From an uncultured Verrucomicrobiales bacterium (GTDB lineage Bacteria > Verrucomicrobiota > Verrucomicrobiia > Verrucomicrobiales > Akkermansiaceae), in the NCBI GenBank assembly GCA_937969495.1, contig CALBVY010000015.1, forward strand, positions 1 to 64,000: a stretch of DNA of 64,000 bases. Direction: 5' to 3'. The position numbers and the translations under genes were made by a program. The notes under the pieces are model-generated. The model was not told the origin of the DNA and did no database searches. It saw only the letters and a program-made list of their open reading frames with translations. How positions within the stretch are numbered: position 1 is the stretch's first letter; the number at the start of each line of letters is the position of its first letter. Positions 1-64,000 of the stretch are shown one piece after another.

Positions 1-81
1 CTTTGATGAACAAAGAATTGTTGGGTGGTGCTTCAAGGAAGTCGTATCACCTCTTCTAGTCCGAGGCGGAAGAGGGCTTTA

Positions 82-1185
82 CTATTCAGCCGATATCAAC
101 GCTCCTTTTACTGATATTTTTCGTTTAAGGGTAAAAGTTGCATAGGCCATCCTTTCTGGATTTCCTCCATTGAATGGCGTAATGGTAACCACTTCCACAG
201 TATAAAGGCCATCTTCTTCAGCATATTGCTCCCACTGTGCAGAAGAAATAAATTGTGCCGCCGATTGAGGTACCGTTGTATTAAATGAGAGAGGATTATA
301 ATCATCAGCAATAATCTGACTGATCGTCTGAATTTCGACTGCCTCATCAACTTTGTTACCTTTGTAGATACGTAAAAAGGTTTTACTTGTTGGGTAAAGA
401 TCTGAGACACTCATACTAATGTTAGGTATTTCATTTAGAATCTGGCCATCTAATTCAAACACGCTCCCATCTGATTTAACGCCTTTAATTTCACCATCGG
501 CAATCGGCCATATATGAATCTTTTGCTCATCAATGATCGTCCATCCAAGGTCTTGGTTAGGAAGAGCGTAAACACGAATAAGTTCTTCTCCTTTTTGCTT
601 ATGAGCCTCAGCGCTCGTAAGACTTGTTGTTAAGGGTCTTTCAAGGACACCGTTTTGAGTGACATAAAAAGCCTCTAATACCCTTTCTGTATTTGATCCA
701 GTGACCGAAACACGGTCTTCACCCTCTGGATATTCCACAGCAAGACGTTCCACATAAACAACCTTCGCAGACTCGGGTATTTCTGGATCTGTACTTGTAG
801 ACAAATTTGAAAAACTCATTGATGCTGTAAATGGTTCATCCGCCCTAGTTCGGGGTACGACCTTATAAGGATCTTCTGAACTAATCGCCACACTTGCACC
901 AGGCAAAAACGCTCCCACCACTGTTTCCGACAGGAGAAAAATTTGTGAATCTGGCTCAAGACCTACGCCATACAATTGAAATCTTGCACCCTTACTACCA
1001 ATAGGAACAGATGATGGAACAACCCCCGTTTTTTCCCCAATAGTATCAGGACCTTGGATATAAATATAATAGGTCAGACCACTCTCTAAATCAGTTTGGA
1101 CAATATAATCATTTGCTGCATTAACCGATTGGCACAACACCAAACTCGCTATAGAAAGTAATAAGTTTTTCATTTTCATTTTCAT
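82..1185 (-). CDS. Secreted protein of unknown function (367 aa)
   Basis: I do not recognise this protein. The N-terminus is a run of Met/Lys followed by a hydrophobic stretch ending in SVNA, a plausible signal peptide cleaved near residue 23. The rest is soluble and beta-rich, with no transmembrane helix and no metal or catalytic motif that I can see. Several Met codons lie at the start, so the exact initiation site is uncertain by a few residues. Its start overlaps the stop of the upstream gene by 4 bp (ATGA arrangement), so it is translationally coupled as the last gene of a three-gene minus-strand operon of exported proteins. A surface or periplasmic role is inferred from the signal peptide only. 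Confidence 0.75.
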   Translation of the reverse strand: MKMKMKNLLLSIASLVLCQSVNAANDYIVQTDLESGLTYYIYIQGPDTIGEKTGVVPSSVPIGSKGARFQLYGVGLEPDSQIFLLSETVVGAFLPGASVAISSEDPYKVVPRTRADEPFTASMSFSNLSTSTDPEIPESAKVVYVERLAVEYPEGEDRVSVTGSNTERVLEAFYVTQNGVLERPLTTSLTSAEAHKQKGEELIRVYALPNQDLGWTIIDEQKIHIWPIADGEIKGVKSDGSVFELDGQILNEIPNISMSVSDLYPTSKTFLRIYKGNKVDEAVEIQTISQIIADDYNPLSFNTTVPQSAAQFISSAQWEQYAEEDGLYTVEVVTITPFNGGNPERMAYATFTLKRKISVKGALISAE

Positions 1186-1673
1186 TTTTTATTTAAATCT
1201 TTATCTTCTTCTTTTCTAGGTTTCAACATAGAAATGGGATTATGCTTGTAGACGGTAACCACAACTTTCCCCAACTTCTTCAACTGATCCATACGCGCTG
1301 AATCAATTGGTTTTAATCCCTTAGCCTCATCTAAAGTTACATTTAGAGTATAAATCCACCCTTGATTCTTGCGATAAAATTTAGGCCAGACTTGGAATGC
1401 TCCTTCTGCTTCAGATTCAAGCACTCGCTCTTTGAATCGTTCAGGAATAAACAAAACACCCTGCTTAGGAATCAAAGTATGAAATCCGTTATAGCACAAT
1501 ATTTTTGAAATGGCATAGGGATCAGACTTGGCGATTTTAGGGCGTACATATTGCTTTTTAGCTTGATCCTTTAAGGTTTCTTCCTGCGCAAATGACAATG
1601 CCGTAGAAAAAAACGAAATCATCAATAATAAACAATGAATAAATTTCACTGATATCCCTGTATTGCTCATCAC
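1182..1673 (-). CDS. Small secreted protein of unknown function (163 aa)
   Basis: The N-terminus has a hydrophobic segment (about residues 11-29, ending SFAQ) typical of a signal peptide. The mature part is short and basic, with many Lys, and contains no domain that I recognise. It is the middle gene of the operon: 12 bp follow the upstream gene's stop, and there is a 4-bp overlap with the downstream one. The coupling suggests the three proteins work together outside the cytoplasm. A second Met at position 2 is an equally good start. Confidence 0.72.
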   Translation of the reverse strand: MMSNTGISVKFIHCLLLMISFFSTALSFAQEETLKDQAKKQYVRPKIAKSDPYAISKILCYNGFHTLIPKQGVLFIPERFKERVLESEAEGAFQVWPKFYRKNQGWIYTLNVTLDEAKGLKPIDSARMDQLKKLGKVVVTVYKHNPISMLKPRKEEDKDLNKK

Positions 1674-1685
1674 TCTAGCTCTCGA

Positions 1686-2567
1686 CTATTTCTTGTTTTT
1701 ACTCACTGCAGATCCTCCTCCTTTAGATTCATCATCATAGTTACCCGACTGATCAATGATACCCCACTTGTCATTCCACTTTTCAGCAGACTTACCAGGG
1801 TTACTAACATCGACACCATCAGCATTGTTTCCATGCCCATTATTAGTTTTATTTTCCCCACAATTAGGAGTGTCCGTAACCTGACCCCCTCCCTCTTCAG
1901 GTGGCTTTTCTTCAGTGCATGGAGGAGTCTCTCCTGGTGTAACCGTCGGAGACCAATTAGTGACACCTGAAGGTAACGAGGGCGCAACGCCCATACTTCC
2001 TTCACGGCGAACGACCCACATGATATTAGGCGTAGCGCCTTCTCTTACTAAATCTGCAACTTGAATTTCCCCTGAAGGTAATGGCGGTTGTTTCAAAGCG
2101 ACTGCCTGAATAGCAATAAAAGTTCCACTATCATCTACCATATTAGTTGATTGAGTGACGTTAATAATGACATTTTCATTATTGAAAGTGATAGGTGATG
2201 ATATGGTCGTCCCTCCACTTTTTGTGTCGTAAATAGTGCTAGCATTTAGCTGGTCTTGATTAAGGATGGTAGACGATTTCGCCGATGCACTCAAACTAGA
2301 GTAACCAGCATATGAATTACCTCTTTCGGTAACTAGCTTCCCCTCGTTATCTATACCACCGTTTGTCGGCACCCCCGCCACTAGCCGGTAACTACAACCT
2401 GTAATTGAATAACTCCAGTAATTACCTAACTGGATCGAATTTTGAATATTCGTGCCGCTCACTTGTTTCACTGCCCCCATTCCAGGTGCTGTAATGGCCA
2501 CATCTGCATAAGCTGCAGGAGTAGCTAAGATACTCAGATAAGTAGTCCATAAGTAATAATTTTTCAT
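1686..2567 (-). CDS. Secreted protein with Pro/Glu/Gly-rich tail and NGHGNN motif (293 aa)
   Basis: This is the first gene of the operon. Residues 1-21 form a signal peptide ending AYA. Residues 22 to about 205 are Ser/Thr/Asn-rich and look like a beta-structured surface domain. A low-complexity Pro/Glu/Gly linker containing two Cys follows, then the motif NNGHGNNADGVDVSNPGKS at about residues 240-260, and a Ser/Gly/Lys tail. I recall similar short NGHGNN-D-GVD-SNPG segments in exported proteins of unrelated marine bacteria, but I cannot verify this here. The function is unknown. The 222 bp upstream are very AT-rich and probably hold the operon promoter. Confidence 0.75.
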   Translation of the reverse strand: MKNYYLWTTYLSILATPAAYADVAITAPGMGAVKQVSGTNIQNSIQLGNYWSYSITGCSYRLVAGVPTNGGIDNEGKLVTERGNSYAGYSSLSASAKSSTILNQDQLNASTIYDTKSGGTTISSPITFNNENVIINVTQSTNMVDDSGTFIAIQAVALKQPPLPSGEIQVADLVREGATPNIMWVVRREGSMGVAPSLPSGVTNWSPTVTPGETPPCTEEKPPEEGGGQVTDTPNCGENKTNNGHGNNADGVDVSNPGKSAEKWNDKWGIIDQSGNYDDESKGGGSAVSKNKK

Positions 2568-2789
2568 AATCTTATTGTTATATTTTTAACGTTGAACATT
2601 GAAACATAAATTTATTTTCAAAGCTATAAAAAAGTTTAATGAAATAATCAAAAACAGTATTTAAAATCTGTAAAGCAAGCATATAGCTTTTATTTCATCA
2701 AGGATCAGCAACCAATACTAACAAGAAAAAATAATTGCGATATCCCTTTTAAGACTGATCAGCTGACTCTTTCCCTTCATGGGAATTAC

Positions 2790-3986
2790 TTGATTCCAGA
2801 GCGTCATTTTACTATTGGGATTTCCCTCAAAAAAACTATACCTACTCCTGTGCAGGCTCAATCTCCCCTTCTAACTTCCTCTCCTCCTCGTGCTTGGGCT
2901 GAGGTAAATCTAGAAAAACTTCGTAAAAATCACGCCTTTGCCTGTAGCTACGGTGATACCATGGCGGTATTAAAAGCTGGAGCATACGGACACGGCATCA
3001 TTCATATCGCTCAGGTTCTGGAATCCCTCCCGACTGACGAAAGGCCGACTTTTTTTGGCGTAGCGAGCGTTATTGAGGCAAGAAAACTCACTGAGGCTGG
3101 CATTCTTACCCGGATTTACCTACTGAGCCCCAGCTGTGCCTTTGAACGTGAGGAAATCGTCTCTCGGCGGTGGACTCCTTGTATCTCCAGTCTTTCTGAA
3201 GCACAGGATTTTAATCGTCTCGTAGGGAAATCTCACGCTCAGCCCCTTCCCATACATATTACGGTGGATACTGGTATGGGCCGCGGGGGCTTTCTTCCTG
3301 ATGATTTACTCGATAAAATCGAGGCCCTTGAAAGCCTTCCACATGTAATATTAGAAGGCATTGGCTCTCATCTTCCCTCTGCAGATGAAGATGAATCATT
3401 TACCCTAAAACAATTTGATCAATTCACCGCGCTCGTAAAAAAATTAGGTGTAGACAGATTCCGCTACAAACACCTTGCCAATAGTGCAGGCACCCTTGGA
3501 TACCAGGGCCACTACAACAACCTCTATCGTCCAGGACTCATGCTCTATGGAATCTCCCCCATTCCAGATTACCAAAAGCTACTTTCCCCAGTGCTTAGTT
3601 TAAAATCCCGAGTCTGTCTCGTAAGAAAGCTTCCCGTAGGACATGGCGTGTCTTATGGGAGAGAAACCATCTTAGATCAACCTACCATGGTAGCCACCAT
3701 AGGGATAGGCTATGGTGATGGCTATCCACGCGCGCTTTCGATGAAAGGTGCAGAAGTTCTGATCTCAGGTCAGCGGTGCCCTCTTCTTGGGCGCGTTACC
3801 ATGGACCAAATCATGGTGGACGTATCAGCCCTCGATCATTGTGCTGAAGGCGATGAAGTGGAGCTATTTGGAGCAAACATCCTCATCACCGAAATTGCCC
3901 AACTGGCAGAAACCATTCCATGGGCTATTCTCACCGGAATCACCCCACGAGTGAAACGCGTTTATATCGAAGCGGACAATTGCTAG
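2790..3986 (+). CDS. alr: Alanine racemase
   Basis: This PLP enzyme interconverts L- and D-alanine for peptidoglycan. The PLP lysine is K62 in the motif AVLKAGAYGHG, where most family members have N or D instead of the first G. The catalytic tyrosine is Y289 in GVSYGRE, on the opposite face of the dimeric active site, and YRPGLMLYG around 247-255 is also typical. The track start is a TTG at 2790. The conserved fold begins only at RAWAEVNL (about residue 34), so a GTG at 2850 giving 378 aa is an equally good start. The length is normal for the family. It stands alone, 105 bp before tamB. Confidence 0.95.
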   Translation: MIPERHFTIGISLKKTIPTPVQAQSPLLTSSPPRAWAEVNLEKLRKNHAFACSYGDTMAVLKAGAYGHGIIHIAQVLESLPTDERPTFFGVASVIEARKLTEAGILTRIYLLSPSCAFEREEIVSRRWTPCISSLSEAQDFNRLVGKSHAQPLPIHITVDTGMGRGGFLPDDLLDKIEALESLPHVILEGIGSHLPSADEDESFTLKQFDQFTALVKKLGVDRFRYKHLANSAGTLGYQGHYNNLYRPGLMLYGISPIPDYQKLLSPVLSLKSRVCLVRKLPVGHGVSYGRETILDQPTMVATIGIGYGDGYPRALSMKGAEVLISGQRCPLLGRVTMDQIMVDVSALDHCAEGDEVELFGANILITEIAQLAETIPWAILTGITPRVKRVYIEADNC

Positions 3987-4091
3987 TGAGATGTGACAAG
4001 CTTTATCCTCAGGTCTGTCCATACCACATGAAGCCCCTAAGCATCTTCTATGGGTAAACTCCACCCACCACTTCACTGAGTCCCATTATTC

Positions 4092-7000
4092 ATGCCTGAT
4101 GAAAAACCAGACAGCACCGCTACGGAGAAATCTGATGCTCTAGCTGCTAAAAAGCCACGATCAAAGCGCCGTCTCATACACCGCCGCAGAATTTGGGCTT
4201 TAGTGATTCTGCTAGTGATATGCTTTCTCATCAACGGTCCCTTTGCTCGATGGCTTGCTCTTTATGGTCTCAACAAAGGACTTACCACTCAGGGGATGCA
4301 GGGAAATGCAGAGATCTCAGGAACACTTTCACAGGGTTTTACACTCCGGAACCTTTCTTACGTTGGCCGCGAGGGTATTCAGTCCATGGAAATAGCGGAG
4401 TTAACCGCCCAGTATAAATTTACCGAGCTCTTTAGCGGCAAGATACAAAAACTCGATCTATCCAAGGCAAAAATCGTTATTGATCTCGATGCATTCGCGC
4501 CTTCACAGGAAAAAGAAAAACCAGAGCTACAACTCAAAAAAACACTCGCCCAGATTCATAGCTGGATTAGCCAACCAACAATTTCCATCTCAGAATTCGA
4601 TCTCAGCTTGCTAAAATCAGGTGAAAAACAAGCTCAATTCCTTCTTTCCACGCTCACTCATCAAGCCGGGGCTAATGACTTTCATATCACTGGTTTTACC
4701 GTTATTGACCGAGAGAATAGAACGACTCCGTCACAGAATACCCACCTTATCTGGAAGTCTGAATCTGCCGCACTCGATCGCTTTGAAGTGCTGCCAGACA
4801 TCGCCATAAAAGACATCGATATTCAATGGTCAAAAGGATTACAAGGTAGCGGCCTACTTGAATTAATCGGCTCGACGTTACAGCTTAAAGCGAATGAAAA
4901 ACACCTCACCGCACAACTATCCGATGGCCACATTGATTCCACAGAACTTAGTAAACGATTTGATCTCAACTTACCTGCTGATTTCTCTCTAGCAGAAGTC
5001 AACATCCTCATCGGCAACTGGAAGCAACCTATTCCTGAGTGGGACATCAATACCCAACTCACTCTTGCGGCTGCAAATTACAAGGACTACCAGCTCTCAG
5101 ATACTCGCCTACAATTCACCCAGAAAGAACTAGCATACCAACTTACCATTGAGGGAGCTATGAACAATACCCCACTTAACATCCGTGCCAACGGCAAGTG
5201 GCATGCAGCAAAAGCTCAAACATGGTGGGGTCATACCTCCACACACTACGAAGTGAATATCCCCAAGCTAGGGAAACTCAGTGAACTCATTAGCAATACC
5301 CCCCCCAACCTTCATCTAGGAACTACAGCCATTCAAGCCGAAGGGGAAATCACGCTCAAAGACAACAAGCTCACAGCAGCAAACACCCAAGCTAAGATCA
5401 CTGGCATCATCGCAGATCAAACACCACTCCCTGCTCTCGATCTTCTAGCAAGCTACCTCAGCAATGGTCAAATAAAAGCAAACCTAACAGCTAAGAAGGA
5501 CAAGGTAACCGTCGGGCAACTCAACGCCAGTTACAATCTAAATCATCAAGACTATCAAGGCACTCTTGATCTCAATGAAACATCACCTCAGTGGATCAAC
5601 GCATTAGCTACTATTTTCAAAGCTAACTTCAGTCTCGATGGAGCTCTCGAGCTTTCATGGAACGGACAAGGGAATACAAAAAATTTTACTAATCCTGACA
5701 TCCTACAAAAAGGTCAGCTTAAGATTCAAAAGCTTCAACTCACCCTCCCTGAAAGGCCTACACTCGCAATCACCACTGAGGTTAATTACCATTGGCCAGA
5801 GTCTATCAGCATCCCAGATCTCAGCATACGTGAAGGTGATTGGTTAGGTAATGCCAAGCTTTTATGGGATAGCAAGTTTGTTGATATTAGCTATATTGAA
5901 CTGCAAGAGAACAAAAATAAAATCGCTACCATGCGTGGCAAGCTACCATTCAAAAGAGACATTGATAGCAGCCATAAGTTCCTTGAGCAGCAAGAACCTT
6001 GGGATGTATCCGTAAAAACACAGACCATTGCACTCAGCAAACTATCTGAATGGTTCCAGCTAGATGCACTCAAGAACCTTATTGGAACCGTTGATCTTAA
6101 CTTCGAGCTCAGTGGATCACCAAGCCAACCTCAACTTAAAGGAGAGGCCAGCGCGCGAGATGTTAAAGGGGTTGATGACAACAGCCTAGCCCCCCTTGAG
6201 GCAGCATTCTATTTCCAGACTCAAGATCAAAAATTAAGCATTAACGGAGAGCTGCTAGAAGCTGACCAGCAACGCTTCAAACTCCAAGGAAGCATCCCAT
6301 TCACACCTTCTGACTGGTTAAAGGATCCTCATTTCCCTGATCAATTCATCAGCGAAGCCCCCCTCTCAGCGGAAGTAGCCATCAACACCCTCCCACTAGA
6401 AAGATTTAAAAACTTCATCCCTCAACTTGAAACAATCCAAGGCGCCATCAGTGGCAACGCAACACTAACAGGAACTGTCAAAAACCCCACCTATGTCGTT
6501 AATCTCAATGCTGACATTCCCTTGATACGAGTCGTAAAATCCGCCATCGGAGATATCCGAAACATTCAACTCAGCACGCAATTCACCGAGAGCCAGAAAG
6601 TCAACACCAAGCTCACCGCACAGATCAATGGGGGGAAGTTTGAGGCTGGTGGCAGCGTAGACATGAAAGATATTCAAAACCCGATCTTTGATATCTATCT
6701 ACGCACACAATATGCTCTCGTGCACCGCGATGATAACGTCTCTGTGCGAGCGAACTCGGACCTCAAACTAAAGGGCAAAATAGACGATGCTACCCTCAGC
6801 GGAAATATCGGTATCGCAGAGTCTCTGTTCTACAAAGACATTGAGTTAATCCCAATCGGCGTACCCTCCTCTGAGGTGGCAAAGGTAAAGATGCCAGCTC
6901 TTGCAAAGAAAAAATCTCATGATCGATTACCTATTCCAGAGCCCTTTGCAGACTGGAAGCTCGATGTTACCCTCCGCACCGATGACCCTGTGCTGATCCG

Positions 7001-7610
7001 TGGCAATGTAGCCGCAGGAAACCTAACGGGGTCAGTAAAAATAAGTGGCACCCTAGCCCAACCAGCACCACTAGGCACCATTTCAGTGAACAAAGTCAAA
7101 GCCAAACTCCCCTTCAGTATTCTTGAGATTGCAAAGGGGGAGATTAAATTCACTCCAGAAAAGGGACTTGATCCCACCCTGAATATTCGTGGTAAATCCA
7201 CTGTTGGCGCCTACGATGTTAACGTTTTTGCTTATGGCCCTGCCAGCTCGCCGAAGACTACGTTTACATCCTACCCGCCACTCCCAGAAACAGACGTCAT
7301 GGCTCTCATCGCCACGGGAACTACCACCGCCGGCTTAGAGAACCGGAGTGTGGCCACATTTAAAGCCTTCCAAGTGTTTCTTATGAAATTGCAACAACGC
7401 AATGACAAACCAAGTGGCAACAAGCTCTTCAAGTCGCTGCTCTCCGGCATTGACGATCTGAATCTCAACGTCGGTGAGACAGATCCATTCACTGGCCGTA
7501 AATTCACTTCCGCTACCGTAGACATCCACCCGCACTGGAACCTCACTGCTCAGGTAGATGACACCCAACAGACACGAGGACTCATTGTCTATGTCATTAG
7601 ATTTCGTTAG
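4092..7610 (+). CDS. tamB: TamB-like translocation and assembly / lipid-transport protein (AsmA-like superfamily)
   Basis: This is a 1172-aa protein with a basic N-terminus, one transmembrane anchor (about residues 33-53), a very long periplasmic region of repeated beta-strands, and a C-terminal DUF490/TamB domain over roughly the last 330 residues. That architecture marks TamB, which spans the periplasm as a groove between the inner and outer membranes. It is linked to outer-membrane protein assembly and phospholipid transport. The stop codon directly abuts the ATG of the BamA/TamA-like gene, so the two are co-translated partners. The order tamB then tamA is the reverse of the enterobacterial operon. 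Confidence 0.9.
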   Translation: MPDEKPDSTATEKSDALAAKKPRSKRRLIHRRRIWALVILLVICFLINGPFARWLALYGLNKGLTTQGMQGNAEISGTLSQGFTLRNLSYVGREGIQSMEIAELTAQYKFTELFSGKIQKLDLSKAKIVIDLDAFAPSQEKEKPELQLKKTLAQIHSWISQPTISISEFDLSLLKSGEKQAQFLLSTLTHQAGANDFHITGFTVIDRENRTTPSQNTHLIWKSESAALDRFEVLPDIAIKDIDIQWSKGLQGSGLLELIGSTLQLKANEKHLTAQLSDGHIDSTELSKRFDLNLPADFSLAEVNILIGNWKQPIPEWDINTQLTLAAANYKDYQLSDTRLQFTQKELAYQLTIEGAMNNTPLNIRANGKWHAAKAQTWWGHTSTHYEVNIPKLGKLSELISNTPPNLHLGTTAIQAEGEITLKDNKLTAANTQAKITGIIADQTPLPALDLLASYLSNGQIKANLTAKKDKVTVGQLNASYNLNHQDYQGTLDLNETSPQWINALATIFKANFSLDGALELSWNGQGNTKNFTNPDILQKGQLKIQKLQLTLPERPTLAITTEVNYHWPESISIPDLSIREGDWLGNAKLLWDSKFVDISYIELQENKNKIATMRGKLPFKRDIDSSHKFLEQQEPWDVSVKTQTIALSKLSEWFQLDALKNLIGTVDLNFELSGSPSQPQLKGEASARDVKGVDDNSLAPLEAAFYFQTQDQKLSINGELLEADQQRFKLQGSIPFTPSDWLKDPHFPDQFISEAPLSAEVAINTLPLERFKNFIPQLETIQGAISGNATLTGTVKNPTYVVNLNADIPLIRVVKSAIGDIRNIQLSTQFTESQKVNTKLTAQINGGKFEAGGSVDMKDIQNPIFDIYLRTQYALVHRDDNVSVRANSDLKLKGKIDDATLSGNIGIAESLFYKDIELIPIGVPSSEVAKVKMPALAKKKSHDRLPIPEPFADWKLDVTLRTDDPVLIRGNVAAGNLTGSVKISGTLAQPAPLGTISVNKVKAKLPFSILEIAKGEIKFTPEKGLDPTLNIRGKSTVGAYDVNVFAYGPASSPKTTFTSYPPLPETDVMALIATGTTTAGLENRSVATFKAFQVFLMKLQQRNDKPSGNKLFKSLLSGIDDLNLNVGETDPFTGRKFTSATVDIHPHWNLTAQVDDTQQTRGLIVYVIRFR

Positions 7611-9620
7611 ATGACACTTTATCAACCATGGCTCCTGTTAGCTTTTTCCACGCTTTTCGCAACACTCAGTTTTACCACTAGAGCGGCGGAAATCCGCATT
7701 AACGGCATTCCCCTAGACAAGAGAAAAGAACTAGTAGCAAAAGTAAAACCAAGGCTCGACTTCATTAAACAACGTGAAGCCTCTAGCTGGCGTGCTGATG
7801 ATGCTGCCTTCTTTTTCAAACGTCTGCTCATCCGTGCTGGCCACGCAGATGCCGAGGTAGACTGGAAGCTACCAGGCGGTAATGTGATAGAGATTAATGC
7901 CCGCCCTGGATTACGCTACCGTTATGGCGAAATCCGAGCTAACCGCATGGGACCGCTCACTACGGAGCTGCTACGTAATTACTTTTTACAACCTCTGGTA
8001 GAGACTGAAGTCACCACAGCAAAAAGGGCGCCCTACGTTGAGGAATACAGCCAAAAGGGAGCTACCAATGTGGAAAACTTCCTTAAGTCACAGGGATACT
8101 GGCAGGCAAAAGTATCTCTAGCAGGTGAGGAGTATGATCGCACTCGTAAGCAGGTAATCATTAAACTCAACCTTACAGAAGGGCTGAAATTCACCATAAC
8201 CCAACCTATTTTCCAAGGTATCTCAGACGAAGACCTCCGCGTCATCCACCCCCAACTATCTGCTTTGATTGGCCAGACCGCAGATAGCTCAAACCTCAGT
8301 GAGGTGAACGCCATCGTGGAAAACTATTATCGTGAGAAGGGCTACCACTTTGCTAAAATCTTTGTGGATGCCCGTCACGAGGCGGGACTTACTACGCTCA
8401 TTTTTGATATTAACCGAGGCAGCCGCTACAAGGTCGATGACATCATCATCACGGGGAACCAAAAGACACATACTAAGCGTATACGCCGCTATTTTGATGG
8501 CCTTAAAGATATTCACTTTGACCAAAATACCGCAGATAAGGCTTTAACCAATTTACTCGCCTCTGGAGCATTCCGCAGCGCCACCCTCAGCGCAAAACCT
8601 GCCCCCAAAGGGATGCTGGATCTCCAGATTGACGTGAGTGAGGCGGAAGCTCGATCTTTTAAAACCTACGTTGGCATGGGTTCATTTGAAGGTTTTATTC
8701 TAGGTTCGTCTTACACAGACTTAAATCTGGCTGGGAAATTATTAAAATTCAATGCACGTGGTGAATTCAGTGGCCGTGGCTTTCTCGGTGAAGCCAGCCT
8801 GAGTGAACCGCATTTTGCCGGAGAACCTATTCAGCTCAACCTTCGCACATTCCTCGTTCAGCGTCTTTACGATGGCTATGATAAAACAGAAGGCGGCATT
8901 GAAGCTAGTCTGACGGCCAAATATCATCAGCATTATCGCAGCCGCCTCTACCTTGGTGCCTCTCAGGTAAACACATCATCAAGTTCTCTCACGGATAATG
9001 AGCTAGGACCTAAGAGCTACACCAATACCCGCATCGGCTTTGAACAAACTGTCGATTTCAGAGATGATAAGATCCTTCCTAGTAAGGGCTTCTATGCCAA
9101 GGGAGCCTACGAATTAGGAACGGTCAATGGTGATTCATCGACGACCTATCAGAAAGCGAACTTTGATAGCTCGTATCGTTTTACCCTGGGAGAAAATAAC
9201 CTTTTTGTCTCTCGCTTTAGCACCGGTGCCGTGATTGCTGCCGATGTCGAGGATCTGCCTATTGATCTGAGACTATTTAGTGGTGGCCCAGACTCAGTGC
9301 GGAGCTTCGAGCAACGCCAGCTCGGCCCTCGCTCACTCTCAGATGACCCCTTGGGTGGAAAGGCACACTGGAATGCGAGTGTTGAATATATCCGCACGAT
9401 TAGCGATCCTATCAAAGGGGTAATTTTCTTTGATATGGGGCAAGTTTACGATGATGCCAGTGATTGGGGCAGCTTCTCAGACCCTAGTTATGCGATCGGC
9501 CTCGGAGCGCGTATCGATCTTCCTATTGGCCCTGTGCGGCTTGAGTATGGATATAATCTAAACAGAAAAGACGGCGAACCTAGTGGCACCATCCACTTTT
9601 CCATTGGTACCAGTTTCTAA
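7611..9620 (+). CDS. tamA: Outer-membrane assembly protein, BamA/TamA (Omp85) family
   Basis: The 669-aa product has a signal peptide (about 1-25, ending TRAA), several POTRA-like domains to about residue 340, and a 16-stranded Omp85 barrel to the end. A late segment, about residues 560-575 (FSGGPDSVRSFEQRQLGPRS), contains the Omp85 lid-loop type motif with VRSF in place of VRGY. The C-terminal residue is Phe, the usual outer-membrane sorting signal. It starts with no gap after tamB, which makes TamA the likelier assignment than BamA. A BamA paralogue elsewhere in the genome is expected. Confidence 0.88.
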   Translation: MTLYQPWLLLAFSTLFATLSFTTRAAEIRINGIPLDKRKELVAKVKPRLDFIKQREASSWRADDAAFFFKRLLIRAGHADAEVDWKLPGGNVIEINARPGLRYRYGEIRANRMGPLTTELLRNYFLQPLVETEVTTAKRAPYVEEYSQKGATNVENFLKSQGYWQAKVSLAGEEYDRTRKQVIIKLNLTEGLKFTITQPIFQGISDEDLRVIHPQLSALIGQTADSSNLSEVNAIVENYYREKGYHFAKIFVDARHEAGLTTLIFDINRGSRYKVDDIIITGNQKTHTKRIRRYFDGLKDIHFDQNTADKALTNLLASGAFRSATLSAKPAPKGMLDLQIDVSEAEARSFKTYVGMGSFEGFILGSSYTDLNLAGKLLKFNARGEFSGRGFLGEASLSEPHFAGEPIQLNLRTFLVQRLYDGYDKTEGGIEASLTAKYHQHYRSRLYLGASQVNTSSSSLTDNELGPKSYTNTRIGFEQTVDFRDDKILPSKGFYAKGAYELGTVNGDSSTTYQKANFDSSYRFTLGENNLFVSRFSTGAVIAADVEDLPIDLRLFSGGPDSVRSFEQRQLGPRSLSDDPLGGKAHWNASVEYIRTISDPIKGVIFFDMGQVYDDASDWGSFSDPSYAIGLGARIDLPIGPVRLEYGYNLNRKDGEPSGTIHFSIGTSF

Positions 9621-9634
9621 AAACATCCTACCAC

Positions 9635-9668
9635 AAAAAAGCCCAGCACACACGAGGCATGCTAGGCT
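9635..9668 (-). terminator. Intrinsic terminator for the outer-membrane protein gene
   Basis: Read on the minus strand, AGCCTAGCA pairs with TGCTGGGCT (9 bp, one G-U) around an 11-nt loop and is followed by six T residues. It lies just past the stop of the 9698-10450 gene. There is no T-run on the plus strand, so it serves mainly the minus-strand gene. Confidence 0.85.
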
Positions 9669-9697
9669 GGATATAAGTTTTTGGTGAACTGTTCAGC

Positions 9698-10450
9698 TTA
9701 GAAGCTTACAGATGCCTTCAGGCCGAAGGTAAGCTCGTCATCTTCTTTGACTGTAGCGCCAACAGGCTCAAGAGCATCAAATCCTTGGCTGTAAGTTACA
9801 AAAGGAGTCAGGGTCAAGTTCTCTGTAGCTTGATAAGCCAGAGACAAAGTCACGTAAGCGTGGTTCCAGTCATTACCAGTTCCAAGTAAGTTATCCCAGT
9901 AGTCAAATGAGTAAGCAACACCTACAGTAAGTCCAAGGTTAGACTTCTCGCAGAGTTCCCAGCCCTTATGAGCGCTAAGCTCAGCATAAGTGCCCTCAAG
10001 CAAGTCAATATCATGTGCCACATAGAGGTTCACATCAGCATCTGTCCATGGACATTGTGTGCCTAGGTTAAGATAAATCTCAGCCGTATCAAAATCAGTA
10101 AAAGCAATATCCAACTCTTGGCGCTGGTAACCTAGCTCAAGGTGATAACATTCTGTGGTGTAACGAACACCACCACGAAAACGATTATGATCAGCGCTGG
10201 AGTCTGGTATTGTGTGAATATTAGCACCGGCAACAAGGCTCCACTGATCATTTAGCTTCCATGCTGCATTAATTGCAGTTTCAAAAGTATTTTCGGTGTC
10301 GCCTCCTAAGATACCAGTTTCCAGAAGACCATTCATACCACGGTAGTTAAACTGACTGTGGTAAGTAAGGCTAAGATCACCTTCAAGCTCAGCAAAAGCT
10401 GGTGCAGAGAGAGAGGCGATTGTTGCTGCTGCGATTATTGTTTTTTTCAT
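9698..10450 (-). CDS. Outer-membrane beta-barrel protein of unknown substrate (250 aa)
   Basis: There is a clean signal peptide (residues 1-20, ending AFAE), then alternating hydrophobic/aromatic strands (for example LSLTYHSQFNYRG and YHLELGYQRQELD) and a C-terminal Phe, as in integral outer-membrane barrels. Its length of about 230 mature residues fits 8-12 strands. Paired Cys at several positions (TECYHL, TQCPW, WELCEKS) could form periplasmic disulfides. It is monocistronic, with its own terminator. A Fur-box-like sequence lies about 75 bp upstream of the start, so metal-dependent expression is plausible. Uptake of a metal complex would fit but is only an inference. Confidence 0.8.
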   Translation of the reverse strand: MKKTIIAAATIASLSAPAFAELEGDLSLTYHSQFNYRGMNGLLETGILGGDTENTFETAINAAWKLNDQWSLVAGANIHTIPDSSADHNRFRGGVRYTTECYHLELGYQRQELDIAFTDFDTAEIYLNLGTQCPWTDADVNLYVAHDIDLLEGTYAELSAHKGWELCEKSNLGLTVGVAYSFDYWDNLLGTGNDWNHAYVTLSLAYQATENLTLTPFVTYSQGFDALEPVGATVKEDDELTFGLKASVSF

Positions 10451-10524
10451 AGTTTAGTCTGGTTGTTTGGGTTGTTTGGGAATTGCTGTTGCTTAGCTGA
10501 ACTAAAATGATATACATTCATCAT

Positions 10525-10543
10525 GATGATGACTATCACTCTC
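10525..10543. promoter_or_regulatory. Candidate Fur-family binding site
   Basis: The plus-strand 19-mer GATGATGACTATCACTCTC reads on the minus strand as GAGAGTGATAGTCATCATC. This matches the classical Fur consensus GATAATGATAATCATTATC at 15 of 19 positions by direct comparison. It lies between the divergent outer-membrane protein gene (start 10450) and the DAHP synthase gene (start 10728) and is nearer the former. A Fur-family regulator is encoded at 14924. Confidence 0.5.
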
Positions 10544-10552
10544 ATTTGCAAC

Positions 10553-10576
10553 AACGACGTTGTGAATAACATCGTT
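10553..10576. repeat. Inverted repeat in divergent promoter region
   Basis: AACGACGTT (10553-10561) and AACATCGTT (10568-10576) are inverted copies with one mismatch around a 6-nt spacer. This could be an operator. There is no T-run, so it is not an intrinsic terminator. Confidence 0.4.
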
Positions 10577-10600
10577 TAAAAAAGGGATCAACATGAATAT

Positions 10601-10614
10601 TGACAATATTGTCA
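10601..10614. repeat. Perfect 14-bp palindrome upstream of DAHP synthase
   Basis: TGACAATATTGTCA is its own reverse complement and sits 114 bp before the DAHP synthase start codon. The shape and size suit a dimeric repressor site, but no regulator can be named. Confidence 0.4.
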
Positions 10615-10727
10615 CATTTTTTTCCAAAAAAATAATACCCCCTCTAAAGGAAGGAATCACCAGATGAACAATTGATGCAGTATCAGTTTTCTGTTGGCTT
10701 TTTAAAATCTCCATCTAGAAAAAGCAC

Positions 10728-11813
10728 GTGACTGATTTCCAGACAGACGATTTACGCATCGCACATATCAAGCCGCTGATATCCCCTTCCGTTCTTTCTT
10801 ACTACCTTCCTGTCACGGAAAAAGTTTCCGAGGTGGTGTCTACCGCCCGCAGACAATGTGAGGCGGTATTAGCTGGTAAAGACGATCGGTTACTCGTTGT
10901 CGTTGGCCCATGTTCCATCCATGATACAGGAGCCGCCATTGAGTATGCCACACGATTAAAAGAAATCTCTGCCCGCTACACCGATGACCTCCTGATCGTC
11001 ATGCGCGTGTATTTCGAAAAACCGCGGACTACAGTCGGCTGGAAGGGACTGATTAACGATCCTCATCTTGATGGTTCCTTTGATATCAACCGTGGCTTGC
11101 ATGTAGCAAGGGAGCTTCTGATCGAGCTCGCAGAAATGGGAGTGCCTGCTGGTACCGAGTTCCTTGATACCATTTCGCCACAGTATTACGCAGATCTTAT
11201 TAGCTGGGGTGCTGTTGGGGCGCGGACGACCGAATCTCAAATCCACCGAGAACTAGCATCTGGACTCTCCATGCCTGTTGGTTTTAAAAATGGCACTGGT
11301 GGCTCAATTCAAATTGCCCTCGATGCTATACAAGCTTCCTCACGACCACATCACTTTTTATCAGTTACCAAGCAGGGCGTATCTGCCATTGTTCAGACTA
11401 AGGGCAATGAAGCATGCCACATTATCATGCGTGGCTCTTCCAAGGGACCTAACTATGATACTGAGAGCATTACCCAGGTAACTGAGCAGCTAGAAAATGC
11501 TGGCCTAGAAGGTTCTGTCATGGTCGATTGCTCCCATGGCAATTCACTGAAGGACTATCGTAATCAACCCGCTGTGGTGCAATCTCTCTGCGAACAAATT
11601 GCTGGTGGTAGCCATGCCATTCACTCCGTCATGGTAGAAAGCAATCTCGTGGAAGGAGCGCAAAAGCTGCAGAGCAACCTTGCTGATATGACCTATGGGC
11701 AGTCAGTTACCGATCAATGTGTAAGCTGGCAGACTACGGAAAATATCCTTGAGACCTTTGCCTCTGCGGTGCAGGCAAGAAGAAAAGTGGGTGGTGAAAC
11801 CCACGCCACTTAG
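10728..11813 (+). CDS. aroG: 3-deoxy-7-phosphoheptulonate (DAHP) synthase, class I AroF/G/H type
   Basis: This enzyme condenses phosphoenolpyruvate with erythrose 4-phosphate in the first step of the shikimate pathway. Family landmarks are VGPCSIHD (about 57-64), the KPRTTVGWKGLINDP block, GARTTESQIHRELASGLSMP with the PEP-binding Arg, GFKNGTGG, and the metal-ligand segment DCSHGNSLKDYRNQP. At 361 aa it matches the family size of about 350. The start is GTG. The N-terminal extension resembles that of feedback-regulated AroF/G/H enzymes, but I cannot say which amino acid it senses. It ends 4 bp inside the convergent sulfatase gene. Confidence 0.95.
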   Translation: MTDFQTDDLRIAHIKPLISPSVLSYYLPVTEKVSEVVSTARRQCEAVLAGKDDRLLVVVGPCSIHDTGAAIEYATRLKEISARYTDDLLIVMRVYFEKPRTTVGWKGLINDPHLDGSFDINRGLHVARELLIELAEMGVPAGTEFLDTISPQYYADLISWGAVGARTTESQIHRELASGLSMPVGFKNGTGGSIQIALDAIQASSRPHHFLSVTKQGVSAIVQTKGNEACHIIMRGSSKGPNYDTESITQVTEQLENAGLEGSVMVDCSHGNSLKDYRNQPAVVQSLCEQIAGGSHAIHSVMVESNLVEGAQKLQSNLADMTYGQSVTDQCVSWQTTENILETFASAVQARRKVGGETHAT

Positions 11814-13255
11814 GGTCTCCAAGGCTCTGGCCCATTACCTTTTTTCTGAAGGAATTGAGCATCCACCTCTTTATACCATGTGTGGAGCCGTGCACGCATT
11901 TCTGTTACACGCTCGGGAAATTTCTCTGCTAGGTCTGTTTGTTCACTCATATCTTGGGCAAGGTTATAGAGATGCACTCGCCCATCCTCATAGCGTTCAA
12001 TCAACTTCCACTCACCTTCACGAATAGCACCAGAGGGAATACCACCTTGGTTACTATAGTGAGGGTAATGCCAGTAGAGTGACTTGCGCTCAAGTGTCCC
12101 TCCCTTTAATGCAGGGGCTATATCAATACCATCGATGATATGCTGGGTAGTCGCTCCCGCTGCCTGAGCCACCGTGGGGTACAGATCAATAGAGCAGATC
12201 ATTTCTTTACTCTCAGATCCAGCCTTGGTGACACCCGGATAGCGGATGATCCATGGCTCACGGATACCACCTTCATACACCCATCCCTTACCTCCGCGTA
12301 GAGGTAAATTACTTGTTGGCAAGCCTTCTGAGGTAGAAAGCCCCCCGTTATCAGATGTGAATATAACAATGGTATTATCAGCCACACCTGAGTCTTCAAG
12401 CTGCTTAAGCACTTTACCCACAGCCTCGTCCATCGCTTCCACCATAGCGGCATAGACAGGATGATTTTGCAGTACACGCACCATGCGTTTTTTAGAACCA
12501 AACACTTGCTCTTCTTCAGTAAATTTTGTTCCTTTGAAATCTTTGGCTTTAGCTTCGTACTTTTCCACCAAATCTGGACGACCAATAAGCGGAGTATGCA
12601 CCGAGTAAAAAGAAAGATAAGCTAGAAATGGTTTATCCTGATTGTCTTTGATAAATTTTACCGTCTCGTTTGCCAAGCGATCTGGAAGATGGTTGTCATC
12701 AGGAAGATCTTTCATCTCAGGGTTCTTGAAGGGGGCAAAATACTTCTTCCCCGTGTACGGTCCTCCACGATGATATCCACCGATATTAATATCAAAACCC
12801 TGATTCTGAGGGTAAAATTTCTTGCTCTCACCCAGATGCCATTTGCCTGCAAAAAAAGTACTGTAACCTTGCTCTTTAAGCATTTCAGCAATAGTGATTT
12901 CCTCAAGCTCCATACGCCTTGCCAGCGGTGCAGGCTTGAACTTACCAGCTCTTTTCCCAACAAAAAAATTCGTCACCCGCGCACGAGTAGGGTATTTCCC
13001 AGTCATCAGACTGTAGCGCGTAGGCGAGCACACCGGATTCGCGGCATAACCATCAGTAAAACGCATCCCTGACTTAGCAAAAGCATCAATACTAGGTGTT
13101 TCATAAAAAGAATGAGGATTATTTACCCCAATATCCATGTAGCCCAAATCATCAACGAGAAAAACAAGCACGTTAGGCTTCTTGGCATCTGCTGCATGCA
13201 GGGTAATAAACGAGCTAAACAGGGCAGTTGTAATCGAAAAAAGACGAGATTTCAT
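11810..13255 (-). CDS. Secreted formylglycine-dependent sulfatase (arylsulfatase family)
   Basis: The 481-aa product has a signal peptide (1-23, ending HAAD) and the alkaline-phosphatase-like sulfatase fold. Metal-binding D35-D36 sit in VFLVDDLGY. The modification motif C76-S-P-T-R carries the cysteine converted to formylglycine, followed by LMTGKYPTR. The later FTSDNGG segment supplies further metal ligands. Substrate sulfatases of this kind are abundant in Verrucomicrobiota that degrade sulfated polysaccharides. The actual substrate cannot be read from the sequence. No FGE or anSME maturase lies nearby. Confidence 0.93.
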   Translation of the reverse strand: MKSRLFSITTALFSSFITLHAADAKKPNVLVFLVDDLGYMDIGVNNPHSFYETPSIDAFAKSGMRFTDGYAANPVCSPTRYSLMTGKYPTRARVTNFFVGKRAGKFKPAPLARRMELEEITIAEMLKEQGYSTFFAGKWHLGESKKFYPQNQGFDINIGGYHRGGPYTGKKYFAPFKNPEMKDLPDDNHLPDRLANETVKFIKDNQDKPFLAYLSFYSVHTPLIGRPDLVEKYEAKAKDFKGTKFTEEEQVFGSKKRMVRVLQNHPVYAAMVEAMDEAVGKVLKQLEDSGVADNTIVIFTSDNGGLSTSEGLPTSNLPLRGGKGWVYEGGIREPWIIRYPGVTKAGSESKEMICSIDLYPTVAQAAGATTQHIIDGIDIAPALKGGTLERKSLYWHYPHYSNQGGIPSGAIREGEWKLIERYEDGRVHLYNLAQDMSEQTDLAEKFPERVTEMRARLHTWYKEVDAQFLQKKGNGPEPWRP

Positions 13256-13360
13256 AAAATATTGAATTATGATAAGATGGATGATGTTTTACTCTGACAT
13301 ATACTTTAAAAACAACCCATATCTTACAAATACAGCTTAAAGTAGGCTGAGCCAAACCGC

Positions 13361-14101
13361 TTAAGGTGCTAGGCGAGCCACGTAGACTGTACTTTCTGAA
13401 TCTCGGCCTAAGATCGGATTTTCAAATGGCACCACATGGGTATCCACGCACTCAAATACTTCACCCAGTGCCGCCATGAATGTTTCCTCCGGAGGATCAT
13501 CCGACCAAAGAGCAAATACTCCCCCAGGATAAAGCTGCTCCGTCATCTTCCGCAGTCCATCTACTTGATAGAAACTAGCATGCCGCTCGTTAAGCAGGTG
13601 ATCCGGCGAGTGATCAATATCAAGAAGGATGGCGTGAAATTTTCTACCCATCATCCGAGCATCAAATCCTACCCCACCATCCACTATCGCACGTTTAAAA
13701 AAGTCGCCATGTTCAAAACGACAACGCGCATCATCCGTTAGAGATTCCCCCAGCGGTACAAGCCCACGCTGGTGCCAATCGATAACTGGTTGCAGGTAAT
13801 CAACAACAATAAGATCACCCACAGATCGATGATCAAGAGCCACCTTTGCCGTGTAACCAAGACCTAATCCACCGACTACGAGATCAAGCGTTGTATCCGG
13901 AAATATTCTTTCTGCGGCAGCTAGCCCAAGTGTAGAAAGAGCCTCTTCAACCACAGTAAACAAGCTGGACATAAGAAACTCGCTCCCGAGCATAATCTCG
14001 TAGATTTCCTTATCACCTAGAGTCTGCATCGTGCGGCGTCTAAGGATCACCTCACCAAGTGGAGTCTGCTGGAAATCAATTTCCTCAAATCGGCGTTGCA
14101 T
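13361..14101 (-). CDS. Spermidine-synthase-like SAM-fold protein (246 aa)
   Basis: The core has a nucleotide-binding motif, VVGGLGLGYTAKVAL (about residues 70-85), then IVVDYLQPVIDWH with the acidic ribose-binding residue, and a later LLDIDHSPDHLL with acidic residues. These match the spermidine synthase/spermine synthase-like fold. It lacks a clear GGGDGG polyamine-synthase signature, so the aminopropyltransferase reaction is not assured. It may be a diverged methyltransferase. It lies just downstream of the tRNA-Thr on the same strand. Confidence 0.75.
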   Translation of the reverse strand: MQRRFEEIDFQQTPLGEVILRRRTMQTLGDKEIYEIMLGSEFLMSSLFTVVEEALSTLGLAAAERIFPDTTLDLVVGGLGLGYTAKVALDHRSVGDLIVVDYLQPVIDWHQRGLVPLGESLTDDARCRFEHGDFFKRAIVDGGVGFDARMMGRKFHAILLDIDHSPDHLLNERHASFYQVDGLRKMTEQLYPGGVFALWSDDPPEETFMAALGEVFECVDTHVVPFENPILGRDSESTVYVARLAP

Positions 14102-14144
14102 GGTGAAGCTTAGTCACACCATCTCGACTTCTGAAACATCAATA

Positions 14145-14219
14145 TGGAGCCGCTGGCCGGAATTGAACCGGCGGCCTATTCATTACGAGTGAATTGCTCT
14201 ACCCCTGAGCTACAGCGGC
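14145..14219 (-). tRNA. tRNA-Thr (anticodon CGT)
   Basis: On the minus strand a full cloverleaf is present. The 7-bp acceptor stem GCCGCTG/CAGCGGC is followed by discriminator T and an encoded CCA. The D arm contains GCTCAGGGGTAGAGC. The anticodon stem ATTCA/TGAAT holds the loop CTCGTAA (anticodon CGT, reads ACG), and the T arm is GCCGGTTCAATTCCGGC. The length is 75 nt. Confidence 0.96.
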
Positions 14220-14341
14220 CTGTTTTGAGGTGCTTATCTCGCCCTCAAAGCAAGATGCATTTCATTTAGCAAACTCTTACTAAAAAACAATCGTGATTTC
14301 TGAGAAAAGGTAGCTCCCTTATAAAGCCCTTTTACACGCCA

Positions 14342-14854
14342 CTAACGCCCAGTAGATCCCCAGAGGTATGAGCGCTTTGAGGCCACCACCTGGCTACCTC
14401 TGATCAACTTCGCTCTCCATGCTAGAATATTCCCGCCCTCACGGTAAGGCTTTCCTATGATATTAAACTCCATCACTCCAGAGTTCTGCCCTGCTGGAAT
14501 ATCACGCGTTATAGTCAGAACCTTAGAGGCTGTAGCAGCCTGCTGATACTCAAAAATAATTTTCATCTCTCCTGCTCCTGCCTGCGGCCTATTCCAATAC
14601 ACGGTGTAGTAGTGCCCTAGTCTATTTTTCCTCTGCTCAAGAGTAACTGCCCCACGCATACGGTAAAGCTGCTCTCCTCGAATCATTTGAGCATCTCGAT
14701 TCACAATATCAATGTCACGCAGATGAGACTGCTTCACCTTAAGTGGTTCTGGATTTCCGCCACAAGATACCAACAAAGCAGTAAGCGCCGTTAGAAAAAA
14801 TGGTGTTCTCCTAAGATGTTTAAAAACTAATCGCACATAAGAAACAAAGCGCAT
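14342..14854 (-). CDS. Lipoprotein of unknown function (170 aa)
   Basis: The N-terminus has basic residues, a hydrophobic core and the lipobox LLVSC (Cys about residue 31), so it is lipid-anchored after cleavage by signal peptidase II. The remaining 140 residues look like a compact beta domain, including VTLEQRKNRLGHYYTVYWNRP and a C-terminal FxYQQ..KVLTI..DIP segment. They match nothing that I can name. The start codon could be an internal Met or Leu closer to the hydrophobic core. It is followed by the tRNA-Thr on the same strand. Confidence 0.78.
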   Translation of the reverse strand: MRFVSYVRLVFKHLRRTPFFLTALTALLVSCGGNPEPLKVKQSHLRDIDIVNRDAQMIRGEQLYRMRGAVTLEQRKNRLGHYYTVYWNRPQAGAGEMKIIFEYQQAATASKVLTITRDIPAGQNSGVMEFNIIGKPYREGGNILAWRAKLIRGSQVVASKRSYLWGSTGR

Positions 14855-14923
14855 CAGGAGAAAAAACCAATATCGAAATTTCTAATTCGCCAGAGGTAGG
14901 CATTTTAGTCTAAACTTCGGCAT

Positions 14924-15421
14924 ATGGATCCTACGATAGAGTCTCGCCTACAGCATTTCATTCAAGCAAAAGGCCTGCGTAACACGCCGCAGCGGAATTC
15001 CATTGTCGAAGCAATCTTTGCCACGGATGAGCACTTCACTGCGGATGAACTCTGGGAACGTGTCCGTAAAACCCAATTACGTTCATCACGCGCTACAGTT
15101 TATCGGACGATTTCCCTCTTGGTGGAAGCCGGTCTACTGCACGAAATTGATCTTGGTGATGATCAGAAGACCTACGATCCAAACTTCGTGGATAGCCCTG
15201 CGCATAACCATTTGGTATGTATCGACTGCGGTAAGGTGGTAGAATTCGAGGATAAACACATTAAGCTCCTCAACGACTGCGCAACGCGGAGGCTGGGATT
15301 CCGCCCTGAGCGACAAACTTTAAAAATAGAAGCCTGCTGTGAAAAACTACGGCTCCATGGTCGATGTGAAAATCTCATTGCCGCTCGCGTGCAAGGAAAG
15401 CGTCTGCCTAAAAAGCGCTAA
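14924..15421 (+). CDS. Fur-family metal-responsive transcriptional regulator
   Basis: The 165-aa product has an N-terminal winged helix (NTPQRNSIVEAIF..., recognition helix with ATVYRT at 57-62) and a C-terminal metal-binding dimerisation domain. Likely ligands are H94 and H96 in AHNHLVC, the CxxC pair C99/C102, and further Cys at 138-139 and 148 that may complete a structural zinc site. These features fit Fur, Zur or PerR, and the sequence does not decide which metal is sensed. The hemolysin III gene starts 6 bp later in the same operon. The Fur-box-like site at 10525 is a candidate target. Confidence 0.92.
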   Translation: MDPTIESRLQHFIQAKGLRNTPQRNSIVEAIFATDEHFTADELWERVRKTQLRSSRATVYRTISLLVEAGLLHEIDLGDDQKTYDPNFVDSPAHNHLVCIDCGKVVEFEDKHIKLLNDCATRRLGFRPERQTLKIEACCEKLRLHGRCENLIAARVQGKRLPKKR

Positions 15422-15427
15422 CAGCTC

Positions 15428-16105
15428 ATGTCAGCAAACAAAAAAATCTCACTCCCTGAGAAGATCCGCTCAGAGCTCTGTGAGACCAAACCAGAGGAGC
15501 TAGCAAGTGCGATTACTCATGGCTTGGGCGTGCTAATGAGTATTGCAGCACTCGTTCTGATGATCATGGTCTCTGGTAGTGACCCTTGGAAAATCACCAG
15601 TGGCGCAATATTTGGCACCACACTGATTCTACTTTACCTCTCATCCACACTTTACCATACGATGAGTTCTCCGAGGAGTAAGTCATTTTTTCAAATCCTC
15701 GATCATGCCGCTATCTACCTACTCATTGCAGGATCTTATACCCCTATCACTCTGGTCACTCTCCGTGGTCTGTGGGGCTGGAGTTTATTTGGTATCGTAT
15801 GGGCGATGGCCATCGCTGGCATTATGATCAAAGCATTTATGAAACAAAACCGTGAACACTGGATTTCTACGGTTCTATATCTTGTGATGGGGTGGCTAGC
15901 CGTTTTTGTCATTGGGCCACTCATCAAGGCGCTTCCCATGCCAGGTCTTATGATGTTGGTAGCTGGAGGACTATGTTACACCTTTGGGGTAATTTTCTTT
16001 GTGTGGAACAAACTTCGCTTTAATCATTCGCTATGGCACCTCTTTGTGCTGGCAGGAAGCACACTGCATGCGTTAGTAATGATCCTTTATGTATTACAAG
16101 CCTGA
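15428..16105 (+). CDS. Hemolysin III family (PAQR-like) membrane protein
   Basis: The 225-aa product has seven predicted transmembrane helices. Family hallmarks are ELASAITHGLG near residue 25, LYLSSTLYHT (about 73-82) with conserved Ser and His, DHAAIYLLIAGSYTP (about 96-110), and the final HxxxH-type segment SLWHLFVLAGSTLH. Bacterial members belong to the PAQR/CREST superfamily of putative metal-dependent membrane hydrolases. The haemolytic role is not general. It is co-transcribed with the Fur-type regulator. The gene ends in TGA, showing that TGA terminates translation normally in this genome. Confidence 0.92.
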   Translation: MSANKKISLPEKIRSELCETKPEELASAITHGLGVLMSIAALVLMIMVSGSDPWKITSGAIFGTTLILLYLSSTLYHTMSSPRSKSFFQILDHAAIYLLIAGSYTPITLVTLRGLWGWSLFGIVWAMAIAGIMIKAFMKQNREHWISTVLYLVMGWLAVFVIGPLIKALPMPGLMMLVAGGLCYTFGVIFFVWNKLRFNHSLWHLFVLAGSTLHALVMILYVLQA

Positions 16106-16585
16106 CTCTTTCCATTCCTCCCAGCCGCCTCGATAAACAGAGACGGAATATCCTAGCTCGATGAGCTTTAAGCCCGTTTTATGCGCATCAGGGCAGTTCA
16201 CATTCTGACAATACAGGACGATGATCTTTCCAGACTTCACAGCAGCATCCAAAATTGCACGCTTGGAAGTAATGATTTTATCATACTTGATGAACGGTAA
16301 GCTCTCTGCTCCATCGATATGACCAAGCCGATAGTATAGTGGCGGCCTAACATCAATAAGCAGCGCTTTACCTGTCTGGCTCAGACTAAAAAGCCTCTCC
16401 ATATCAATGCTCGTCAGTGCCCCTTTTCTAATCGCTTTTGAAGTTGGCCGAGTCACTTTCGGCTTTAGCTGGGCACTCTTTTTAACCACAGGCTTAACCT
16501 GCTCCACTACAGGAGGCGTCTCTGAGCATGACACAAGTATCAGACCACAAAGAGGCAGAAGATACTGATAGAATTGTATTTTCAT
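16094..16585 (-). CDS. Rhodanese-domain lipoprotein
   Basis: I chose the ATG at 16585, because it gives a standard lipoprotein signal (MKIQFYQYLLPLCGLILVSC) and follows AGGAGG directly. A longer frame to 16642 adds 19 unlikely residues. The mature part has a linker, then a single rhodanese domain with LLIDVRPPLYYRLGHIDGAESLPF and the active-site loop YCQNVNCPDA. The loop holds Cys at the catalytic position and a second Cys five residues on, unlike the usual CxxGxRS. Extracytoplasmic sulfurtransferase or redox activity is inferred. The 3' end overlaps the hemolysin III gene by 12 bp. Confidence 0.85.
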   Translation of the reverse strand: MKIQFYQYLLPLCGLILVSCSETPPVVEQVKPVVKKSAQLKPKVTRPTSKAIRKGALTSIDMERLFSLSQTGKALLIDVRPPLYYRLGHIDGAESLPFIKYDKIITSKRAILDAAVKSGKIIVLYCQNVNCPDAHKTGLKLIELGYSVSVYRGGWEEWKESGL

Positions 16586-16656
16586 CCTCCTAGTCTGCAA
16601 GGAATAGAGAAAAATGGAATGCTGTTTTAGAAGAAAAAACAAACACCAAAAATCTA

Positions 16657-17754
16657 CTATGCGCTTACTCGCATTGGCATGATAACGTAGAGGAATGAGC
16701 TATCAATACGGATAACTCCTGGGCTCATACCGTCAATAAGATCAAGATACACAGATTCCTCTCCAAGACTCTTCAGTGGTGCCATGAGAAACTCAGGATT
16801 AAACGCAATGGCAAACTCATCACCATCGTAGTCTGCTACGATAGGCTCTTTGGCCTCACCAATGTCTTTGGAGTTTGCCTGCACATCAATACTACCTTTG
16901 CTAAAGGTTAGCTTCACTGAGTTCGAGCTTTCCGAGGTCAGCAGAGAAATACGGCGCACCGTGCTGAGAAACTCTTCACGATTAATAGTAATACGCTCTT
17001 TGCGTTCGCCAGGAATCACCTGCTTATAGTTCGGGTAATTCCCTTCAATCAGCTTACTTACTATAATGCTGTCACCAATTTCAAAACTAATCTGATTACC
17101 TGTTAGACGAACAATCACATCTCCTTCACCGCCAAGCATACGCTGCAGCTCATTAACAGCCTTGGAGGGAACGATGATGTCTGTCTCGTGACTGGCTGGA
17201 TATTCGAGCTCATTTTCCACCATCGCAAGACGGCGTCCATCAGTAGCGACAAAAGTCATTTTACCTTCACGGAAGGATATGTAGATACCGTTAAGCACAT
17301 AGCGCGTCTCATCCGTGGAGATTGCGTAAGAAGTCTTTTTAATCGCATCATGCAGCACGCTCTGACCGATTTTAAACTCACTGCCATCATCAAATTCCGG
17401 AAGTGGCGGGAACTCATCTTCACCTAAACCAATGATCTTGAAAAAACTAGGTCCTGATTTAATGGATGCATGGTTTTTGGAATCCACAGAAACTTCTACC
17501 TCACTCGCAGGTAACTCACGAATAATGCTCACCAGACGTTTTACTGGTAAAGTAGTGGAACCTTCTTTTTCTATATTTGCTTCCACACTACCACTGACTC
17601 CGACATCAAGGTCTGTTGTTGTCAGCATCAGCTTACCTCCAGAGGCTTCGATGAGGACGTTGGAGAGAATAGGCAGTGTCGCGCGGTTACTGACAACATG
17701 CTGCACTTGCTGCAAAGCATCGAGGAAAGCTTCCTTGCTAATAGAAAATTTCAT
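16657..17754 (-). CDS. dnaN: DNA polymerase III beta subunit (sliding clamp)
   Basis: The 365-aa product is the normal length for the ring-shaped processivity clamp. It begins MKFSISKEAFLDALQQVQHVVSNRATLPILSNVLI, the characteristic first-domain sequence, contains ATDGRRLAM in the middle domain, and ends YVIMPMRVSA, the typical VMPMR-type C-terminus that forms part of the partner-binding cleft. It lies downstream of dnaA on the same strand, but separated by a 387-bp structured gap. Confidence 0.97.
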   Translation of the reverse strand: MKFSISKEAFLDALQQVQHVVSNRATLPILSNVLIEASGGKLMLTTTDLDVGVSGSVEANIEKEGSTTLPVKRLVSIIRELPASEVEVSVDSKNHASIKSGPSFFKIIGLGEDEFPPLPEFDDGSEFKIGQSVLHDAIKKTSYAISTDETRYVLNGIYISFREGKMTFVATDGRRLAMVENELEYPASHETDIIVPSKAVNELQRMLGGEGDVIVRLTGNQISFEIGDSIIVSKLIEGNYPNYKQVIPGERKERITINREEFLSTVRRISLLTSESSNSVKLTFSKGSIDVQANSKDIGEAKEPIVADYDGDEFAIAFNPEFLMAPLKSLGEESVYLDLIDGMSPGVIRIDSSFLYVIMPMRVSA

Positions 17755-18141
17755 TTTTGTGGTATTTCTTTGGTGAGGTTGGCAGTCTTGATTATTGCCA
17801 GTGCCGAGAATTTAAATTCTCTAAGCGGCCACACTTTGAATTATTATCGCTTCAAGGCAAGCATTCATTAACAAATGCTGATCATTTTTCCAAGGCTACC
17901 TCATTTTGAAACCCCTATAGTTAAAGGGTTTCGTTAAGTTGCATTTTGGATATTTAAGCTTGGATAAATCGTAAAGTATGGGTGCGGTGTGAATTTCATA
18001 CCGAGATGCGCCCACTTGTAAACTCAATACCATATGTAGTGGTGTCTATTTGTTAGCCACAACCTAAAGTGAGGTAGCCCTGATCATTTTTCGCCCCCTT
18101 CCGGATGGTAAGAAAAAATAGCACAAGCACTCAGCAGAAGC
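17755..18141. other. dnaA-dnaN intergenic region with two hairpins
   Basis: This is a 387-bp gap without a credible gene. It holds an inverted repeat GAAACCC/GGGTTTC (17908-17914 and 17926-17932). It also holds a compound hairpin at 17980-18013: GGGTGC pairs with GCGCCC outside, and GGTGTGA with TCATACC inside around loop ATT, separated by a one-sided bulge of five bases. Neither is followed by a T-run on either strand. I found no perfect TTATCCACA DnaA box here. It may be a dnaN leader or part of an origin region. Confidence 0.5.
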
Positions 18142-19698
18142 TTATTTTCGCTTCAGCGTAGTGATAAGTATGTCCACAGCATCTTGTATCTGTGGCTCAG
18201 ACTTCATCTTTTCCGCCACTTTCTTACATGCATAAATCACCGTGCCGTGATCTCGCCCTCCAAATGACTCTCCTATTTCCATCAGCGAACATGGCGTTAG
18301 ATGACGGCTCAAATACATCGCGATCTGACGAGGGAAAGCAATATTGGTAGGCCTCCTCCGGCTAGTCATATCTGCCATGCGAAGATCATAATGCTCACTG
18401 ACCGCCTTCTGAATAGCATCGATATTAATCCGTTTCTGCCCCTCTTCACGAAGGATGTCTTTGAGCAGAAATTCGGCACGGCTCAGAGTGACCTGCTCAG
18501 TGCCCAAAGAAGCAAACGTAGCGATACGCACCAAGCCCCCCTCAAGGCGCCGCACATTACTCTGGATACGTTCAGCGAGCATATTGAGAATAGAATCATC
18601 CAACTTTGCATCCCAGTCCTCCATCTTTCTACGCAAAATCGCCATACGGGTCTCAATCCCAGGAGGTAAAAGCTCAACAGTTAAACCACTCTCAAAACGT
18701 GAAACCAATCGAGGCTCTAAATGCTTAAGCTCAGAGGCAGGACGATCTGAGGTCAGCACAACTTGGCTCTGTAAATCAAGCAGCTCATTGAAGGTGTGGA
18801 AAAACTCCTCCTGTGAACGCTCCTTCCCAGCCAGAAACTGGATATCATCAATCAGTAAAATATCCGCACGGCGGTATTTCCGGCGAAAACGCTCCAGCGT
18901 TCCTTTACGCACCATATCGATGAACTCATTGGTAAATTTCTCACACGTCAAGTAGACCACCTTAGCTGATGGATCACTGGTCATGAGCTCTTGACCAATC
19001 GCCTGCATCAAGTGCGTTTTCCCCAGTCCTGAATCACCATGAATAAATAAGGGGTTATAAACAGCCTGCCGAGAGGAAGCCACAGCCGTGCATGCAGCGT
19101 GGGCAAATTCATTATTCTGCCCCATGACAAAGCGATCAAAACTGAACTGTGGGTTCAATCCCGCAGATTTGAGCTTTTTCCCCATCTCCATCATTGCAGT
19201 GCCCACTCCACGTTTTCCGTTCAGGTCCTGAGCCGATTCAGGAGGCGAAAAATCCGCCCCTGCAAAAAGAGGCGTGTCGACAATATTTTGATCCGCATCA
19301 GCATCATCTTCAGGTGAGGATGGACTAGAAAGTTCCGCCTGAACAGAGAGCTGACTATCCACGACGATCTTTACCTTACAAGGCAAGTTTGAAGCACGCG
19401 AGAATGCTGTCTGCACCTCTGGCAAGTAGTTCGTCTCAATCCAGACCTGGTGCATATCACTCTCCACAGCTAACACTGCCTCTGTCTCGCTCATGGACAC
19501 AAGCTGCGCAGATTCAAACCAGCGATGGTAGGCATCACTACTAACAAGTTCCTTGATAAGCTCAGATGCCTTACTCCATAATCCTAGCCCATTTTCTCCA
19601 TCAGGTAAATCACCAACCTCTGTTAGTCTTGGTTGCTTCTCGACTGCGAGGCCTTTGTCAATGGTGAGTTTATTCATAGGTGCTTCTGAAATGTGCAT
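18142..19698 (-). CDS. dnaA: Chromosomal replication initiator DnaA
   Basis: The 518-aa product is longer than E. coli DnaA (467), mainly because of an acidic, Ser-rich linker (about 115-175). Domain I occupies about 38-110. Domain III starts near LNPQFSFDRFVMGQNNEFAHAA, with Walker A GDSGLGKT at 221-228 and Walker B LLIDDIQFLAGKE. Domain IV carries the DnaA signature FGGRDHGTVIYACKKV that contacts the DnaA box. An ATG seven codons inside (19677) is an alternative start. Three TTCCACA sequences lie about 117-165 bp upstream and may allow autoregulation. Confidence 0.97.
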   Translation of the reverse strand: MHISEAPMNKLTIDKGLAVEKQPRLTEVGDLPDGENGLGLWSKASELIKELVSSDAYHRWFESAQLVSMSETEAVLAVESDMHQVWIETNYLPEVQTAFSRASNLPCKVKIVVDSQLSVQAELSSPSSPEDDADADQNIVDTPLFAGADFSPPESAQDLNGKRGVGTAMMEMGKKLKSAGLNPQFSFDRFVMGQNNEFAHAACTAVASSRQAVYNPLFIHGDSGLGKTHLMQAIGQELMTSDPSAKVVYLTCEKFTNEFIDMVRKGTLERFRRKYRRADILLIDDIQFLAGKERSQEEFFHTFNELLDLQSQVVLTSDRPASELKHLEPRLVSRFESGLTVELLPPGIETRMAILRRKMEDWDAKLDDSILNMLAERIQSNVRRLEGGLVRIATFASLGTEQVTLSRAEFLLKDILREEGQKRINIDAIQKAVSEHYDLRMADMTSRRRPTNIAFPRQIAMYLSRHLTPCSLMEIGESFGGRDHGTVIYACKKVAEKMKSEPQIQDAVDILITTLKRK

Positions 19699-19814
19699 TG
19701 TTGCGAAGTTGCTTTAAGGGAGTCTTCCAGGGGCTCAGCACAATCATGTAATGAGACAGCGGACAACACGCACATCAAAGTTCCCATTTTCACCTTGCGC
19801 AAAACTTTTTAGCA

Positions 19815-19863
19815 TTCCACATCAGCCAGCTCGAGGAACTCCTGTTTCCACAATGGTTCCACA
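19815..19863. promoter_or_regulatory. Three TTCCACA boxes upstream of dnaA (candidate DnaA sites)
   Basis: TTCCACA occurs at 19815-19821, 19846-19852 and 19857-19863, all in one orientation, with starts 31 and 11 bp apart (close to whole helical turns). It resembles the 3' part of the DnaA box TTATCCACA; the best copy, GTTTCCACA, matches 7 of 9. A very AT-rich stretch follows (19864-19905). Its position suggests dnaA autoregulation or an origin element. Confidence 0.45.
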
Positions 19864-19985
19864 TTATTTTTTTAAAAAACTTGACTCAAAATTTAATAAA
19901 CAAGGGTGAAATATCTATGCTAAAAACCTAACAAATCACCTCAAACCAGAACCCTACAGCACTGATGGAGCAATGATCCCAGCCA

Positions 19986-21578
19986 CTAGTTCAAGGAGGA
20001 GTCCTCCTTCAGAACACAGGCAGCCAGTACTCCACAAATCAACGTTAAGCTGGCATTCAGAGGGAAAAACCATTCCGATGTTAAAGGGGGGCGGGAGTTG
20101 ATCAACGCTTCAGAAAAACTAGTCATACCTACAAGATCTAACATCATAGGCAATTCAGGCCTAAACCACGAGACTAACAGGACAGATGCAAAAGTCCCCA
20201 CTACAAGCCCCTTGGTATTGATCCGGATTGGCAAAATAGAAGCCAATAGCACACCCAAGAGCGGACCGTAAGTGTAAGCAACCATACCAAAAGCCAAGCC
20301 TATCAAATCACTATCTGGATTTCGTTGATAAACCATCCATAGAAGCAATCCAGCACCAGTAAGCACAATACCCCAAATACACACCACAATCCGTGAAAGG
20401 CGTACCATTTCTTCTCCTTTCCCCTCTTCTTCGAGCTTCTCTCTGCCATAAATCACCGAGAGACTTGTCTGACTCAAAGCAGCAAGGATAGAATCAAGAC
20501 TCGAGATCGCAGCGGCAAATGCTCCCGCCAAAATCAAACCACTCACCCCCACTGGCACCTCCATCGTAATCCAAGTGGGAAAGACGTAGTTCGAGTTCTC
20601 AGCAAAGCTCGCACTCATCTCTGGAGCTGGCACATACACTTGATACCACGCAAACAAACCTGCACCCACAGCCAACATCAGCACCGTGATCAGAATAGAC
20701 ACACTACTCCAGCACATCGCCTTCCTAGCATCCTTAATATTACCACAGCAAAACATGCGCTGCGTATTAAGCTGGTCTACACCAAAAGCCGTAAAATTCT
20801 GAAACGGCATGGCAAACAATGCCACCCACAGGGTGTATTTCAGCGTAGGATCTTGAAAAGGTGTCGTCAAATCAACCCAGCGCAGTTTATTCACATGCTC
20901 TCCATCCACCACCACTTGATTAAGAACCGATATCTGCTCCCAGCCTAACTGCCCAGCAAGAATCCCCAAAGATAGTAACCCACCAAAGATAAAAAGGCAG
21001 AACTGCATGACATCTGTCCAGATCACAGTCTGCATACCTCCCATAAATGTCCACAGCACGGCGATGGCTCCAATGATCATGATACAGACACTGACGTCCA
21101 TTCCAGTCACCACCTTCAGGATGATTGCCGTGACCAAAACTCGCACACTTTGCCCGAGTATCGCTCCCATTGAAAATAACACAGTAACAAGCCTCCTCGC
21201 CCCCTCACCCAGACGGTTCCCCATAAAGTCATAAGGACTGTAAATCTCCTTTTCATAGTAAAGAGGCACTAACCAATACGCCACCGCGAACCTTGCAATG
21301 ATCGAGCCCAGCCCCCATTGCAAATAGGTCCAATCTCCTGACATGGCATAAACTCCTCCCGGTACACCGATAAAGGTCAAAGCGCTAATTTCCGTTGCTA
21401 TCATGGAGCCACTGACAGCCCACCATGGGATCTTTTTCCCACCGAGAAAGAAGTCTTTAATATTAGCCTGCTTCCCTGACAATTTATGCCCCAGCCAAGT
21501 TGTCAAAAGCATGTAAACGATAACGACTATCCAGTCCCAGTGCGTAAAAAATGCGTGTATCGGCTTTTCCATGGACAC
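19986..21578 (-). CDS. Sodium:solute symporter (SSS family)
   Basis: The 530-aa product has about 13-14 transmembrane helices. Family features are the N-terminal LTTWLGHKLSGKQANIKDFFLGGKKIPWW, then SGSMIATEISALTFIGVPG with small residues lining the substrate/sodium site, and the central GVDQLNTQRMFCCGN segment, equivalent to the QR region of SSS transporters. The helix AFAAAISSLDSILAALSQT contains the conserved Ser/Asp of the Na2 site. The substrate cannot be told; sugars, sialic acid and amino-acid-like solutes are all handled by this family. A Met at position 3 is an alternative start. No catabolic genes flank it. Confidence 0.92.
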   Translation of the reverse strand: MSMEKPIHAFFTHWDWIVVIVYMLLTTWLGHKLSGKQANIKDFFLGGKKIPWWAVSGSMIATEISALTFIGVPGGVYAMSGDWTYLQWGLGSIIARFAVAYWLVPLYYEKEIYSPYDFMGNRLGEGARRLVTVLFSMGAILGQSVRVLVTAIILKVVTGMDVSVCIMIIGAIAVLWTFMGGMQTVIWTDVMQFCLFIFGGLLSLGILAGQLGWEQISVLNQVVVDGEHVNKLRWVDLTTPFQDPTLKYTLWVALFAMPFQNFTAFGVDQLNTQRMFCCGNIKDARKAMCWSSVSILITVLMLAVGAGLFAWYQVYVPAPEMSASFAENSNYVFPTWITMEVPVGVSGLILAGAFAAAISSLDSILAALSQTSLSVIYGREKLEEEGKGEEMVRLSRIVVCIWGIVLTGAGLLLWMVYQRNPDSDLIGLAFGMVAYTYGPLLGVLLASILPIRINTKGLVVGTFASVLLVSWFRPELPMMLDLVGMTSFSEALINSRPPLTSEWFFPLNASLTLICGVLAACVLKEDSSLN

Positions 21579-21689
21579 GAAAGCTAGCAGAGCAGCTACC
21601 CGCTTGAAACTGAAAACTTCAAACTAAATACAAAAGAGTCTTGTCGTTTCATCCTAGTCGATCATAACTAACCTCCAGATTTACGTAGC

Positions 21690-22433
21690 GTGGCCACTTC
21701 TGGAAAACATCATATTCTTGGCATCATCCCAGCTCGCTGGGCCTCCACACGCTTCCCCGGTAAACCGCTCCATCTCATCGCCGGCAAGCCCCTTGTGCAG
21801 CACGTTTGGGAACGCTGCCAACAATGCAGCTTGTTAGACAATGTAGTGATCGCCACTGATGACACAAGGATCAGTGAAACCTGCCAGAGCTTCGGCGCTG
21901 AAGTTACCATGACCTCCTCGGACCACCCCACCGGCACAGACCGCATCGCAGAGTCCATCATTTCACGCCCAGAAGCATCACACATCATCAATATCCAGGG
22001 GGATGAACCATTGATCGACCCCGCCCTGATTGATCAGCTGGCACAGGCTTTATTAACCGATTCTGGAGTGTCCATGGCCACTGCCGCCAATCCCATCTCT
22101 GACCCCGCACTCATGGCAGATACCAACGTAGTCAAAGTCGTGATAGCAAAGAACGGCGACGCACTGTATTTCTCCCGTAGTGCCATCCCATTCTGCCGCG
22201 CAGAACACCCCAGCCTAAAGCTCTATCGCCATAAGGGCATCTACGCATACCGCCGAGATTTCCTAGAAACATTTATTACCTGGGAGCCATCACCACTAGA
22301 GCTCGCAGAGTCTTTAGAGCAGCTCCGTGCGCTCGAGAACAATGCCCGAATCAAGGTGCTCATCACAGATGACGAGTCACCAGGTGTTGATACCTTAGAA
22401 CAAGCCAAGCAGATTGAAGCCCTCCTCAAATAA
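21690..22433 (+). CDS. kdsB: 3-deoxy-manno-octulosonate cytidylyltransferase
   Basis: This enzyme activates Kdo to CMP-Kdo for lipopolysaccharide assembly, so the cell has a Gram-negative outer membrane. The 247-aa product shows IIPARWASTRFPGKPL (about 11-26, nucleotide binding), TSSDHPTGTDRIAE and NIQGDEPLIDP (metal-binding Asp), and YRHKGIYAYRRDFL, all diagnostic. The start is GTG. It is followed 34 bp later by pyrG, which makes the CTP that KdsB uses, an order found in many bacteria. Confidence 0.96.
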   Translation: MATSGKHHILGIIPARWASTRFPGKPLHLIAGKPLVQHVWERCQQCSLLDNVVIATDDTRISETCQSFGAEVTMTSSDHPTGTDRIAESIISRPEASHIINIQGDEPLIDPALIDQLAQALLTDSGVSMATAANPISDPALMADTNVVKVVIAKNGDALYFSRSAIPFCRAEHPSLKLYRHKGIYAYRRDFLETFITWEPSPLELAESLEQLRALENNARIKVLITDDESPGVDTLEQAKQIEALLK

Positions 22434-22467
22434 ATCCCTCACTCATCATCTCTAATTAACTATCTCC

Positions 22468-24090
22468 ATGTCTCAGCCTACTAAATACATCTTTGTTACT
22501 GGAGGAGTGGTCTCCTCGCTTGGTAAAGGTCTCGCCGCCGCATCTCTCGGAACGCTTCTCGAACACCGTGGCCTATCCGTGATCTTGCAGAAGTTTGACC
22601 CCTACCTCAATGTTGATCCTGGCACCATGTCTCCATTTCAGCATGGTGAAGTTTACGTACTCGATGACGGCGCAGAGACAGATCTCGATCTTGGCCACTA
22701 TGAACGGTTTACCAACTGCACTCTCACACGTTTCAATAACCTCACCTCTGGGCAGGTCTTTGAAAATGTGATCCGCAAGGAGCGCAAAGGAGAGTATCTT
22801 GGGAAAACTGTTCAGTTTATCCCCCACTGCACCGATGAGATTAAAGCACGAATCAATGACGTCACACTGCGCTCAGATGCCGATGTCATCATCACTGAAA
22901 TTGGCGGCACCGTAGGTGATATAGAAGGCCATCTCTTTCTTGAGGCACTCCGCCAGTTTTCTCTCGAAGTAGGCCGTGATAACGTCTGCTTCATCCACGT
23001 AACTTTACTCCCACGTATCCGTGCTGCTGGTGAGATTAAAACTAAACCTACCCAGCAGTCCGTAGCCAAACTCCGTGAGATCGGCATCCAGCCAGACATC
23101 GTCGTCTGCCGCACAGAGCATGATCTGGATGAAGACAACCGTAAAAAAATCGCCATGTTCTGTAATGTGGAGGCTAAGCACGTCGTTGCATTCCGCGATG
23201 TTGACCACACCATCTACGAGTGCCCACTGGATCTGCGCAGAGACAAGTTAGACCGCCTAGTATCTGATAAATTAGGCCTCGAATCCGCCACACCCGATCT
23301 CAAGGAATGGCGCGCCTTTGTCGACCGTATCATCAACCCCACCCACGAGGTTAATATCGCCGTAGTTGGTAAGTACATTGAGCTTCAAGATGCGTATAAG
23401 TCCATCTACGAGTCACTCACTCATGCAGGTGCCCTGCATGATACCCGGATCAACATCACCAGAATCGAAGCCGAGGCGATTGAAACAGATGGTGCTGTCG
23501 CCCATCTATCAGACATACATGGTATCCTCATCCCTGGTGGCTTTGGAGACCGAGGCACGGAAGGGAAAATCCTCACCGCCAAATTTGCCCGCGAAAACAA
23601 CCTCCCCTTCTTTGGTATCTGCTTAGGTATGCAAATCGCCACTATCGAGTTTGCTCGTAACGTCTGCAATCTGGACGAAGCCAACTCCACAGAATTTAAT
23701 AAAAACACCCCTCACCCTGTCATCTGCCTGCAAGAAGAACAGCAAGGCATTCAAGACCTTGGCGCTACCATGCGCCTTGGTGCAAGTGACTCAAAGATTT
23801 ACCCTAACACCAAGGCGGCCGCCCTCTATGGCAGTGACATAATCAGTGAGCGTCACCGCCACCGCTATGAATTTAACCCCAACTATCGCGAACAAATAGA
23901 AAGCGCAGGGCTAAAGATAAGCTCCGTCTCAGCAGAAGCAGGCTTGGTGGAAATCGTCGAGATAGAAGACCACCCATTCTTTATCGGTGCACAATTTCAT
24001 CCAGAGTTTCAATCACGGCCTAATCATCCTCATCCCCTATTCTCAGGATTTGTCGACGCCTCTCTCACCCTCAAACAAACCACCTCTTAA
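22468..24090 (+). CDS. pyrG: CTP synthase
   Basis: This enzyme aminates UTP to CTP using glutamine. The 540-aa product has the N-terminal synthase domain ([37 protein letters not shown] and [12 protein letters not shown]). The C-terminal class I glutamine amidotransferase domain carries the nucleophile Cys in FFGICLGMQ and the His/Glu pair in [12 protein letters not shown]. The length is standard. It forms a transcription unit with kdsB upstream and a RidA-like gene that begins 4 bp after its stop. Confidence 0.98.
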
Positions 24091-24094
24091 CTGT

Positions 24095-24550
24095 ATGAAT
24101 ATTGAATCCCGTATCCAAGACCTCGGTCACACCCTACCCGAAGCCCCTGCCCCCGCCGGCTCTTACGTCAACTGCGTCCGCTCTGGAAACCTCCTCTTTC
24201 TCGCAGGTGGAATCCCACCTTTGGATGACGAGACCTTCAAGGGCAAAGTCCCCACGGAAACAAACCTAGAAACAGCTCAAGAAGCAGCCAGGTTAATTAC
24301 CCTAAACCGCCTCGCAGTTGTCAAAGCCGAGATCGGCGATTTAGATCTCATCACACGCATTGTCAACGTAGGTGGATTTGTTAATTCAGAGCCAGACTTC
24401 TACCAGCACCCCGCCGTCATCAATGGCTGCTCAGACTTACTTGTAGAAATCTTTGGCGACAAAGGAATTCACTCCCGCACCGCCATGGGAGCAGCAGCGC
24501 TCCCGCTCAATGTTTCAGTAGAAATTAATATGATCATCGAGGTCGAATAA
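24095..24550 (+). CDS. RidA/YjgF-YER057c-UK114 superfamily protein
   Basis: I use the ATG at 24095, four bases after the pyrG stop. A longer frame would overlap pyrG by about 100 bp and add a non-homologous tail. The 151-aa product has VNCVRSGNLLFLAGGIPPL near the start and ends TAMGAAALPLNVSVEINMIIEVE, as in YjgF-related (YjgH/TdcF-like) proteins. The Arg that binds carboxylates in true RidA deaminases (usually in RPAR..V) is replaced by SRTAMG with R preceding, so imine deamination is likely but not certain. The subgroup is somewhat longer than canonical RidA (about 130 aa). Confidence 0.88.
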   Translation: MNIESRIQDLGHTLPEAPAPAGSYVNCVRSGNLLFLAGGIPPLDDETFKGKVPTETNLETAQEAARLITLNRLAVVKAEIGDLDLITRIVNVGGFVNSEPDFYQHPAVINGCSDLLVEIFGDKGIHSRTAMGAAALPLNVSVEINMIIEVE

Positions 24551-24563
24551 GTAAATCAAGGTC

Positions 24564-25208
24564 ATGACAAATCCTCCACAGCAGCCTTATCAAGCACCAT
24601 CACCTCCGCAGAATCAGCTACCTCAAAAAAAGTGTGCACTCGCCGTCACCAGCTTAGTGCTCGGTATTTGTTCATTTTTCACATGGATACTGACAGGCAT
24701 CCCAGCCATCATCTGCGGTCATATTGCCCAAAGTAAGATCAAACAATCTGGCGGTAAGCTGAGTGGAGCTGGCATGGCAACCACTGGCCTAGTGTTGGGA
24801 TATGTAAGTATACCTCTGATATTTATCATCGCAGCTCTTGCCGCAATGGCAACGCCAGTGATCATGAAGCAGAAACAAAAGGCAGATATGGTTCAGGCTA
24901 CATCCAATGCCAAACAGATTTTTCTCTACCTCGTAGACTATGAAGCAGAACACGGAAAATTCCCAGACTCTCTTGATGACTTAGAAACACCAAGCTCTTC
25001 ATATAACGCTGACGACTTCAGACCAAGAAAGGGAAACTGGGAGTATCATGGAGCAGGAAAAAGTAGCCGTGAACTTACAAAGGATATGTTATTATCTTAT
25101 CAACAAAAACAGCAAGGAACATGGCTCGTCCTACGTATCGATGGCTCCGTACACCGATTAAAAGACGAAGCTTATCAAGCTGCGATCAAAGCCCAGCAAT
25201 CACCCTAG
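24564..25208 (+). CDS. DUF4190-domain membrane protein (214 aa)
   Basis: A Pro/Gln-rich cytosolic N-terminus (1-25) leads into two transmembrane helices: ALAVTSLVLGICSFFTWILTGIPAIICGHIAQSKI, then SGAGMATTGLVLGYVSIPLIFIIAALAAMATPV. This is the DUF4190 pattern, with the GHIA..KI turn. The C-terminal domain (about 105-214) starts QKADMVQATSNAKQIFLYLVDYEAEHGKFPDSLDDL, which strongly resembles the post-helix region of verrucomicrobial pseudopilin-like proteins, where KQI...Y...HG.FP is common. The function is unknown. It follows the RidA gene by 13 bp and may be co-transcribed. Confidence 0.8.
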   Translation: MTNPPQQPYQAPSPPQNQLPQKKCALAVTSLVLGICSFFTWILTGIPAIICGHIAQSKIKQSGGKLSGAGMATTGLVLGYVSIPLIFIIAALAAMATPVIMKQKQKADMVQATSNAKQIFLYLVDYEAEHGKFPDSLDDLETPSSSYNADDFRPRKGNWEYHGAGKSSRELTKDMLLSYQQKQQGTWLVLRIDGSVHRLKDEAYQAAIKAQQSP

Positions 25209-25350
25209 CTAGAATAGATTGATAACATACAACCTCAGCCCCCATCATTCCTCGTCAGCCGCTTACTCTAAAGCGCACCACTGAATTTTTCATCATTTTT
25301 TTATAATCCTTGAAGGTAAAACGACTCTCCATAAGGGCTATAACCTCAAT

Positions 25351-26499
25351 TTACTGTAATATAAGCCCGATGGGTTTACGAAGGCCTATACCGGTAGGTA
25401 TCATTGCTAACAAAACACCGATAGTTCCAGCCAGTAAAATAATACCCGTATCATAAAATGGCAAAGCCAAGGATCCAGTCTCTTCAAATCCTAAATCTGC
25501 CAAATAAGCATCACCAGAGCGATACATCACCCTCCATAGTAGGGATGCCGATACGAGCCCCAATAACACCAAAAGAAAATTTTCAAAAAATGCGTGGAGT
25601 TGTAGTATGATTCCAGGTGTTCCAAAACTCCTTAGCAGTGCAAGCAAGTAGGATTCTTGCCTATATTCAAGCCAGGAAATACTGCCTAAAGTGCAAGACA
25701 AGATCACTCCACATCCGATCAAGACTCCCGCTCTAGCAAGTTGCTGAAATCGAGTTACTTTTTCCAAATTATGGATAATTTCCAAAGACGAGACGATCTT
25801 GATTTTCCTCTTTTCCGCATCATGATAAGCTGACATTTGTTCGATGTAATCTTCGACCTCTTCGAGAGAAGAAAGATTTGCTATCGTAAAGTTAACAAAC
25901 CCTTTCTTCAGATAAACTTCCATAAATTCCTGAGGAATGGCAATGGCTCTATCCATGGACAAGTTTTGACTAATCCAATCTGGCATTTCTCTAGGGTGGG
26001 CTACTGTATTTCGATCAAGCACTCGAATCCTCTCAACAGAACTCAGATTTAAGTTCCCTTTTGATAAAAACCAGATTTTTGCAGGCTCTGTCAAACTCTG
26101 TTCTGTGCGAAACTCTGCTTGGGACTCTCCATAGACAACAATCGGAATAGATGCATCTTTTTTCCAAAATGCTGAAAGCAAGGGTTGTTTGATATGCGTT
26201 ATTTTGTCATCACCGTATCTTTGCTTCCAAAGCTGCTCCTCTTCATGGGTTCTACCTAATACTGTAGCTGCTTTGTTATTCGGCACTACTTCACTACTAA
26301 AGACACGATAGATTGAATTTTTTTCCAGCTGCGACTTCAACTCTCGTTCAATTTCAGCATACAACGTGAGGATCATAGTAGCTAGCAAACCCAATAGCAT
26401 CGGAACCAACACCTTACTCAAAGGTGATACAGGATATTCACACCAACGTTTGAAGGTGTTCTTCCACAGGTAAAAAGGTATTGAAATCCAAGATGTCAT
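25351..26499 (-). CDS. ABC transporter permease, MacB/FtsX (four-helix) type
   Basis: One N-terminal transmembrane helix (after MLLGLLATMILTLYAEIE) is followed by a large extracytoplasmic domain. Three C-terminal helices (LIGCGVILSCTLGSISWLEY, FFENFLLVLLGLVSASLLW and TGIILLAGTIGVLLAMIPTGIGL) complete the type VII ABC exporter topology used by MacB and LolCE. I start it at the ATG at 26499. A more upstream Met (26538) would add 13 hydrophobic residues. Either way it overlaps the ATPase gene by over 60 bp. It is the last gene of an ATPase-adaptor-TolC operon and lies in DNA visibly richer in A+T than the neighbouring housekeeping genes. Confidence 0.85.
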   Translation of the reverse strand: MTSWISIPFYLWKNTFKRWCEYPVSPLSKVLVPMLLGLLATMILTLYAEIERELKSQLEKNSIYRVFSSEVVPNNKAATVLGRTHEEEQLWKQRYGDDKITHIKQPLLSAFWKKDASIPIVVYGESQAEFRTEQSLTEPAKIWFLSKGNLNLSSVERIRVLDRNTVAHPREMPDWISQNLSMDRAIAIPQEFMEVYLKKGFVNFTIANLSSLEEVEDYIEQMSAYHDAEKRKIKIVSSLEIIHNLEKVTRFQQLARAGVLIGCGVILSCTLGSISWLEYRQESYLLALLRSFGTPGIILQLHAFFENFLLVLLGLVSASLLWRVMYRSGDAYLADLGFEETGSLALPFYDTGIILLAGTIGVLLAMIPTGIGLRKPIGLILQ

Positions 26500-27088
26500 T
26501 AGAAATAAAATCCAAACGATGGTCGTGAGAAGCCACAAGGCAGGTTGTCCCCTCAGATACAGACTTTCTAATTGCTTTGCAAATAATATCAGTATTCAAA
26601 TCATCCAAACCTGATGTCGGTTCATCCAATAAGAGCAATGACGGACTTTTGGCAAGGGCTCGGGCAATACTCGCCCTTTGCTGCTGTCCCCCAGAGAGCT
26701 GCTGCGGCATTTTGTTCGCATACTTACTAATACCTAACAAGTCTAACCAATATTTTGCATCACATTTGCTACGACCTGCCATATCCAAAGCTAATGAAAT
26801 ATTACGTTCAATGCTTGCGAGAGGCAGTAAGTTGATCTGTTGAAAAACAAAACCTACCTCCATCTTAAGAAAACGTGGAGATCCCACCGCATATGGTGAA
26901 TCTGTTTTTATTATTCCTGAAGCTGGAGGAAGTAACCCAGCAGCAAGTCTTAGCAAAGTACTCTTACCACAACCAGAAAACCCTTTTATCAGAGTAATTC
27001 CGGAGTCTGCCGAAAAATCAAGTCCATCAAATACAAATTCTTTCGATCTAGGATAACGAAATTTTAATTGTTGGATTTCAATTTTCAT
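26438..27088 (-). CDS. ABC transporter ATP-binding protein, LolD/MacB type
   Basis: The 216-aa product is a complete nucleotide-binding domain: Walker A GFSGCGKST (36-44), Q-loop VFQQINLLP, signature LSGGQQQR (131-138), Walker B LLLLDEP (151-157) and the H-loop ASHDHR. Its length and the QINLLP Q-loop are typical of ATPases that power four-helix MacB/LolCE permeases, and the permease follows immediately. The start overlaps the upstream adaptor gene by 11 bp. It energises export, or outward mechanical work, through the partner permease. Confidence 0.93.
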   Translation of the reverse strand: MKIEIQQLKFRYPRSKEFVFDGLDFSADSGITLIKGFSGCGKSTLLRLAAGLLPPASGIIKTDSPYAVGSPRFLKMEVGFVFQQINLLPLASIERNISLALDMAGRSKCDAKYWLDLLGISKYANKMPQQLSGGQQQRASIARALAKSPSLLLLDEPTSGLDDLNTDIICKAIRKSVSEGTTCLVASHDHRLDFISNDILDFNTFLPVEEHLQTLV

Positions 27089-28220
27089 TACCGTTTTTAA
27101 TCAAAATGGTTTGCGGGCCAACTTGTAATACCGTGCTTTTGGGCCATAGATGTTTCACTAGACCAGACCAGCCATGCTTTTTGAGAATTGATGGAGCGAT
27201 AAACGCGATATCTTTTTTTTGCACCAAAGAATGCGCTTTAGGGTACTTACGGTAAATATGCACAAAATGACTCTCCCCACTTGAGTGCTTCGCCACTTCG
27301 ACAGGCAAATTACTAAGTTTAAAAATAGAATTATGCTTAATCCCAGCTCCTGTCTCGATTTCCTCAATTCGATCAAACGTGCCCTCAATCAATTTTCCAG
27401 TTTGAGAATCCTGTAATAGAACCATAAGGTTTTCTGGCTTGGCCTCCCGGGAATAAGAATTGGTTAGTTTGACGACAACTTCGTAATGCTTTTCATCTAC
27501 AAGAGTAGCGATCGTGGTATTATTACTTATCCATGTCGGCTTGTCCTTATCCCTTGGTTTCCCAATTTCTTGTTTAACCGATTCTGAAAGTTCAAGTTTA
27601 CCTTCAAACGCAGCCTTTACAATAGAACGTCTCTCGAGAAGTTCGAACCTCTTACGCTTTCGCTTTAGATCCAAGAGTCCCTCGGATTCAAAAAGCTCAA
27701 ATTCTTTTTTTACATTTTCGGGATCAATTTGAGATTGTATACGCTGGATTTTTTTATCGATATCAAGCAAACCAGTACTAATACGCTCTCTAAGTCCTCC
27801 GATATCTTCTCCTTGCTCTAAAAAACTGACCAATTCTTCTTTTTTTGACTTCAGACCATCTAACGCTAGTTTTTGTTTTTCAATTAATTCGTCACTATTC
27901 CAGCGCTCATCTCTTAACTTTATCTTAAATTTTTCTTCTTCTACACTAAGCGCTTTACGCTCAAGCTCAAGTTCTTCTGGATCAACCGTCATCCAATGCT
28001 CATCTTTTTTTAAAATTTGCCCATCTTTAGCATGAACGACTATAAATCTCGCGATATCTGTTTTGATGCTATCATAGTTGCGAGGGCGTATAGAGCCCTC
28101 TTCAAGCCCCAACCAAATACGGTTTGTTTTAGGGAAATCAGAGAGTTCTGGAGCCTGTTTCTCCGCCCATGCAGCATATGAGAAAAGGAAACATAGTAAC
28201 CATGTAATCTTTGATAGCAT
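27078..28220 (-). CDS. Putative periplasmic adaptor (membrane-fusion-like) protein
   Basis: I start this at the ATG at 28220, which lies just past the TolC-like gene's stop and opens a good signal peptide (MLSKITWLLCFLFSYAAWAE). The central part (about 60-200) is a long charged coiled-coil region with heptads rich in Glu, Lys and Leu, as in the alpha-hairpin of membrane fusion proteins. Beta-rich segments flank it, ending with VLQVGPQTILIKNG, as in the beta-barrel/membrane-proximal part of MacA-like adaptors. I could not match it to HlyD or MacA by conserved motif, so the role rests on architecture and its place between TolC and ABC genes. Confidence 0.7.
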   Translation of the reverse strand: MLSKITWLLCFLFSYAAWAEKQAPELSDFPKTNRIWLGLEEGSIRPRNYDSIKTDIARFIVVHAKDGQILKKDEHWMTVDPEELELERKALSVEEEKFKIKLRDERWNSDELIEKQKLALDGLKSKKEELVSFLEQGEDIGGLRERISTGLLDIDKKIQRIQSQIDPENVKKEFELFESEGLLDLKRKRKRFELLERRSIVKAAFEGKLELSESVKQEIGKPRDKDKPTWISNNTTIATLVDEKHYEVVVKLTNSYSREAKPENLMVLLQDSQTGKLIEGTFDRIEEIETGAGIKHNSIFKLSNLPVEVAKHSSGESHFVHIYRKYPKAHSLVQKKDIAFIAPSILKKHGWSGLVKHLWPKSTVLQVGPQTILIKNGNEN

Positions 28221-28221
28221 C

Positions 28222-29511
28222 TTAATTTTTGTTCCAATAAACATCATCCCAAAGCCAAAATTGAATATCCATCCGGGTAATTTGGTTATCCAAATTTTGT
28301 TTTTTTTCTTCGAGTTCTTGAAATTCTTCATACTCCTTAAGCACCGTATCTAGCACCCCTTTGTCGGTTTTCTTTTTGAGATAGTTTATTCTTCCTGTGA
28401 GTTTATTTCTCGCTATCTGTAAGCGGCCATATGATTGTTTGAGTTGGCTTAATCTCTGAATTTCACTTTCCATGGAAAGTCGCAATTGATCTGTCGTGTA
28501 CTTTGCCCTAACTTTCGCCAATCGCAAATCTTTCTTACCCGTAATATTTGTCAGATCAATTGTCTTTGATAAACTGGCAAATAAGAAAAAATCATCAGAA
28601 CTCAAGCCCATCTGACTATTCTGATCACTTGAGAACAGTACTGGACTGCTGACTCCTTGACTCAAATTGGGCAGTTGCCTTAATTTTACGTTCAGAATGC
28701 TTAGCGCAGAAGCTTCAATTTGTATAGTTTGAAGCTTCAAACCTAACTTCCCAAATTTTTCCCCAAATCTAAGGTTTTCATAACGGTTTTTATAAGAAAC
28801 CTTTGGAATTTTCCCAGAAGGTTTCCAGTTATGGCCCGGTGTATTCAAAAGACGATTTAGCGCTAAACGCTGATTAGCACGTGTTCGCATAATGATCCTT
28901 TTCTCTTGGGCTAGAGAAGTTATTTTACCGGAAATCTCGTCTATCGAAGCACGGCCTATCAATTTCTCCTTCTTTAAAACCTCATTATACCGCTCACTCA
29001 GTATTCTTTCTTCTAAGAAATTAGTATATAATTGTATATAGACTTGTCTACGTGTTAACTCATATGACCATTCCGCCTGCAAGGACTGAAGAGCTAGAGC
29101 ATAAGATTGACCATAAAACCTAACGGGATTGGGTATATTGAAAGATGCTAGGACTCGTGTATCAATATCATTAGAGCCAAGAGCTGCTAAGCCACTCAAG
29201 CTTTGACTGAGGCCTATAAACCCTTGGATTTTGGGAATAAGTGCCAGCCACTGATCTTTACGCTGTTTTCTAGCGTTTGCTATTTGGTCACGCCCTCGTC
29301 TTAATACAATATTCTCTCTCTCTAGTATTCTAGTAGCTTCAGCCCAAGAAAGTCTTTCTCTGTCTTTTAGCTGATCTGATTTCTGAAGCGTTTTTAGCGT
29401 AATAGCTTGTTCGTTAGAACGCTCTGCTAAGTTAGTTGCCAAACGTTTCTGTACACAACTTGAAGAGAAGATGAGTATGAAACATGTTACCATGTAGAGC
29501 TTCGAAGACAT
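28222..29511 (-). CDS. TolC-like outer-membrane efflux lipoprotein
   Basis: The 429-aa product starts with a lipoprotein signal (FSSSC; Cys at residue 19). It is mostly alpha-helical, with two repeats of long helices, an outer-membrane efflux protein pattern. Typical features are SWAEATRILERENIVLRRGRDQIANARKQRKDQWLALIPKIQGF near the start and a second copy around LRLAKVRAKYTTDQLRLSMESEIQRLSQLKQSYGRLQIARNKL. It is the first gene of the exporter operon, supplying the outer-membrane duct for the ABC/adaptor complex. Divergence from well-known TolC is high. Confidence 0.82.
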   Translation of the reverse strand: MSSKLYMVTCFILIFSSSCVQKRLATNLAERSNEQAITLKTLQKSDQLKDRERLSWAEATRILERENIVLRRGRDQIANARKQRKDQWLALIPKIQGFIGLSQSLSGLAALGSNDIDTRVLASFNIPNPVRFYGQSYALALQSLQAEWSYELTRRQVYIQLYTNFLEERILSERYNEVLKKEKLIGRASIDEISGKITSLAQEKRIIMRTRANQRLALNRLLNTPGHNWKPSGKIPKVSYKNRYENLRFGEKFGKLGLKLQTIQIEASALSILNVKLRQLPNLSQGVSSPVLFSSDQNSQMGLSSDDFFLFASLSKTIDLTNITGKKDLRLAKVRAKYTTDQLRLSMESEIQRLSQLKQSYGRLQIARNKLTGRINYLKKKTDKGVLDTVLKEYEEFQELEEKKQNLDNQITRMDIQFWLWDDVYWNKN

Positions 29512-29596
29512 AAGTAATTAACATAATACACATAGTGTGTAATGGCTATCTGGCAGATCATTCTCTCAGCTCCTGGGAGAGATAAATATCTACATT

Positions 29597-30697
29597 CTAG
29601 TCTGATGTGCGTATTATAAATGTCCCAGATACTTGCGCAGCATCAGTTGTTCCATCGTCCACTGTGCCAATATAAACTCCAGTGCTTTCCGAAGAAAACT
29701 GCAATTCATAGGAGCCATCAAATGTGTTGTTTCCGTTGCTTACAACTAACGTTGCATTATCAGTTCCAGGGATTCTTCTCCACGTATATGCAACACTCTC
29801 ACCACCTGACAGTGTGAGGTCGCTGTTAACCCCAACTCGTTGTATCCCATTGCCAAGTTCATCGATATCTGCATTCAGTGAATTGCCGAAAGTGACATCA
29901 CTAATAAATTGGATAGTGAAGTTATCCGCTGGATTGGGAACTCCGTTATTGAATAATACGAATAAACCATCTAAGCTCTCTGGAACAATAGCACTAGGAC
30001 GATTGGGATCAATAACTGGGTTATAATTAAAGGGAACTGCTCCTCCTCCTTCTAATCGAATCAATGAATTAGGTGGAAGCGTCGTATCTAAACCAGGAAA
30101 GCTCGACCCAACGATTGAAAGAACAATACTACTAACTGAAACACTAAAACTCCCATTATTGTTAAAAGTAATATCCATTTGAACTGTGGGATGGGTTGGG
30201 GCAGCAGTAATACTCCCCGTCGCTGAGTCTGAGTGAAAATAATACGCAAAAGAGTTATTTGCAGCGTTAAAGCCTCCCGTCTGATTGAGATCATCAGATG
30301 AGACACCATTTAAAGTAATCACTGCGCTATTCTCATTTACTGCCAGATATGTGTAGGTCCGATCAGATAGAGAATCGGGGAAAGAAATATCAGACACATC
30401 GCCATTAATATTTGGAAATTGCTGAACATTATTAGAACCTAGATTGTAAACAAAGTTTCCAGTTTCAGTTTCACCATTGGTAACAGCTCCTTCAGTTCCC
30501 ACATTTCTGCTAAAGGTAAAACTAACTCCCCCTTGAAGCTGGATGGTCAGACCATCCAAAGTCTTAGGGCGGGTTGTTTCTGGAGACTCATCGTCACCAC
30601 CACCACCGCCACCACCACAACTGGATAAGACAAAAGTACAAACCAAAGGTAGTGTAAGAGCTGCAAGACAAGTTTTGAAAGAATGTAATATTTTCAT
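29597..30697 (-). CDS. Two-lobed lipoprotein with Gly-rich linker
   Basis: The ATG at 30697 opens a lipoprotein signal with lipobox VLSSC followed by seven Gly and an acidic linker. A longer frame to 30823 lacks a signal and is rejected. The mature part consists of two related halves, beginning KTLDGLTIQLQGG and ESLDGLFVLFNNG. Each continues with beta strands and a YTY or YTW...A.ITLNG-like segment, so it is an internal duplication. The function is unknown; it is probably surface-exposed. It is 86 bp upstream of the TolC-like gene on the same strand and could share its transcript. Confidence 0.8.
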   Translation of the reverse strand: MKILHSFKTCLAALTLPLVCTFVLSSCGGGGGGGDDESPETTRPKTLDGLTIQLQGGVSFTFSRNVGTEGAVTNGETETGNFVYNLGSNNVQQFPNINGDVSDISFPDSLSDRTYTYLAVNENSAVITLNGVSSDDLNQTGGFNAANNSFAYYFHSDSATGSITAAPTHPTVQMDITFNNNGSFSVSVSSIVLSIVGSSFPGLDTTLPPNSLIRLEGGGAVPFNYNPVIDPNRPSAIVPESLDGLFVLFNNGVPNPADNFTIQFISDVTFGNSLNADIDELGNGIQRVGVNSDLTLSGGESVAYTWRRIPGTDNATLVVSNGNNTFDGSYELQFSSESTGVYIGTVDDGTTDAAQVSGTFIIRTSD

Positions 30698-30849
30698 TAG
30701 TATATTTGGGACAAGTAAATGTTGGCAGTATTGAATCCATTTTCTGCTACCTTGTCCACAAAAAACTCTGAAGGAATTGTTATACTTCAGCTTGTGAGTA
30801 TTCCCCCTTGCAAAACGCCCCATCAGGGCTAGGTATTATTTTGTCTATC

Positions 30850-30863
30850 GCGGAATTTTCCGC
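30850..30863. promoter_or_regulatory. Palindrome in leader of the selenoprotein candidate gene
   Basis: GCGGAA and TTCCGC form a perfect 6-bp inverted repeat around TT, 18 bp upstream of the ATG at 30882. It could be a small operator, or a hairpin in the 5' leader limiting initiation. A possible -10 element, TATTAT, lies at 30834-30839. No strong ribosome-binding site is visible. Confidence 0.4.
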
Positions 30864-30881
30864 AGTAACCATAACAAACAC

Positions 30882-31460
30882 ATGAAAAAGACTATTCCAT
30901 TTGCTACAATCGCCATGCTGGGGCTCTCCTTGAGCCCTATTCATGCCGATGATGCTACTACCACAAAAGCTGCTACTGAAGCAGCCGCAACCGTTGAGAA
31001 AATCCCTGTCTACATCGTTGTAGTCAGCGGCAAGGGCTGAGGCGTCGGTGCAAAAGCCAGTTCGGCGATTAAAGCACAAGACGGCGTTAAAAACGTTCTC
31101 CTCTCCGGTTACCGCGCCACCGTTCTCATGAACGACGGCAAGGAACTCGATGAAGCAAAAATTCAAAAAGCCATCACAGGTAAAGGCCTAAAGATGACTT
31201 CCTTCGCGAAGTCTGAAGCCATTGTTCCTGATATGGTCTACCAGCTCAAAGTATCTGGTGGTGGATGATCAATCGATGCTGACAAGGCCCGTGTGGCCTT
31301 AGAAAAAATGGATGGTATCACTGCTGCTTATGTTGCTAAAGACGTTGATATTCACTTAGCAAAAGGTGCTTCATTTAACGAAGAGGAGATCGCAGAGATC
31401 CTTAAGAAGTATAAAATGACAGTGCGTAGCTCTAAGAAACTCGATACTCTACCATTCTAA
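30882..31460 (+). CDS. Candidate secreted selenoprotein with two HMA-like domains and two in-frame TGA (Sec) codons
   Basis: Reading from ATG 30882 to TAA 31458-31460 gives 192 codons, interrupted only by TGA at 31038-31040 (residue 53) and 31266-31268 (residue 129). A signal peptide covers 1-22 (ends PIHA). Two similar domains follow: about 41-110 with VVVSGKGU53GVGAK, and about 114-185 with LKVSGGGU129SIDADK. Each continues like the beta-alpha-beta-beta-alpha-beta HMA fold (AI..QDGVKNV; AL.KMDGITAA). In HMA proteins this loop reads GMTCxxC, so each TGA sits at the first Cys, while the second Cys is Gly or Asp. The protein has no Cys. SECIS-like hairpins follow both TGAs and a strong terminator follows the gene. 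Periplasmic metal or redox chemistry is inferred. Confidence 0.85.
31043..31083 (+). promoter_or_regulatory. SECIS-like hairpin after first TGA
   Basis: Downstream of TGA 31038-31040, CGTC (31043-31046) pairs with GACG (31080-31083), GTGC (31048-31051) with GCAC (31074-31077), and GCC (31056-31058) with GGC (31064-31066). The apical loop is AGTTC, with G second. The loop begins 19 nt after the TGA, inside the 16-37 nt range of the bacterial SECIS model. The upper stem is short (3 G-C pairs). Confidence 0.6.
31284..31300 (+). promoter_or_regulatory. SECIS-like hairpin after second TGA
   Basis: AAGGCC (31284-31289) and GGCCTT (31295-31300) form a perfect 6-bp stem with loop CGTGT, G second. 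The loop begins 22 nt after TGA 31266-31268. Stem length, loop size, G position and spacing all satisfy the bacterial SECIS consensus and closely match the first element. Confidence 0.7.
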
Positions 31461-31507
31461 TTACATCATACACCGCGCTTAATTCTACGCGATAGACATT
31501 CTGAACC

Positions 31508-31551
31508 CCCGCTCGCCGTCCACTTGTGATAGCGAGCGGGTTTTATTTTTT
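31508..31551 (+). terminator. Intrinsic terminator of the selenoprotein candidate gene
   Basis: CCCGCTCGC (31508-31516) pairs perfectly with GCGAGCGGG (31532-31540) and is followed by TTTTATTTTTT. It lies 48 bp after the TAA on the plus strand, showing that the candidate gene is its own transcription unit. The T-run overlaps the 3' end of the convergent gene. Confidence 0.9.
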
Positions 31552-33180
31552 ATGGACAATGAGTAAAAACGGTGAAGTCTCACGGTGACCATTTCGCACA
31601 TAATGAGACACGTTAAACATCTCACCGGGTAATTGCTCCACCCATGCACTAACTTCCGCTGCTTCACGCTCACCACCTATGTGACCAGGGTAACACATCA
31701 CACTCAACACTCCCCCAGACTTCAAGCATGCGGTAGCCTGCTGCAGGGCATCTAAGGTAGTCTCTAGCTGTGTGATAATTGCCTTATCCGCACCCGGAAG
31801 ATACCCTAAATTAAACATCACACAGGCTACCTCCCCCATCAGCTCCTCGCAAATGATCTGCTTCATCTCAGCGTGATTTTTCTGATGTAGTTCCACCGTA
31901 TTCATCAGCACACCTTCATCGGTAAGGCGCTGGCTCGCTGAGGCTATCGCTTGTTCTTGAATATCAAATCCAATCACTCGACCACTATCCCCTACCAACG
32001 ACGCTAGAAAAAGAGTGTCGTGACCATTCCCCACAGTGGCATCAATCACCACATCTCCCACACATACTACCTCCGCAACCAAGTGATGCGCAGTTTTAAG
32101 CAGATTCCCCGTCGAAATAAGACCACATGGGGGTGATAGAGGAAACGGAATATTCAGCTCAGGATCAAGGTCAACTCCACCAGTCAGAAATTCTGCAAAA
32201 TGTTTTGCTACAGCAGGTGCCATTAATGCGCCTTTGGATCCCAGACCGTTAAAAAATCCCAACTTTCCATTGTTAGGATGCAAGCCAATGACAGGCCGGC
32301 TACTCCTAACAATAGGACGCACCCCAGCTTCTTGCGCCACTACTTCCACCGGTAGATCGCACCAAGACGCTAATTTACTTAACACCTCAGCACGCCCTTC
32401 AGGTGTCACTTCAGAATTCAGATTTTCCCAATCATAAGTCGCACCCACCTTCCATGTACCATCACCACGAGCAGCTAACCAACCATCAGCATGATAACGC
32501 TCGTGCTCAGGCAGCCCTTTGATTTTCACCGTAAGGATTTCTCCCTTAGCGCAGCGGTGTGGTATGTCACCAAACCAGCCCCTACCACGAAGTCCATAAG
32601 CGCCCTGACACAGAATAATCTTACCCGCCGTGATACCTTTCCAGATCACACCATGTGAGAGAAACTCCGCATCCTGTTCGTGAAAATCATCTTCTCGATA
32701 GGCATTCTGACTCATCAATCTTTGCTGAACTGAGGTGAGAAATTTTTGACTATCTAACCAAGCCCCACCAAACATCTGTAGACCTCCATACTCAGACTTC
32801 AGCCCCCCTTTATCAAAGGACTTTTCCGCTCCCCACTTACCATGCTGAGCCGCCTTCCCCCGCCATTTTTCTCGCTCCCGCTTTGAACGAAACAAGCGAA
32901 CCACATCACATGCATGGTAAAACTTCTCTCCTGTCTCCTGCTCCAGCGATTGATAGAATGTTTCCGCAACTGGCAGATATTCATCCTGTCGCCATGCTGG
33001 ATTAAGCCCCTTACCAGTTAGAGGAGTCACTAAACCCGCCGCGACACGCGATGAGGAACCTTGATCTTGCCGATCCACCACCAGCACCTTCTCCCCTCGT
33101 TGAAGAAGAGCCAAAGCTAACGTACTACCAGCTATTCCCTGCCCAATGATGATCGAGTCATATTCCATGCGCGCTGACAC
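31543..33180 (-). CDS. Fused FAD-dependent oxidoreductase and MnmM-type methyltransferase (likely tRNA U34 modification)
   Basis: The 545-aa product has two parts. Residues 5-345 are a DAO-family flavoprotein with dinucleotide motif IIGQGIAGSTLALAL (11-25), acidic VVDR, SSSRVAAGLVTPLTG (42-56), and a late GLGSKGALMAP FAD-contact segment. They resemble the MnmC oxidase. Residues 356-545 are a SAM methyltransferase with VIDATVGNGHDTLFLA (378-393) and FNLGYLPGADK (456-466), hallmarks of the YtqB/MnmM family that methylates nm5(s2)U34. In E. coli MnmC an unrelated methyltransferase precedes the oxidase. Here a different one follows it. The likely role is cmnm5U to nm5U to mnm5U conversion; this is inference from the fusion. 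Confidence 0.8.
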   Translation of the reverse strand: MSARMEYDSIIIGQGIAGSTLALALLQRGEKVLVVDRQDQGSSSRVAAGLVTPLTGKGLNPAWRQDEYLPVAETFYQSLEQETGEKFYHACDVVRLFRSKREREKWRGKAAQHGKWGAEKSFDKGGLKSEYGGLQMFGGAWLDSQKFLTSVQQRLMSQNAYREDDFHEQDAEFLSHGVIWKGITAGKIILCQGAYGLRGRGWFGDIPHRCAKGEILTVKIKGLPEHERYHADGWLAARGDGTWKVGATYDWENLNSEVTPEGRAEVLSKLASWCDLPVEVVAQEAGVRPIVRSSRPVIGLHPNNGKLGFFNGLGSKGALMAPAVAKHFAEFLTGGVDLDPELNIPFPLSPPCGLISTGNLLKTAHHLVAEVVCVGDVVIDATVGNGHDTLFLASLVGDSGRVIGFDIQEQAIASASQRLTDEGVLMNTVELHQKNHAEMKQIICEELMGEVACVMFNLGYLPGADKAIITQLETTLDALQQATACLKSGGVLSVMCYPGHIGGEREAAEVSAWVEQLPGEMFNVSHYVRNGHRETSPFLLIVHKK

Positions 33181-33190
33181 TCACGTTACA

Positions 33191-33547
33191 TCACGATTCA
33201 CCATCCGCAGCAAGCTCTTCCATCAGAGCGTGATTAGGATCTTGCCAGCCTGACTGAAACCCCTTGGCGTAATTAAATAAATCACGGTGCATATACTCGT
33301 AGTAAGCTTCTTTTTGCTCCTTATTCAGCCTATGCCAAATACAGACATTAAAGGCACGAGTAACTTTCTGCATCATTTTCAGGGTGAGGCGCCGCCCTTT
33401 ACGCGCTTTTTGCACCTGCTTGTGCGTCAGCTGTTCAGTGGAAACGGCTACAATATCATGGTTTTCCAGCCCCCAAGCTTCCATCATATGATCGAGCGGT
33501 TGGGCACCGAGGTCTCGATCGTCTTTGGGGTAGTCGCTATTACTCAT
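33191..33547 (-). CDS. Conserved small cytosolic protein of unknown function (118 aa)
   Basis: I use the ATG at 33547. The frame also extends to a TTG at 33565. The product is soluble and begins acidic, with DDRDLGAQPLDHMMEAWGLENHDIVAVSTEQLTHKQVQKARKGRRLTLKMMQKVTRAFN. This reads like a helix-turn-helix of Cro/XRE type (a DIV..S..QLTHKQVQ turn, then KGRRLTLKMMQKV). A tyrosine-rich helix follows. A DNA- or RNA-binding function is possible but not proven. It is 10 bp upstream of the FAD/MnmM fusion gene on the same strand, so probably one operon. Confidence 0.75.
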   Translation of the reverse strand: MSNSDYPKDDRDLGAQPLDHMMEAWGLENHDIVAVSTEQLTHKQVQKARKGRRLTLKMMQKVTRAFNVCIWHRLNKEQKEAYYEYMHRDLFNYAKGFQSGWQDPNHALMEELAADGES

Positions 33548-33563
33548 AGGTATGGTGTATATC

Positions 33564-33602
33564 AAAATTTAAAATTTGGAATTTAGAATTTAGAATTTAG
33601 AG
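33564..33602. repeat. Short AT-rich tandem repeat
   Basis: Three copies of the 7-mer ATTTAGA follow degenerate AAAATTT units, between divergent genes starting at 33547 and 33610. It is a slippage-type repeat that could alter promoter spacing. Confidence 0.7.
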
Positions 33603-33609
33603 TGTTTTC

Positions 33610-33876
33610 ATGCCTAGCAAGAAAGATATCCTCGACCTCTACTTCATGGACTCCAGATATAAACTAATTGATATCGCTGCCTTTTTGGATCGGATGGACC
33701 GCCATGAAGGAGAGCCAGACTTTCGCCATCATGGCTTTCAAAAAGCACTCGAAGCCATGCTTCAGCCTGGTAATAAACCACGCGCTCAGGCGGTGCTTGA
33801 GGCACTTTCTGATCACTCGGAAAAACCTATCCCCAAAGCTACCATCCAAGGTGCCTTTGGTGCATGCCGTGATTAA
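33610..33876 (+). CDS. Small protein at head of ebo-like cluster (88 aa)
   Basis: The product is 88 aa, soluble and helical, with LIDIAAFLDRMDRHEGEPDFRHHGFQKALEAML as its most distinctive stretch. I do not recognise a named family. It is much shorter than the EboA protein that heads ebo clusters in cyanobacteria, so I do not call it EboA. It lies 20 bp upstream of the EboB-like TatD-family gene and reads in the same direction, so a role in the same pathway is the best inference. Confidence 0.7.
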   Translation: MPSKKDILDLYFMDSRYKLIDIAAFLDRMDRHEGEPDFRHHGFQKALEAMLQPGNKPRAQAVLEALSDHSEKPIPKATIQGAFGACRD

Positions 33877-33896
33877 TTTAAAAAACTCTCTCTTTA

Positions 33897-34694
33897 ATGA
33901 AATACATTGAACCACACGCTCACATGGTGAGCAGGACAACAGACGACTATCAGGCTATGGCTATGGCCGGTTGTGAAATCATCTGTGAGCCAGCCTTCTG
34001 GGCAGGCTTTGATCGCTCATCCCCGCAGGGCTTTTACGATTACTACCGTCAACTAACAGAATACGAACCTGCGCGAGCCCAGAAATTTGGGATCAAGCAC
34101 TACTGCTGGCTCTGCATCAATCCCAAGGAGGCTGAGGACGCTGGATTCGCGCGTGAAGTCATGGCCATCATCCCTGAGTTTATGGACTGCCCCACCGTAC
34201 TTGGCATTGGTGAGATCGGCCTCAATAAAAATACTGTTAGCGAGCTAGCTATCTTCGAAGAACATGTAGCAATAGCCCAGAAATACGATACCCCCATCCT
34301 CATTCACACCCCCCATCTGGAGGACAAACTCAAGGGCACTAAACTCATCATTGATGCATTAAAAAATGCCCAGATCGACCCCAGTAGAATCATCATTGAC
34401 CATGTAGAGGAGCATACCGCGGGGCTGGTGCTTGATGAAGGTTTCTGGGCAGGTATGACGCTATACCCTGAATCAAAATGCACCCCTGGTAGAGCCATTG
34501 ATATTCTGGAAAACTTCGGCATGGAAAACATCTGGATGAACTCCGCATGCGATTGGGGGATTTCTGATCCCCTAGCCGTAGCCAAGTGCGCTGTGGAAAT
34601 GAAAAAACGCCAACACAGCACCGAGATAGTGCAAAAAATCATCTACGACAATCCTGTCAAATTCCTCAGTCAAAGTAAAAACTTTACCGCCTAA
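33897..34694 (+). CDS. eboB: TatD-family metal-dependent hydrolase, EboB-like
   Basis: The 265-aa TIM-barrel protein begins YIEPHAHMVSRTTDDYQAM, with the first HxH metal ligands at about residues 6-8. Later it has GEIGLNK, ILIHTPHLEDK and IIIDHVEEHT, then a final NSACDWGISDPLAV carrying the conserved Asp. The opening and the IKHYCWLCINPKEA segment match the TatD-type protein of the ebo gene cluster rather than the DNase-type TatD. In other bacteria and algae ebo genes are linked to movement of metabolite precursors to the periplasm. The exact reaction is unknown. Confidence 0.82.
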   Translation: MKYIEPHAHMVSRTTDDYQAMAMAGCEIICEPAFWAGFDRSSPQGFYDYYRQLTEYEPARAQKFGIKHYCWLCINPKEAEDAGFAREVMAIIPEFMDCPTVLGIGEIGLNKNTVSELAIFEEHVAIAQKYDTPILIHTPHLEDKLKGTKLIIDALKNAQIDPSRIIIDHVEEHTAGLVLDEGFWAGMTLYPESKCTPGRAIDILENFGMENIWMNSACDWGISDPLAVAKCAVEMKKRQHSTEIVQKIIYDNPVKFLSQSKNFTA

Positions 34695-34699
34695 CATCC

Positions 34700-34906
34700 A
34701 TGGACATCGAGAAACTTGAACCACTTACCGCCGAGTTAGGAAAGCTCTCTGCTGCTGAACAAGATTACATCGCCGGATTTCTGCTCGTGGAGCGGATGAA
34801 ACGTAATCAGCTTGTTATGCCAGTGATTCACAAGCGGATCGAGGACGCAGATCCTGAAAACTGGAGCGACTGGAAAAACACCAAACCTCAGTTAGACAAT
34901 GCCTAA
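34700..34906 (+). CDS. Antitoxin-like small protein (68 aa)
   Basis: This small acidic, helical protein contains LTAELGKLSAAEQDYIAGFLLVERMKRN and ends DPENWSDWKNTKPQLDNA. Its size, acidity and position 8 bp into the next gene, which encodes a RelE/ParE-like protein, fit an addiction-module antitoxin. It starts 5 bp after the EboB-like stop. There is no recognisable DNA-binding motif, so the assignment rests on context. Confidence 0.6.
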   Translation: MDIEKLEPLTAELGKLSAAEQDYIAGFLLVERMKRNQLVMPVIHKRIEDADPENWSDWKNTKPQLDNA

Positions 34907-35153
34907 CACTCAAGTTTTCCTTCATCACCATGCCGTGGATCACCTGCTAGCCATAGGAAACCCTTCTGGTATTGCAGCTTTCATCGATCAACTAAAACAC
35001 AACCCTGAAACCGTAGGCGACTACCGTCTACCTGATCCCCGAGGCCGTATGATCGAGGTGAAAATTCTTGGCAGACAAGCGCTTTTATTTTTCAAAGACC
35101 CATTTGCTAACATCATCAAAATTCTTGAAATCCGCAACGTCGAAGCGGCGTAG
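34899..35153 (+). CDS. RelE/ParE-like toxin candidate (84 aa)
   Basis: The 84-aa product has an N-terminal helix (HHHAVDHLLAIGNPSGIAAFIDQLKHNP). A compact beta region follows, ETVGDYRLPDPRGRMIEVKILGRQALLFF..., ending IIKILEIRNVEAA. This order of helices, basic strand and closing hydrophobic strand is that of RelE/ParE-superfamily toxins, although the catalytic residues are not obvious. It overlaps the antitoxin-like gene by 8 bp, and both lie between eboB- and eboE-like genes. Alternatively it is an ordinary ebo-associated protein. Confidence 0.6.
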   Translation: MPNTQVFLHHHAVDHLLAIGNPSGIAAFIDQLKHNPETVGDYRLPDPRGRMIEVKILGRQALLFFKDPFANIIKILEIRNVEAA

Positions 35154-35182
35154 AAAACCTAACATACTAACCTTTTCCCAAG

Positions 35183-36343
35183 TTGAATATCCCCACGCAT
35201 TCATCCGCCCATATTGCCTACTGCACAAATATCTACCCTGCAGAAAGCTGGGCGGAAACACTCCGCGCGCTCCAAGATCACACTTTACAAGTTAGAGATA
35301 AATTACAGCCAGACGGCCGCTACGCGATCGGACTCAGGCTCTCCGCACAGGCAGCCACTGAATTATTAAATGGCGATAATCTCACCAATTTCAAAAACTG
35401 GCTAGAGCAAGAAAACTGTTATGTTTTCACCATCAACGGCTTCCCCTATGGATCTTTTCACGGCACACGGGTCAAAGAAAAAGTCTATCAGCCGGATTGG
35501 ACTAAGGACACGCGTCTCGATTACACCATTCAGCTTTTTGAGATCATTGCTCGCTTGGTACCAGAAGGGGTAGATGGCTCCATATCCAGCCTCCCTGCTT
35601 CCTTCAAAGAGTTCGATGCAGATGAACCCACCATCTTCAAGAATTTAGAAAAATGCGCGGTCGTTATTGAAGAACTCAGTCACAAGCACGGCAGAGATCT
35701 TCACCTTGGCTTAGAGCCTGAGCCACTAGGGTATTTTGAAAATACAGAAGAAACTCTCGCATTTTTCAAACGATTCCTCAGCGTATCTTCTGATCCCGAA
35801 CTCATCAAACGTAGGATTGGTATTAACTATGACACCTGCCACTTCGCGCTCGAGTTTGATGACTGCAGAACATCGTTAGACGCACTACGTGATGCAGGTT
35901 TAAGGATTTCTAAAGTTCACCTCTCTAGCGCTCTTGAGTTTAAGGCAGATTCAGACACCGCGCTAAAGGCCATCCGGCAGTTTGATGAACCCACCTATCT
36001 CCATCAGGTAATACTATTAGATGACGATGGCTTTCTCACAAGATACCGTGACTTACCGGAATTCTTTGAGAGCCTGCAGCTGTCTCGTCAAGCACAACCG
36101 GATGCTCTAGTAGGTAGAATCCACTTCCACATTCCGCTCTATAATCAGCCCGCTATGCCGCTTGGTTCCACTCAGGATCATGCGCTAGACGCACTTACCT
36201 ATCTCGCAGAGCATCCTGATTTTTGCAGTCACTTTGAGATAGAAACCTACACTTGGGGAGTGCTCCCAGATGACATGCAGATTAAAATTGAAGATCAGAT
36301 TGTGCGTGAGTATCAGTGGGTATTTGATCATCTTGAACGCTAA
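35183..36343 (+). CDS. eboE: EboE-like TIM-barrel protein (metabolite traffic)
   Basis: The start is TTG at 35183. The 386-aa product opens with HIAYCTNIYPAESWAETLRAL, the recognisable beginning of EboE proteins. It continues as a xylose-isomerase-like TIM barrel with possible metal ligands in LHLGLEPEPLGYFENTEE (Glu), NYDTCHFALEFDD (Asp/His), KVHLSSAL (His) and VGRIHFHIPLY (His). EboE co-occurs with EboB in ebo clusters. The EboC prenyltransferase-like, EboD synthase-like and EboF genes are not in this window. It ends 6 bp from the convergent flavoprotein gene. Confidence 0.83.
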   Translation: MNIPTHSSAHIAYCTNIYPAESWAETLRALQDHTLQVRDKLQPDGRYAIGLRLSAQAATELLNGDNLTNFKNWLEQENCYVFTINGFPYGSFHGTRVKEKVYQPDWTKDTRLDYTIQLFEIIARLVPEGVDGSISSLPASFKEFDADEPTIFKNLEKCAVVIEELSHKHGRDLHLGLEPEPLGYFENTEETLAFFKRFLSVSSDPELIKRRIGINYDTCHFALEFDDCRTSLDALRDAGLRISKVHLSSALEFKADSDTALKAIRQFDEPTYLHQVILLDDDGFLTRYRDLPEFFESLQLSRQAQPDALVGRIHFHIPLYNQPAMPLGSTQDHALDALTYLAEHPDFCSHFEIETYTWGVLPDDMQIKIEDQIVREYQWVFDHLER

Positions 36344-36349
36344 AAAACC

Positions 36350-38062
36350 TTAGTAAACATCACGGGCATAACGCTTCTCTTTGCGCAGCTCCTTGATGTA
36401 TTCCTCGGCTTCTGAAGCATTCATACCTCCCTGTTCTTGGGCAATTTCGATAAGTGCTTTATCCACATCCTTAGCCATACGTGAGGCATCACCACAGACG
36501 TAGAAGCTAGCACCACCCTGAAGCCATGCCCAGAGTTCTGCGGCACTTTCCTTCATGCGATGTTGCACATAGATTTTCTCTTTCTGGTCTCGTGAAAATG
36601 CGGTATCTAGACGATTGAGTGTGCCATTTTCCTGCATTGCCTTCAGTTCATCTTCATAGAGGAAATCTGAACCAACATGCTGATCCCCAAAGAAAAGCCA
36701 ATTACGCCCCTTTGCCTCAGTGGCTTGGCGTTCTTCAAGAAATGCTCGGAACGGTGCAATACCTGTACCCGGCCCCACCATAATCACGTCTGTATCAGTA
36801 TTTTCAGGTAGGCGGAAAGCTTTATTGGTATGAACAAAGACCCCAGGCTTCATCCCCTCTGCTCGATCCGCAAGGAAAGTAGAACAAACTCCACCACGCT
36901 CACGATAGTGGCTGTGGTAACGCACGATAGCCACCGTAAGATGCACTTCCCCAGGGTGAGCCTTAGGACTGGATGCAATGGAGTAGAGGCGCGGCTGAAG
37001 TTTCTTTAAAATCGATACAAAATCCTCACCATCCTCAAAGTCTGCAGGGTGATCATGGATGAGGTCAATTAACTCACGACCCCAGATAAAATCATCAATA
37101 TGCTCTTTCTCATCCGCTTCAATAATCGCACGCAACATCGGCGAGCCACTACGCTTCTGCCAAGCTACGAGAAATGCCTTGGTAAGCTTCCGGATATCAT
37201 AGTGCGCTATCAGCGCGTCACGTAGAGGAGCTTCACCGCCACTGGGTAGAGGCACATCATCATTGGTATTAAAGGGTAAACCAGCAAGAATTTCATCAAC
37301 GATTTCAGGTGGATTCAGAGCCATAACACCCAGTGCATCCCCGGCTTCGTACTCAAGCCCTGAATCTTCAAGAGAAAGTTCGATGTGGTTGGTCTGCTTG
37401 GCAGAACCTTCCGCATTAAGGTTGTAGTTATTGAGAATTTCAGACCGGAAAGGATTCTTTTTCCCATAGCCTTGTGGTTCTTCATCATCGGATGTTTCCT
37501 TGGCAATAGACTCAGTGCCTAAAGCACCTAAGACCCCAGAGCGCCAGAGTGCGTAGCTATCATCAAAATCTACATCACAGTCAATACGATCAAAAATTCT
37601 CTCCGCACCAAGTGCCGCCAGCCGCTCGTCAAACTCAATACCACAAATGCAGAAGTCAGGGTAATCGGTATCACCCAGTGACAGAACAGAATACTTTGTC
37701 TTCTCTAACTTCGGTGCCGCATCACTCATCAGCCAAGCATGTAAATCCATGGCATTATCGGGTGGATCACCGTCACCATAAGTGCTGGTTATGATCAAAA
37801 GATGCTCTTCTGAGGAAAGCTTCTCCTTATCATAAGCCGCCATATCCACGACCTCTGGAGAGAACCCTACTTTTGCAAGTGCTTTGCCAGTTTTCTTAGC
37901 AAGATTCTCGGCATTACCAGTCTGAGATCCCCATAAGATGGTAATTTGCCGCCCCTGCGCCGGCTGTATCTCTGCAAGTTTCTTAGCCAAAAATGTATTT
38001 AGCCATTCACGTTGCTCCTGAGTAAAAGGAGCATCGTCCGGGAGTGTTAAATCAATATTCAT
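36350..38062 (-). CDS. cysJ: Sulfite reductase flavoprotein-type diflavin reductase (CysJ-like)
   Basis: The 570-aa product has an N-terminal flavodoxin domain (TILWGSQTGNAENLAKK at about 43-59, STYGDGDPPDNA for FMN). A ferredoxin-reductase part follows, with FAD motifs RLYSIASSP and GGVCSTFL and the NADPH site GPGTGIAPFRAFLEER. It ends in YARDVY, as CysJ does. It would pass electrons from NADPH to a partner haemoprotein such as CysI, which is not adjacent. A bacterial cytochrome P450-reductase-like role is the alternative. The track length is close to E. coli CysJ (599 aa). Confidence 0.88.
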   Translation of the reverse strand: MNIDLTLPDDAPFTQEQREWLNTFLAKKLAEIQPAQGRQITILWGSQTGNAENLAKKTGKALAKVGFSPEVVDMAAYDKEKLSSEEHLLIITSTYGDGDPPDNAMDLHAWLMSDAAPKLEKTKYSVLSLGDTDYPDFCICGIEFDERLAALGAERIFDRIDCDVDFDDSYALWRSGVLGALGTESIAKETSDDEEPQGYGKKNPFRSEILNNYNLNAEGSAKQTNHIELSLEDSGLEYEAGDALGVMALNPPEIVDEILAGLPFNTNDDVPLPSGGEAPLRDALIAHYDIRKLTKAFLVAWQKRSGSPMLRAIIEADEKEHIDDFIWGRELIDLIHDHPADFEDGEDFVSILKKLQPRLYSIASSPKAHPGEVHLTVAIVRYHSHYRERGGVCSTFLADRAEGMKPGVFVHTNKAFRLPENTDTDVIMVGPGTGIAPFRAFLEERQATEAKGRNWLFFGDQHVGSDFLYEDELKAMQENGTLNRLDTAFSRDQKEKIYVQHRMKESAAELWAWLQGGASFYVCGDASRMAKDVDKALIEIAQEQGGMNASEAEEYIKELRKEKRYARDVY

Positions 38063-38237
38063 GTGGAAATATCAGATAGTTTGCTTCCAGGGGGTAAAAG
38101 CACGTATTTTCAGCCAATAAAGCTGGCTCAATGGGGAGATACGCTGTGAGCCAAGGGCTTACAAGATTGTTTTAACCTTAGTTGAGTCATTCTTAGCCAC
38201 ATTAGGGAAAACAAGAGTAAACCTGATATCAAAATAA

Positions 38238-39071
38238 TCAACACCCGCGACGGCTCGCCACCAAAGGACGGAGTAAAGCCATGGGGAGCAAGGCGATCCC
38301 TGCCGCTAGTAGAGCAACCTTCCAACCAGGGTAAACCCGTGCACGATCTGTATGCAGCGCCACTATCGAGTCTGATACCACTTTCTCCGCTGTCACATAA
38401 AATCCCTCACGCGATGGTAGGCTCGTCTGATCTTCTGTGCGCATGGCCACTTTCCCAAAATTTGTATGCACTGGCCCAGGGCATACCGCAAGCACAGGGA
38501 TACCAAACTCACGTAACTCTAGCCGAAGTGCTTCAGAGAAGCTACTGACGTAGGCCTTGGTAGCGGCATAAACCGCAAAGTTAGGAATGGGTAATGTACT
38601 AGCCAGTGAGCTGACATTGATAATCGCACCTCCTTGTTCATTACCTCCTTGTTCAGCACCGGTCAGCATATTTGGCAGGAATCCATGGCAAAGATGGGTT
38701 AATGCCGTGATGTTAACTTGCAACATAGCATTGAGCTTGGGCCACTCAGCACCAGAGAACGCCCCATAGTCACCCATACCTGCATTGTTGACCAATAAAT
38801 CAGGCTTTAAACCCATTGTTTCACATCTCTCGACTAGCCCCACACACTGATCCTCAAGGGTAAGATCCACCGTCAGGCAGTGCACTTCCGTCTTGGGGGA
38901 TGAGAGCGCTAGTTCGCCAGCGAGCTGTTCAAGTAGATCACCTCTCCGCGCTACCAGAATCAATGTTTTACAAGAAGCCGCCAGCTGGCGTGCATACTCC
39001 GCCCCCAACCCAGAGGATGCTCCAGTCACCAGCGCGCAACGATATTTCCGAGGATGGTGATGGGCTTTCAT
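38238..39071 (-). CDS. Short-chain dehydrogenase/reductase (SDR), membrane-associated
   Basis: The 277-aa product shows the classical SDR pattern: VTGASSGLGAEYARQLA (cofactor binding, about 15-31), NNAGMGDYG, the catalytic Ser in NVSSLAS, YAATK (Tyr and Lys), and CPGPVHTNF. The preference, with Arg in LVARR after the second strand, suggests NADP(H). The C-terminal hydrophobic helix (VALLAAGIALLPMALLRPLV) suggests membrane attachment, as in the DltE/YqjQ-like SDR group that acts on lipid-type substrates. The substrate is unknown. The 175 bp between this stop and the cysJ start hold no gene. Confidence 0.88.
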   Translation of the reverse strand: MKAHHHPRKYRCALVTGASSGLGAEYARQLAASCKTLILVARRGDLLEQLAGELALSSPKTEVHCLTVDLTLEDQCVGLVERCETMGLKPDLLVNNAGMGDYGAFSGAEWPKLNAMLQVNITALTHLCHGFLPNMLTGAEQGGNEQGGAIINVSSLASTLPIPNFAVYAATKAYVSSFSEALRLELREFGIPVLAVCPGPVHTNFGKVAMRTEDQTSLPSREGFYVTAEKVVSDSIVALHTDRARVYPGWKVALLAAGIALLPMALLRPLVASRRGC

Positions 39072-39101
39072 CTGACAGCTAAGGCGATAGTTAGAAATAT
39101 G

Positions 39102-39521
39102 TTAAGAAGCTGGATTTTGCTTATTATCCACCTTAACAATACGCAGCGGCAGGCGTTGGATCAGCTCGTCATCAATACTGATATCAATGGAGTAGAAACC
39201 ATCTTCAGGGAACTTAAGCCCTTGGAGATTAAGCACAAGATTCCGTGTCATAAAGGGAACGTTGTCAGGAAGGTCTACTGGCATGTCTGCCTCAATAGGC
39301 ATTTTATCATCAAGCGACTTTCCATCGGCATCGATAATATTAACCGAGAACTTGTGCTGCCCGCTATCTTCCGGGGTAATGCAGAGGCGAATAGCTAGAC
39401 AACATTGAGGATGCACGACGGGCAGAGCCTGTGCTGCCAGAGTGTCAAAAGTGCCGGAGAGCACCATCTTACCATTGTAGTCAGCAGCGAAGTCACAGAG
39501 AGTTGCAATTTGAATATCCAT
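39102..39521 (-). CDS. DUF6941-like protein (139 aa)
   Basis: I use the ATG at 39521, because a longer frame to 39680 overlaps thiL and adds a non-homologous head. The product begins MDIQIATLCDFAADYNGKMVLSGTFDTL, the pattern (LCD.A....GK....G.FD.I) that I associate with the DUF6941 beta-sandwich family. The remainder is predicted beta strands without catalytic motifs. It follows thiL on the same strand and precedes the SDR gene by 30 bp. The function is unknown. Confidence 0.78.
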   Translation of the reverse strand: MDIQIATLCDFAADYNGKMVLSGTFDTLAAQALPVVHPQCCLAIRLCITPEDSGQHKFSVNIIDADGKSLDDKMPIEADMPVDLPDNVPFMTRNLVLNLQGLKFPEDGFYSIDISIDDELIQRLPLRIVKVDNKQNPAS

Positions 39522-39651
39522 AATATAAATAGCCTTGATTGAAGGCGTCATGTATTTGCCCTTAAATAAGCCGAGAGTCCACCCATAAAAAGAGGGATTT
39601 TCATCAAAGTCATCCAGTTCAAGGTAGCAACTGTAAACAAGGCACCTAAAA

Positions 39652-40551
39652 TCAGGAAGTAAAGTGCTCCCACCCGCCACCTAAGGATACGGAGGGAACC
39701 ATATCACTTGTTAGCTTTCCGATAGGGGTTAATGACAACTGTGAAAAGTGCGCATTCCACTTTTCAGTCATCGTATCTAATTCATGGGCTGGAACAGTAA
39801 ACAGAAGTTCATAGTCTTCGCCATCACCTAGTGCACCAGCGGTATCACTCCCCTTGCTACAGGGAATCATCGCCTCATTAAGCTCATAGCCACAGCCACT
39901 CAACGCAGCAAGGCGAGGAAGATCCTTGGCTAACCCATCCGAAAGATCCATCATCGAATGAATAGAGAAATCGCGCACCAACCATTGTGCCTCCTTGACT
40001 CTTGGATGAAAACTCAAGTGTTTACCTTGAATAGACCCACCCAGTAGACCCGTAACCATGATGACGTCATTGACCTTTCCTCCATCACGCCTCACAAGAT
40101 GAGCTTTTTTCACCCAGCCAGTACCCGATATTGAGATCACCGCAGCGGAAGAAGTAGGCAGAGAGCTTGTCTCCCCACCGCTGATGACGGCTCCATACTC
40201 TGCAGCACACTTCTGCATCCCTTGGTAAAGTTTCTCCACATAAGCCACATGCTGAGTCTCAGGCATCACCAAGGTCACCAAAAGCTGAGACGGCATTCCT
40301 CCCATCGCTGCAAAGTCACTAATAACGCGAGCCACCGCCTTCCAGCCTACTTGTTCTCCAGGGGTCTCTGCTAAAAAATGGACGCCTTCCACGATGCAGT
40401 CCGTCTTCAGTAGCTGATAACGCTCCTCATCTCCCACATCAATCACAGCACAATCATCCCCTGGCCCGACGACGACATCCGCGCCTTTACCCAGACCTTT
40501 GACCAGCCGCCCAATAAGCGCATCTTCACCAATATGTTTAAGATCTTCCAC
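39652..40551 (-). CDS. thiL: Thiamine-phosphate kinase
   Basis: This enzyme phosphorylates thiamine monophosphate to the cofactor thiamine diphosphate. The 299-aa product starts IGEDALIGRLVKG and has GPGDDCAVIDVGD (metal-binding Asp pair, about 29-41), LLKTDCIVEGVHF, GGMPSQLLVTLVMP, VMVTGLLGGS and MMDLSDGLAKDLPRL, all typical of ThiL. It is a little shorter than the E. coli enzyme (325 aa). No other thiamine genes and no TPP riboswitch are visible around it. Confidence 0.94.
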   Translation of the reverse strand: MEDLKHIGEDALIGRLVKGLGKGADVVVGPGDDCAVIDVGDEERYQLLKTDCIVEGVHFLAETPGEQVGWKAVARVISDFAAMGGMPSQLLVTLVMPETQHVAYVEKLYQGMQKCAAEYGAVISGGETSSLPTSSAAVISISGTGWVKKAHLVRRDGGKVNDVIMVTGLLGGSIQGKHLSFHPRVKEAQWLVRDFSIHSMMDLSDGLAKDLPRLAALSGCGYELNEAMIPCSKGSDTAGALGDGEDYELLFTVPAHELDTMTEKWNAHFSQLSLTPIGKLTSDMVPSVSLGGGWEHFTS

Positions 40552-40632
40552 AGCTGCGCTATTTCACCTAAAATCCCCGCTTAACCCAAAACAATTCATC
40601 ATAAATTTATCACGTAATTTCTGTGATTTTTA

Positions 40633-43284
40633 GTGATTTTGCAGCATAATGTGTTCGTGCCAATTCGATTTCTCACTTTTCTGACACTACTCATCCTCCC
40701 TCTCTCTGCTGCACCAAGTAAGAAAAAGGCGATGCAGGAGTTAGAAAAAAATAACTTCTACCAAGAGGGAGCCAAAGCCATGGACGGCCAGCTTCCTGAT
40801 ATTGCCATCGGGAAATTTCAAAATGCCCTTAATGATAAAAACCTCAGCACGGATGCCAAAGCCTTTACCAATCTCGCCCTCGCTGAGGCTCTTATTCGCT
40901 CCAGCATCACCCCTCAAGGCAATACGCGCCAAGCTGCTGACGCACTAGAAATACTAGATTCCAAGGAGCTTGCCGAAATCCCCTCGACCCCTATCTGGAA
41001 GGCAGAAGCACTCGCTTCACTCGGACGCCTTCAAGAGGCTGAAGAAGCCCTTGCTGAAATCGAAGAAACACACACCCATTATCATCATACCCAGCTCGCT
41101 CGTGCCCGTATCCAGATGGCACTTAATCGAAACAACGATGCCGTCACCACACTTCATACCCTATCAGCATCTAAGGTAGCCAACGTCAAAAATACCGCCA
41201 AACTTCTAGCTGCCGAGATTTACATCGCCCAAGCACGCTTCGAGCTAGCCTCTGAATCTCTCGATCACGTGGATAACCAAAATGCCACTGCCGCAAGACT
41301 CAAGGAATACCTCCGTGCACGCTTACTCCTCAGTGAAGGTAAAACCAAGGAAGCCATCAGCCTATTCCAATCTCTTATCACCGCTCCAGACTTACTCAGT
41401 AAGCGTATTTTCCGCGCCTCTATGCTTGGGCTTTCTGATGCTCTAGCAGCCGATAAACAAACTGAACGAGCCATCAATACCTTATCAGAATACATCAACG
41501 ACCATCCAGACTCTCAGCTTATTGAACCCTTCTTCATGCGCCTCACCCTCTTACTTCCTGAAGAAGTCCCTCTCGATCACCCTACGTTTATAAAGCTCCG
41601 TGAATGGAGTGACCACAAATCATTAGGTGATAACTTCCTCATCCCCCTAGGACCATCCGCCGCCACACCACTCATCTCGCGCCCATCTCCTGATAAGCAA
41701 AATGACCGCGCCACACTCGCTCTCTATTACCGAGCTAAGCTACTGGCAAGATCCTCCAATGCCGCCAATCACAACAGAGCCTTATCACTGTTTGCAAGAC
41801 TGCGTACATCACACCCAACTCAGCATCTATCCCCTAACCAACTCCACCTTAAGTTATCTTCAGCATCTCTGCTAGACACCGCTTACCTTCACCTCAAACA
41901 AAACCAACCTGAGCGCGCGACTTACACCTTAGAAGCAATGGAGAAAATCGCTTTCTCATCTGAGTTAAAAGATAAAGCCAGCTACCTGAGGGGCTTTTTG
42001 CTCGCCAAGGAATCACGCCACGAAGAAGCCCTTGCCGCCTTTAATTTAGCTAGACTTTCTTCCTCTTCAGATATTGCCTCCGCCGCCAGTCTTAATGCTG
42101 GAATCATGTCTCTGCTCTCCAGTAACCTTAAAGCTTTTGAAAAAATTGCTGCATCCCATGAGCAACAAAAAACTCTCCGCACTGCACTTCTACTTGAGCG
42201 TGCACTCTGGAAATCCAATGTCGGAGATCTATCAGGACGTAATGATCTTGAGTCCTTTATTATCACACACCCAGATCACCCACGTGAAAATGAAGCGCGG
42301 CTCGCTCTAGCAGCAGCATGTGTGGATATCACCCCCGCCGATCTCATCTTAGCCAAAGCACAGCTGGAAATAATCACCACTAGACTAACAACGGAAGCAG
42401 ACCAACTGGCAATCACACGCATTGGTATCCGTGCCGAAGAACTCGCTCAGGAGTGGTCTACTGCCATTACCATCGCGGAGTCTTTTATTAAAAAATTTCC
42501 GAATAGTCTCAATTTACCTTCTATTATGCTCAAAAAAGGACAGGCACTTTACCACAATGAAGACTTTAATGCCTCACGCCGAGTATTCCAAGAAGTAGCC
42601 AGCAAATACCCCGATAGCCCACTCAAGATTTATGCTGATTTCTATGCCGCAATGGCAGCTCGCCTAGGAGGCACCACACAATCTCGCGAGGAATGCATCA
42701 CCATGTTCCAAACTATCATTGATAGCTCACACCCACTCGCTAACGAAGCTCGCATTCAACAATCACGTATTCTCATCGATCTGCGGCGTTACGATGAAGC
42801 TCAACAAGCACTCTCACCATTAAAAAAAGCCCAGCACCCGCCCCTCCGTCGTGATGCCGGTATCCTCCTAGCAGATTGCCTACACCGTCAAGGCGCAAGC
42901 GATAGCTCACGGTATCAGGAAGCCGTGGATATTTATAATAAGCTATTAAATGAGGAAAGCTTACCCCGTTCATGGAATCACCGTATTCACTATTTACGTG
43001 GGCAGACATATGAAAGCATGAAGCACCGTGGTAAGGCGTTAGATTCTTATCTTGATGTGGTCTTACGTGCAGATGCAAACCAACCCAGCACGGATGCGAG
43101 CGAGGAATGGTTCTGGTTTTACCGTTGTGGATTTAAAGCTCTTGCTATGCTTGAGACTGAAAAGCGCTGGGAAGCCGCCGTTAAGCTAGCTCGCCGCATC
43201 GCCACCTTCAAGGGCCCTCGTGCTGAAGAGGCGGAAAAACGGGCTATTAACCTCGCTGATACCCACATGGTCTGGGAAGAATAA
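40633..43284 (+). CDS. Large secreted tetratricopeptide-repeat protein (883 aa)
   Basis: Candidate GTG starts occur at 40633, 40651 and 40657. All precede a signal peptide (about residues 9-27, ending LPLSAAP). The whole mature region is alpha-helical, with many TPR-like units (for example AIGKFQNALNDKNLSTDAKAFTNLALAEAL and ASRRVFQEVASKYPDSPLKIYADFYAA). This resembles periplasmic TPR scaffolds such as YbgF/BamD-like or outer-membrane complex organisers. It probably acts as an interaction platform in the periplasm. coaD follows after 27 bp but is unrelated in function. Confidence 0.85.
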   Translation: MILQHNVFVPIRFLTFLTLLILPLSAAPSKKKAMQELEKNNFYQEGAKAMDGQLPDIAIGKFQNALNDKNLSTDAKAFTNLALAEALIRSSITPQGNTRQAADALEILDSKELAEIPSTPIWKAEALASLGRLQEAEEALAEIEETHTHYHHTQLARARIQMALNRNNDAVTTLHTLSASKVANVKNTAKLLAAEIYIAQARFELASESLDHVDNQNATAARLKEYLRARLLLSEGKTKEAISLFQSLITAPDLLSKRIFRASMLGLSDALAADKQTERAINTLSEYINDHPDSQLIEPFFMRLTLLLPEEVPLDHPTFIKLREWSDHKSLGDNFLIPLGPSAATPLISRPSPDKQNDRATLALYYRAKLLARSSNAANHNRALSLFARLRTSHPTQHLSPNQLHLKLSSASLLDTAYLHLKQNQPERATYTLEAMEKIAFSSELKDKASYLRGFLLAKESRHEEALAAFNLARLSSSSDIASAASLNAGIMSLLSSNLKAFEKIAASHEQQKTLRTALLLERALWKSNVGDLSGRNDLESFIITHPDHPRENEARLALAAACVDITPADLILAKAQLEIITTRLTTEADQLAITRIGIRAEELAQEWSTAITIAESFIKKFPNSLNLPSIMLKKGQALYHNEDFNASRRVFQEVASKYPDSPLKIYADFYAAMAARLGGTTQSREECITMFQTIIDSSHPLANEARIQQSRILIDLRRYDEAQQALSPLKKAQHPPLRRDAGILLADCLHRQGASDSSRYQEAVDIYNKLLNEESLPRSWNHRIHYLRGQTYESMKHRGKALDSYLDVVLRADANQPSTDASEEWFWFYRCGFKALAMLETEKRWEAAVKLARRIATFKGPRAEEAEKRAINLADTHMVWEE

Positions 43285-43311
43285 TCCAAAACTCACAAAC
43301 TAACAAAAAAT

Positions 43312-43809
43312 ATGCGCACCGCCGTCTATGCCGGGTCATTTGATCCCCCTACCAATGGCCATCTCTGGATGATCAAACAAGGCTTGGAAATGTTTGATCG
43401 CCTCTACGTCGCGATTGGCAGTAACCCCGCCAAAAACTACAGCTTCACTGTGGAAGAAAGAATCCAGTTACTCCGTGAATCTATTCCATCCTGTGAGCGA
43501 CTCACTATTTCTGAGTTTAACAACCGTTACCTTGTGGACTACGCACGTGATGTAAATGCACAATACATCCTCCGAGGTATCCGCTCCTCTAACGATTACG
43601 AATATGAGCGAGTAATGCGCCACATCAACGGTGATATGGCACCTAAGATCACCACCACTTTCCTCATGCCGCCACGCGATATCGCCGAACTTTCATCCAG
43701 TATGGTCAAGAGCCTCATTGGCCCCGAAGGATGGCAAGAACCTGTTCGGCGCTATGTTCCTGAGCCTGTATTCCATGCATTGGAAAACATGGACCGTAGC
43801 TATCATTGA
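43312..43809 (+). CDS. coaD: Phosphopantetheine adenylyltransferase
   Basis: This enzyme transfers AMP to 4'-phosphopantetheine in coenzyme A synthesis. The 165-aa product carries the nucleotidyltransferase motif GSFDPPTNGH (8-17). It also has YVAIGSNPAKNYSFTVEERIQLLRE, the RGIRSSNDYEYE substrate segment, and ISSS-type motif LSSSMVK near the end. The length is normal. It ends in TGA. panD, also of the CoA pathway, lies 14 kb away. Confidence 0.97.
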   Translation: MRTAVYAGSFDPPTNGHLWMIKQGLEMFDRLYVAIGSNPAKNYSFTVEERIQLLRESIPSCERLTISEFNNRYLVDYARDVNAQYILRGIRSSNDYEYERVMRHINGDMAPKITTTFLMPPRDIAELSSSMVKSLIGPEGWQEPVRRYVPEPVFHALENMDRSYH

Positions 43810-44238
43810 TCAAATGATGTTTATAGCTCAATCAAGAGCTAGTTCATTTTCAGGAAAACGTCAAAGTGTATCACGTAGTGAAGTATGTAACGGCGTGAAT
43901 ACCAAATAATTGTTAGGAACACAATTCACAGAGATTCTCGCGAGAGACCCAACTATACTTAAGATTTCTCATTATCATTGCGCTATCAAATTCTACAGAG
44001 CCTTCTGGAAACATAGAAGTATTCGAGAGAAATAGGCGGAATAACCCTCTCTTATTTTTGATCCTCAACAAAGCAATTAAACTTTCGAAAACTCTAGCGC
44101 TTTATGGAGATACCCCTCTAAACGTTAAAACTCTGAAGATCAGTTGGGCTTTAGTAATAGGTGTTTAATTGATCTTTGTTAAGCGTATTTAATGATCAAT
44201 TAATCAAAGCGAAGTCAAACCGGTATGGCCGGTGATGT
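43810..44238. other. Intergenic region without a supported gene
   Basis: This is a 429-bp AT-rich stretch between coaD and a lipoprotein gene. Short frames exist, but none has a start, a signal or plausible composition. I also checked for TGA-interrupted frames continuing coaD and found a TAG within eleven codons. I see no RNA gene. Confidence 0.5.
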
Positions 44239-44269
44239 GGTAGGCGGGAATTAAAATCTCCCGCCTACC
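44239..44269. repeat. Perfect 11-bp inverted repeat after lipoprotein gene
   Basis: GGTAGGCGGGA (44239-44249) pairs with TCCCGCCTACC (44259-44269) around a 9-nt loop. It abuts the end of the minus-strand lipoprotein gene (stop at 44278). No T-run follows on either strand, so it may protect the transcript 3' end or act as a factor-dependent terminator. Confidence 0.7.
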
Positions 44270-44277
44270 CGATTATC

Positions 44278-44655
44278 TTAATGACTCAAAGTCACCTCTT
44301 TAGGCAATTTCCACATGGCACCAGTTGCAGGGTCGACAAGTGCTCCAATAGCACCACCGAAAACAATATTACCAGCATACCAAGGATCCAAGGATGCATT
44401 AAGGTTTTGAACTCCCTTTGATGTTGTAATATCGTATTTAGCTGGTTTGAAATAACCATTAGAAGCTGGTAAGTTAGCTGTAGTCGGTGCAGTTCCAGAA
44501 TAAACAACATTGTTTGTTGATTGATTTGTAACAGTAATTTTCACAGGCTTATCGCTTTTAAAAGCTACGGGGTAATTCGATTTACTTACAATTGAAGCGC
44601 AGCTAGCAAGGCTAAGGATCGGCAATACCATTATTAATTTGTGTTTTATTGTCAT
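44278..44655 (-). CDS. Small lipoprotein with glycine-zipper-like segment (125 aa)
   Basis: A lipoprotein signal with lipobox SLASC (Cys about 19) is followed by a beta-rich region (KPVKITVTNQSTNNVVYSGTAPTT). Near the end NIVFGGAIGALVDPATGAMWKLP resembles the short glycine-rich membrane segment of small outer-membrane lipoproteins. A related pattern is found in proteins that modify envelope stress or phage sensitivity. I cannot name the family confidently. It is monocistronic, with a palindrome 62 bp upstream. Confidence 0.78.
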   Translation of the reverse strand: MTIKHKLIMVLPILSLASCASIVSKSNYPVAFKSDKPVKITVTNQSTNNVVYSGTAPTTANLPASNGYFKPAKYDITTSKGVQNLNASLDPWYAGNIVFGGAIGALVDPATGAMWKLPKEVTLSH

Positions 44656-44716
44656 AAGATTTTTAATTTAAAAAAGATGCTTTAGCACCACAAACCAGAA
44701 CGATTCATCGTGCTAT

Positions 44717-44730
44717 TGATAGATCTATCA
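44717..44730. repeat. Perfect 14-bp palindrome upstream of lipoprotein gene
   Basis: TGATAGATCTATCA is self-complementary and lies 62 bp before the lipoprotein start codon. It is a candidate operator; no regulator can be assigned. Confidence 0.4.
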
Positions 44731-44861
44731 CTTTCTCTCCTTCAGTCAAGCCTAAGACTCACCAGCGCGGTCGGATTTATGGTGCTGTATTTGTTATACT
44801 CTTTGTTTTCGAAAATGCCGTCGAAAAGTTTCCCCGTGTAAATCTTCGATCCCCTTAAGGA

Positions 44862-45905
44862 TTACCTCTGCACTACGATCACCATTACGGAGTAGGAAAT
44901 CGCCACAAATGTTAGAATACAACCTTCAAGGCGCGTGAGTCTCATCCTTGACCACATGAAAGGCATAATCAATAAGGTAAGAGCCATCATAACCCCTAGA
45001 TCTAACCAAGAAACATGTCTTGCTATCAAAGGCTTTACTGATGCGGTTACACCCATGACAGCGAGGATATTAAAGATACATGATCCTATCGCATTTCCAG
45101 TAATGATATCCCCTTCTTTTTTAAGAGATGCCACAACCGAAGTCGCCAGCTCTGGTAAGGATGTCCCAAGCGCAAACAAGGTTAGCGATATAATAATCTC
45201 AGGAACCCCAAAGACCCTAGCAATCTGCTCTCCATGATCAACCAACCACTGCGCACCTAGCACCAGACCACCTATACCCACAATGATGAGTAAGATATTG
45301 ATGAGAGGACTTCCGCCTCCTTTTTCAGCCTCATCTAAAACCTCTTTTTCAATCTCACCAAGCTGTTCACCAGCACTCTCTTTTCTCGACATACGCACGC
45401 TCATCACCACGTAAATCAACACTCCTGCGGCCAGAATTCCCCCTTCCCACTGAGAAAGCGCCATATCGGCCATCATCACGAGAAAAACGATTGAGCTAAC
45501 AATTAAAATAGGCATCTCACGGCGGATCAACTGAGAGTGGATAACAATCGGGCAGATCATCGCAGACACACCTAATATTAGCGCTATATTAAAAATGTTA
45601 GACCCCACGATATTTCCAAATGCAATATCAGGACTCGCCGCTCCATGTGCCAGCTGAATACCAAACCAAGATGCAGGCACCGCTATAACCTCCGGTGAGT
45701 TAGCCTTAAGACACACCAAAAGCTCTGGCATACTCGTACCAAAAGCCACCACAGTAAGCCCCACCACAAGTGGCGAGATACCTAAACGCAGGGCAATACT
45801 GGACGCACCTCTGACCAACCATTCAGCACCAAAGTAGAGTAGTGCTAAGCCTGCCGTGAGCCATAAAAAATGTATTGTAAGTTCCACGCACAGGAACATG
45901 CACAC
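44862..45905 (-). CDS. Calcium/sodium antiporter, CaCA family (YrbG-like)
   Basis: The 347-aa membrane protein has about ten helices in two inverted halves. Each half carries the alpha-repeat signature: first VVAFGTSMPELLV with GNIVGSNIFNIALILG, then LFALGTSLPELATSV with GNAIGSCIFNILAVMG. These residues bind Ca2+ and Na+. The loop between the halves is charged and cytosolic. M1, M3 and a GTG at codon 7 are all possible starts. It is likely to export calcium in exchange for sodium or protons. Confidence 0.93.
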   Translation of the reverse strand: MCMFLCVELTIHFLWLTAGLALLYFGAEWLVRGASSIALRLGISPLVVGLTVVAFGTSMPELLVCLKANSPEVIAVPASWFGIQLAHGAASPDIAFGNIVGSNIFNIALILGVSAMICPIVIHSQLIRREMPILIVSSIVFLVMMADMALSQWEGGILAAGVLIYVVMSVRMSRKESAGEQLGEIEKEVLDEAEKGGGSPLINILLIIVGIGGLVLGAQWLVDHGEQIARVFGVPEIIISLTLFALGTSLPELATSVVASLKKEGDIITGNAIGSCIFNILAVMGVTASVKPLIARHVSWLDLGVMMALTLLIMPFMWSRMRLTRLEGCILTFVAISYSVMVIVVQR

Positions 45906-45996
45906 TCTTTTGCCTTAATTAAACCCAAAATATAAATTTAGATTTTAAAAAATAGCGTCATCTCTGCACACATAAGTCCATCCGCTTATTGTTATC

Positions 45997-46641
45997 TCAC
46001 CGATGGGGTGATGAAGCAAACACGCCATAAATCAGCATGACGGCTATCACTAATAATGCTAAGCCAAAAGTCAGATCAAACCAAGACGCCATCCGATGAT
46101 AGATTTGTTTAATCGAGGAGTTTTGTAACAAAAACACCCACAGACACCAGAGCAATAGCCCCTCCACTACGATGGTCAGCCATAAGATAAATGGCCACTC
46201 CCACCCATCTCGATGAACAAGAAAGGGCGCCGTCACTCCGGCTAAAAAAACCGCTACTTTGGGGTTGAGCAAGTTACACAGTAAGCCACGCTTCCAGCTA
46301 CTGAATCTGCTCATCTCAGATACAGCTCTGAATTCACCCAGCTTTAATCCCTCTGCCCTTAGAGCACTACCAATAAGCTGGCACGCAAGCCAAAGTAGAT
46401 AGAATGCCGCCAGCCAGCGCATGATCATTTCCAGCCATCCCCCCTGTGTCATCAAAGAGGCTACTCCAGCTACTGCTACCAGCGCATGAAAGGCTAATCC
46501 AGAGGCAATACCTAACGCCGTCCAACAGCCCGCACTCCGCCCTTGGCCTAATGAGGTACGAGTGAGCAATACCATATCAGGCCCAGGGCTAAACTGCCCA
46601 ACAGCCATCAACATGGTAAATGCGAACCACTCCCACACCAT
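45997..46641 (-). CDS. LysE/RhtB family exporter
   Basis: The 214-aa product has six predicted helices. The N-terminal FTMLMAVGQFSPGPDMVLLTRTSLGQGRSAGCWTALGIASG is the family signature. NPKVAVFLAGV in the third-helix region is also conserved. Members export amino acids or related small solutes with proton exchange. It lies 9 bp downstream of the ABC-2 permease gene on the same strand, but the link is probably only transcriptional. Confidence 0.92.
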   Translation of the reverse strand: MVWEWFAFTMLMAVGQFSPGPDMVLLTRTSLGQGRSAGCWTALGIASGLAFHALVAVAGVASLMTQGGWLEMIMRWLAAFYLLWLACQLIGSALRAEGLKLGEFRAVSEMSRFSSWKRGLLCNLLNPKVAVFLAGVTAPFLVHRDGWEWPFILWLTIVVEGLLLWCLWVFLLQNSSIKQIYHRMASWFDLTFGLALLVIAVMLIYGVFASSPHR

Positions 46642-46650
46642 GGGGCTTAT

Positions 46651-47664
46651 TTAGTAGTCTCTTTTAACAAAGATGAAACAAGCGAGTGAGAGGATCACCG
46701 CCTCAAAGGCTAATGAACTGCCAATGACATAGCTCTCAGAGTGTCTATTTGCCAGCTCCTCTTCCGCCTTATGTATATTTTGCATTGAGGTATCATCTTC
46801 TTCAGCAAGAAAAGCCCCCTTCTGAGTCAGGTCTTTTCCATTAATTTTGATTTTAGTCTTCAGTAGATATGTGGCATCACGGGTCTTAGGAAGAGGTACT
46901 GCTACTAGCTTTACCACCCGGTGTATTTGAGCAAGACCAGGATCTAACTCTTGCGGTGTATCACTTTGCTCACTCTCACCAGTCGAATAATCCATTTTTA
47001 ATCCCGCAGATGGAATCGTGTAAGCCATTTTATATAAAAAACTTTCCGCTGCCTGAAATCCCCAGCTTACCCCCCATACCAAAAAGGCCATCAGTAGTGA
47101 GAGTAATGTGGATTTTGTCCACACAGCTATAAGTACCGCCACAGAATAAATCAGGCTAAATACAAATATAATAAGCGGCACCGCCCAGAAGATCCCGAAG
47201 TTCCATGATTCCATTCTTAGCCCAAATGCAATAAATACGATCACACAAAATACTAGCACTTGGACACCTACAAACAGCAAGCTACTCAAATATTTAGTAA
47301 AAAATAGTGTCACCCTGCTGATAGGTTTGGACACAGCCACATCAATCGATCCACTTTCTAGAAAATTAGGAAATACCGAACAAACTGAGATGAGCGCTAG
47401 CACAATAGCAAATAATCCCAGCCAGAACGGCACCAGTACATTGGTAAAGGTAGTGAGATAGATATACTGCGCTAGAAAGGCGGGGATCCCCCCAGGACTA
47501 GCCCACTCATAAGCTCCAAATAAAACTGATATTCCATTCTCACCTACATTCACAGAGGCGTAAAGCAGGGCGATCAATATGGAAAGTCCCAGCGCTACCC
47601 AAAACAGCCTTTTGGCCGTGAGCAAGCGATAGGAATCCCAGAAAATAGTTAATATCTGTGTCAT
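46651..47664 (-). CDS. ABC-2 type transporter permease
   Basis: The 337-aa product has six helices. The N-terminal cytosolic helix (ILTIFWDSYRLLTAKRLFWVALGLSILIALLY) is followed by a block of helices, and a soluble domain of about 90 residues lies between the last helices. This is the ABC2 layout seen in NosY-like and other exporters. Its stop is followed closely by the LysE gene. The ATG coincides with the final base of the ATPase gene (1-bp overlap), so the two form one transporter. Confidence 0.87.
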   Translation of the reverse strand: MTQILTIFWDSYRLLTAKRLFWVALGLSILIALLYASVNVGENGISVLFGAYEWASPGGIPAFLAQYIYLTTFTNVLVPFWLGLFAIVLALISVCSVFPNFLESGSIDVAVSKPISRVTLFFTKYLSSLLFVGVQVLVFCVIVFIAFGLRMESWNFGIFWAVPLIIFVFSLIYSVAVLIAVWTKSTLLSLLMAFLVWGVSWGFQAAESFLYKMAYTIPSAGLKMDYSTGESEQSDTPQELDPGLAQIHRVVKLVAVPLPKTRDATYLLKTKIKINGKDLTQKGAFLAEEDDTSMQNIHKAEEELANRHSESYVIGSSLAFEAVILSLACFIFVKRDY

Positions 47665-48620
47665 TAGGCTTTCTCCTTCTTTGGTAATTTCGGTGGCATG
47701 GCGGCTCCGGGACCTTTATCCCCAACAGTTTCCATAAAGAGTTCTTCCAGCGACTGGCGAACCTCTGTCATGGAAGTGATGGTAACATCAGCAGCTCTTA
47801 ATAAATCAATCACCGGCTGAACTTCACCCGCATCCTGGTGATACATCGTCAATCTATCAGCCTCCATATTCACACCATGCGTTTTAAGTTTTCCTAGTAT
47901 CTCAGATCCTAAAGCTCCCATCACGCCGATCTCGTAGCGCCGCGTCTTCTCAGTGAGCTCAGCAATGGTTCCCTGCCTTACAATCTGGCCCTGATCCATA
48001 ATGGCCACACTATCACAAATCATTTCCAGCTCACCGAGTAGGTGACTGTTTACAAAGACTGTCCGTCCTTCATCCTTCATTCTGTTTAAAACCGCGCGCA
48101 TTTCCAACCGCCCCTTAGGATCTACACCATCAGTGGGCTCATCTAAAAAAACAATCTCTGGATCATTCACCAATGCCTGTGCGAGACCGATCCGCTGCTT
48201 CATCCCCTTCGAATAACTCCCCATTTTACGGTTCGCCCAGTCCTCCATTCCTACTACTTCGAGTAACTCCTGACTTTTCTTAATCGCATCTGCCTTAGCC
48301 ACCCCTCCCAGACCAGCTACATAGCGTAAAACTTCTCTTCCTTTAAGATATTCTGGGAACCGGGCATGCTCTGGTAGATAGCCCACACGTGAGAGCGTAG
48401 CTTGATCACCCACAGGCTTACCTAACATCTCACCACGGCACTGTGAGGCACGCACAATGGTAAGTAGGATTTTCACCAGTGTACTTTTACCTGCGCCATT
48501 AGGCCCCAATAAACCAAAAATCTGCCCCCTAGGCACCTTCAAAGAAACACCACGCAGTGCCTCTACCCCTCCACGGTATTTCTTCCGAACTTCTTCGATA
48601 TCTATCACTGCGTCAGTCAC
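47664..48620 (-). CDS. ABC-2 type transporter ATP-binding protein
   Basis: I start at the GTG at 48620 (MTDAVIDIEEVRKKY...). The open frame extends to a TTG at 48668, but the extra residues are unlike the family. The product has Walker A LLGPNGAGKST (about 36-46), signature YSKGMKQRIG, Walker B IVFLDEPTDGVDPKGR, and the H-loop NSHLLGELEMICD. A C-terminal domain of about 100 residues is typical of ATPases such as NatA and CcmA-like exporters. It pairs with the permease gene that follows. The cargo is unknown. Confidence 0.92.
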   Translation of the reverse strand: MTDAVIDIEEVRKKYRGGVEALRGVSLKVPRGQIFGLLGPNGAGKSTLVKILLTIVRASQCRGEMLGKPVGDQATLSRVGYLPEHARFPEYLKGREVLRYVAGLGGVAKADAIKKSQELLEVVGMEDWANRKMGSYSKGMKQRIGLAQALVNDPEIVFLDEPTDGVDPKGRLEMRAVLNRMKDEGRTVFVNSHLLGELEMICDSVAIMDQGQIVRQGTIAELTEKTRRYEIGVMGALGSEILGKLKTHGVNMEADRLTMYHQDAGEVQPVIDLLRAADVTITSMTEVRQSLEELFMETVGDKGPGAAMPPKLPKKEKA

Positions 48621-48677
48621 TTGCGCAATAGACACCAAGTAAAAAAAACCGCAAGCAATAATCAGCAAAGATAAATG

Positions 48678-49070
48678 TTAGTCCTTACGCGATACACGGG
48701 AACTAAATCTCTCTCCACAATAAGGACAGCGATAACTATCACGAAAGATAATAGCCAATGCCACCCTCAGTCTATAACTAACACCAAGAGCCTTCTTCAC
48801 CTTTCTATTCCTCTGGCACTTTTGATTAATCCACGGAGAAACAACGCACAGTGGGCAACGCACACTAAACCGCCTAATAAAAAACAAGAGGGCTGACGCC
48901 AGCCACAGCACGATGATGAACCCTCCGGGTGTATTCCATAATTGCTGCTCAATAAGCACACTGTAGATGAACACAATTACAGCACCAAAACCCAATAAAA
49001 TATTCAATATCAGATGCCATGCTGAAAATTTCAGGGAGCGTAAAGTTCTAGCAAATTTATGACGGTGCAT
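48678..49070 (-). CDS. Two-helix membrane protein with zinc-ribbon-like Cys pairs (130 aa)
   Basis: Two hydrophobic segments (about 19-40 and 50-66) precede a cytosolic tail with RCPLC...K.C and later RCPYCGERF, a CxxC plus CxxC arrangement that can bind zinc. The 130-aa protein has no close match that I can name. The start is supported by a hydrophobic N-terminal half that would be lost with later starts. It lies 9 bp upstream of the ABC ATPase frame, so an operon is possible. Confidence 0.7.
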   Translation of the reverse strand: MHRHKFARTLRSLKFSAWHLILNILLGFGAVIVFIYSVLIEQQLWNTPGGFIIVLWLASALLFFIRRFSVRCPLCVVSPWINQKCQRNRKVKKALGVSYRLRVALAIIFRDSYRCPYCGERFSSRVSRKD

Positions 49071-49253
49071 AATGATAAATAGGCAGTGATTAGTTAGTCA
49101 AACTGCAATAATTTTTTACAAAGTGAATACGGAAAAATTGTAAATTTTCAATCAACAATCACAAGCTTTATCTGGCTTTTTTAATTTAAAAATAAGTGAC
49201 AAAATCGCCTCCAACTACCTGTTGTAAATGAGACAGAAATATCTCTATCCCTT

Positions 49254-50651
49254 TCATACTTGATTACTCTTCACATGACTAATGATCCGACCTTTTGCTA
49301 GCTGACTCACGAGCTGGTCGCCTTTTTTCACTTCACTGACATCCGTTATAGGCTTCCCATCTCCATCCAAAGTAATCGAAAAACCGCGAGCAAAAGTGGC
49401 CTCTGGCCCGAGAGTTTTCACCAGAGATGCCAGATTTTCAAATCGCTCACGGGCATGCTGGAGAGCATTTTCACCTGCTCGTTGCCAAGTATCCCTAACG
49501 TGCTCCAGCCGCTCTTCTCGCCGCTCGAGCACTTTCTCTGGATGATGTGCCGCATGGTGAATCTTCATCTCCCGCAACTGAACGCGTTTATTTTCAAAAT
49601 CAGCATTCAGAGTATCACGCAGCTCTTGGCGGACTCTGTCTAATTCTAAAATAGGATCTCTCAATGCACGCTCTGGATCACGGGGTAATAACGAACGGCT
49701 AGCAGCTCTGAGTAGTGCTGAATCATGCCTCAGCCGATTCTCCATCGCACGCTGTAAGGCCATAGCATACTGCCCCACACTGGCTCTCAGCTCCACAGCA
49801 TCTGGCACCACTAACTCAGCAGCCGCACTGGGAGTAGGCGCACGAACATCCGCAGAGAAGTCTGAAATAGTAAAATCAATCTCATGTCCCACAGCAGAAA
49901 CAATCGGCACCGGGCAGGCGTAAATAGCTCTTGCCACAACCTCTTCATTAAAATTCCAAAGATCTTCCAGAGACCCACCGCCGCGACCAATCACAATGAC
50001 ATCTACTGGTGGAAATCCATACATCTCTGCCGCACCAAACTGCTCAATAGCCTTAGCAATCCCCCGCTCTGCGCCCTTGCCCTGTACGCTCACAGGATAC
50101 AGAACAGGCTGCACCCATGGAGCACGCCGACTGAGAATATTCAGCATATCTTGTAATGCCGCGCCTGTAGGTGAGGTGATTAAACCAATTTTTCTGGGAA
50201 ATTTAGGTAATGGTTTTTTGATATCAGGATCAAAAAGCCCCTCATCACTCAACTTACGTTTTAACTTTTCAAACCTCGCTTGAAGGTCACCCATGCCAGC
50301 ATCCTCTAACTGCTTGACCACCAGCTGCACCTGCCCACGTGCCTCATAGACAGAGACCTCACCAAACAACCTAGCCTGCATACCATCCTCTGGCTGAGCC
50401 TTCGCCCTCCCCGATGTACCTCGGAAAAGCACACAGGAAATCTGCGCCCCATCGTCTTTTAAGGTGAAGTAACAATGCCCGCTAGACTGTCTGCGCAGAT
50501 TACTTATTTCCCCTTCCACCCAGACCTCACCGATATCAATTTCTAGCAGATTACGCATCCGCCTGACCAGTCTAGTTACCGTAATCGAATCAGCCACAAC
50601 AAGAGCATCCACGCTTCCACTGCCTCTGACAACCTGAAAGTCTTGACTCAT
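49254..50651 (-). CDS. xseA: Exodeoxyribonuclease VII large subunit
   Basis: The 465-aa product has the N-terminal OB-fold (VWVEGEISNLRRQSSGHCYFTLKDDGAQISCVLFRG). The nuclease core contains KIGLITSPTGAALQDMLNILSRR, VIVIGRGGGSLEDLWNFNEE and SAVGHEIDFTISDFSADVRAPTPSAAAE, the diagnostic blocks. A long coiled-coil region binds the small subunits, and the protein ends in GFSITLDGDGKPITDVSEVKKGDQL. xseB is not adjacent. It degrades single-stranded DNA in repair. Confidence 0.97.
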   Translation of the reverse strand: MSQDFQVVRGSGSVDALVVADSITVTRLVRRMRNLLEIDIGEVWVEGEISNLRRQSSGHCYFTLKDDGAQISCVLFRGTSGRAKAQPEDGMQARLFGEVSVYEARGQVQLVVKQLEDAGMGDLQARFEKLKRKLSDEGLFDPDIKKPLPKFPRKIGLITSPTGAALQDMLNILSRRAPWVQPVLYPVSVQGKGAERGIAKAIEQFGAAEMYGFPPVDVIVIGRGGGSLEDLWNFNEEVVARAIYACPVPIVSAVGHEIDFTISDFSADVRAPTPSAAAELVVPDAVELRASVGQYAMALQRAMENRLRHDSALLRAASRSLLPRDPERALRDPILELDRVRQELRDTLNADFENKRVQLREMKIHHAAHHPEKVLERREERLEHVRDTWQRAGENALQHARERFENLASLVKTLGPEATFARGFSITLDGDGKPITDVSEVKKGDQLVSQLAKGRIISHVKSNQV

Positions 50652-50680
50652 CGTGCTTAATTCCTATATCTCCTCACGCC

Positions 50681-52081
50681 ATGGCCAATAAAGACCAGAC
50701 TGATACCGACCGCATGGAAAAAATCGTCTCCCTCTGTAAAGGGAAAGGCTTTATCTTCCAGTCTGGAGAACTCTACGGAGGCCTTAATGGCTGCTGGGAC
50801 TACGGCCCACTAGGCACCGAGCTCAAGCGTAACATCAAGGAGTTCTGGTGGCGTAAAAACGTCCTAGAGCGGGAGGACATCGTTGGCATGGACGGCTCCA
50901 TCTTAACCCACCAAGCGGTATTAACTGCCTCTGGTCACGTAGGCGGATTCTCTGACCCTATGGTCGACTGCAAAGTCTGCAAAAAACGCTTCCGTGCTGA
51001 TCAGCTTGATGAAACACCCAGCTGCGCCGCCAAAGCACAACTCCCCAAAGGCGAAGATAAAACCTGTGAGCTCACCGAGCCCAAGGATTTTAATCTTATG
51101 TTTCAGACCAAAATGGGTGCATCCGCTGACGATGATGACCCTAATGCCATCGCCTACCTCCGCCCAGAGACTGCCCAATCTATTTTTGTGCAATACAAAA
51201 ATGTGTTAGACTCCACACGCCTTAAACTCCCCTTTGGGATTGCACAAATCGGTAAAGCTTACCGCAATGAGATTAACCCCCGTAACTTCACCTTCCGCTC
51301 GCGTGAGTTCGAACAGATGGAAATTGAATATTTCTGCCGCCCCGAAGATGGCCTTAGACTCACTGATGAGTGGCTCGAGAAACGCCTCGAGTTTTACTCA
51401 GCCATCGGTATCGATCGCCAAAAGCTTCATGTCTTAGACATCCCAGATGGTGAGCGTGCGCACTACTCGCAGAAAACTTACGATATTGAATATGATTTCC
51501 CCTTCGGCCAACAAGAGCTAGAGGGGGTAGCTTACCGAGGCGCTTATGACATTGGAAAACATCAAGAACACTCTGGAAAAAACCTCGAATACTTTGATCC
51601 AGAAACCAAGGAACGCTTTATCCCCCATGTGGTAGAACCATCTGCTGGCTGTGATCGCACCATTCTCGCAGTTCTCTGTGAGGCCTATGACGTAGAAGAC
51701 CTCACCAAAGAAGGAGGTAAAAAAGACGAACGCACCGTCATGCGCTTTAAGCCCTGTGTCGCACCTATCAAAGCTGCCATTCTTCCACTCTTAAAAAACA
51801 AACCTGAGCTTGTAGAAAAAGCCCAAGAGGTAAAGAACCTACTTCTTCCTCACATGAACGTCTTCTATGATGAAACCGCTGCCATTGGTCGCCGTTACCG
51901 CCGTCAGGACGAAGTAGGAACACCGTTCTGTATTGCCATCGACTTTGAAACACTTGGCGAAAAGGGTCCTAACGGCGAAGATCTCACCAATACCGTCACC
52001 GTTCGCCACCGCGATAGCATGGAACAAGAACGTGTAGCCATTAACGAACTACTCCCATGGCTGCTAGAACGCATCGTCTAG
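50681..52081 (+). CDS. glyS: Glycyl-tRNA synthetase, class II alpha2 type
   Basis: The 466-aa product begins SLCKGKGFIFQSGELYGGLNGCWDYGPLGTELKRNI, the single-chain class II start. It continues with the motif 2 region FGIAQIGKAYRNEINPRNFTFRSREFEQMEIEYFC, the motif 3-like VVEPSAGCDRTILAVL, and an anticodon-binding domain from about 360 (RFKPCVAPIKAAILPLL). Four Cys around residues 96-126 may form a zinc site in the insertion. It replaces the alpha2beta2 enzyme of proteobacteria. It lies divergent from xseA. Confidence 0.96.
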   Translation: MANKDQTDTDRMEKIVSLCKGKGFIFQSGELYGGLNGCWDYGPLGTELKRNIKEFWWRKNVLEREDIVGMDGSILTHQAVLTASGHVGGFSDPMVDCKVCKKRFRADQLDETPSCAAKAQLPKGEDKTCELTEPKDFNLMFQTKMGASADDDDPNAIAYLRPETAQSIFVQYKNVLDSTRLKLPFGIAQIGKAYRNEINPRNFTFRSREFEQMEIEYFCRPEDGLRLTDEWLEKRLEFYSAIGIDRQKLHVLDIPDGERAHYSQKTYDIEYDFPFGQQELEGVAYRGAYDIGKHQEHSGKNLEYFDPETKERFIPHVVEPSAGCDRTILAVLCEAYDVEDLTKEGGKKDERTVMRFKPCVAPIKAAILPLLKNKPELVEKAQEVKNLLLPHMNVFYDETAAIGRRYRRQDEVGTPFCIAIDFETLGEKGPNGEDLTNTVTVRHRDSMEQERVAINELLPWLLERIV

Positions 52082-52085
52082 CACG

Positions 52086-52523
52086 ATGAAACACCAAATC
52101 ATCGTCGCCGGCAAACCAGCCCTATCCTACGCCAAGGATGGCACCGCAGAGTATCTTAAGCGACTAAAACGCTACGGCACTTACGAGCTACGCCACATCA
52201 AAGACGGCACTAGTGAAGACGTCTCCCAACGCCTCCGCGATGCGAGTGAAGGCACGCTACGCATTGTCATGGACGAGCGCGGAGAAAACTTAACCACATC
52301 CACCTTCACTCAAAAAATTAACACCTGGGAAATGCGTGGCATCAAGCGAGCCAGCTATCTCATTGGTGCGTCTGACGGCCACACCTCAGAACTCCGTGAT
52401 GAAGCTGATCTCATCTGGGCACTCTCGCCACTTACCCTCCAGCACGAGCTAGCTTTGGTAGTGCTCTTAGAACAACTTTACAGAGTAGCCACCATCCAGC
52501 GCGGCGAACCGTATCATCGGTAA
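52086..52523 (+). CDS. rlmH: 23S rRNA pseudouridine1915 N3-methyltransferase RlmH
   Basis: The 145-aa SPOUT methyltransferase starts 4 bp after the glyS stop. It contains LRHIKDGTSEDVSQRL, VMDERGENLTTSTFTQKIN and SYLIGASDGHT, then the knot-forming LTLQHELALVVLLEQLYRVATIQRGEPYHR, matching the RlmH C-terminus. It is slightly shorter than the usual 155 aa. It modifies helix 69 of 23S rRNA. Confidence 0.95.
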   Translation: MKHQIIVAGKPALSYAKDGTAEYLKRLKRYGTYELRHIKDGTSEDVSQRLRDASEGTLRIVMDERGENLTTSTFTQKINTWEMRGIKRASYLIGASDGHTSELRDEADLIWALSPLTLQHELALVVLLEQLYRVATIQRGEPYHR

Positions 52524-52533
52524 TGGTATACTC

Positions 52534-52713
52534 CTACTGACCAAGTAGACCCAGCGCACCACCACCTTCTGGGCCAGTGGGGCGGTTCCATGGCATATCA
52601 GACTCATCAGAAGTTAAGCCAATAGGTTTTTTCTGAGCGGTATCTGCTCCAGGAGTGCAGGAAAGCATGGGAAGAGTAACAACAGCAAGAAAAGGTAACA
52701 GGAACTTGTTCAT
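52534..52713 (-). CDS. Very small lipoprotein (59 aa)
   Basis: The ATG at 52713 starts MNKFLLPFLAVVTLPMLSC, a complete lipoprotein signal. The longer frame to 52794 adds a non-signal head. Only about 40 mature residues follow, ending MPWNRPTGPEGGGALGLLGQ. This short Trp/Pro/Gly tail looks like verrucomicrobial mini-lipoproteins with a DMPWNRP-type motif, which I recall but cannot verify. It is convergent with rlmH. Confidence 0.75.
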   Translation of the reverse strand: MNKFLLPFLAVVTLPMLSCTPGADTAQKKPIGLTSDESDMPWNRPTGPEGGGALGLLGQ

Positions 52714-52934
52714 GGCAATTAATCTAGAGAACCCAAACCTCAAATCAAGTGCTATTTTTCCAACATAACGCCAAACCAATCTTATTGATGACAAAGCAAG
52801 AAACCCAACCTTAGCACCAAAGCTAAGATCACCCCTATTTTCGAGCTGACTATTTTTACTATCCAGCGTTACAAGACAGTCACCATAAAACAGTTTTCAG
52901 AACATCTATCAGTTACCCATAATTGACCTGTTCT

Positions 52935-53768
52935 ATGAAAACCAGCGTCATTCTCAGCACCTACAATCAGCCAGCATGGCTACGCAAGACACTCCTTGGA
53001 TACATCTATCAGGATACTCACGATTTTGACCTCATCATTGCTGATGATGGCTCAGGTCAGGAAACACGACAAGTAGTTGAAGAATTTCAACTTAACGCCC
53101 CTTTTCCAATCAAACACGTCTGGCACTACGACGAGGGGTTTCGAAAATCCACTATTCTCAACAAAGCCATCCTATTTTCTCAGTCCGATTACCTCATTTT
53201 TAGCGATGGCGACTGCATACCTCGCAATAATTTTGTCTCCACTCATCAGCAAGCGGCACGCCGTAACTACTTCATCTCTGGTGGCTACTGTAAGCTTCCC
53301 ATGAAGCTCAGCAAAGCGATCGAGGAGGTAGACATTCAGAGTGGGCGCTGCTTTAAGACCAGTTGGCTCAATCAACAAGGGTTTCGCAAGGCAAGTGGCA
53401 TGCTTAAAATTGGCCTCCATGGCCGCCTATCTCAACTCGCTGATGGCATTACCCCCACCAAGGCCACTTGGAATGGCTGCAACGCCTCTGGATGGAGATC
53501 TGATATCCTCAGCGTCAATGGGCATAATGAAACTATGCAGTACGGAGGCCAAGACCGAGAGTTAGGAGAGCGGCTCATGAACTTCGGAATACAAGCAAAA
53601 CAATTCCGCCACCGCGCCATTCTCCTCCACCTTGATCATCCTCGTAGCTACAAAACAGATCAAAGCGTTGAGAAAAATCTCGCCGTCCGTATTGCCACAC
53701 GCAACCACAGAAGCACTTGGAGCTCGCACGGCATCATCAAACCAGCATCGTTATTCGCGACACAATAA
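52935..53768 (+). CDS. Family 2 glycosyltransferase
   Basis: I use the ATG at 52935. The frame extends to a TTG four codons earlier. The 277-aa GT-A protein begins SVILSTYNQPAWLRKTLLGYIYQ. It has IIADDGSGQETR (nucleotide-binding Asp), then the DxD-like IFSDGDCIPR, and a C-terminal GQDRELGERL acid-base segment, as in chondroitin-polymerase-like and rhamnosyl/galactosyltransferases. The reaction is unknown. It is followed after 15 bp by a second glycosyltransferase-like gene, so both probably act on one cell-surface glycan. Confidence 0.9.
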   Translation: MKTSVILSTYNQPAWLRKTLLGYIYQDTHDFDLIIADDGSGQETRQVVEEFQLNAPFPIKHVWHYDEGFRKSTILNKAILFSQSDYLIFSDGDCIPRNNFVSTHQQAARRNYFISGGYCKLPMKLSKAIEEVDIQSGRCFKTSWLNQQGFRKASGMLKIGLHGRLSQLADGITPTKATWNGCNASGWRSDILSVNGHNETMQYGGQDRELGERLMNFGIQAKQFRHRAILLHLDHPRSYKTDQSVEKNLAVRIATRNHRSTWSSHGIIKPASLFATQ

Positions 53769-53783
53769 CAGAAATTACACCGC

Positions 53784-54974
53784 ATGAAAAAACACATCAG
53801 CTTAACGATGCAGCGGGGTATACACAATATTCGCGGATACTTTCACCCCAAGATGTTAGCGTCCTATTTTACACTAAAAGGTAAACCACTTCCTGAGAAC
53901 CATACCCCAAAGCAGGTAGCTGTATATGACTTTTATGATATTGAGATTGATGCAGTGATGGGGCGGTATCTTTTTCACCTCGTTAAAGATCTATTAGCTC
54001 TTGGATACGCACCTATTTACACAGAGCATTTCAAGTTTCTTGCGAGCTTCCACAAGAAGAGATACAAACGAAAGTTATTAGAGCTTCCACTTTACACCAC
54101 ACAACCTAACAAAAACCCAAGTTGTAAATTTGTCTATATCACTGATCACCCGGACAAGTCACCTAACAATGCAGAATTGATTATCCGCATTAACTACGAA
54201 CACCGTAGAGCAAAGAAAGATACAGAGCTAGAGTTCCCCTTCTTTGCCCACCCTCAAGTCAGTATGAGTAAAGACTATCCACCTCAACCTGACATTGCTA
54301 GTAAACGCGGCATTAAGCTACTCTTCGCCGGGAATACACGCACCAAACAATACACCAAAGGCAAAGTAAAAAAGCACTTTCAAATGATCCCACGCAATGA
54401 AGTGCTAGATCTAGTAAAAAGCCACTTAACAGATATCAATACCAAAGAGGTAACCTGCGCTCAAGATCTACAAAATCCCTCTAAACACATCTTTCACTGC
54501 GTAGAGTCTTCGCGCTATCGCATCCCAGCAGATCAATGGATCCCCACTCTGCAACAGGCAGACTTTTTCCTATGCTGCCCTGGCGTCGCCATGCCGCTCT
54601 GCCATAATCTTATAGAGTCTCTTGCCACTGGCACCATCCCTATTTTAGAATATGGACACTTCGTTAATCCTCACTTAGTGAACAGGGTGAATTGCCTCAG
54701 CTTTCATGATCGACCATCACTTGTTAGGGCAATTAATTTAGCTGCTACCATGCCAGAATCCGCGGTGCTTACCATGCGCGAAAATGTAATCGCCTACTAT
54801 AAAAAATATTGCACAGAAGGACGCTTCGCTGAGCGTATGCTCACCACTGGCAAAGAAAAAAAAGTCACGCTTCTGCTAAATGCCTACCGTGTGCCCAGAC
54901 CTGCCCCAAAAGATATTTCCGAAAACACACCATTAAGTTCAAATGTAGCTTCCCCCTATGTTACCCCAGCTTGA
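53784..54974 (+). CDS. Probable glycosyltransferase of surface polysaccharide synthesis (396 aa)
   Basis: The 396-aa soluble protein looks like a GT-B fold. Late motifs include LLFAGNTRTKQYTKGKV and DFFLCCPGVAMPLCHNLIESLATGTIPILEYG, the latter equivalent to the nucleotide-sugar-binding region of exostosin-like glycosyltransferases. It forms an operon with the GT2 gene. The gene ends in TGA, only 2 bp from the end of the convergent acyltransferase gene. The donor and acceptor sugars are unknown. Confidence 0.75.
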   Translation: MKKHISLTMQRGIHNIRGYFHPKMLASYFTLKGKPLPENHTPKQVAVYDFYDIEIDAVMGRYLFHLVKDLLALGYAPIYTEHFKFLASFHKKRYKRKLLELPLYTTQPNKNPSCKFVYITDHPDKSPNNAELIIRINYEHRRAKKDTELEFPFFAHPQVSMSKDYPPQPDIASKRGIKLLFAGNTRTKQYTKGKVKKHFQMIPRNEVLDLVKSHLTDINTKEVTCAQDLQNPSKHIFHCVESSRYRIPADQWIPTLQQADFFLCCPGVAMPLCHNLIESLATGTIPILEYGHFVNPHLVNRVNCLSFHDRPSLVRAINLAATMPESAVLTMRENVIAYYKKYCTEGRFAERMLTTGKEKKVTLLLNAYRVPRPAPKDISENTPLSSNVASPYVTPA

Positions 54975-54975
54975 T

Positions 54976-55662
54976 TCAGTCACCTACTCTTTGGTCACCT
55001 ACCTTTACTCGTCCCCCCCCTTTACGGAGAATCGTCTCTACTTTGCTCCGGTGGAACTCAAAAGCATCGTCATCTAATTGAGCGGGGATCTCTATCATAT
55101 CCTCCAGATGAATGGTAATACGGCTAAATGGCTTGGGAATGTGAAAGCGATCCCAGCTTTTTACCCGCCAGCTTGATGAATGGGTAAAACGTACGGGAAT
55201 AATGGGCGCACCCGAAGACTGAGCTAGCTTGATCACACCAGGCTGCATATGATAACGAGGACCTCGTGGCCCATCTGGAGTGATAAAGAGTTGCTCCCCT
55301 GCTTTCAGGGCTTTTTTTAACGCGATCAGCGCAGCTACACCTCGGCGAGAGCTGGATCCACGCACTGTTTTCACCCCAAAGGCACTCACCACAGATTCGA
55401 TCACAGCCCCATCTTTACTAGCACTGGCAAGAGCACTTGCTGGCGAGTTACCACTAAATCTCACTTTATTAAGAGGTGCTGCGATGAGACAGTTATGCCA
55501 AAATACCCAGATAACAGGCTTGGCCGTCTGAGCCACGCCATGTGGATCCTCCAGCCGGAAGCGCAAGGTAAGGCCTAACATCTTAATAAGTATTGTCACC
55601 ACCTTTCCTAGGAGCTGCTGCTTCCATGTGCCTCTGATTTCAGATTTCTTATTCATCATCAA
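54976..55662 (-). CDS. DUF374 lysophospholipid-acyltransferase-like protein
   Basis: The 228-aa product has an N-terminal membrane helix, then VIWVFWHNCLIAAP, where the His-rich motif of the acyltransferase superfamily appears as WH. SKDGAVIESVVSAFGVKTVRGSSSRRGVAAL and FITPDGPRGPRYHMQPGVIKLAQSSGAPIIPV follow. These define the DUF374 family related to lipid A late acyltransferases. An acyl transfer to lipopolysaccharide or a lipid is likely; the acceptor is unknown. Confidence 0.9.
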   Translation of the reverse strand: MMMNKKSEIRGTWKQQLLGKVVTILIKMLGLTLRFRLEDPHGVAQTAKPVIWVFWHNCLIAAPLNKVRFSGNSPASALASASKDGAVIESVVSAFGVKTVRGSSSRRGVAALIALKKALKAGEQLFITPDGPRGPRYHMQPGVIKLAQSSGAPIIPVRFTHSSSWRVKSWDRFHIPKPFSRITIHLEDMIEIPAQLDDDAFEFHRSKVETILRKGGGRVKVGDQRVGD

Positions 55663-55795
55663 CGATTAGAGAAGTCCAAGTATGCCGTGATAACGATCAA
55701 GTGCATATTCTAGGTTTAATGTTCGTGTATTATTCAATGTCAGCTCGCATTCAATTTACAAGGCAACGTATTGTTTTTCTCATCTCAGCGCACTA

Positions 55796-57049
55796 TCATT
55801 CCATGATCTGATAGATGGCCCAGGCTGTGGTAAGTATTACGGCTATCACCATCGCCAATCCCACCATTTTGTCTTTGGTAATAGTTACTGGTCTACGAAA
55901 AGAAGCAGACTTAGGAAAAACGATGCCTGCATATGCCATACCGGCCAAGAGTCCTCCAGCGTGTGCTGCGTTATCAATAAAACTCATGCCGATGAAACCA
56001 ATAATTACCATGAGAAAAACCCCCGCAAGTAGTCGCCGTTGCGCAGGCTTAGGCACTAGCCGAGGGTGCATTCTCTCAAACACTAGCATAAACCCTAACA
56101 AACCAAGCAATCCCCCCGAGGCACCCACGGCTATTTTATCTGGAATCCAGTGAAAAGATGCCATTCCTCCAACCCATGCCGAGCTGACAAAAACGATAAC
56201 AAGATGTGGCCAGCGCGCGAGTGACTCTGTCCTCCTCCCTAGGTAGAGTATACCGCTGGCATTCATCATCAGATGGATCATATTCCCGTGCAGTAAGGGA
56301 GCGGTAAAAATCCTCCAGTATGCGGTGCCATCCACTATCTCAGGATGATTCAACGCCTGGAGCTTTAGTAAGCCTGCTCGTAAAATCGAGGACTTGATTC
56401 CCGCAGAGCCCCAGTCGACATATAACTGAGCGATTCCTACCAAACCCAAACAAACTAACAGAGAGTAAGTGAATGGCACCTTGCAGACCTGCAACCAAGT
56501 TTCAAACTGCGCTTCAGGGATACCTTTCACCATATCGGAAGCTTTGGTACGCTGCAGACGACGGCGTATTTTCCAAGATTCATACAGCGGTAATAGCCCG
56601 AAGATGAAAAGCAGCAATACAGCTAAACCGGTAAACTGACTAGAATAGACTGCATCCCAGCTTCCTCCATGCTTTTCCCATGCTGAAAAACCTGTCCACA
56701 GCACAGCAGCACCAAAAAGGAGGCTCATACGTTTACCATTACTAGCATCATAGGAGGCAAATCTCTCCTGCCGCTGACGTAATACTTGATGGAGGGCGGG
56801 AACAGACTCTGGAACTACGAGGCGATCGCTCTCAGGAATCCAGACAAGATCGATTTCAGCGCGTAGTTTTAAAATTTTTGCCGCAAGTTCCTCAGCACTA
56901 TGAGCAGATTGCTGACCACCTTTAGAATCAATCAGCCCGTAATCTGAGCCGGAAGGCTTTATGGGAAAAGTATCTGCACGCGCCCATACTGGGGTGGCTT
57001 CCAGAACGGAATCTGGACTTTTTTCATCCTCGCTGGAGGAACTAGACAC
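55796..57049 (-). CDS. Rhomboid family intramembrane serine protease
   Basis: The 417-aa product has the active serine S311 in GASGGLLGLLGF and the active histidine H363 in AAHAGGLLAG. HGNMIHLMMN (254-263) and YWRIFTAPLLHG match the first rhomboid helices. An N-terminal cytosolic domain of about 110 residues containing YGLIDSKGGQQSAHSAEELAAKI precedes the membrane part, and it is reminiscent of a GYF-like or DUF-type binding domain. Substrates are unknown. It is 7 bp downstream of secG. Confidence 0.93.
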   Translation of the reverse strand: MSSSSSEDEKSPDSVLEATPVWARADTFPIKPSGSDYGLIDSKGGQQSAHSAEELAAKILKLRAEIDLVWIPESDRLVVPESVPALHQVLRQRQERFASYDASNGKRMSLLFGAAVLWTGFSAWEKHGGSWDAVYSSQFTGLAVLLLFIFGLLPLYESWKIRRRLQRTKASDMVKGIPEAQFETWLQVCKVPFTYSLLVCLGLVGIAQLYVDWGSAGIKSSILRAGLLKLQALNHPEIVDGTAYWRIFTAPLLHGNMIHLMMNASGILYLGRRTESLARWPHLVIVFVSSAWVGGMASFHWIPDKIAVGASGGLLGLLGFMLVFERMHPRLVPKPAQRRLLAGVFLMVIIGFIGMSFIDNAAHAGGLLAGMAYAGIVFPKSASFRRPVTITKDKMVGLAMVIAVILTTAWAIYQIME

Positions 57050-57056
57050 AGGAAAA

Positions 57057-57566
57057 TTACTGATCTGAACCAGTGGCTGGCTCTTCTGCTGGAGCTGGGA
57101 CAGGTGGAGTAGCTGGGACCTCCTCAGCTGAAGGAGTAGTAGGCTCTGGAGTTTCTGGAGACTCTACCGCAGGAGTAGTGGGAGCATCATCCTCAGGCAT
57201 TTCTACGGGAGCATCATCCTTAAGCAGCTCAGGCACAGCTACTGGTGCGACTTCCTCGACATTTTCTACGGAGTCAGCTGACATATCTGCCTTGGTATTC
57301 TGGCGTTTACCGATGAGGATGGCGAGAATGAGTGTGATGACAAAAAATAACGTTCCTAAATAGACCGTACCCTTTTGCAATACATCTGTGGTGCGAGCAC
57401 CAAAGGCTTGATCGGTAAGGCCAGAGCCAAACGCTGCGCCTAGTCCCTCTTGCTTAGGACGCTGCATCAGCACGACGAGCGCAAGTAGAAGACAGATGAT
57501 CACATGAATGACCAGAAGCAGATTAATGGAAATGTTGAGCCAGTTGGCAGCAATTAGAGGTGTCAT
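57057..57566 (-). CDS. secG: SecG, protein-export translocase subunit, with long acidic tail
   Basis: Two helices surround the signature ALVVLMQRPKQEGLGAAFGSG (about 31-51), typical of SecG. It helps SecYE export proteins. The protein is 169 aa against about 75-110 in the family. The extra length is a C-terminal Pro/Glu/Thr/Ala-rich tail of about 75 residues with repeated PVEMPEDDAPTTPAVESPETPEPTTP-like units. The tail is absent from E. coli and Bacillus SecG. It may be disordered or bind partners. Confidence 0.9.
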   Translation of the reverse strand: MTPLIAANWLNISINLLLVIHVIICLLLALVVLMQRPKQEGLGAAFGSGLTDQAFGARTTDVLQKGTVYLGTLFFVITLILAILIGKRQNTKADMSADSVENVEEVAPVAVPELLKDDAPVEMPEDDAPTTPAVESPETPEPTTPSAEEVPATPPVPAPAEEPATGSDQ

Positions 57567-57630
57567 GAGCGCGGGAATATGGTGAAGTGAATGAGCGTTG
57601 TAAAGCCGCGATTTCGCGGTTTCAGCATTT

Positions 57631-57978
57631 TCAGGATATCGTCCGAATTACCTCGTTTTTCTCGTTACACACGACTTTCTTAGGAAGGATGGGATTTTCC
57701 GAAATAGCAAAAGACATAATCGTCACACGCTCACCAGCCTTAATGATGTGCGCGGCACCTCCATTCATGATGATTTTACCAGTGCCAGGCGTTCCAGCCT
57801 GCGCGTAAGTTTCTAGGCGTCCACCTTTCGATGCGGAAGTAACCAGCACACGCTCACCCTCCCAGATGCCCGCAGCATCCATAAGATCTGAGGGGATTTC
57901 TATACTACCTTCGTATTCGATATCCGCGACGGTGATACAAGCGCGGTGGATTTTGGATTTAAGAAGCACATGCTGCAT
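57631..57978 (-). CDS. panD: Aspartate 1-decarboxylase (pyruvoyl-dependent)
   Basis: This enzyme makes beta-alanine for pantothenate. I use the ATG at 57978, giving 115 aa (M-Q-H-V-L-L-K-S-K-I-H-R-A), the family length. A longer frame to 58035 lacks homology. The self-cleavage site is Gly24-Ser25 in DIEYEGSIEI. The motif NGGAAHIIKAGERVTIMSFA (including the conserved GAAA-like loop) and the catalytic Tyr are also present. It is divergent from ychF, 87 bp away. Confidence 0.95.
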   Translation of the reverse strand: MQHVLLKSKIHRACITVADIEYEGSIEIPSDLMDAAGIWEGERVLVTSASKGGRLETYAQAGTPGTGKIIMNGGAAHIIKAGERVTIMSFAISENPILPKKVVCNEKNEVIRTIS

Positions 57979-58065
57979 GCGCGCAAACAAGCCGCGATGG
58001 ATGCCAAGGTCAATTTTCAAATTTACAAATTGCAATTATCTCTTTTCCCGACTACCCACCGCGCT

Positions 58066-59181
58066 ATGCTGAAAGCAGGAATCGTAGGCCTCCCCAATGT
58101 CGGAAAATCGACACTTTTTAATGCAGTGACCCGCACTCGTAATGCGGAGGCTGCCAACTATCCATTTTGCACCATTGATCCAAACGTAGGTGTTGTCACT
58201 GTGCCAGATGATCGGCTCAAGGTATTAGGTGAGATCAGTAAAACTCAAAAGATTATCCCCGCAGCTATTGAGTTCGTCGATATCGCCGGCTTAGTAGAAG
58301 GTGCCTCAGAGGGCGCTGGTCTGGGTAATAAATTCCTCGCGAACATCCGTGAGGTAGATGCCATTGTGCAAGTGGTGCGTTGTTTTGATAATGACGACAT
58401 CATCCACGAACTTGGTAGTGTGGATCCTATCCGAGATATTGAAATCATCAATTCTGAGCTCATTCTCTCAGACATCGCAGCATTAGAAAAACGGAAAACA
58501 TCTCGAATTAAAAAGGCCAAAGGTGGTGATAAAGAAGCCAAACGTGAAATCGACCTCATCGAAAGGCTCCTTCCTCACCTCAATGAGGGCAAGCCAGCCC
58601 TCACCCTAGAGCTTAATGATGATGAGCAAATCACGCTCCGCGATTTTTTCCTCCTGAGCTCAAAGCGGACTATTTTCGCATGCAACGTCTCAGAAGATGA
58701 GCTAGCAGAAACTCAGAAAAATCCAGATGGCCAAGCTATGGTCGCTAAAGTCCGTGAATATGCCGCCGCGTCTCACGATGCAGAAGCTATTGTTATTTCT
58801 GCTCGTATCGAAGAAGAACTGGTAGAGCTCGATAACGAAGAGGCTGCTGAGTTTCTTGCCGACATGGGGATTACTGACTCAGGGGTCTCCACGCTCATCC
58901 GTGCTGTGTATCACCTACTTGGACTACAAACTTACATCACCAGCGGGGAAAAAGAAACACGTGCTTGGACGATCCGCACCGGAGACAAGGCACCTGCCGC
59001 CGCTGGGGTAATCCACGGTGATTTTGAGCGTGGCTTTATCGCGGCCGAGGTATGCGCTTATGAAGACCTCGTGACGGCTGGCTCGAAGTCAGCAGCCAAA
59101 GAAGCAGGCAAACTACGGATCGAGGGCAAAGATTACGTCGTTAAGGACGGTGACGTCATCGAATTCCGCTTCAACGTCTAA
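58066..59181 (+). CDS. ychF: Redox-regulated ATPase/GTPase YchF (OLA1 family)
   Basis: I use the ATG at 58066 ([16 protein letters not shown]). The longer frame to 57946 has no homology and runs into panD. The 371-aa product shows G1 GLPNVGKST (8-16), FCTIDPN, the G3 [20 protein letters not shown], a coiled-coil domain and the C-terminal TGS domain beginning around [17 protein letters not shown]. The NxxE motif in place of NKxD (CNVSEDE) explains ATP preference. It binds the ribosome and is linked to stress responses. Confidence 0.97.
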
Positions 59182-59366
59182 TTGAGAGCAGCTCAATCAC
59201 GCCTCAAATAATACCCCTCAGCGATCATCATCGGGAGATAACCTCCACGAAACCAAGGGTTAAGGAGTGCCCTAATACGTTTTTTGTTGGTAGAAAATGC
59301 TTGAACTGTCGTGATCATTTGCGACAATCGTATTTCTGGACATGTGATGTTTTATTAAACTCATAC

Positions 59367-59388
59367 TGTATTACCTCACTGTAATACA
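59367..59388. promoter_or_regulatory. Inverted repeat upstream of secreted protein gene
   Basis: TGTATTAC (59367-59374) and GTAATACA (59381-59388) are perfect inverted copies separated by CTCACT, 20 bp before the ATG at 59409. Their size and position suit an operator that overlaps the transcription start or ribosome access. Confidence 0.5.
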
Positions 59389-59408
59389 AGCTTCAGAATC
59401 AATACCCT

Positions 59409-60242
59409 ATGGCTCTGACTACTCATATACCTATCTGGAAGCAGATCACTGCAGCGGCACATTTATTCGCTGTGATCTCGCCCATATTGGCCTATGGCAA
59501 TATAGCCAATGCTCAATATGTGCCGCTTGATCAAGAGTTTGGCATCGAAAATCATACCGATAATCTGCATGAGAGATTTATCAGCTCCAGACGCAGTGCC
59601 ATTCCAGACATCATAAGTCCTTTTCAAACTCCACCAAAAGCTCTCGTTATTCTCGATGAAACCCCTACCCCATGGGAAGCACCTAAGCTGGGATGGCGCC
59701 GCGGTATTACCGCCACCGTATTCTGGGTAGGCGAGTCCGCTACTGAGCGTAATCCCACACCTAACTACGCCAGCTCATGGGATCCAAACTGGCAACAAAA
59801 CTTCGGCGGCGTTGATCATCCAGCAAAAAGAAATGGCTACCATCCAGCAGGATTCACCCCTAAGCTTAATCCATTTTACATCGCCCTACCCTATAATGAC
59901 ATCACTCCTAGCGGGGCACACCAGCCAGAGGCATCCAAGATCATCCCTTGGTTCTGGCGTTCATACCGTGGCAACTGGGCCTCCGTCTGCAAAGGCCGCT
60001 GGGTGGCCATTCATTATCGAGGTAAAATTTGCTACGCACAATGGGAAGACTGCGGACCATTCACCACAGACGATTGGCAATACGTTTTCAAAGGTCATAG
60101 CCCTAGGCCCAACCCTAACGGTAATGCAGGCATTGATGTCAGCCCAGCTGTGCGTGACTTCCTAGGTATCCGTAGCGGTTACCGTGTAGCATGGAAATTC
60201 ATCGAAAATCAAGAAGTCCCCAACGGACCATGGATTCACTAA
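59409..60242 (+). CDS. Secreted double-psi-barrel-like protein (277 aa)
   Basis: An N-terminal signal region (hydrophobic to about residue 36, ending NIANAQ) precedes a mature domain with WDPNWQQNFGG and LNPFYIALPYNDI. Then WVAIHYRGKICYAQWEDCGPF and a final NAGIDVSPAVRDFLGI appear. This layout (two Cys in a CYAQWEDCGPF loop and a DVSPA-like closing strand) resembles RlpA/expansin-type double-psi beta-barrels that bind peptidoglycan or polysaccharides. The lytic Asp is probably the one in GIDVSPA. The function is uncertain. Confidence 0.75.
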   Translation: MALTTHIPIWKQITAAAHLFAVISPILAYGNIANAQYVPLDQEFGIENHTDNLHERFISSRRSAIPDIISPFQTPPKALVILDETPTPWEAPKLGWRRGITATVFWVGESATERNPTPNYASSWDPNWQQNFGGVDHPAKRNGYHPAGFTPKLNPFYIALPYNDITPSGAHQPEASKIIPWFWRSYRGNWASVCKGRWVAIHYRGKICYAQWEDCGPFTTDDWQYVFKGHSPRPNPNGNAGIDVSPAVRDFLGIRSGYRVAWKFIENQEVPNGPWIH

Positions 60243-60260
60243 CCTTACATTCAGCAACCA

Positions 60261-60824
60261 TCACTTTTTCGGAATGATGTTTTCATTCCGATACAACAAC
60301 GAAAACCTCGCCGACCTCTTCTTCCGCAACTCATCCTCCATCTCTGTATAAGCTAATAACAACAACAAACCAGCTACTGGCTCCACATGATAAGATACTG
60401 AACTTCTGACAAACCCATCCGTCTTTTTATCCTGTTTATTATTTGGAATGAAGCTACCATGCTTAATAGCCATCGCTTTTTTTAATTTTTCAAACGAAGA
60501 CTTTACCTCACCTAAACTCATTCCAGGCGCCCCGTAATGCACCGTCACCTCAAACAAGTTCCCCCAATGATAACGAGCCTCCACTGCAAACGCTTGGTGA
60601 CCCGGCAGCGCTCCACGCTCCGAGGAAACGCGGATCTCCCTAATCTCAGGTCGCTTCCCTGGAATCTTAATCGTCACATCCAGCTTATTCCCCTCCGCCC
60701 AGTCCAGAATTTTATCAGGCTGATCACCCCACTTCATACCAAAGGGAGGCGGCAAAATAGCCTGCGCACACACGCTCTGACTACAGCAAATGACTACCGC
60801 AGTGAAGATAATCAATTTCCTCAT
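60261..60824 (-). CDS. Secreted protein of unknown function (187 aa)
   Basis: A signal peptide (1-20, ending VCAQ) leads into a short domain with PFGMKWGDQPDKILDW, a motif I recall from secreted proteins of unknown function in several Gram-negative phyla. Tyr- and Val-rich strands and a basic C-terminal end follow. It lies immediately beside the pseudopilin cassette but is transcribed in the opposite direction. Confidence 0.75.
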   Translation of the reverse strand: MRKLIIFTAVVICCSQSVCAQAILPPPFGMKWGDQPDKILDWAEGNKLDVTIKIPGKRPEIREIRVSSERGALPGHQAFAVEARYHWGNLFEVTVHYGAPGMSLGEVKSSFEKLKKAMAIKHGSFIPNNKQDKKTDGFVRSSVSYHVEPVAGLLLLLAYTEMEDELRKKRSARFSLLYRNENIIPKK

Positions 60825-60911
60825 ATCAACGATCAGAATAACTTAACTCCACCACAAGGCAAGCGCCTAAAGCCTCGCCAAACTCAGCGGGGGCTAGTCC
60901 GTTCCGGCAGC

Positions 60912-61352
60912 ATGCTGGTAGAGATGATGGTGGCTATAGCACTACTTAGCTCGATTGGGCTGGTGGTCTTTAAAGGAAGCATTGACCTCATCGCACCACG
61001 CCAGTGGGTGCTTCATCAAAATCTTTCTGATGCCTACATCACCTATGAAGAAGCCTACGCAGCGAGAATCAGCTTTGAAGAACTCACTGCGGATGACTCA
61101 CCTTGGCCTATTTACCCTAACAACACCAAAGTAACAGTCGAAATAGGCAAACTACCCGGAGGCCGAGCGATCACCGGCTCAGTGGTGCGCACTCGCGTTG
61201 CTGATCCTAATAACCTTACGTCCGCAGGCGGCACAGGCACAACCGCCACCAATCCAGCAGAGATGGAAACCTGGCAGCTAGAGAGTCACTTAACCTACAA
61301 AATTGGTGATCAAACCTATCTCAAATCAAGAACCACTGTGAGAACTCAGTAA
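60912..61352 (+). CDS. Pseudopilin-like protein 1 of cassette (start uncertain)
   Basis: The motif RSGSMLVEMMVAIALLSSIGLVVFKGSIDL resembles a class III prepilin leader: Gly(-1), with Glu at +5. Residues after about 60 form a globular domain with ITGSVVRTRVADPN. A 5' extension in frame to 60537 exists, but it overlaps the antisense gene and has only rare codons for starts. No ATG, GTG or TTG lies between 60828 and the ATG at 60912. If ATG 60912 is used, no leader precedes the helix. Otherwise an unusual start gives a long leader. The stop overlaps the next ATG. Confidence 0.75.
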   Translation: MLVEMMVAIALLSSIGLVVFKGSIDLIAPRQWVLHQNLSDAYITYEEAYAARISFEELTADDSPWPIYPNNTKVTVEIGKLPGGRAITGSVVRTRVADPNNLTSAGGTGTTATNPAEMETWQLESHLTYKIGDQTYLKSRTTVRTQ

Positions 61353-61900
61353 TGAAAAATCACTTAATCACTAAAAAACGGCGCTTCGCTCTCACAGGAT
61401 TCACCCTTGTGGAGATGACCATCGTAATGCTCGTGGGCATGCTCATCGCCGCCGCATCACTCACACTTTTCAACTACCAACTGACCACCTATAAAATCAT
61501 CAACACGCAGAACTTCCTTATCCACGAAGCTCCGCAGATTAACAACACGCTGAACCGCATTGTCTCCCGCGCGAACTTTTTCCGCCTTTACGCCACCACC
61601 GATGATGCCGCAAATAACGAGAATTCTACCATCACCAATGCCAAGGTGCTCGCACTACAATTCAACGGCATCACCCAAGACAGCAACAGTTTTGGAGTGA
61701 TCGCCTTTAATCAAAACACAAATTCACTCGATTACTACCACCTTCAATTCATAAGTCAGCTCTCTACCGCCACTCCAGCATGGAGTATTTCCTCTCAGGT
61801 TAACGACGCTATTTTCTATGTCGAAAATGGCGTATTAAGAACCAAAGTCACCGGGCCTAACGGCGCAGAAATTATTCACTCAACCACCACGCAACGATGA
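61352..61900 (+). CDS. Pseudopilin-like protein 2 (GFTLVE prepilin)
   Basis: The N-terminal MKNHLITKKRRFALTGFTLVEMTIVMLVGMLIAAA is a textbook prepilin leader: Gly(-1)-Phe(+1), Glu(+5) and a hydrophobic helix. The 182-aa product has a globular domain with a possible membrane-proximal extension. Related three-gene cassettes (Verru_Chthon-like) are common in Verrucomicrobiota and belong to type IV pilus or type II secretion-like systems. It overlaps both neighbours by 1-4 bp, so all three are translationally coupled. Confidence 0.88.
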   Translation: MKNHLITKKRRFALTGFTLVEMTIVMLVGMLIAAASLTLFNYQLTTYKIINTQNFLIHEAPQINNTLNRIVSRANFFRLYATTDDAANNENSTITNAKVLALQFNGITQDSNSFGVIAFNQNTNSLDYYHLQFISQLSTATPAWSISSQVNDAIFYVENGVLRTKVTGPNGAEIIHSTTTQR

Positions 61901-63918
61901 ATATTAGCAATCTACAATCACGCAGCCTAACCAATAAAAACTGTCGCCATGGCTTTGCATCCATCCTCACCGTGATTACCGTAGGCATTGGTCTGCTCCT
62001 CATCCTTTTATCCATGTATGATGATACGGTAGAGTCTCAAAATACTCAAAAAGACCACATGATGCGGGCTGACTATCAGCAGCGGGAAGAGGCCTTCTTA
62101 CGTGCCATGACAAACATTATCCCCAATAAAGCCATGCTGTGTATGCAAGATGGCTCTCATGCTTCATCCAAACGAGGCCAGGTAAGATGGAATCAAATTT
62201 ATAACGAAGCTCTGATCCTCTCCAACTCACGTGAGGCCATCTCTACCAGCAGGGCTGAAGCATTAGAACTAGACGGCCTACGCTCTGGTAACAGCAGTGA
62301 TAGCAACATTGGACATTCTGCAATCGTTGTCCCAGGCTACGGCAATAGCGGATATGATATGGCTGCCGGGATCAATATTACAGCAAGCACTAGCTATCCT
62401 CCACCACTAAAAGTCACTTATCAGACCAACAGAAATAGATATTATCCCGTCGTCTCCATCGAGAAGAAATATGATAGCTCCGCCAGCGGGTGGGTAGGGG
62501 CAGATACTGCCTTATATCCACTCTATAACTTAGTAGACGCACCTTCGTTACACTTTAATTATCAGACTGGTAGCAAGATGATTGCTAAGCATAACTGGTG
62601 GACTTTTAAACTCTCGATGGCAGATAACGATGAGGACACCACTCAGCTAAGCACACGAACAAAGCAATTCCTCGTCTCACTTTATGAAATCCCCTCTCAA
62701 CTTTCTATCAATAGCGCCTCATACACTACATTAGGCACCCACACGGACGGCACAGCTTGGGAAAATATTAATATCACTGGAGGTGTATTTGCCCAGAAAG
62801 TTAAAACCGAAGGTAGCTTTTCAGTAGATGCTATTTCCAGCCGTAAAGGTGTAGAGCTTTCAGGGAGCACCACGGTAAACGGAAGCAGCTTAGAAAGTAA
62901 CCCTTTTGCTAATAACGACCGAGAAGAAAGCCAATCCAAGGGTGAGACTTTCCCTATTTCTTCCGCCTCCAATGGTGGTAGGGTAGCCTTTATCCCCATT
63001 AACCGAGGGCTTGATTTCTACGATCGCTTCGCGGGAGATAATCGTGAACTCGGTAATGGCAACGGCCATAGACCTACCAATGCTGTATCCAGTACTAACT
63101 GGGACTATTACAGCATAGGTGCTCAGCAATGTATCATGAGGCTAGATATTATCGATGTCATCTCTGATACCGATCAAACACCCACCTCCATCCGCTTTAC
63201 TTATGCCAATAATGCTGATGGCTCTTCCCTCGTTCAGGAAACCTTCACCAAGGGAGACAACTGGCCAAATACCGGCACAACCGATGGTGATTTATTCCCC
63301 TTCCATGTGGCGACTTCGGCAACGGGAACAACGTGTTTAGCCTTCTACACCAACCGCCTCATCCCTTTTTTAACCACTCGTAGTGCCAATTTCCCAGCAA
63401 TCAACCACTCCATTTCCATCAATCCTGACTATGTCAATAACCCTGATATCCAAAAACCTTCCTTCCCTGCCGAGGACACTGATATAGGTTTACTTCTACT
63501 CGATTCCAGCGATATGACAGATTACACCAAGGGCTTCTCCCTCGTGACTAATCTCCGCATGATCATTGCAGATGATGTCAATGTCACCGCTAGCTCCACT
63601 CTTGATACAGGAGACAGCATCTACCCACCACTGTCACTCTTCGCACCAGAAAAACGCTATGGCGATAGCACAGAGGCCATGGAAATTGAAATCGCTGGAC
63701 AGCTCGGCGCCCTTACCCAAAGTGACGATAGCCCTGTGCGCATCGGAGACCTCAAGTCAGGTGCCTCTGACGAGGTAATAGCCGATAATATCTCAGCCGA
63801 TCTCAAGCCCATTACTCACCCCAGTGAACTGCCCCCGATCAATATGATGAATTGGATGGTGGTTATTCGCGAAATTCATCCTACCTACGTGCCGATTGTA
63901 ACAGATGACGAAGAATAA
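61897..63918 (+). CDS. Large cassette protein with N-terminal helix (673 aa)
   Basis: An N-terminal HGFASILTVITVGIGLLLILLSMY segment looks like a PilX/GspK-type pilin-like anchor after a basic leader. Long beta-rich surface domains rich in Ser, Asn and Asp follow. It is the third gene of the cassette and overlaps the second by 4 bp. It may be the large tip-associated or minor pseudopilin-type subunit. The family is not well studied. The gene ends 82 bp before the window's edge, and nothing further is annotated there. Confidence 0.8.
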   Translation: MNISNLQSRSLTNKNCRHGFASILTVITVGIGLLLILLSMYDDTVESQNTQKDHMMRADYQQREEAFLRAMTNIIPNKAMLCMQDGSHASSKRGQVRWNQIYNEALILSNSREAISTSRAEALELDGLRSGNSSDSNIGHSAIVVPGYGNSGYDMAAGINITASTSYPPPLKVTYQTNRNRYYPVVSIEKKYDSSASGWVGADTALYPLYNLVDAPSLHFNYQTGSKMIAKHNWWTFKLSMADNDEDTTQLSTRTKQFLVSLYEIPSQLSINSASYTTLGTHTDGTAWENINITGGVFAQKVKTEGSFSVDAISSRKGVELSGSTTVNGSSLESNPFANNDREESQSKGETFPISSASNGGRVAFIPINRGLDFYDRFAGDNRELGNGNGHRPTNAVSSTNWDYYSIGAQQCIMRLDIIDVISDTDQTPTSIRFTYANNADGSSLVQETFTKGDNWPNTGTTDGDLFPFHVATSATGTTCLAFYTNRLIPFLTTRSANFPAINHSISINPDYVNNPDIQKPSFPAEDTDIGLLLLDSSDMTDYTKGFSLVTNLRMIIADDVNVTASSTLDTGDSIYPPLSLFAPEKRYGDSTEAMEIEIAGQLGALTQSDDSPVRIGDLKSGASDEVIADNISADLKPITHPSELPPINMMNWMVVIREIHPTYVPIVTDDEE

Positions 63919-64000
63919 TCAGGGAGTTAGCGCCCACAGCCTAGTCCTTGGCGCATGAAAAGTGGCCAACCTAACGCTTCGCCGGTAGTACCCCCCCAGT

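What the first reader, a model, noticed from the sequence alone, without database searches (positions are those of the whole stretch)
30882..31460. Unannotated secreted double-selenocysteine protein built from two HMA-like domains
An otherwise perfect 192-codon frame with signal peptide and tandem duplicated domains is broken only by TGA at codons 53 and 129. Both TGAs lie at the same place in each repeat: SGKG-U-GVG and SGGG-U-SID, where HMA proteins have GMTCxxC. Random nonsense mutation would not hit the same aligned position of both repeats and leave the frame otherwise intact. TGA is a stop elsewhere in the window, so a general code change is excluded. I do not know a described protein with this two-Sec HMA layout; it could be a new selenoprotein family with periplasmic metal or redox function.
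Basis: partly seen in the sequence, partly recalled or inferred. Interest (0 to 1): 0.95.

Follow-up and report, generated by a model that had tools for sequence, protein, structure and literature searches.

The report
Secreted double-selenocysteine tandem HMA protein
A marine verrucomicrobial gene that looks broken by two stop codons really encodes an exported metal-binding-type protein with two selenocysteines, one in each of two repeated domains, and the same two codons are kept in all 50 genomes found to carry it.

Summary
The frame at 30882-31460 (+) has in-frame TGA at codons 53 (31038-31040) and 129 (31266-31268). All 50 full-length homologues found in Verrucomicrobiales genomes carry exactly two in-frame TGAs; in the 30 I aligned they fall in the same two columns, with protein conservation continuing past both, and no Cys or other sense codon there. 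Each TGA is followed by a hairpin at a fixed distance with a GU apical loop and strong covariation (93% and 87% of pair cells formed; 6/7 and 3/7 pairs with two-sided changes). Site 1 has G23-U24 where E. coli fdhF has them. The genome has selA, selB, selD (itself with an in-frame TGA) and tRNA-Sec(UCA). All 31 carriers among 98 relatives have selA or selB. AlphaFold gives two confident HMA folds; profiles and Foldseek match CopA/CopZ/MerP. Sec replaces the first Cys of GMTCxxC; the second Cys is absent. No NCBIfam cut-off is met, and a 2026 inventory of 119 prokaryotic selenoprotein families lists no tandem-HMA double-Sec family. Function is inferred: a periplasmic soft-metal or redox clamp using paired selenolates. 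Single-domain HMA selenoproteins also turned up in relatives.

The parts
30882..31460 (+). Gene for the 192-residue double-Sec tandem HMA protein, ATG to TAA
   Evidence: 31 of 98 relatives and 50 genomes of the order have homologues with two in-frame TGAs
30882..30950 (+). Putative N-terminal signal peptide (MKKTIPFATIAMLGLSLSPIHA)
   Evidence: By eye; low pLDDT to residue 35; homologues L024 and L026 have lipobox-like LASC/ATSC
30999..31223 (+). HMA-like domain 1 (about residues 40-114)
   Evidence: AlphaFold strands/helices E40-49 H55-64 E69-75 E78-83 H91-100 E104-114, pLDDT mostly over 90
31038..31040 (+). TGA codon 53, Sec site 1 (GKG-U-GVG)
   Evidence: Invariant in the 30 aligned homologues
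31052..31070 (+). SECIS-type hairpin after site 1; apical loop AGTTC with G23-U24 counted from the U of UGA
   Evidence: Alignment A2: 86.7% of cells paired, 3 of 7 pairs with two-sided changes, covariation 0.360 vs 0.213 shuffled; weak in this species, 3 contiguous bp; same G23-U24 as E. coli fdhF
31233..31439 (+). HMA-like domain 2 (about residues 118-186)
   Evidence: E118-126 H130-141 E146-151 E154-159 H167-175 E179-186; profile match to CopA HMA domains
31266..31268 (+). TGA codon 129, Sec site 2 (GGG-U-SID)
   Evidence: Invariant in the 30 aligned homologues
31283..31301 (+). SECIS-type hairpin after site 2, AAGGCC-CGTGT-GGCCTT
   Evidence: Alignment A3: 92.9% of cells paired, 6 of 7 pairs with two-sided changes, covariation 0.532 vs 0.222 shuffled; slid versions at most 60% paired
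31508..31550 (+). Strong hairpin followed by a T-run, likely intrinsic terminator of this gene
   Evidence: -21.7 kcal/mol, z -6.0; not listed by the consensus scanner, whose loop limit is 8

Best explanation
The gene encodes a real, exported selenoprotein. UGA53 and UGA129 are each decoded as selenocysteine by SelB and tRNA-Sec with the help of their own downstream SECIS hairpin. Shown computationally: conservation of both UGAs, two SECIS elements with covariation, the complete Sec machinery, and two HMA folds with Sec at the position of the first Cys of CxxC. Inferred: the protein works outside the cytoplasm as a soft-metal ligand protein. The two selenolates, one per domain and never found apart, would bind one thiophilic ion such as Hg(II), Cu(I) or Ag(I) between the domains, or pair as a diselenide when metal-free, and so scavenge or relay the metal. 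The stated confidence is for the double-selenoprotein and HMA-fold part; the metal role itself I put at about 0.55.
For: Two TGAs in all 50 homologues, and no sense codon at either column in the 30 aligned. SECIS hairpins with covariation after both TGAs, with site 1 positioned as in E. coli fdhF. selA, selB, selD and tRNA-Sec(tca) in the same genome. All 31 carriers among 98 relatives have selA or selB; Fisher p about 1e-12 ignoring relatedness (the non-carriers were tested for selA, only some for selB). dN/dS is mostly well below 1 in the segments after UGA1 and UGA2. HMA fold: PF00403 in 17 of 30 members, CopA tandem HMA 1p6t E=6.6e-8, model pLDDT 83.7 with matches to CopA, ATP7B, MerP and CopZ. 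No other Cys in 18 of 30 members, and hardly any in the mature part of the rest, so Sec is the only soft ligand conserved. D1 and D2 domains separate in a tree, consistent with an old duplication or fusion before the family spread.
Against: No conserved operon partner: neighbours are shared only within the genus, so nothing in the context points to mercury or copper. The second Cys of CxxC is absent, which would weaken binding by one domain alone. Site-1 SECIS in the window species itself is short (3 contiguous bp). Folding energy against synonymous recoding is only modestly low at site 1 (mean z -0.54 vs -0.31 at control positions; site 2 -1.39). No Sec was ever measured. Distance between the two Sec residues in the model could not be read.
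Confidence: 0.95

Rival explanations
1. It is a double selenoprotein, but a redox enzyme (for example a periplasmic peroxidase, or a diselenide reductase or oxidase) on a re-used HMA fold, with the second Sec acting as resolving residue.
For: Most selenoproteins are redox enzymes (PMC13188914). The second metal Cys is missing, both Sec are obligatory, and almost no other Cys is present. A selenoprotein family with a diselenide in a redox motif is known (Shchedrina et al. 2007, cited in PMC2398784).
Against: Both domains keep the metal-loop position and the HMA fold. No thioredoxin-like fold and no redox partner gene beside it.
Confidence: 0.35
2. Pseudogene or sequencing error: an ordinary HMA protein broken by two nonsense codons.
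For: Read-through frames by themselves are common (36 in the window).
Against: Two TGAs shared by 50 independent genomes including named strains; low dN/dS after both codons; SECIS covariation.
Confidence: 0.01
3. UGA is read as another amino acid (Trp, Gly or Cys) by a general or local code change without SelB.
For: Gly is common around site 1.
Against: TGA is used as a stop in the window and in two homologues; the full Sec machinery is present and co-occurs with the family; SECIS hairpins sit at both sites.
Confidence: 0.02
4. The UGAs are mainly selenium-dependent switches: short products that end at UGA53 or UGA129 are the functional forms when selenium is low.
For: Recoding is partial in E. 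coli (30-40%, abstract of PMC4513850), so truncated forms must occur, and two UGAs in series would cut the yield further.
Against: Selection is as strong after UGA2 as before; truncation at 53 leaves only the signal peptide and one strand.
Confidence: 0.05

Closest known systems
NF041115 UxxU_metal_bind, metal-binding (seleno)protein (listed as putative mercuric reductase)
   Same: HMA-type selenoprotein; closest NCBIfam model, 28 of 30 members match weakly (best E 4.7e-9)
   Different: 74-position single-domain model with a UxxU motif; the window protein scores 14.4 bits against a cut-off of 95, has two domains and one Sec in each with no second U or C
MerP / CopZ / CopA N-terminal HMA domains (TIGR02052, PF00403; PDB 1osd, 2qif, 1p6t)
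   Same: Same fold, loop position of the metal ligand, and (MerP) export
   Different: These use GMTCxxC with two Cys; here there is a single Sec per domain
NF045683 MerT/CopZ fusion-like heavy metal transport selenoprotein
   Same: Selenium in an HMA-type metal protein
   Different: Fused to a MerT membrane part; only two members give marginal hits (best E 0.041)
Secreted Cys tandem HMA protein of the same genome (G000:C45:27136-27726, L083)
   Same: Signal peptide plus two HMA domains of about the same length
   Different: GMTCGSC and GMTCTSC, no TGA, separate branch in the tree, present beside the Sec protein
Sec-containing MerP listed for the Global Ocean Sampling data (PMC2398784, Table 2)
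   Same: HMA-type marine selenoprotein by name; 2 sequences, no Cys homologues in that data set
   Different: No sequence could be compared here, so overlap with this family cannot be ruled out

Membership tests
Bacterial SelB-dependent selenoproteins | In-frame UGA conserved among homologues, with conservation downstream | tested here: met
   Exactly two TGAs in each of 50 homologues; same columns in 30; dN/dS
Bacterial SelB-dependent selenoproteins | SECIS hairpin just after UGA with G in the first two loop bases | tested here: met
   G in the first two loop bases in 30/30 at both sites; at least 4 contiguous bp in 28/30 and 29/30; covariation
Bacterial SelB-dependent selenoproteins | selA, selB, selC and selD in the genome | tested here: met
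Bacterial SelB-dependent selenoproteins | Selenocysteine present in the protein | not testable with these tools
   Needs 75Se labelling or mass spectrometry
HMA domain (PF00403 superfamily) | Beta-alpha-beta-beta-alpha-beta fold | tested here: met
   (target-normalised TM 0.68-0.78 to MerP and CopZ)
HMA domain (PF00403 superfamily) | Significant sequence similarity | tested here: met
   PF00403 in 17/30 members, best 1.2e-7; CopA 6.6e-8 with the family profile; the window protein alone gives no Pfam hit
HMA domain (PF00403 superfamily) | GMTCxxC metal motif | tested here: not met
   GxGU or similar, no Cys at U+3 in any of 60 domains
NF041115 UxxU_metal_bind | Score over the curated cut-off (95 bits) | tested here: not met
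   14.4 bits for the window protein
NF041115 UxxU_metal_bind | UxxU motif | tested here: not met
   U+3 is A/G/S/P/T/D at site 1 and T/K/E/D/I at site 2
MerP (TIGR02052) | Score over the cut-off (92.55 bits) | tested here: not met
   No hit for the window protein; 17 members match, best E 2.1e-5
MbdU metal-binding double selenoprotein (NF045648) | Match to the family model | tested here: inconclusive
   Not a hit of the window protein and not among the 25 most matched families; 13 rarely matched families were not displayed

The most novel reading that the evidence does not exclude
A Sec-only family in which two selenolates, contributed by two separate HMA domains of one exported protein, form a single shared site (a bis-selenolate metal clamp or a reversible diselenide), a metal or redox site with no sulfur counterpart among its orthologues.
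Probability: 0.5. Interest if true: 0.85.

Novelty: new variant of a known kind. Interest (0 to 1): 0.75.

Why it matters
Most known selenoprotein families have Cys forms, and discovery pipelines rely on them: deep-Sep states that it may not identify selenoproteins that lack Cys homologues (PMC12013277). This family has none found, so it is of the kind current searches would miss, and it suggests more Sec-only families exist. It also puts selenium, chemically an excellent ligand for mercury and other soft metals, into the classic metal-chaperone fold outside the cytoplasm of marine bacteria. Named strains carry it (Roseibacillus persicicus KCTC 12988, Rubritalea marina DSM 17716, Rubritalea profundi SAORIC-165), so it can be tested directly.

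Tried and rejected
Pseudogene and general code change: rejected on conservation, SECIS and stop usage. Conserved operon partner: looked for in flanks of 28 loci (the window's own flank dropped out of that script); only genus-level synteny. Viral contigs and plasmids: no homologue. Phylum-wide sample of 388 genomes: the family only in the window's own taxonomic family there; two other hits, of which G302 is an ordinary Cys HMA protein ending in TGA and G263 is a match without stops in a frame of 847 aa, not followed up. Literature searches found no description of the family, but only open-licence papers are held.

Full report
Observation. Reading 30882-31460 with TGA as U gives a continuous 192-residue protein with U at 53 and 129. 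Such a read-through frame alone proves little: 36 frames of 150 aa or more appear in this window if TGA is read through. The test is in the relatives.

Conservation. Searching 98 relatives with the protein found 31 genomes with a match, each with exactly two in-frame TGAs. An alignment-based search of 387 genomes of the order found 50 genomes with full-length members (E of 4.5e-33 or better), again all with two TGAs. In the alignment of 30, the only invariant residues are M1, G50, G52, U53, A62, G68, G76, G126 and U129. Spacing between the two U is 75-77 residues. No aligned member has Cys at either place. Substitution is mostly purifying before UGA1, between the UGAs and after UGA2, with dN/dS largely 0.0-0.3 where defined.

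Recoding signals. Each TGA is followed at a fixed distance by a hairpin with a five-base loop. Site 2: stem columns 18-24 with 30-36 counted from the T of TGA, 92.9% of cells paired, 6 of 7 pairs with changes on both sides, covariation 0.532 against 0.222 in shuffles and at most 0.18 in slid versions. Site 1: columns 15-21 with 27-33, 86.7% paired, 3 of 7 pairs with changes on both sides, 0.360 against 0.213. The loop has G in its first two bases in 60 of 60 cases and GU at loop positions 2-3 in 56 of 60. In site 1 that GU lies at positions 23-24 from the U of UGA, as in E. coli fdhF, which I read from the MG1655 record; that G23 and U24 matter for SelB there is my own knowledge. In the window species the site-1 stem is short (3 contiguous pairs), though its 48-nt stretch folds better than shuffles (z -2.4). 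Against synonymous recoding the folding energy is clearly low only at site 2, so the case rests on covariation, not on energy.

Machinery. The same assembly encodes SelA (E 2.3e-124), SelB (308 bits, over the cut-off, 636 aa), SelD with its own in-frame TGA in SCAGUASK and tRNA-Sec with anticodon TCA. Among 98 relatives 47 have selA; 28 of 31 carriers of this gene have selA and the other three, all draft assemblies in hundreds of contigs, have selB. No carrier lacks both. Fisher's exact test gives 5e-9 with selA alone and about 1e-12 with the three selB genomes counted as Sec users, which ignores shared ancestry.

Fold and domains. AlphaFold on window and named-record sequences gives two confident beta-alpha-beta-beta-alpha-beta units after a disordered, signal-like N-terminus (mean pLDDT 83.7, pTM 0.73). 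Foldseek's best matches are the tandem HMA domains of CopA and ATP7B, and single domains of MerP, Atx1 and CopZ. The family profile finds CopA 1p6t at 6.6e-8 with U aligned to the first Cys of CxxC. PF00403 matches 17 of 30 members. The second Cys is never present: U+3 is A, G, S, P, T or D in domain 1 and mostly T in domain 2. Domain 1 and domain 2 sequences separate in a tree, so the tandem is old (few columns, so deep forks are unsure).

Export. The N-terminus looks like a Sec-type signal peptide ending in IHA, and two homologues have a lipobox-like LASC/ATSC instead (L024, L026). This was judged by eye; no signal-peptide predictor was available.

Context. The gene stands alone: the downstream gene is convergent, a strong hairpin with a T-run lies between them (z -6.0), and neighbours are shared only within the genus. 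So context does not give the function.

What is known. HMA-type selenoproteins exist: NF041115 (UxxU), NF045683 (MerT/CopZ fusion) and a UxxC cation-transporting ATPase in the literature. The window protein does not meet the NF041115 cut-off (14.4 against 95 bits). The 2026 inventory of 119 families (PMC13188914) lists no tandem HMA protein with one Sec per domain. The GOS paper lists a Sec-containing MerP with two sequences and no Cys homologue; I could not compare sequences. I therefore call this a new family that is a new variant of a known kind.

Function. Shown: conservation, recoding elements, machinery, fold, placement of Sec at the metal-loop position. Inferred: that Sec is inserted, that the protein is exported, and that it binds soft metal or acts as a diselenide. 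The two Sec are always kept together and there is hardly any other Cys, which is what one expects if they work as a pair. I give about 0.55 to metal binding, 0.35 to redox, and the rest to other roles; the 0.95 confidence refers to the protein being a real double selenoprotein with HMA folds.

Wider set. The same searches turned up single-domain HMA proteins with a signal-like N-terminus and one TGA (GLVUAGGC, GMTUGVGC) and a tandem version (GLKUASGC and GLKUAGGC), most with a clear hairpin after the TGA. They meet no NCBIfam cut-off either. Verrucomicrobiales thus seem to have built several exported HMA selenoproteins.

Noticed in passing
L123:705-1040(-), L124:235-579(-), L125:752-1090(-) (genomes G629, G635, G006): Single-domain HMA proteins of 112-115 aa with a signal-like N-terminus and one in-frame TGA (GLVUAGGC or GMTUGVGC). 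In L123 and L124 a perfect 7-bp hairpin (AAGTGCA / TGCACTT) follows the TGA. No NCBIfam cut-off met. Probably another HMA selenoprotein family.
   Followed up: partly
L126:779-1342(-) (genome G633): A second, different tandem HMA protein with two TGAs (GLKUASGCPP and GLKUAGGCPP), beside a member of the window family in the same genome; 78.9 bits to NF041115, below its cut-off.
   Followed up: partly
G000:C45:27136-27726 (L083:1300-1890 +): The window's genome also has an exported-looking tandem HMA protein with normal Cys motifs (GMTCGSC, GMTCTSC); 18 of 98 relatives have matches.
   Followed up: partly
G000:C22:25238-26164 (L040): SelD of this genome is itself a selenoprotein (SCAGUASK) with a hairpin ACGCAGGTTCTGCGT after the TGA.
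   Followed up: partly
window 31543-33180 (-): Downstream convergent frame of 545 aa looks like an FAD-dependent oxidoreductase fused to an rRNA-methylase-like domain; in several relatives the methylase-like part is a separate frame of about 197 aa.
   Followed up: no

What the first reader, a model, noticed from the sequence alone, without database searches (positions are those of the whole stretch)
31038..31300. Two SECIS-like hairpins with matched geometry downstream of the two TGAs
After each TGA a hairpin carries a 5-nt apical loop (AGTTC and CGTGT) with G at loop position 2. The loops start 19 and 22 nt after the TGA, inside the accepted 16-37 nt range for bacterial SECIS. The second has a perfect 6-bp stem. 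The first has a short GC upper stem plus two further 4-bp helices (GTGC/GCAC and CGTC/GACG). Finding two such elements within one gene, each in coding sequence of unrelated primary sequence, supports SelB-directed recoding at both codons.
Basis: partly seen in the sequence, partly recalled or inferred. Interest (0 to 1): 0.8.

Follow-up and report, generated by a model that had tools for sequence, protein, structure and literature searches.

The report
Double-selenocysteine envelope protein with two SECIS hairpins
A marine bacterium related to Akkermansia carries a gene whose two internal "stop" codons are almost certainly read as selenocysteine, each directed by its own RNA hairpin, giving a previously uncatalogued exported, metal-chaperone-shaped protein with two selenium atoms; this arrangement is kept in all 50 relatives found.

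Summary
The two TGAs (31038, 31266) and the two loops (19th and 22nd nt after each TGA, G at loop position 2) are as described. In this sequence alone the case is weak: the first hairpin has only 3 bp and neither 60-nt fold beats shuffles clearly. Relatives decide it. A 192-aa gene (30882-31460) has homologues in 50 of 386 genomes of its order, every one with exactly two in-frame TGAs at these sites and none with Cys there. A 7-bp stem with an NG[G/U]NN loop follows both TGAs in the family: 90% and 94% of pairs form, far above shuffles; 28 Watson-Crick double changes per hairpin on the tree; 0 of 2,000 synonymous recodings reach it. The genome has selA, selB, selD and tRNA-Sec. The protein is an exported tandem of two HMA (copper-chaperone) folds with Sec replacing the first Cys of each CxxC and no second Cys. 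No catalogued selenoprotein family matches; the nearest, NF041115 (UxxU), fails its cut-off. Recoding is near certain; soft-metal binding is an inference (about 50%).

The parts
30882..31460 (+). Gene for a 192-aa double-selenocysteine protein: ATG at 30882, TGA codons at residues 53 and 129, TAA stop at 31458-31460
   Evidence: homologues with exactly 2 in-frame TGAs in 50 genomes
30882..30950 (+). Predicted signal peptide (MKKTIPFATIAMLGLSLSPIHA); several homologues have a lipobox instead (e.g. FLASC, GLASC)
   Evidence: read from sequence; low pLDDT for residues 1-35
31038..31040 (+). First Sec codon (residue 53), start of the beta1-alpha1 loop of HMA-like domain 1
31052..31070 (+). SECIS 1: family stem 31052-31058/31064-31070, loop AGTTC 31059-31063; only the 3 loop-closing GCC/GGC pairs are uninterrupted in this species
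31266..31268 (+). Second Sec codon (residue 129), same position in HMA-like domain 2
31283..31301 (+). SECIS 2: family stem 31283-31289/31295-31301 (6 bp AAGGCC/GGCCTT here), loop CGTGT 31290-31294
30999..31223 (+). HMA-like domain 1 (residues 40-114, beta-alpha-beta-beta-alpha-beta)
   Evidence: AlphaFold2 model and PDB matches
31233..31439 (+). HMA-like domain 2 (residues 118-186)
31505..31548 (+). Probable intrinsic terminator after the gene (inverted repeat CCCGCTCGC..GCGAGCGGG followed by T run)
   Evidence: read from sequence; missed by the loop-limited scan

Best explanation
The gene at 30882-31460 encodes an exported selenoprotein with two selenocysteines. At each UGA the ribosome is met by SelB-GTP-Sec-tRNA(Sec) docked on a hairpin whose 5-nt NG[G/U]NN loop lies about 20 nt downstream, so Sec53 and Sec129 are inserted in one pass (step inferred from family conservation, covariation and the presence of the machinery; not shown biochemically). 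The mature protein is two consecutive HMA (ferredoxin-like, copper-chaperone type) domains. In each, Sec sits where the first Cys of the CxxC metal site normally is, and the second Cys is gone. Most likely (about 50%) it is a periplasmic or envelope-anchored metallochaperone or sequestering protein in which the two selenolates hold a soft metal ion such as Cu(I), Ag(I) or Hg(II), one from each domain. A selenol or diselenide redox role is the main alternative (about 35%). The confidence given below is for the double-Sec recoding, not for the metal role.
For: 50/386 genomes of the order have the gene, all with exactly 2 TGAs; 20 loci from GTDB contigs, partly the same genomes, also have 2 TGAs each, including the isolates Roseibacillus persicicus, Rubritalea profundi and Rubritalea marina. 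Covariation: SECIS1 90.2% cells paired, score 0.400 vs 0.225 shuffled; SECIS2 93.8%, 0.723 vs 0.279; at least 28 Watson-Crick double changes per hairpin on a protein tree built without those residues. Selection at RNA level: synonymous recoding (2,000 trials) never reaches the observed pairing, >=6-bp stems (39 and 45 of 50) or loop rule (50 and 50 of 50); loop codons are AGT or CGT/CGG/GGT only, against all six Ser and Arg codons elsewhere in the genes. Machinery in own genome: selB, tRNA-Sec, selA, selD that itself has an in-frame TGA in CAG-U. Across 386 genomes 44/50 with the gene have a tRNA-Sec-length match versus 49/336 without, Fisher p 2e-25; 5 of the 6 exceptions have a selB over cut-off. 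UGA is a true stop elsewhere: 10 of 42 ORF frames of >=200 aa in the window, and two homologues end in TGA with no strict hairpin after it. Fold: pLDDT 84, two HMA domains, HMA matches Z 9-10, profile match to tandem HMA of CopA 7.6e-6 with Sec129 on the first Cys.
Against: No direct proof of selenium. No Cys-containing orthologue was found, which is the usual supporting pair for a selenoprotein. SECIS 1 of this species is below the 4-bp model minimum. For the function: the second metal ligand of CxxC is missing, no metal-resistance gene is conserved next door, and the geometry between the two Sec residues was not measured.
Confidence: 0.93

Rival explanations
1. Same double selenoprotein, but the Sec residues do redox chemistry (selenol peroxidase/reductase, or an intramolecular Sec53-Sec129 diselenide) and not metal binding.
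For: Most bacterial selenoproteins are oxidoreductases (PMC13188914). Domain 2 has UxxT in 42/50, the mature protein is Cys-free in 47/50, and the second CxxC ligand is lost.
Against: The fold is HMA, not thioredoxin. The same genome has a Cys version of this architecture, a tandem GMTCxxC HMA protein. The nearest catalogued families (NF041115, MerP, CopZ, MerT/CopZ) are named metal-binding.
Confidence: 0.35
2. UGA is read through as another amino acid (suppressor tRNA or code reassignment), and the hairpins are unrelated structures.
For: Only that selenium itself is not shown.
Against: UGA terminates other genes here and even some homologues. The complete Sec machinery is present and the loops follow the bacterial SECIS rule at 100 of 100 sites.
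Confidence: 0.02
3. The UGAs are stops: a pseudogene, or a short peptide with programmed termination.
For: In the standard code the frame ends at residue 52.
Against: Codons after both UGAs are conserved as protein across families (27-65% identity), with two stems under selection. A pseudogene would not keep exactly two TGAs in 50 genomes.
Confidence: 0.01
4. The hairpins covary because they regulate the mRNA (pausing, attenuation) and not because SelB reads them.
Against: They sit at a fixed distance from two UGAs, carry the NG[G/U] loop at 100/100 sites, and the gene tracks tRNA-Sec.
Confidence: 0.02

Closest known systems
NF041115 UxxU_metal_bind (metal-binding (seleno)protein, listed with 2 Sec, UxxU)
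   Same: HMA-type small metal-binding domain with Sec in the CxxC position; matches 20 of 21 family members, best E 4.5e-9
   Different: Window protein scores 14.4 bits against a cut-off of 95; the family has two HMA domains with one Sec each and no UxxU pair
MerP, CopZ and CopA N-terminal HMA domains (PF00403; PDB 1p6t/2rml, 1osd, 2qif)
   Same: Fold, tandem order as in CopA, active residue before helix 1
   Different: Sec instead of the first Cys; second Cys absent; exported; window sequence itself gives no Pfam hit
MerT/CopZ fusion-like heavy metal transport selenoprotein NF045683 and GOS 'Mercuric transport protein MerP' selenoprotein (PMC2398784)
   Same: Sec in HMA-like mercury/copper proteins
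   Different: Only 1 of 21 members touches NF045683, E 0.06; the GOS MerP entry is 2 sequences in one sample, sequence not available here
Tandem-HMA Cys protein of the same genome (G000:C45, L093:1318-1908)
   Same: Secreted, two HMA domains, similar length; hhalign E 3.7e-5
   Different: Normal GMTCGSC and GMTCTSC motifs plus extra cysteines; no TGA

Membership tests
Bacterial selenoprotein (SelB/SECIS type) | In-frame UGA conserved in homologues, with coding conservation on both sides | tested here: met
   50/50 with 2 TGAs
[quoted passage not shown]
   Loop rule at 100/100 sites; stem >=4 bp in 49/50 (UGA1) and 49/50 (UGA2); the window's UGA1 is the 3-bp exception
Bacterial selenoprotein (SelB/SECIS type) | Genome encodes SelA, SelB, SelD and tRNA-Sec | tested here: met
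Bacterial selenoprotein (SelB/SECIS type) | Cys-containing orthologues at the Sec sites (usual, not obligatory) | tested here: inconclusive
   None in the order, the phylum sample or the GTDB contig scan, but the scans have limited reach; a Cys tandem-HMA relative of the same architecture exists in the own genome
Bacterial selenoprotein (SelB/SECIS type) | Selenium shown in the protein | not testable with these tools
   needs mass spectrometry or 75Se labelling
HMA domain (PF00403) | Beta-alpha-beta-beta-alpha-beta fold | tested here: met
   Pfam HMA hit in 9 of 21 members, best 1.2e-7
HMA domain (PF00403) | CxxC metal site | tested here: not met
   U-x-x-A/G/S in domain 1, U-x-x-T/K/D in domain 2
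NF041115 UxxU metal-binding selenoprotein | Score over curated cut-off 95 bits | tested here: not met
   window protein 14.4 bits
NF041115 UxxU metal-binding selenoprotein | UxxU motif | tested here: not met
   no second Sec at +3 in any of 50
MerP (TIGR02052) | MerP model match and mer operon context | tested here: not met
   11 of 21 members match weakly (best 2.1e-5), the window protein does not; no mer-type gene among the shared neighbours

The most novel reading that the evidence does not exclude
A new selenoprotein family in which each of two HMA domains binds a soft metal through a single selenolate, so that one metal is clamped Se-M-Se between domains: a dithiol metallochaperone site re-invented as a split diselenolate site, never found with Cys, and possibly a main reason why marine Akkermansiaceae keep selenocysteine.
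Probability: 0.3. Interest if true: 0.8.

Novelty: new variant of a known kind. Interest (0 to 1): 0.62.

Why it matters
It adds an uncatalogued, Sec-only, two-Sec family to the bacterial selenoproteome, with one of the clearer covariation cases for bacterial SECIS inside coding sequence (two elements per gene, 100 sites). It is likely misannotated as fragments wherever UGA is read as stop. It exists in culturable Rubritalea and Roseibacillus, so double Sec insertion and the reason for selenium in an HMA metal site can be tested directly.

Tried and rejected
Extra helices of SECIS 1 (GTGC/GCAC, CGTC/GACG): pair no better than shuffles. Viral contigs: no relative. Code reassignment: rejected by TGA-terminated genes. 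Operon context: shared neighbours only within the genus (FAD oxidoreductase/methyltransferase, TatD-like hydrolase and others), none metal- or selenium-related, so no functional hint. Promoter scan gave only one chance-level site. FdhA as the reason for Sec use: no match over cut-off in the own genome. Literature: no description of this family found; the 2026 catalogue of 119 families lists none that fits (PMC13188914).

Full report
Observation. The two in-frame TGAs at 31038 and 31266 and the two 5-nt loops with G in second position are in the sequence as stated. The second stem is a perfect 6 bp; the first is 3 bp. On the window alone this is suggestive only: fold z-scores are -1.5 and -0.6, and 13.7% of all TGA triplets in the window have a strict hairpin of at least 3 bp downstream, 1.3% one of at least 6 bp.

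Family. Read with TGA as Sec, the frame 30882-31460 gives a 192-aa protein with a signal peptide. A search of 386 genomes of the order found it in 50, each with exactly two in-frame TGAs; in the 50 aligned coding sequences the two TGAs are about 76 codons apart throughout. A scan of GTDB contigs with the Sec columns masked, so that Cys forms could also appear, returned 20 loci, all double-TGA (several are the same genomes), including Roseibacillus persicicus, Rubritalea profundi and Rubritalea marina. A phylum-wide sample of 387 genomes gave hits only in the same family. No Cys orthologue was found. Identity to the window protein falls to about 27%, so neutral persistence of two stops is not credible.

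RNA. Aligning 45 nt from each UGA needs no gaps. A 7-bp stem with a 5-nt loop follows both. SECIS 1: 90.2% of cells pair, covariation 0.400 against 0.225 in shuffles. SECIS 2: 93.8%, 0.723 against 0.279. Sliding the partner by 1-3 columns destroys both. RNAalifold finds the same stems unaided. On a protein tree built without the Sec and hairpin residues, Watson-Crick to Watson-Crick changes number at least 28 for each hairpin, so shared ancestry does not explain it. Recoding each sequence synonymously 2,000 times never reached the observed pairing, the number of >=6-bp stems or the loop rule. The stem is kept through amino-acid changes too: for SECIS 2, K-A-R-V-A-L in AAGGCC CGTGT GGCCTT against E-R-L-R-A-D-L in GAGATTG CGTGC CGATCTC. 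Loop position 2 is G and position 3 G or U in 100 of 100 sites, the published bacterial SECIS rule (PMC13188914). The window species has the weakest SECIS 1 of all 50; whether its extra local pairing compensates is open.

Machinery. The window's genome (96% complete) has selB, tRNA-Sec, selA and selD, and the selD reading frame contains its own TGA in CAG-U-ASK, a known selenoprotein. Of 50 genomes with the gene, 44 show a tRNA-Sec-length match, against 49 of 336 without (p 2e-25, not corrected for phylogeny; the list is truncated, so counts are lower bounds). Five of the six exceptions have selB over cut-off; the sixth is an 88% complete MAG. UGA is an ordinary stop in this genome and ends the coding sequence in two homologues, L054 and L065, with no strict hairpin behind it.

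Protein. AlphaFold2 (21 sequences, pLDDT 84) gives two beta-alpha-beta-beta-alpha-beta domains, with Sec53 and Sec129 just before helix 1 of each. VIA-align places both on HMA domains with Z 9-10; a profile search finds the tandem HMA of CopA at 7.6e-6 with Sec129 on the first Cys of CxxC. Pfam HMA is reached by 9 of 21 members, best 1.2e-7. The second Cys is replaced by A, G or S in domain 1 and mostly T in domain 2, and 47 of 50 have no Cys between ten residues before the first Sec and sixty after the second. Several homologues have lipoprotein signals. The own genome also has a conventional Cys version of the architecture, a secreted protein with GMTCGSC and GMTCTSC.

Interpretation. Shown by sequence: conservation, covariation, machinery, fold prediction. 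Inferred: SelB-dependent Sec insertion at both codons (about 0.95), export to periplasm or envelope (about 0.9), soft-metal handling (about 0.5) against redox (about 0.35). The mechanism of insertion is the known one. The protein family is not in the 2026 catalogue of 119 families (PMC13188914) nor over any NCBIfam cut-off for the window protein, where the nearest model is NF041115 (UxxU). By membership it is a bacterial selenoprotein (selenium itself not shown) and an HMA-fold protein, but not an NF041115 or MerP member.

Limits. The genome search samples species; the library of papers is open-access only; supplementary selenoprotein sequence sets could not be opened, so an unnamed earlier record (for example the GOS 'Unknown' family, PMC2398784) cannot be excluded.

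Noticed in passing
G000:C22:25238-26164 (L090): selD of the same genome has an in-frame TGA in the motif CAG-U-ASK, i.e. a Sec-containing selenophosphate synthetase, with a possible 6-bp, GUU-loop hairpin about 31 nt downstream.
   Followed up: partly
G000:C45, L093:1318-1908: Secreted tandem HMA protein with ordinary GMTCxxC motifs, followed by a small cysteine-rich lipoprotein: a Cys counterpart of the selenoprotein in the same genome.
   Followed up: partly
L054 and L065, C-terminal ends of the homologues: These homologues end in TGA as a genuine stop while two upstream TGAs in the same mRNA are conserved as Sec; no strict SECIS-type hairpin follows the final TGA.
   Followed up: yes
window 31543-33180 (-): FAD-dependent oxidoreductase fused to a methyltransferase (545 aa) in the window genome and L067; in relatives (L069, L070, L072, L074, L075, L077) the two parts are separate neighbouring genes.
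   Followed up: no
L079:6783-7805 (-): In an uncultured Roseibacillus the gene next to the homologue is a predicted permease with an ECAVVP motif and a His/Cys-rich loop, possibly a metal exporter; seen in one genome only.
   Followed up: no
window 31038-31070: The window species has the most degraded SECIS 1 of 50 homologues (A-G mismatch at pair 4) yet a stable alternative local fold; whether insertion at UGA1 is less efficient there is open.
   Followed up: partly
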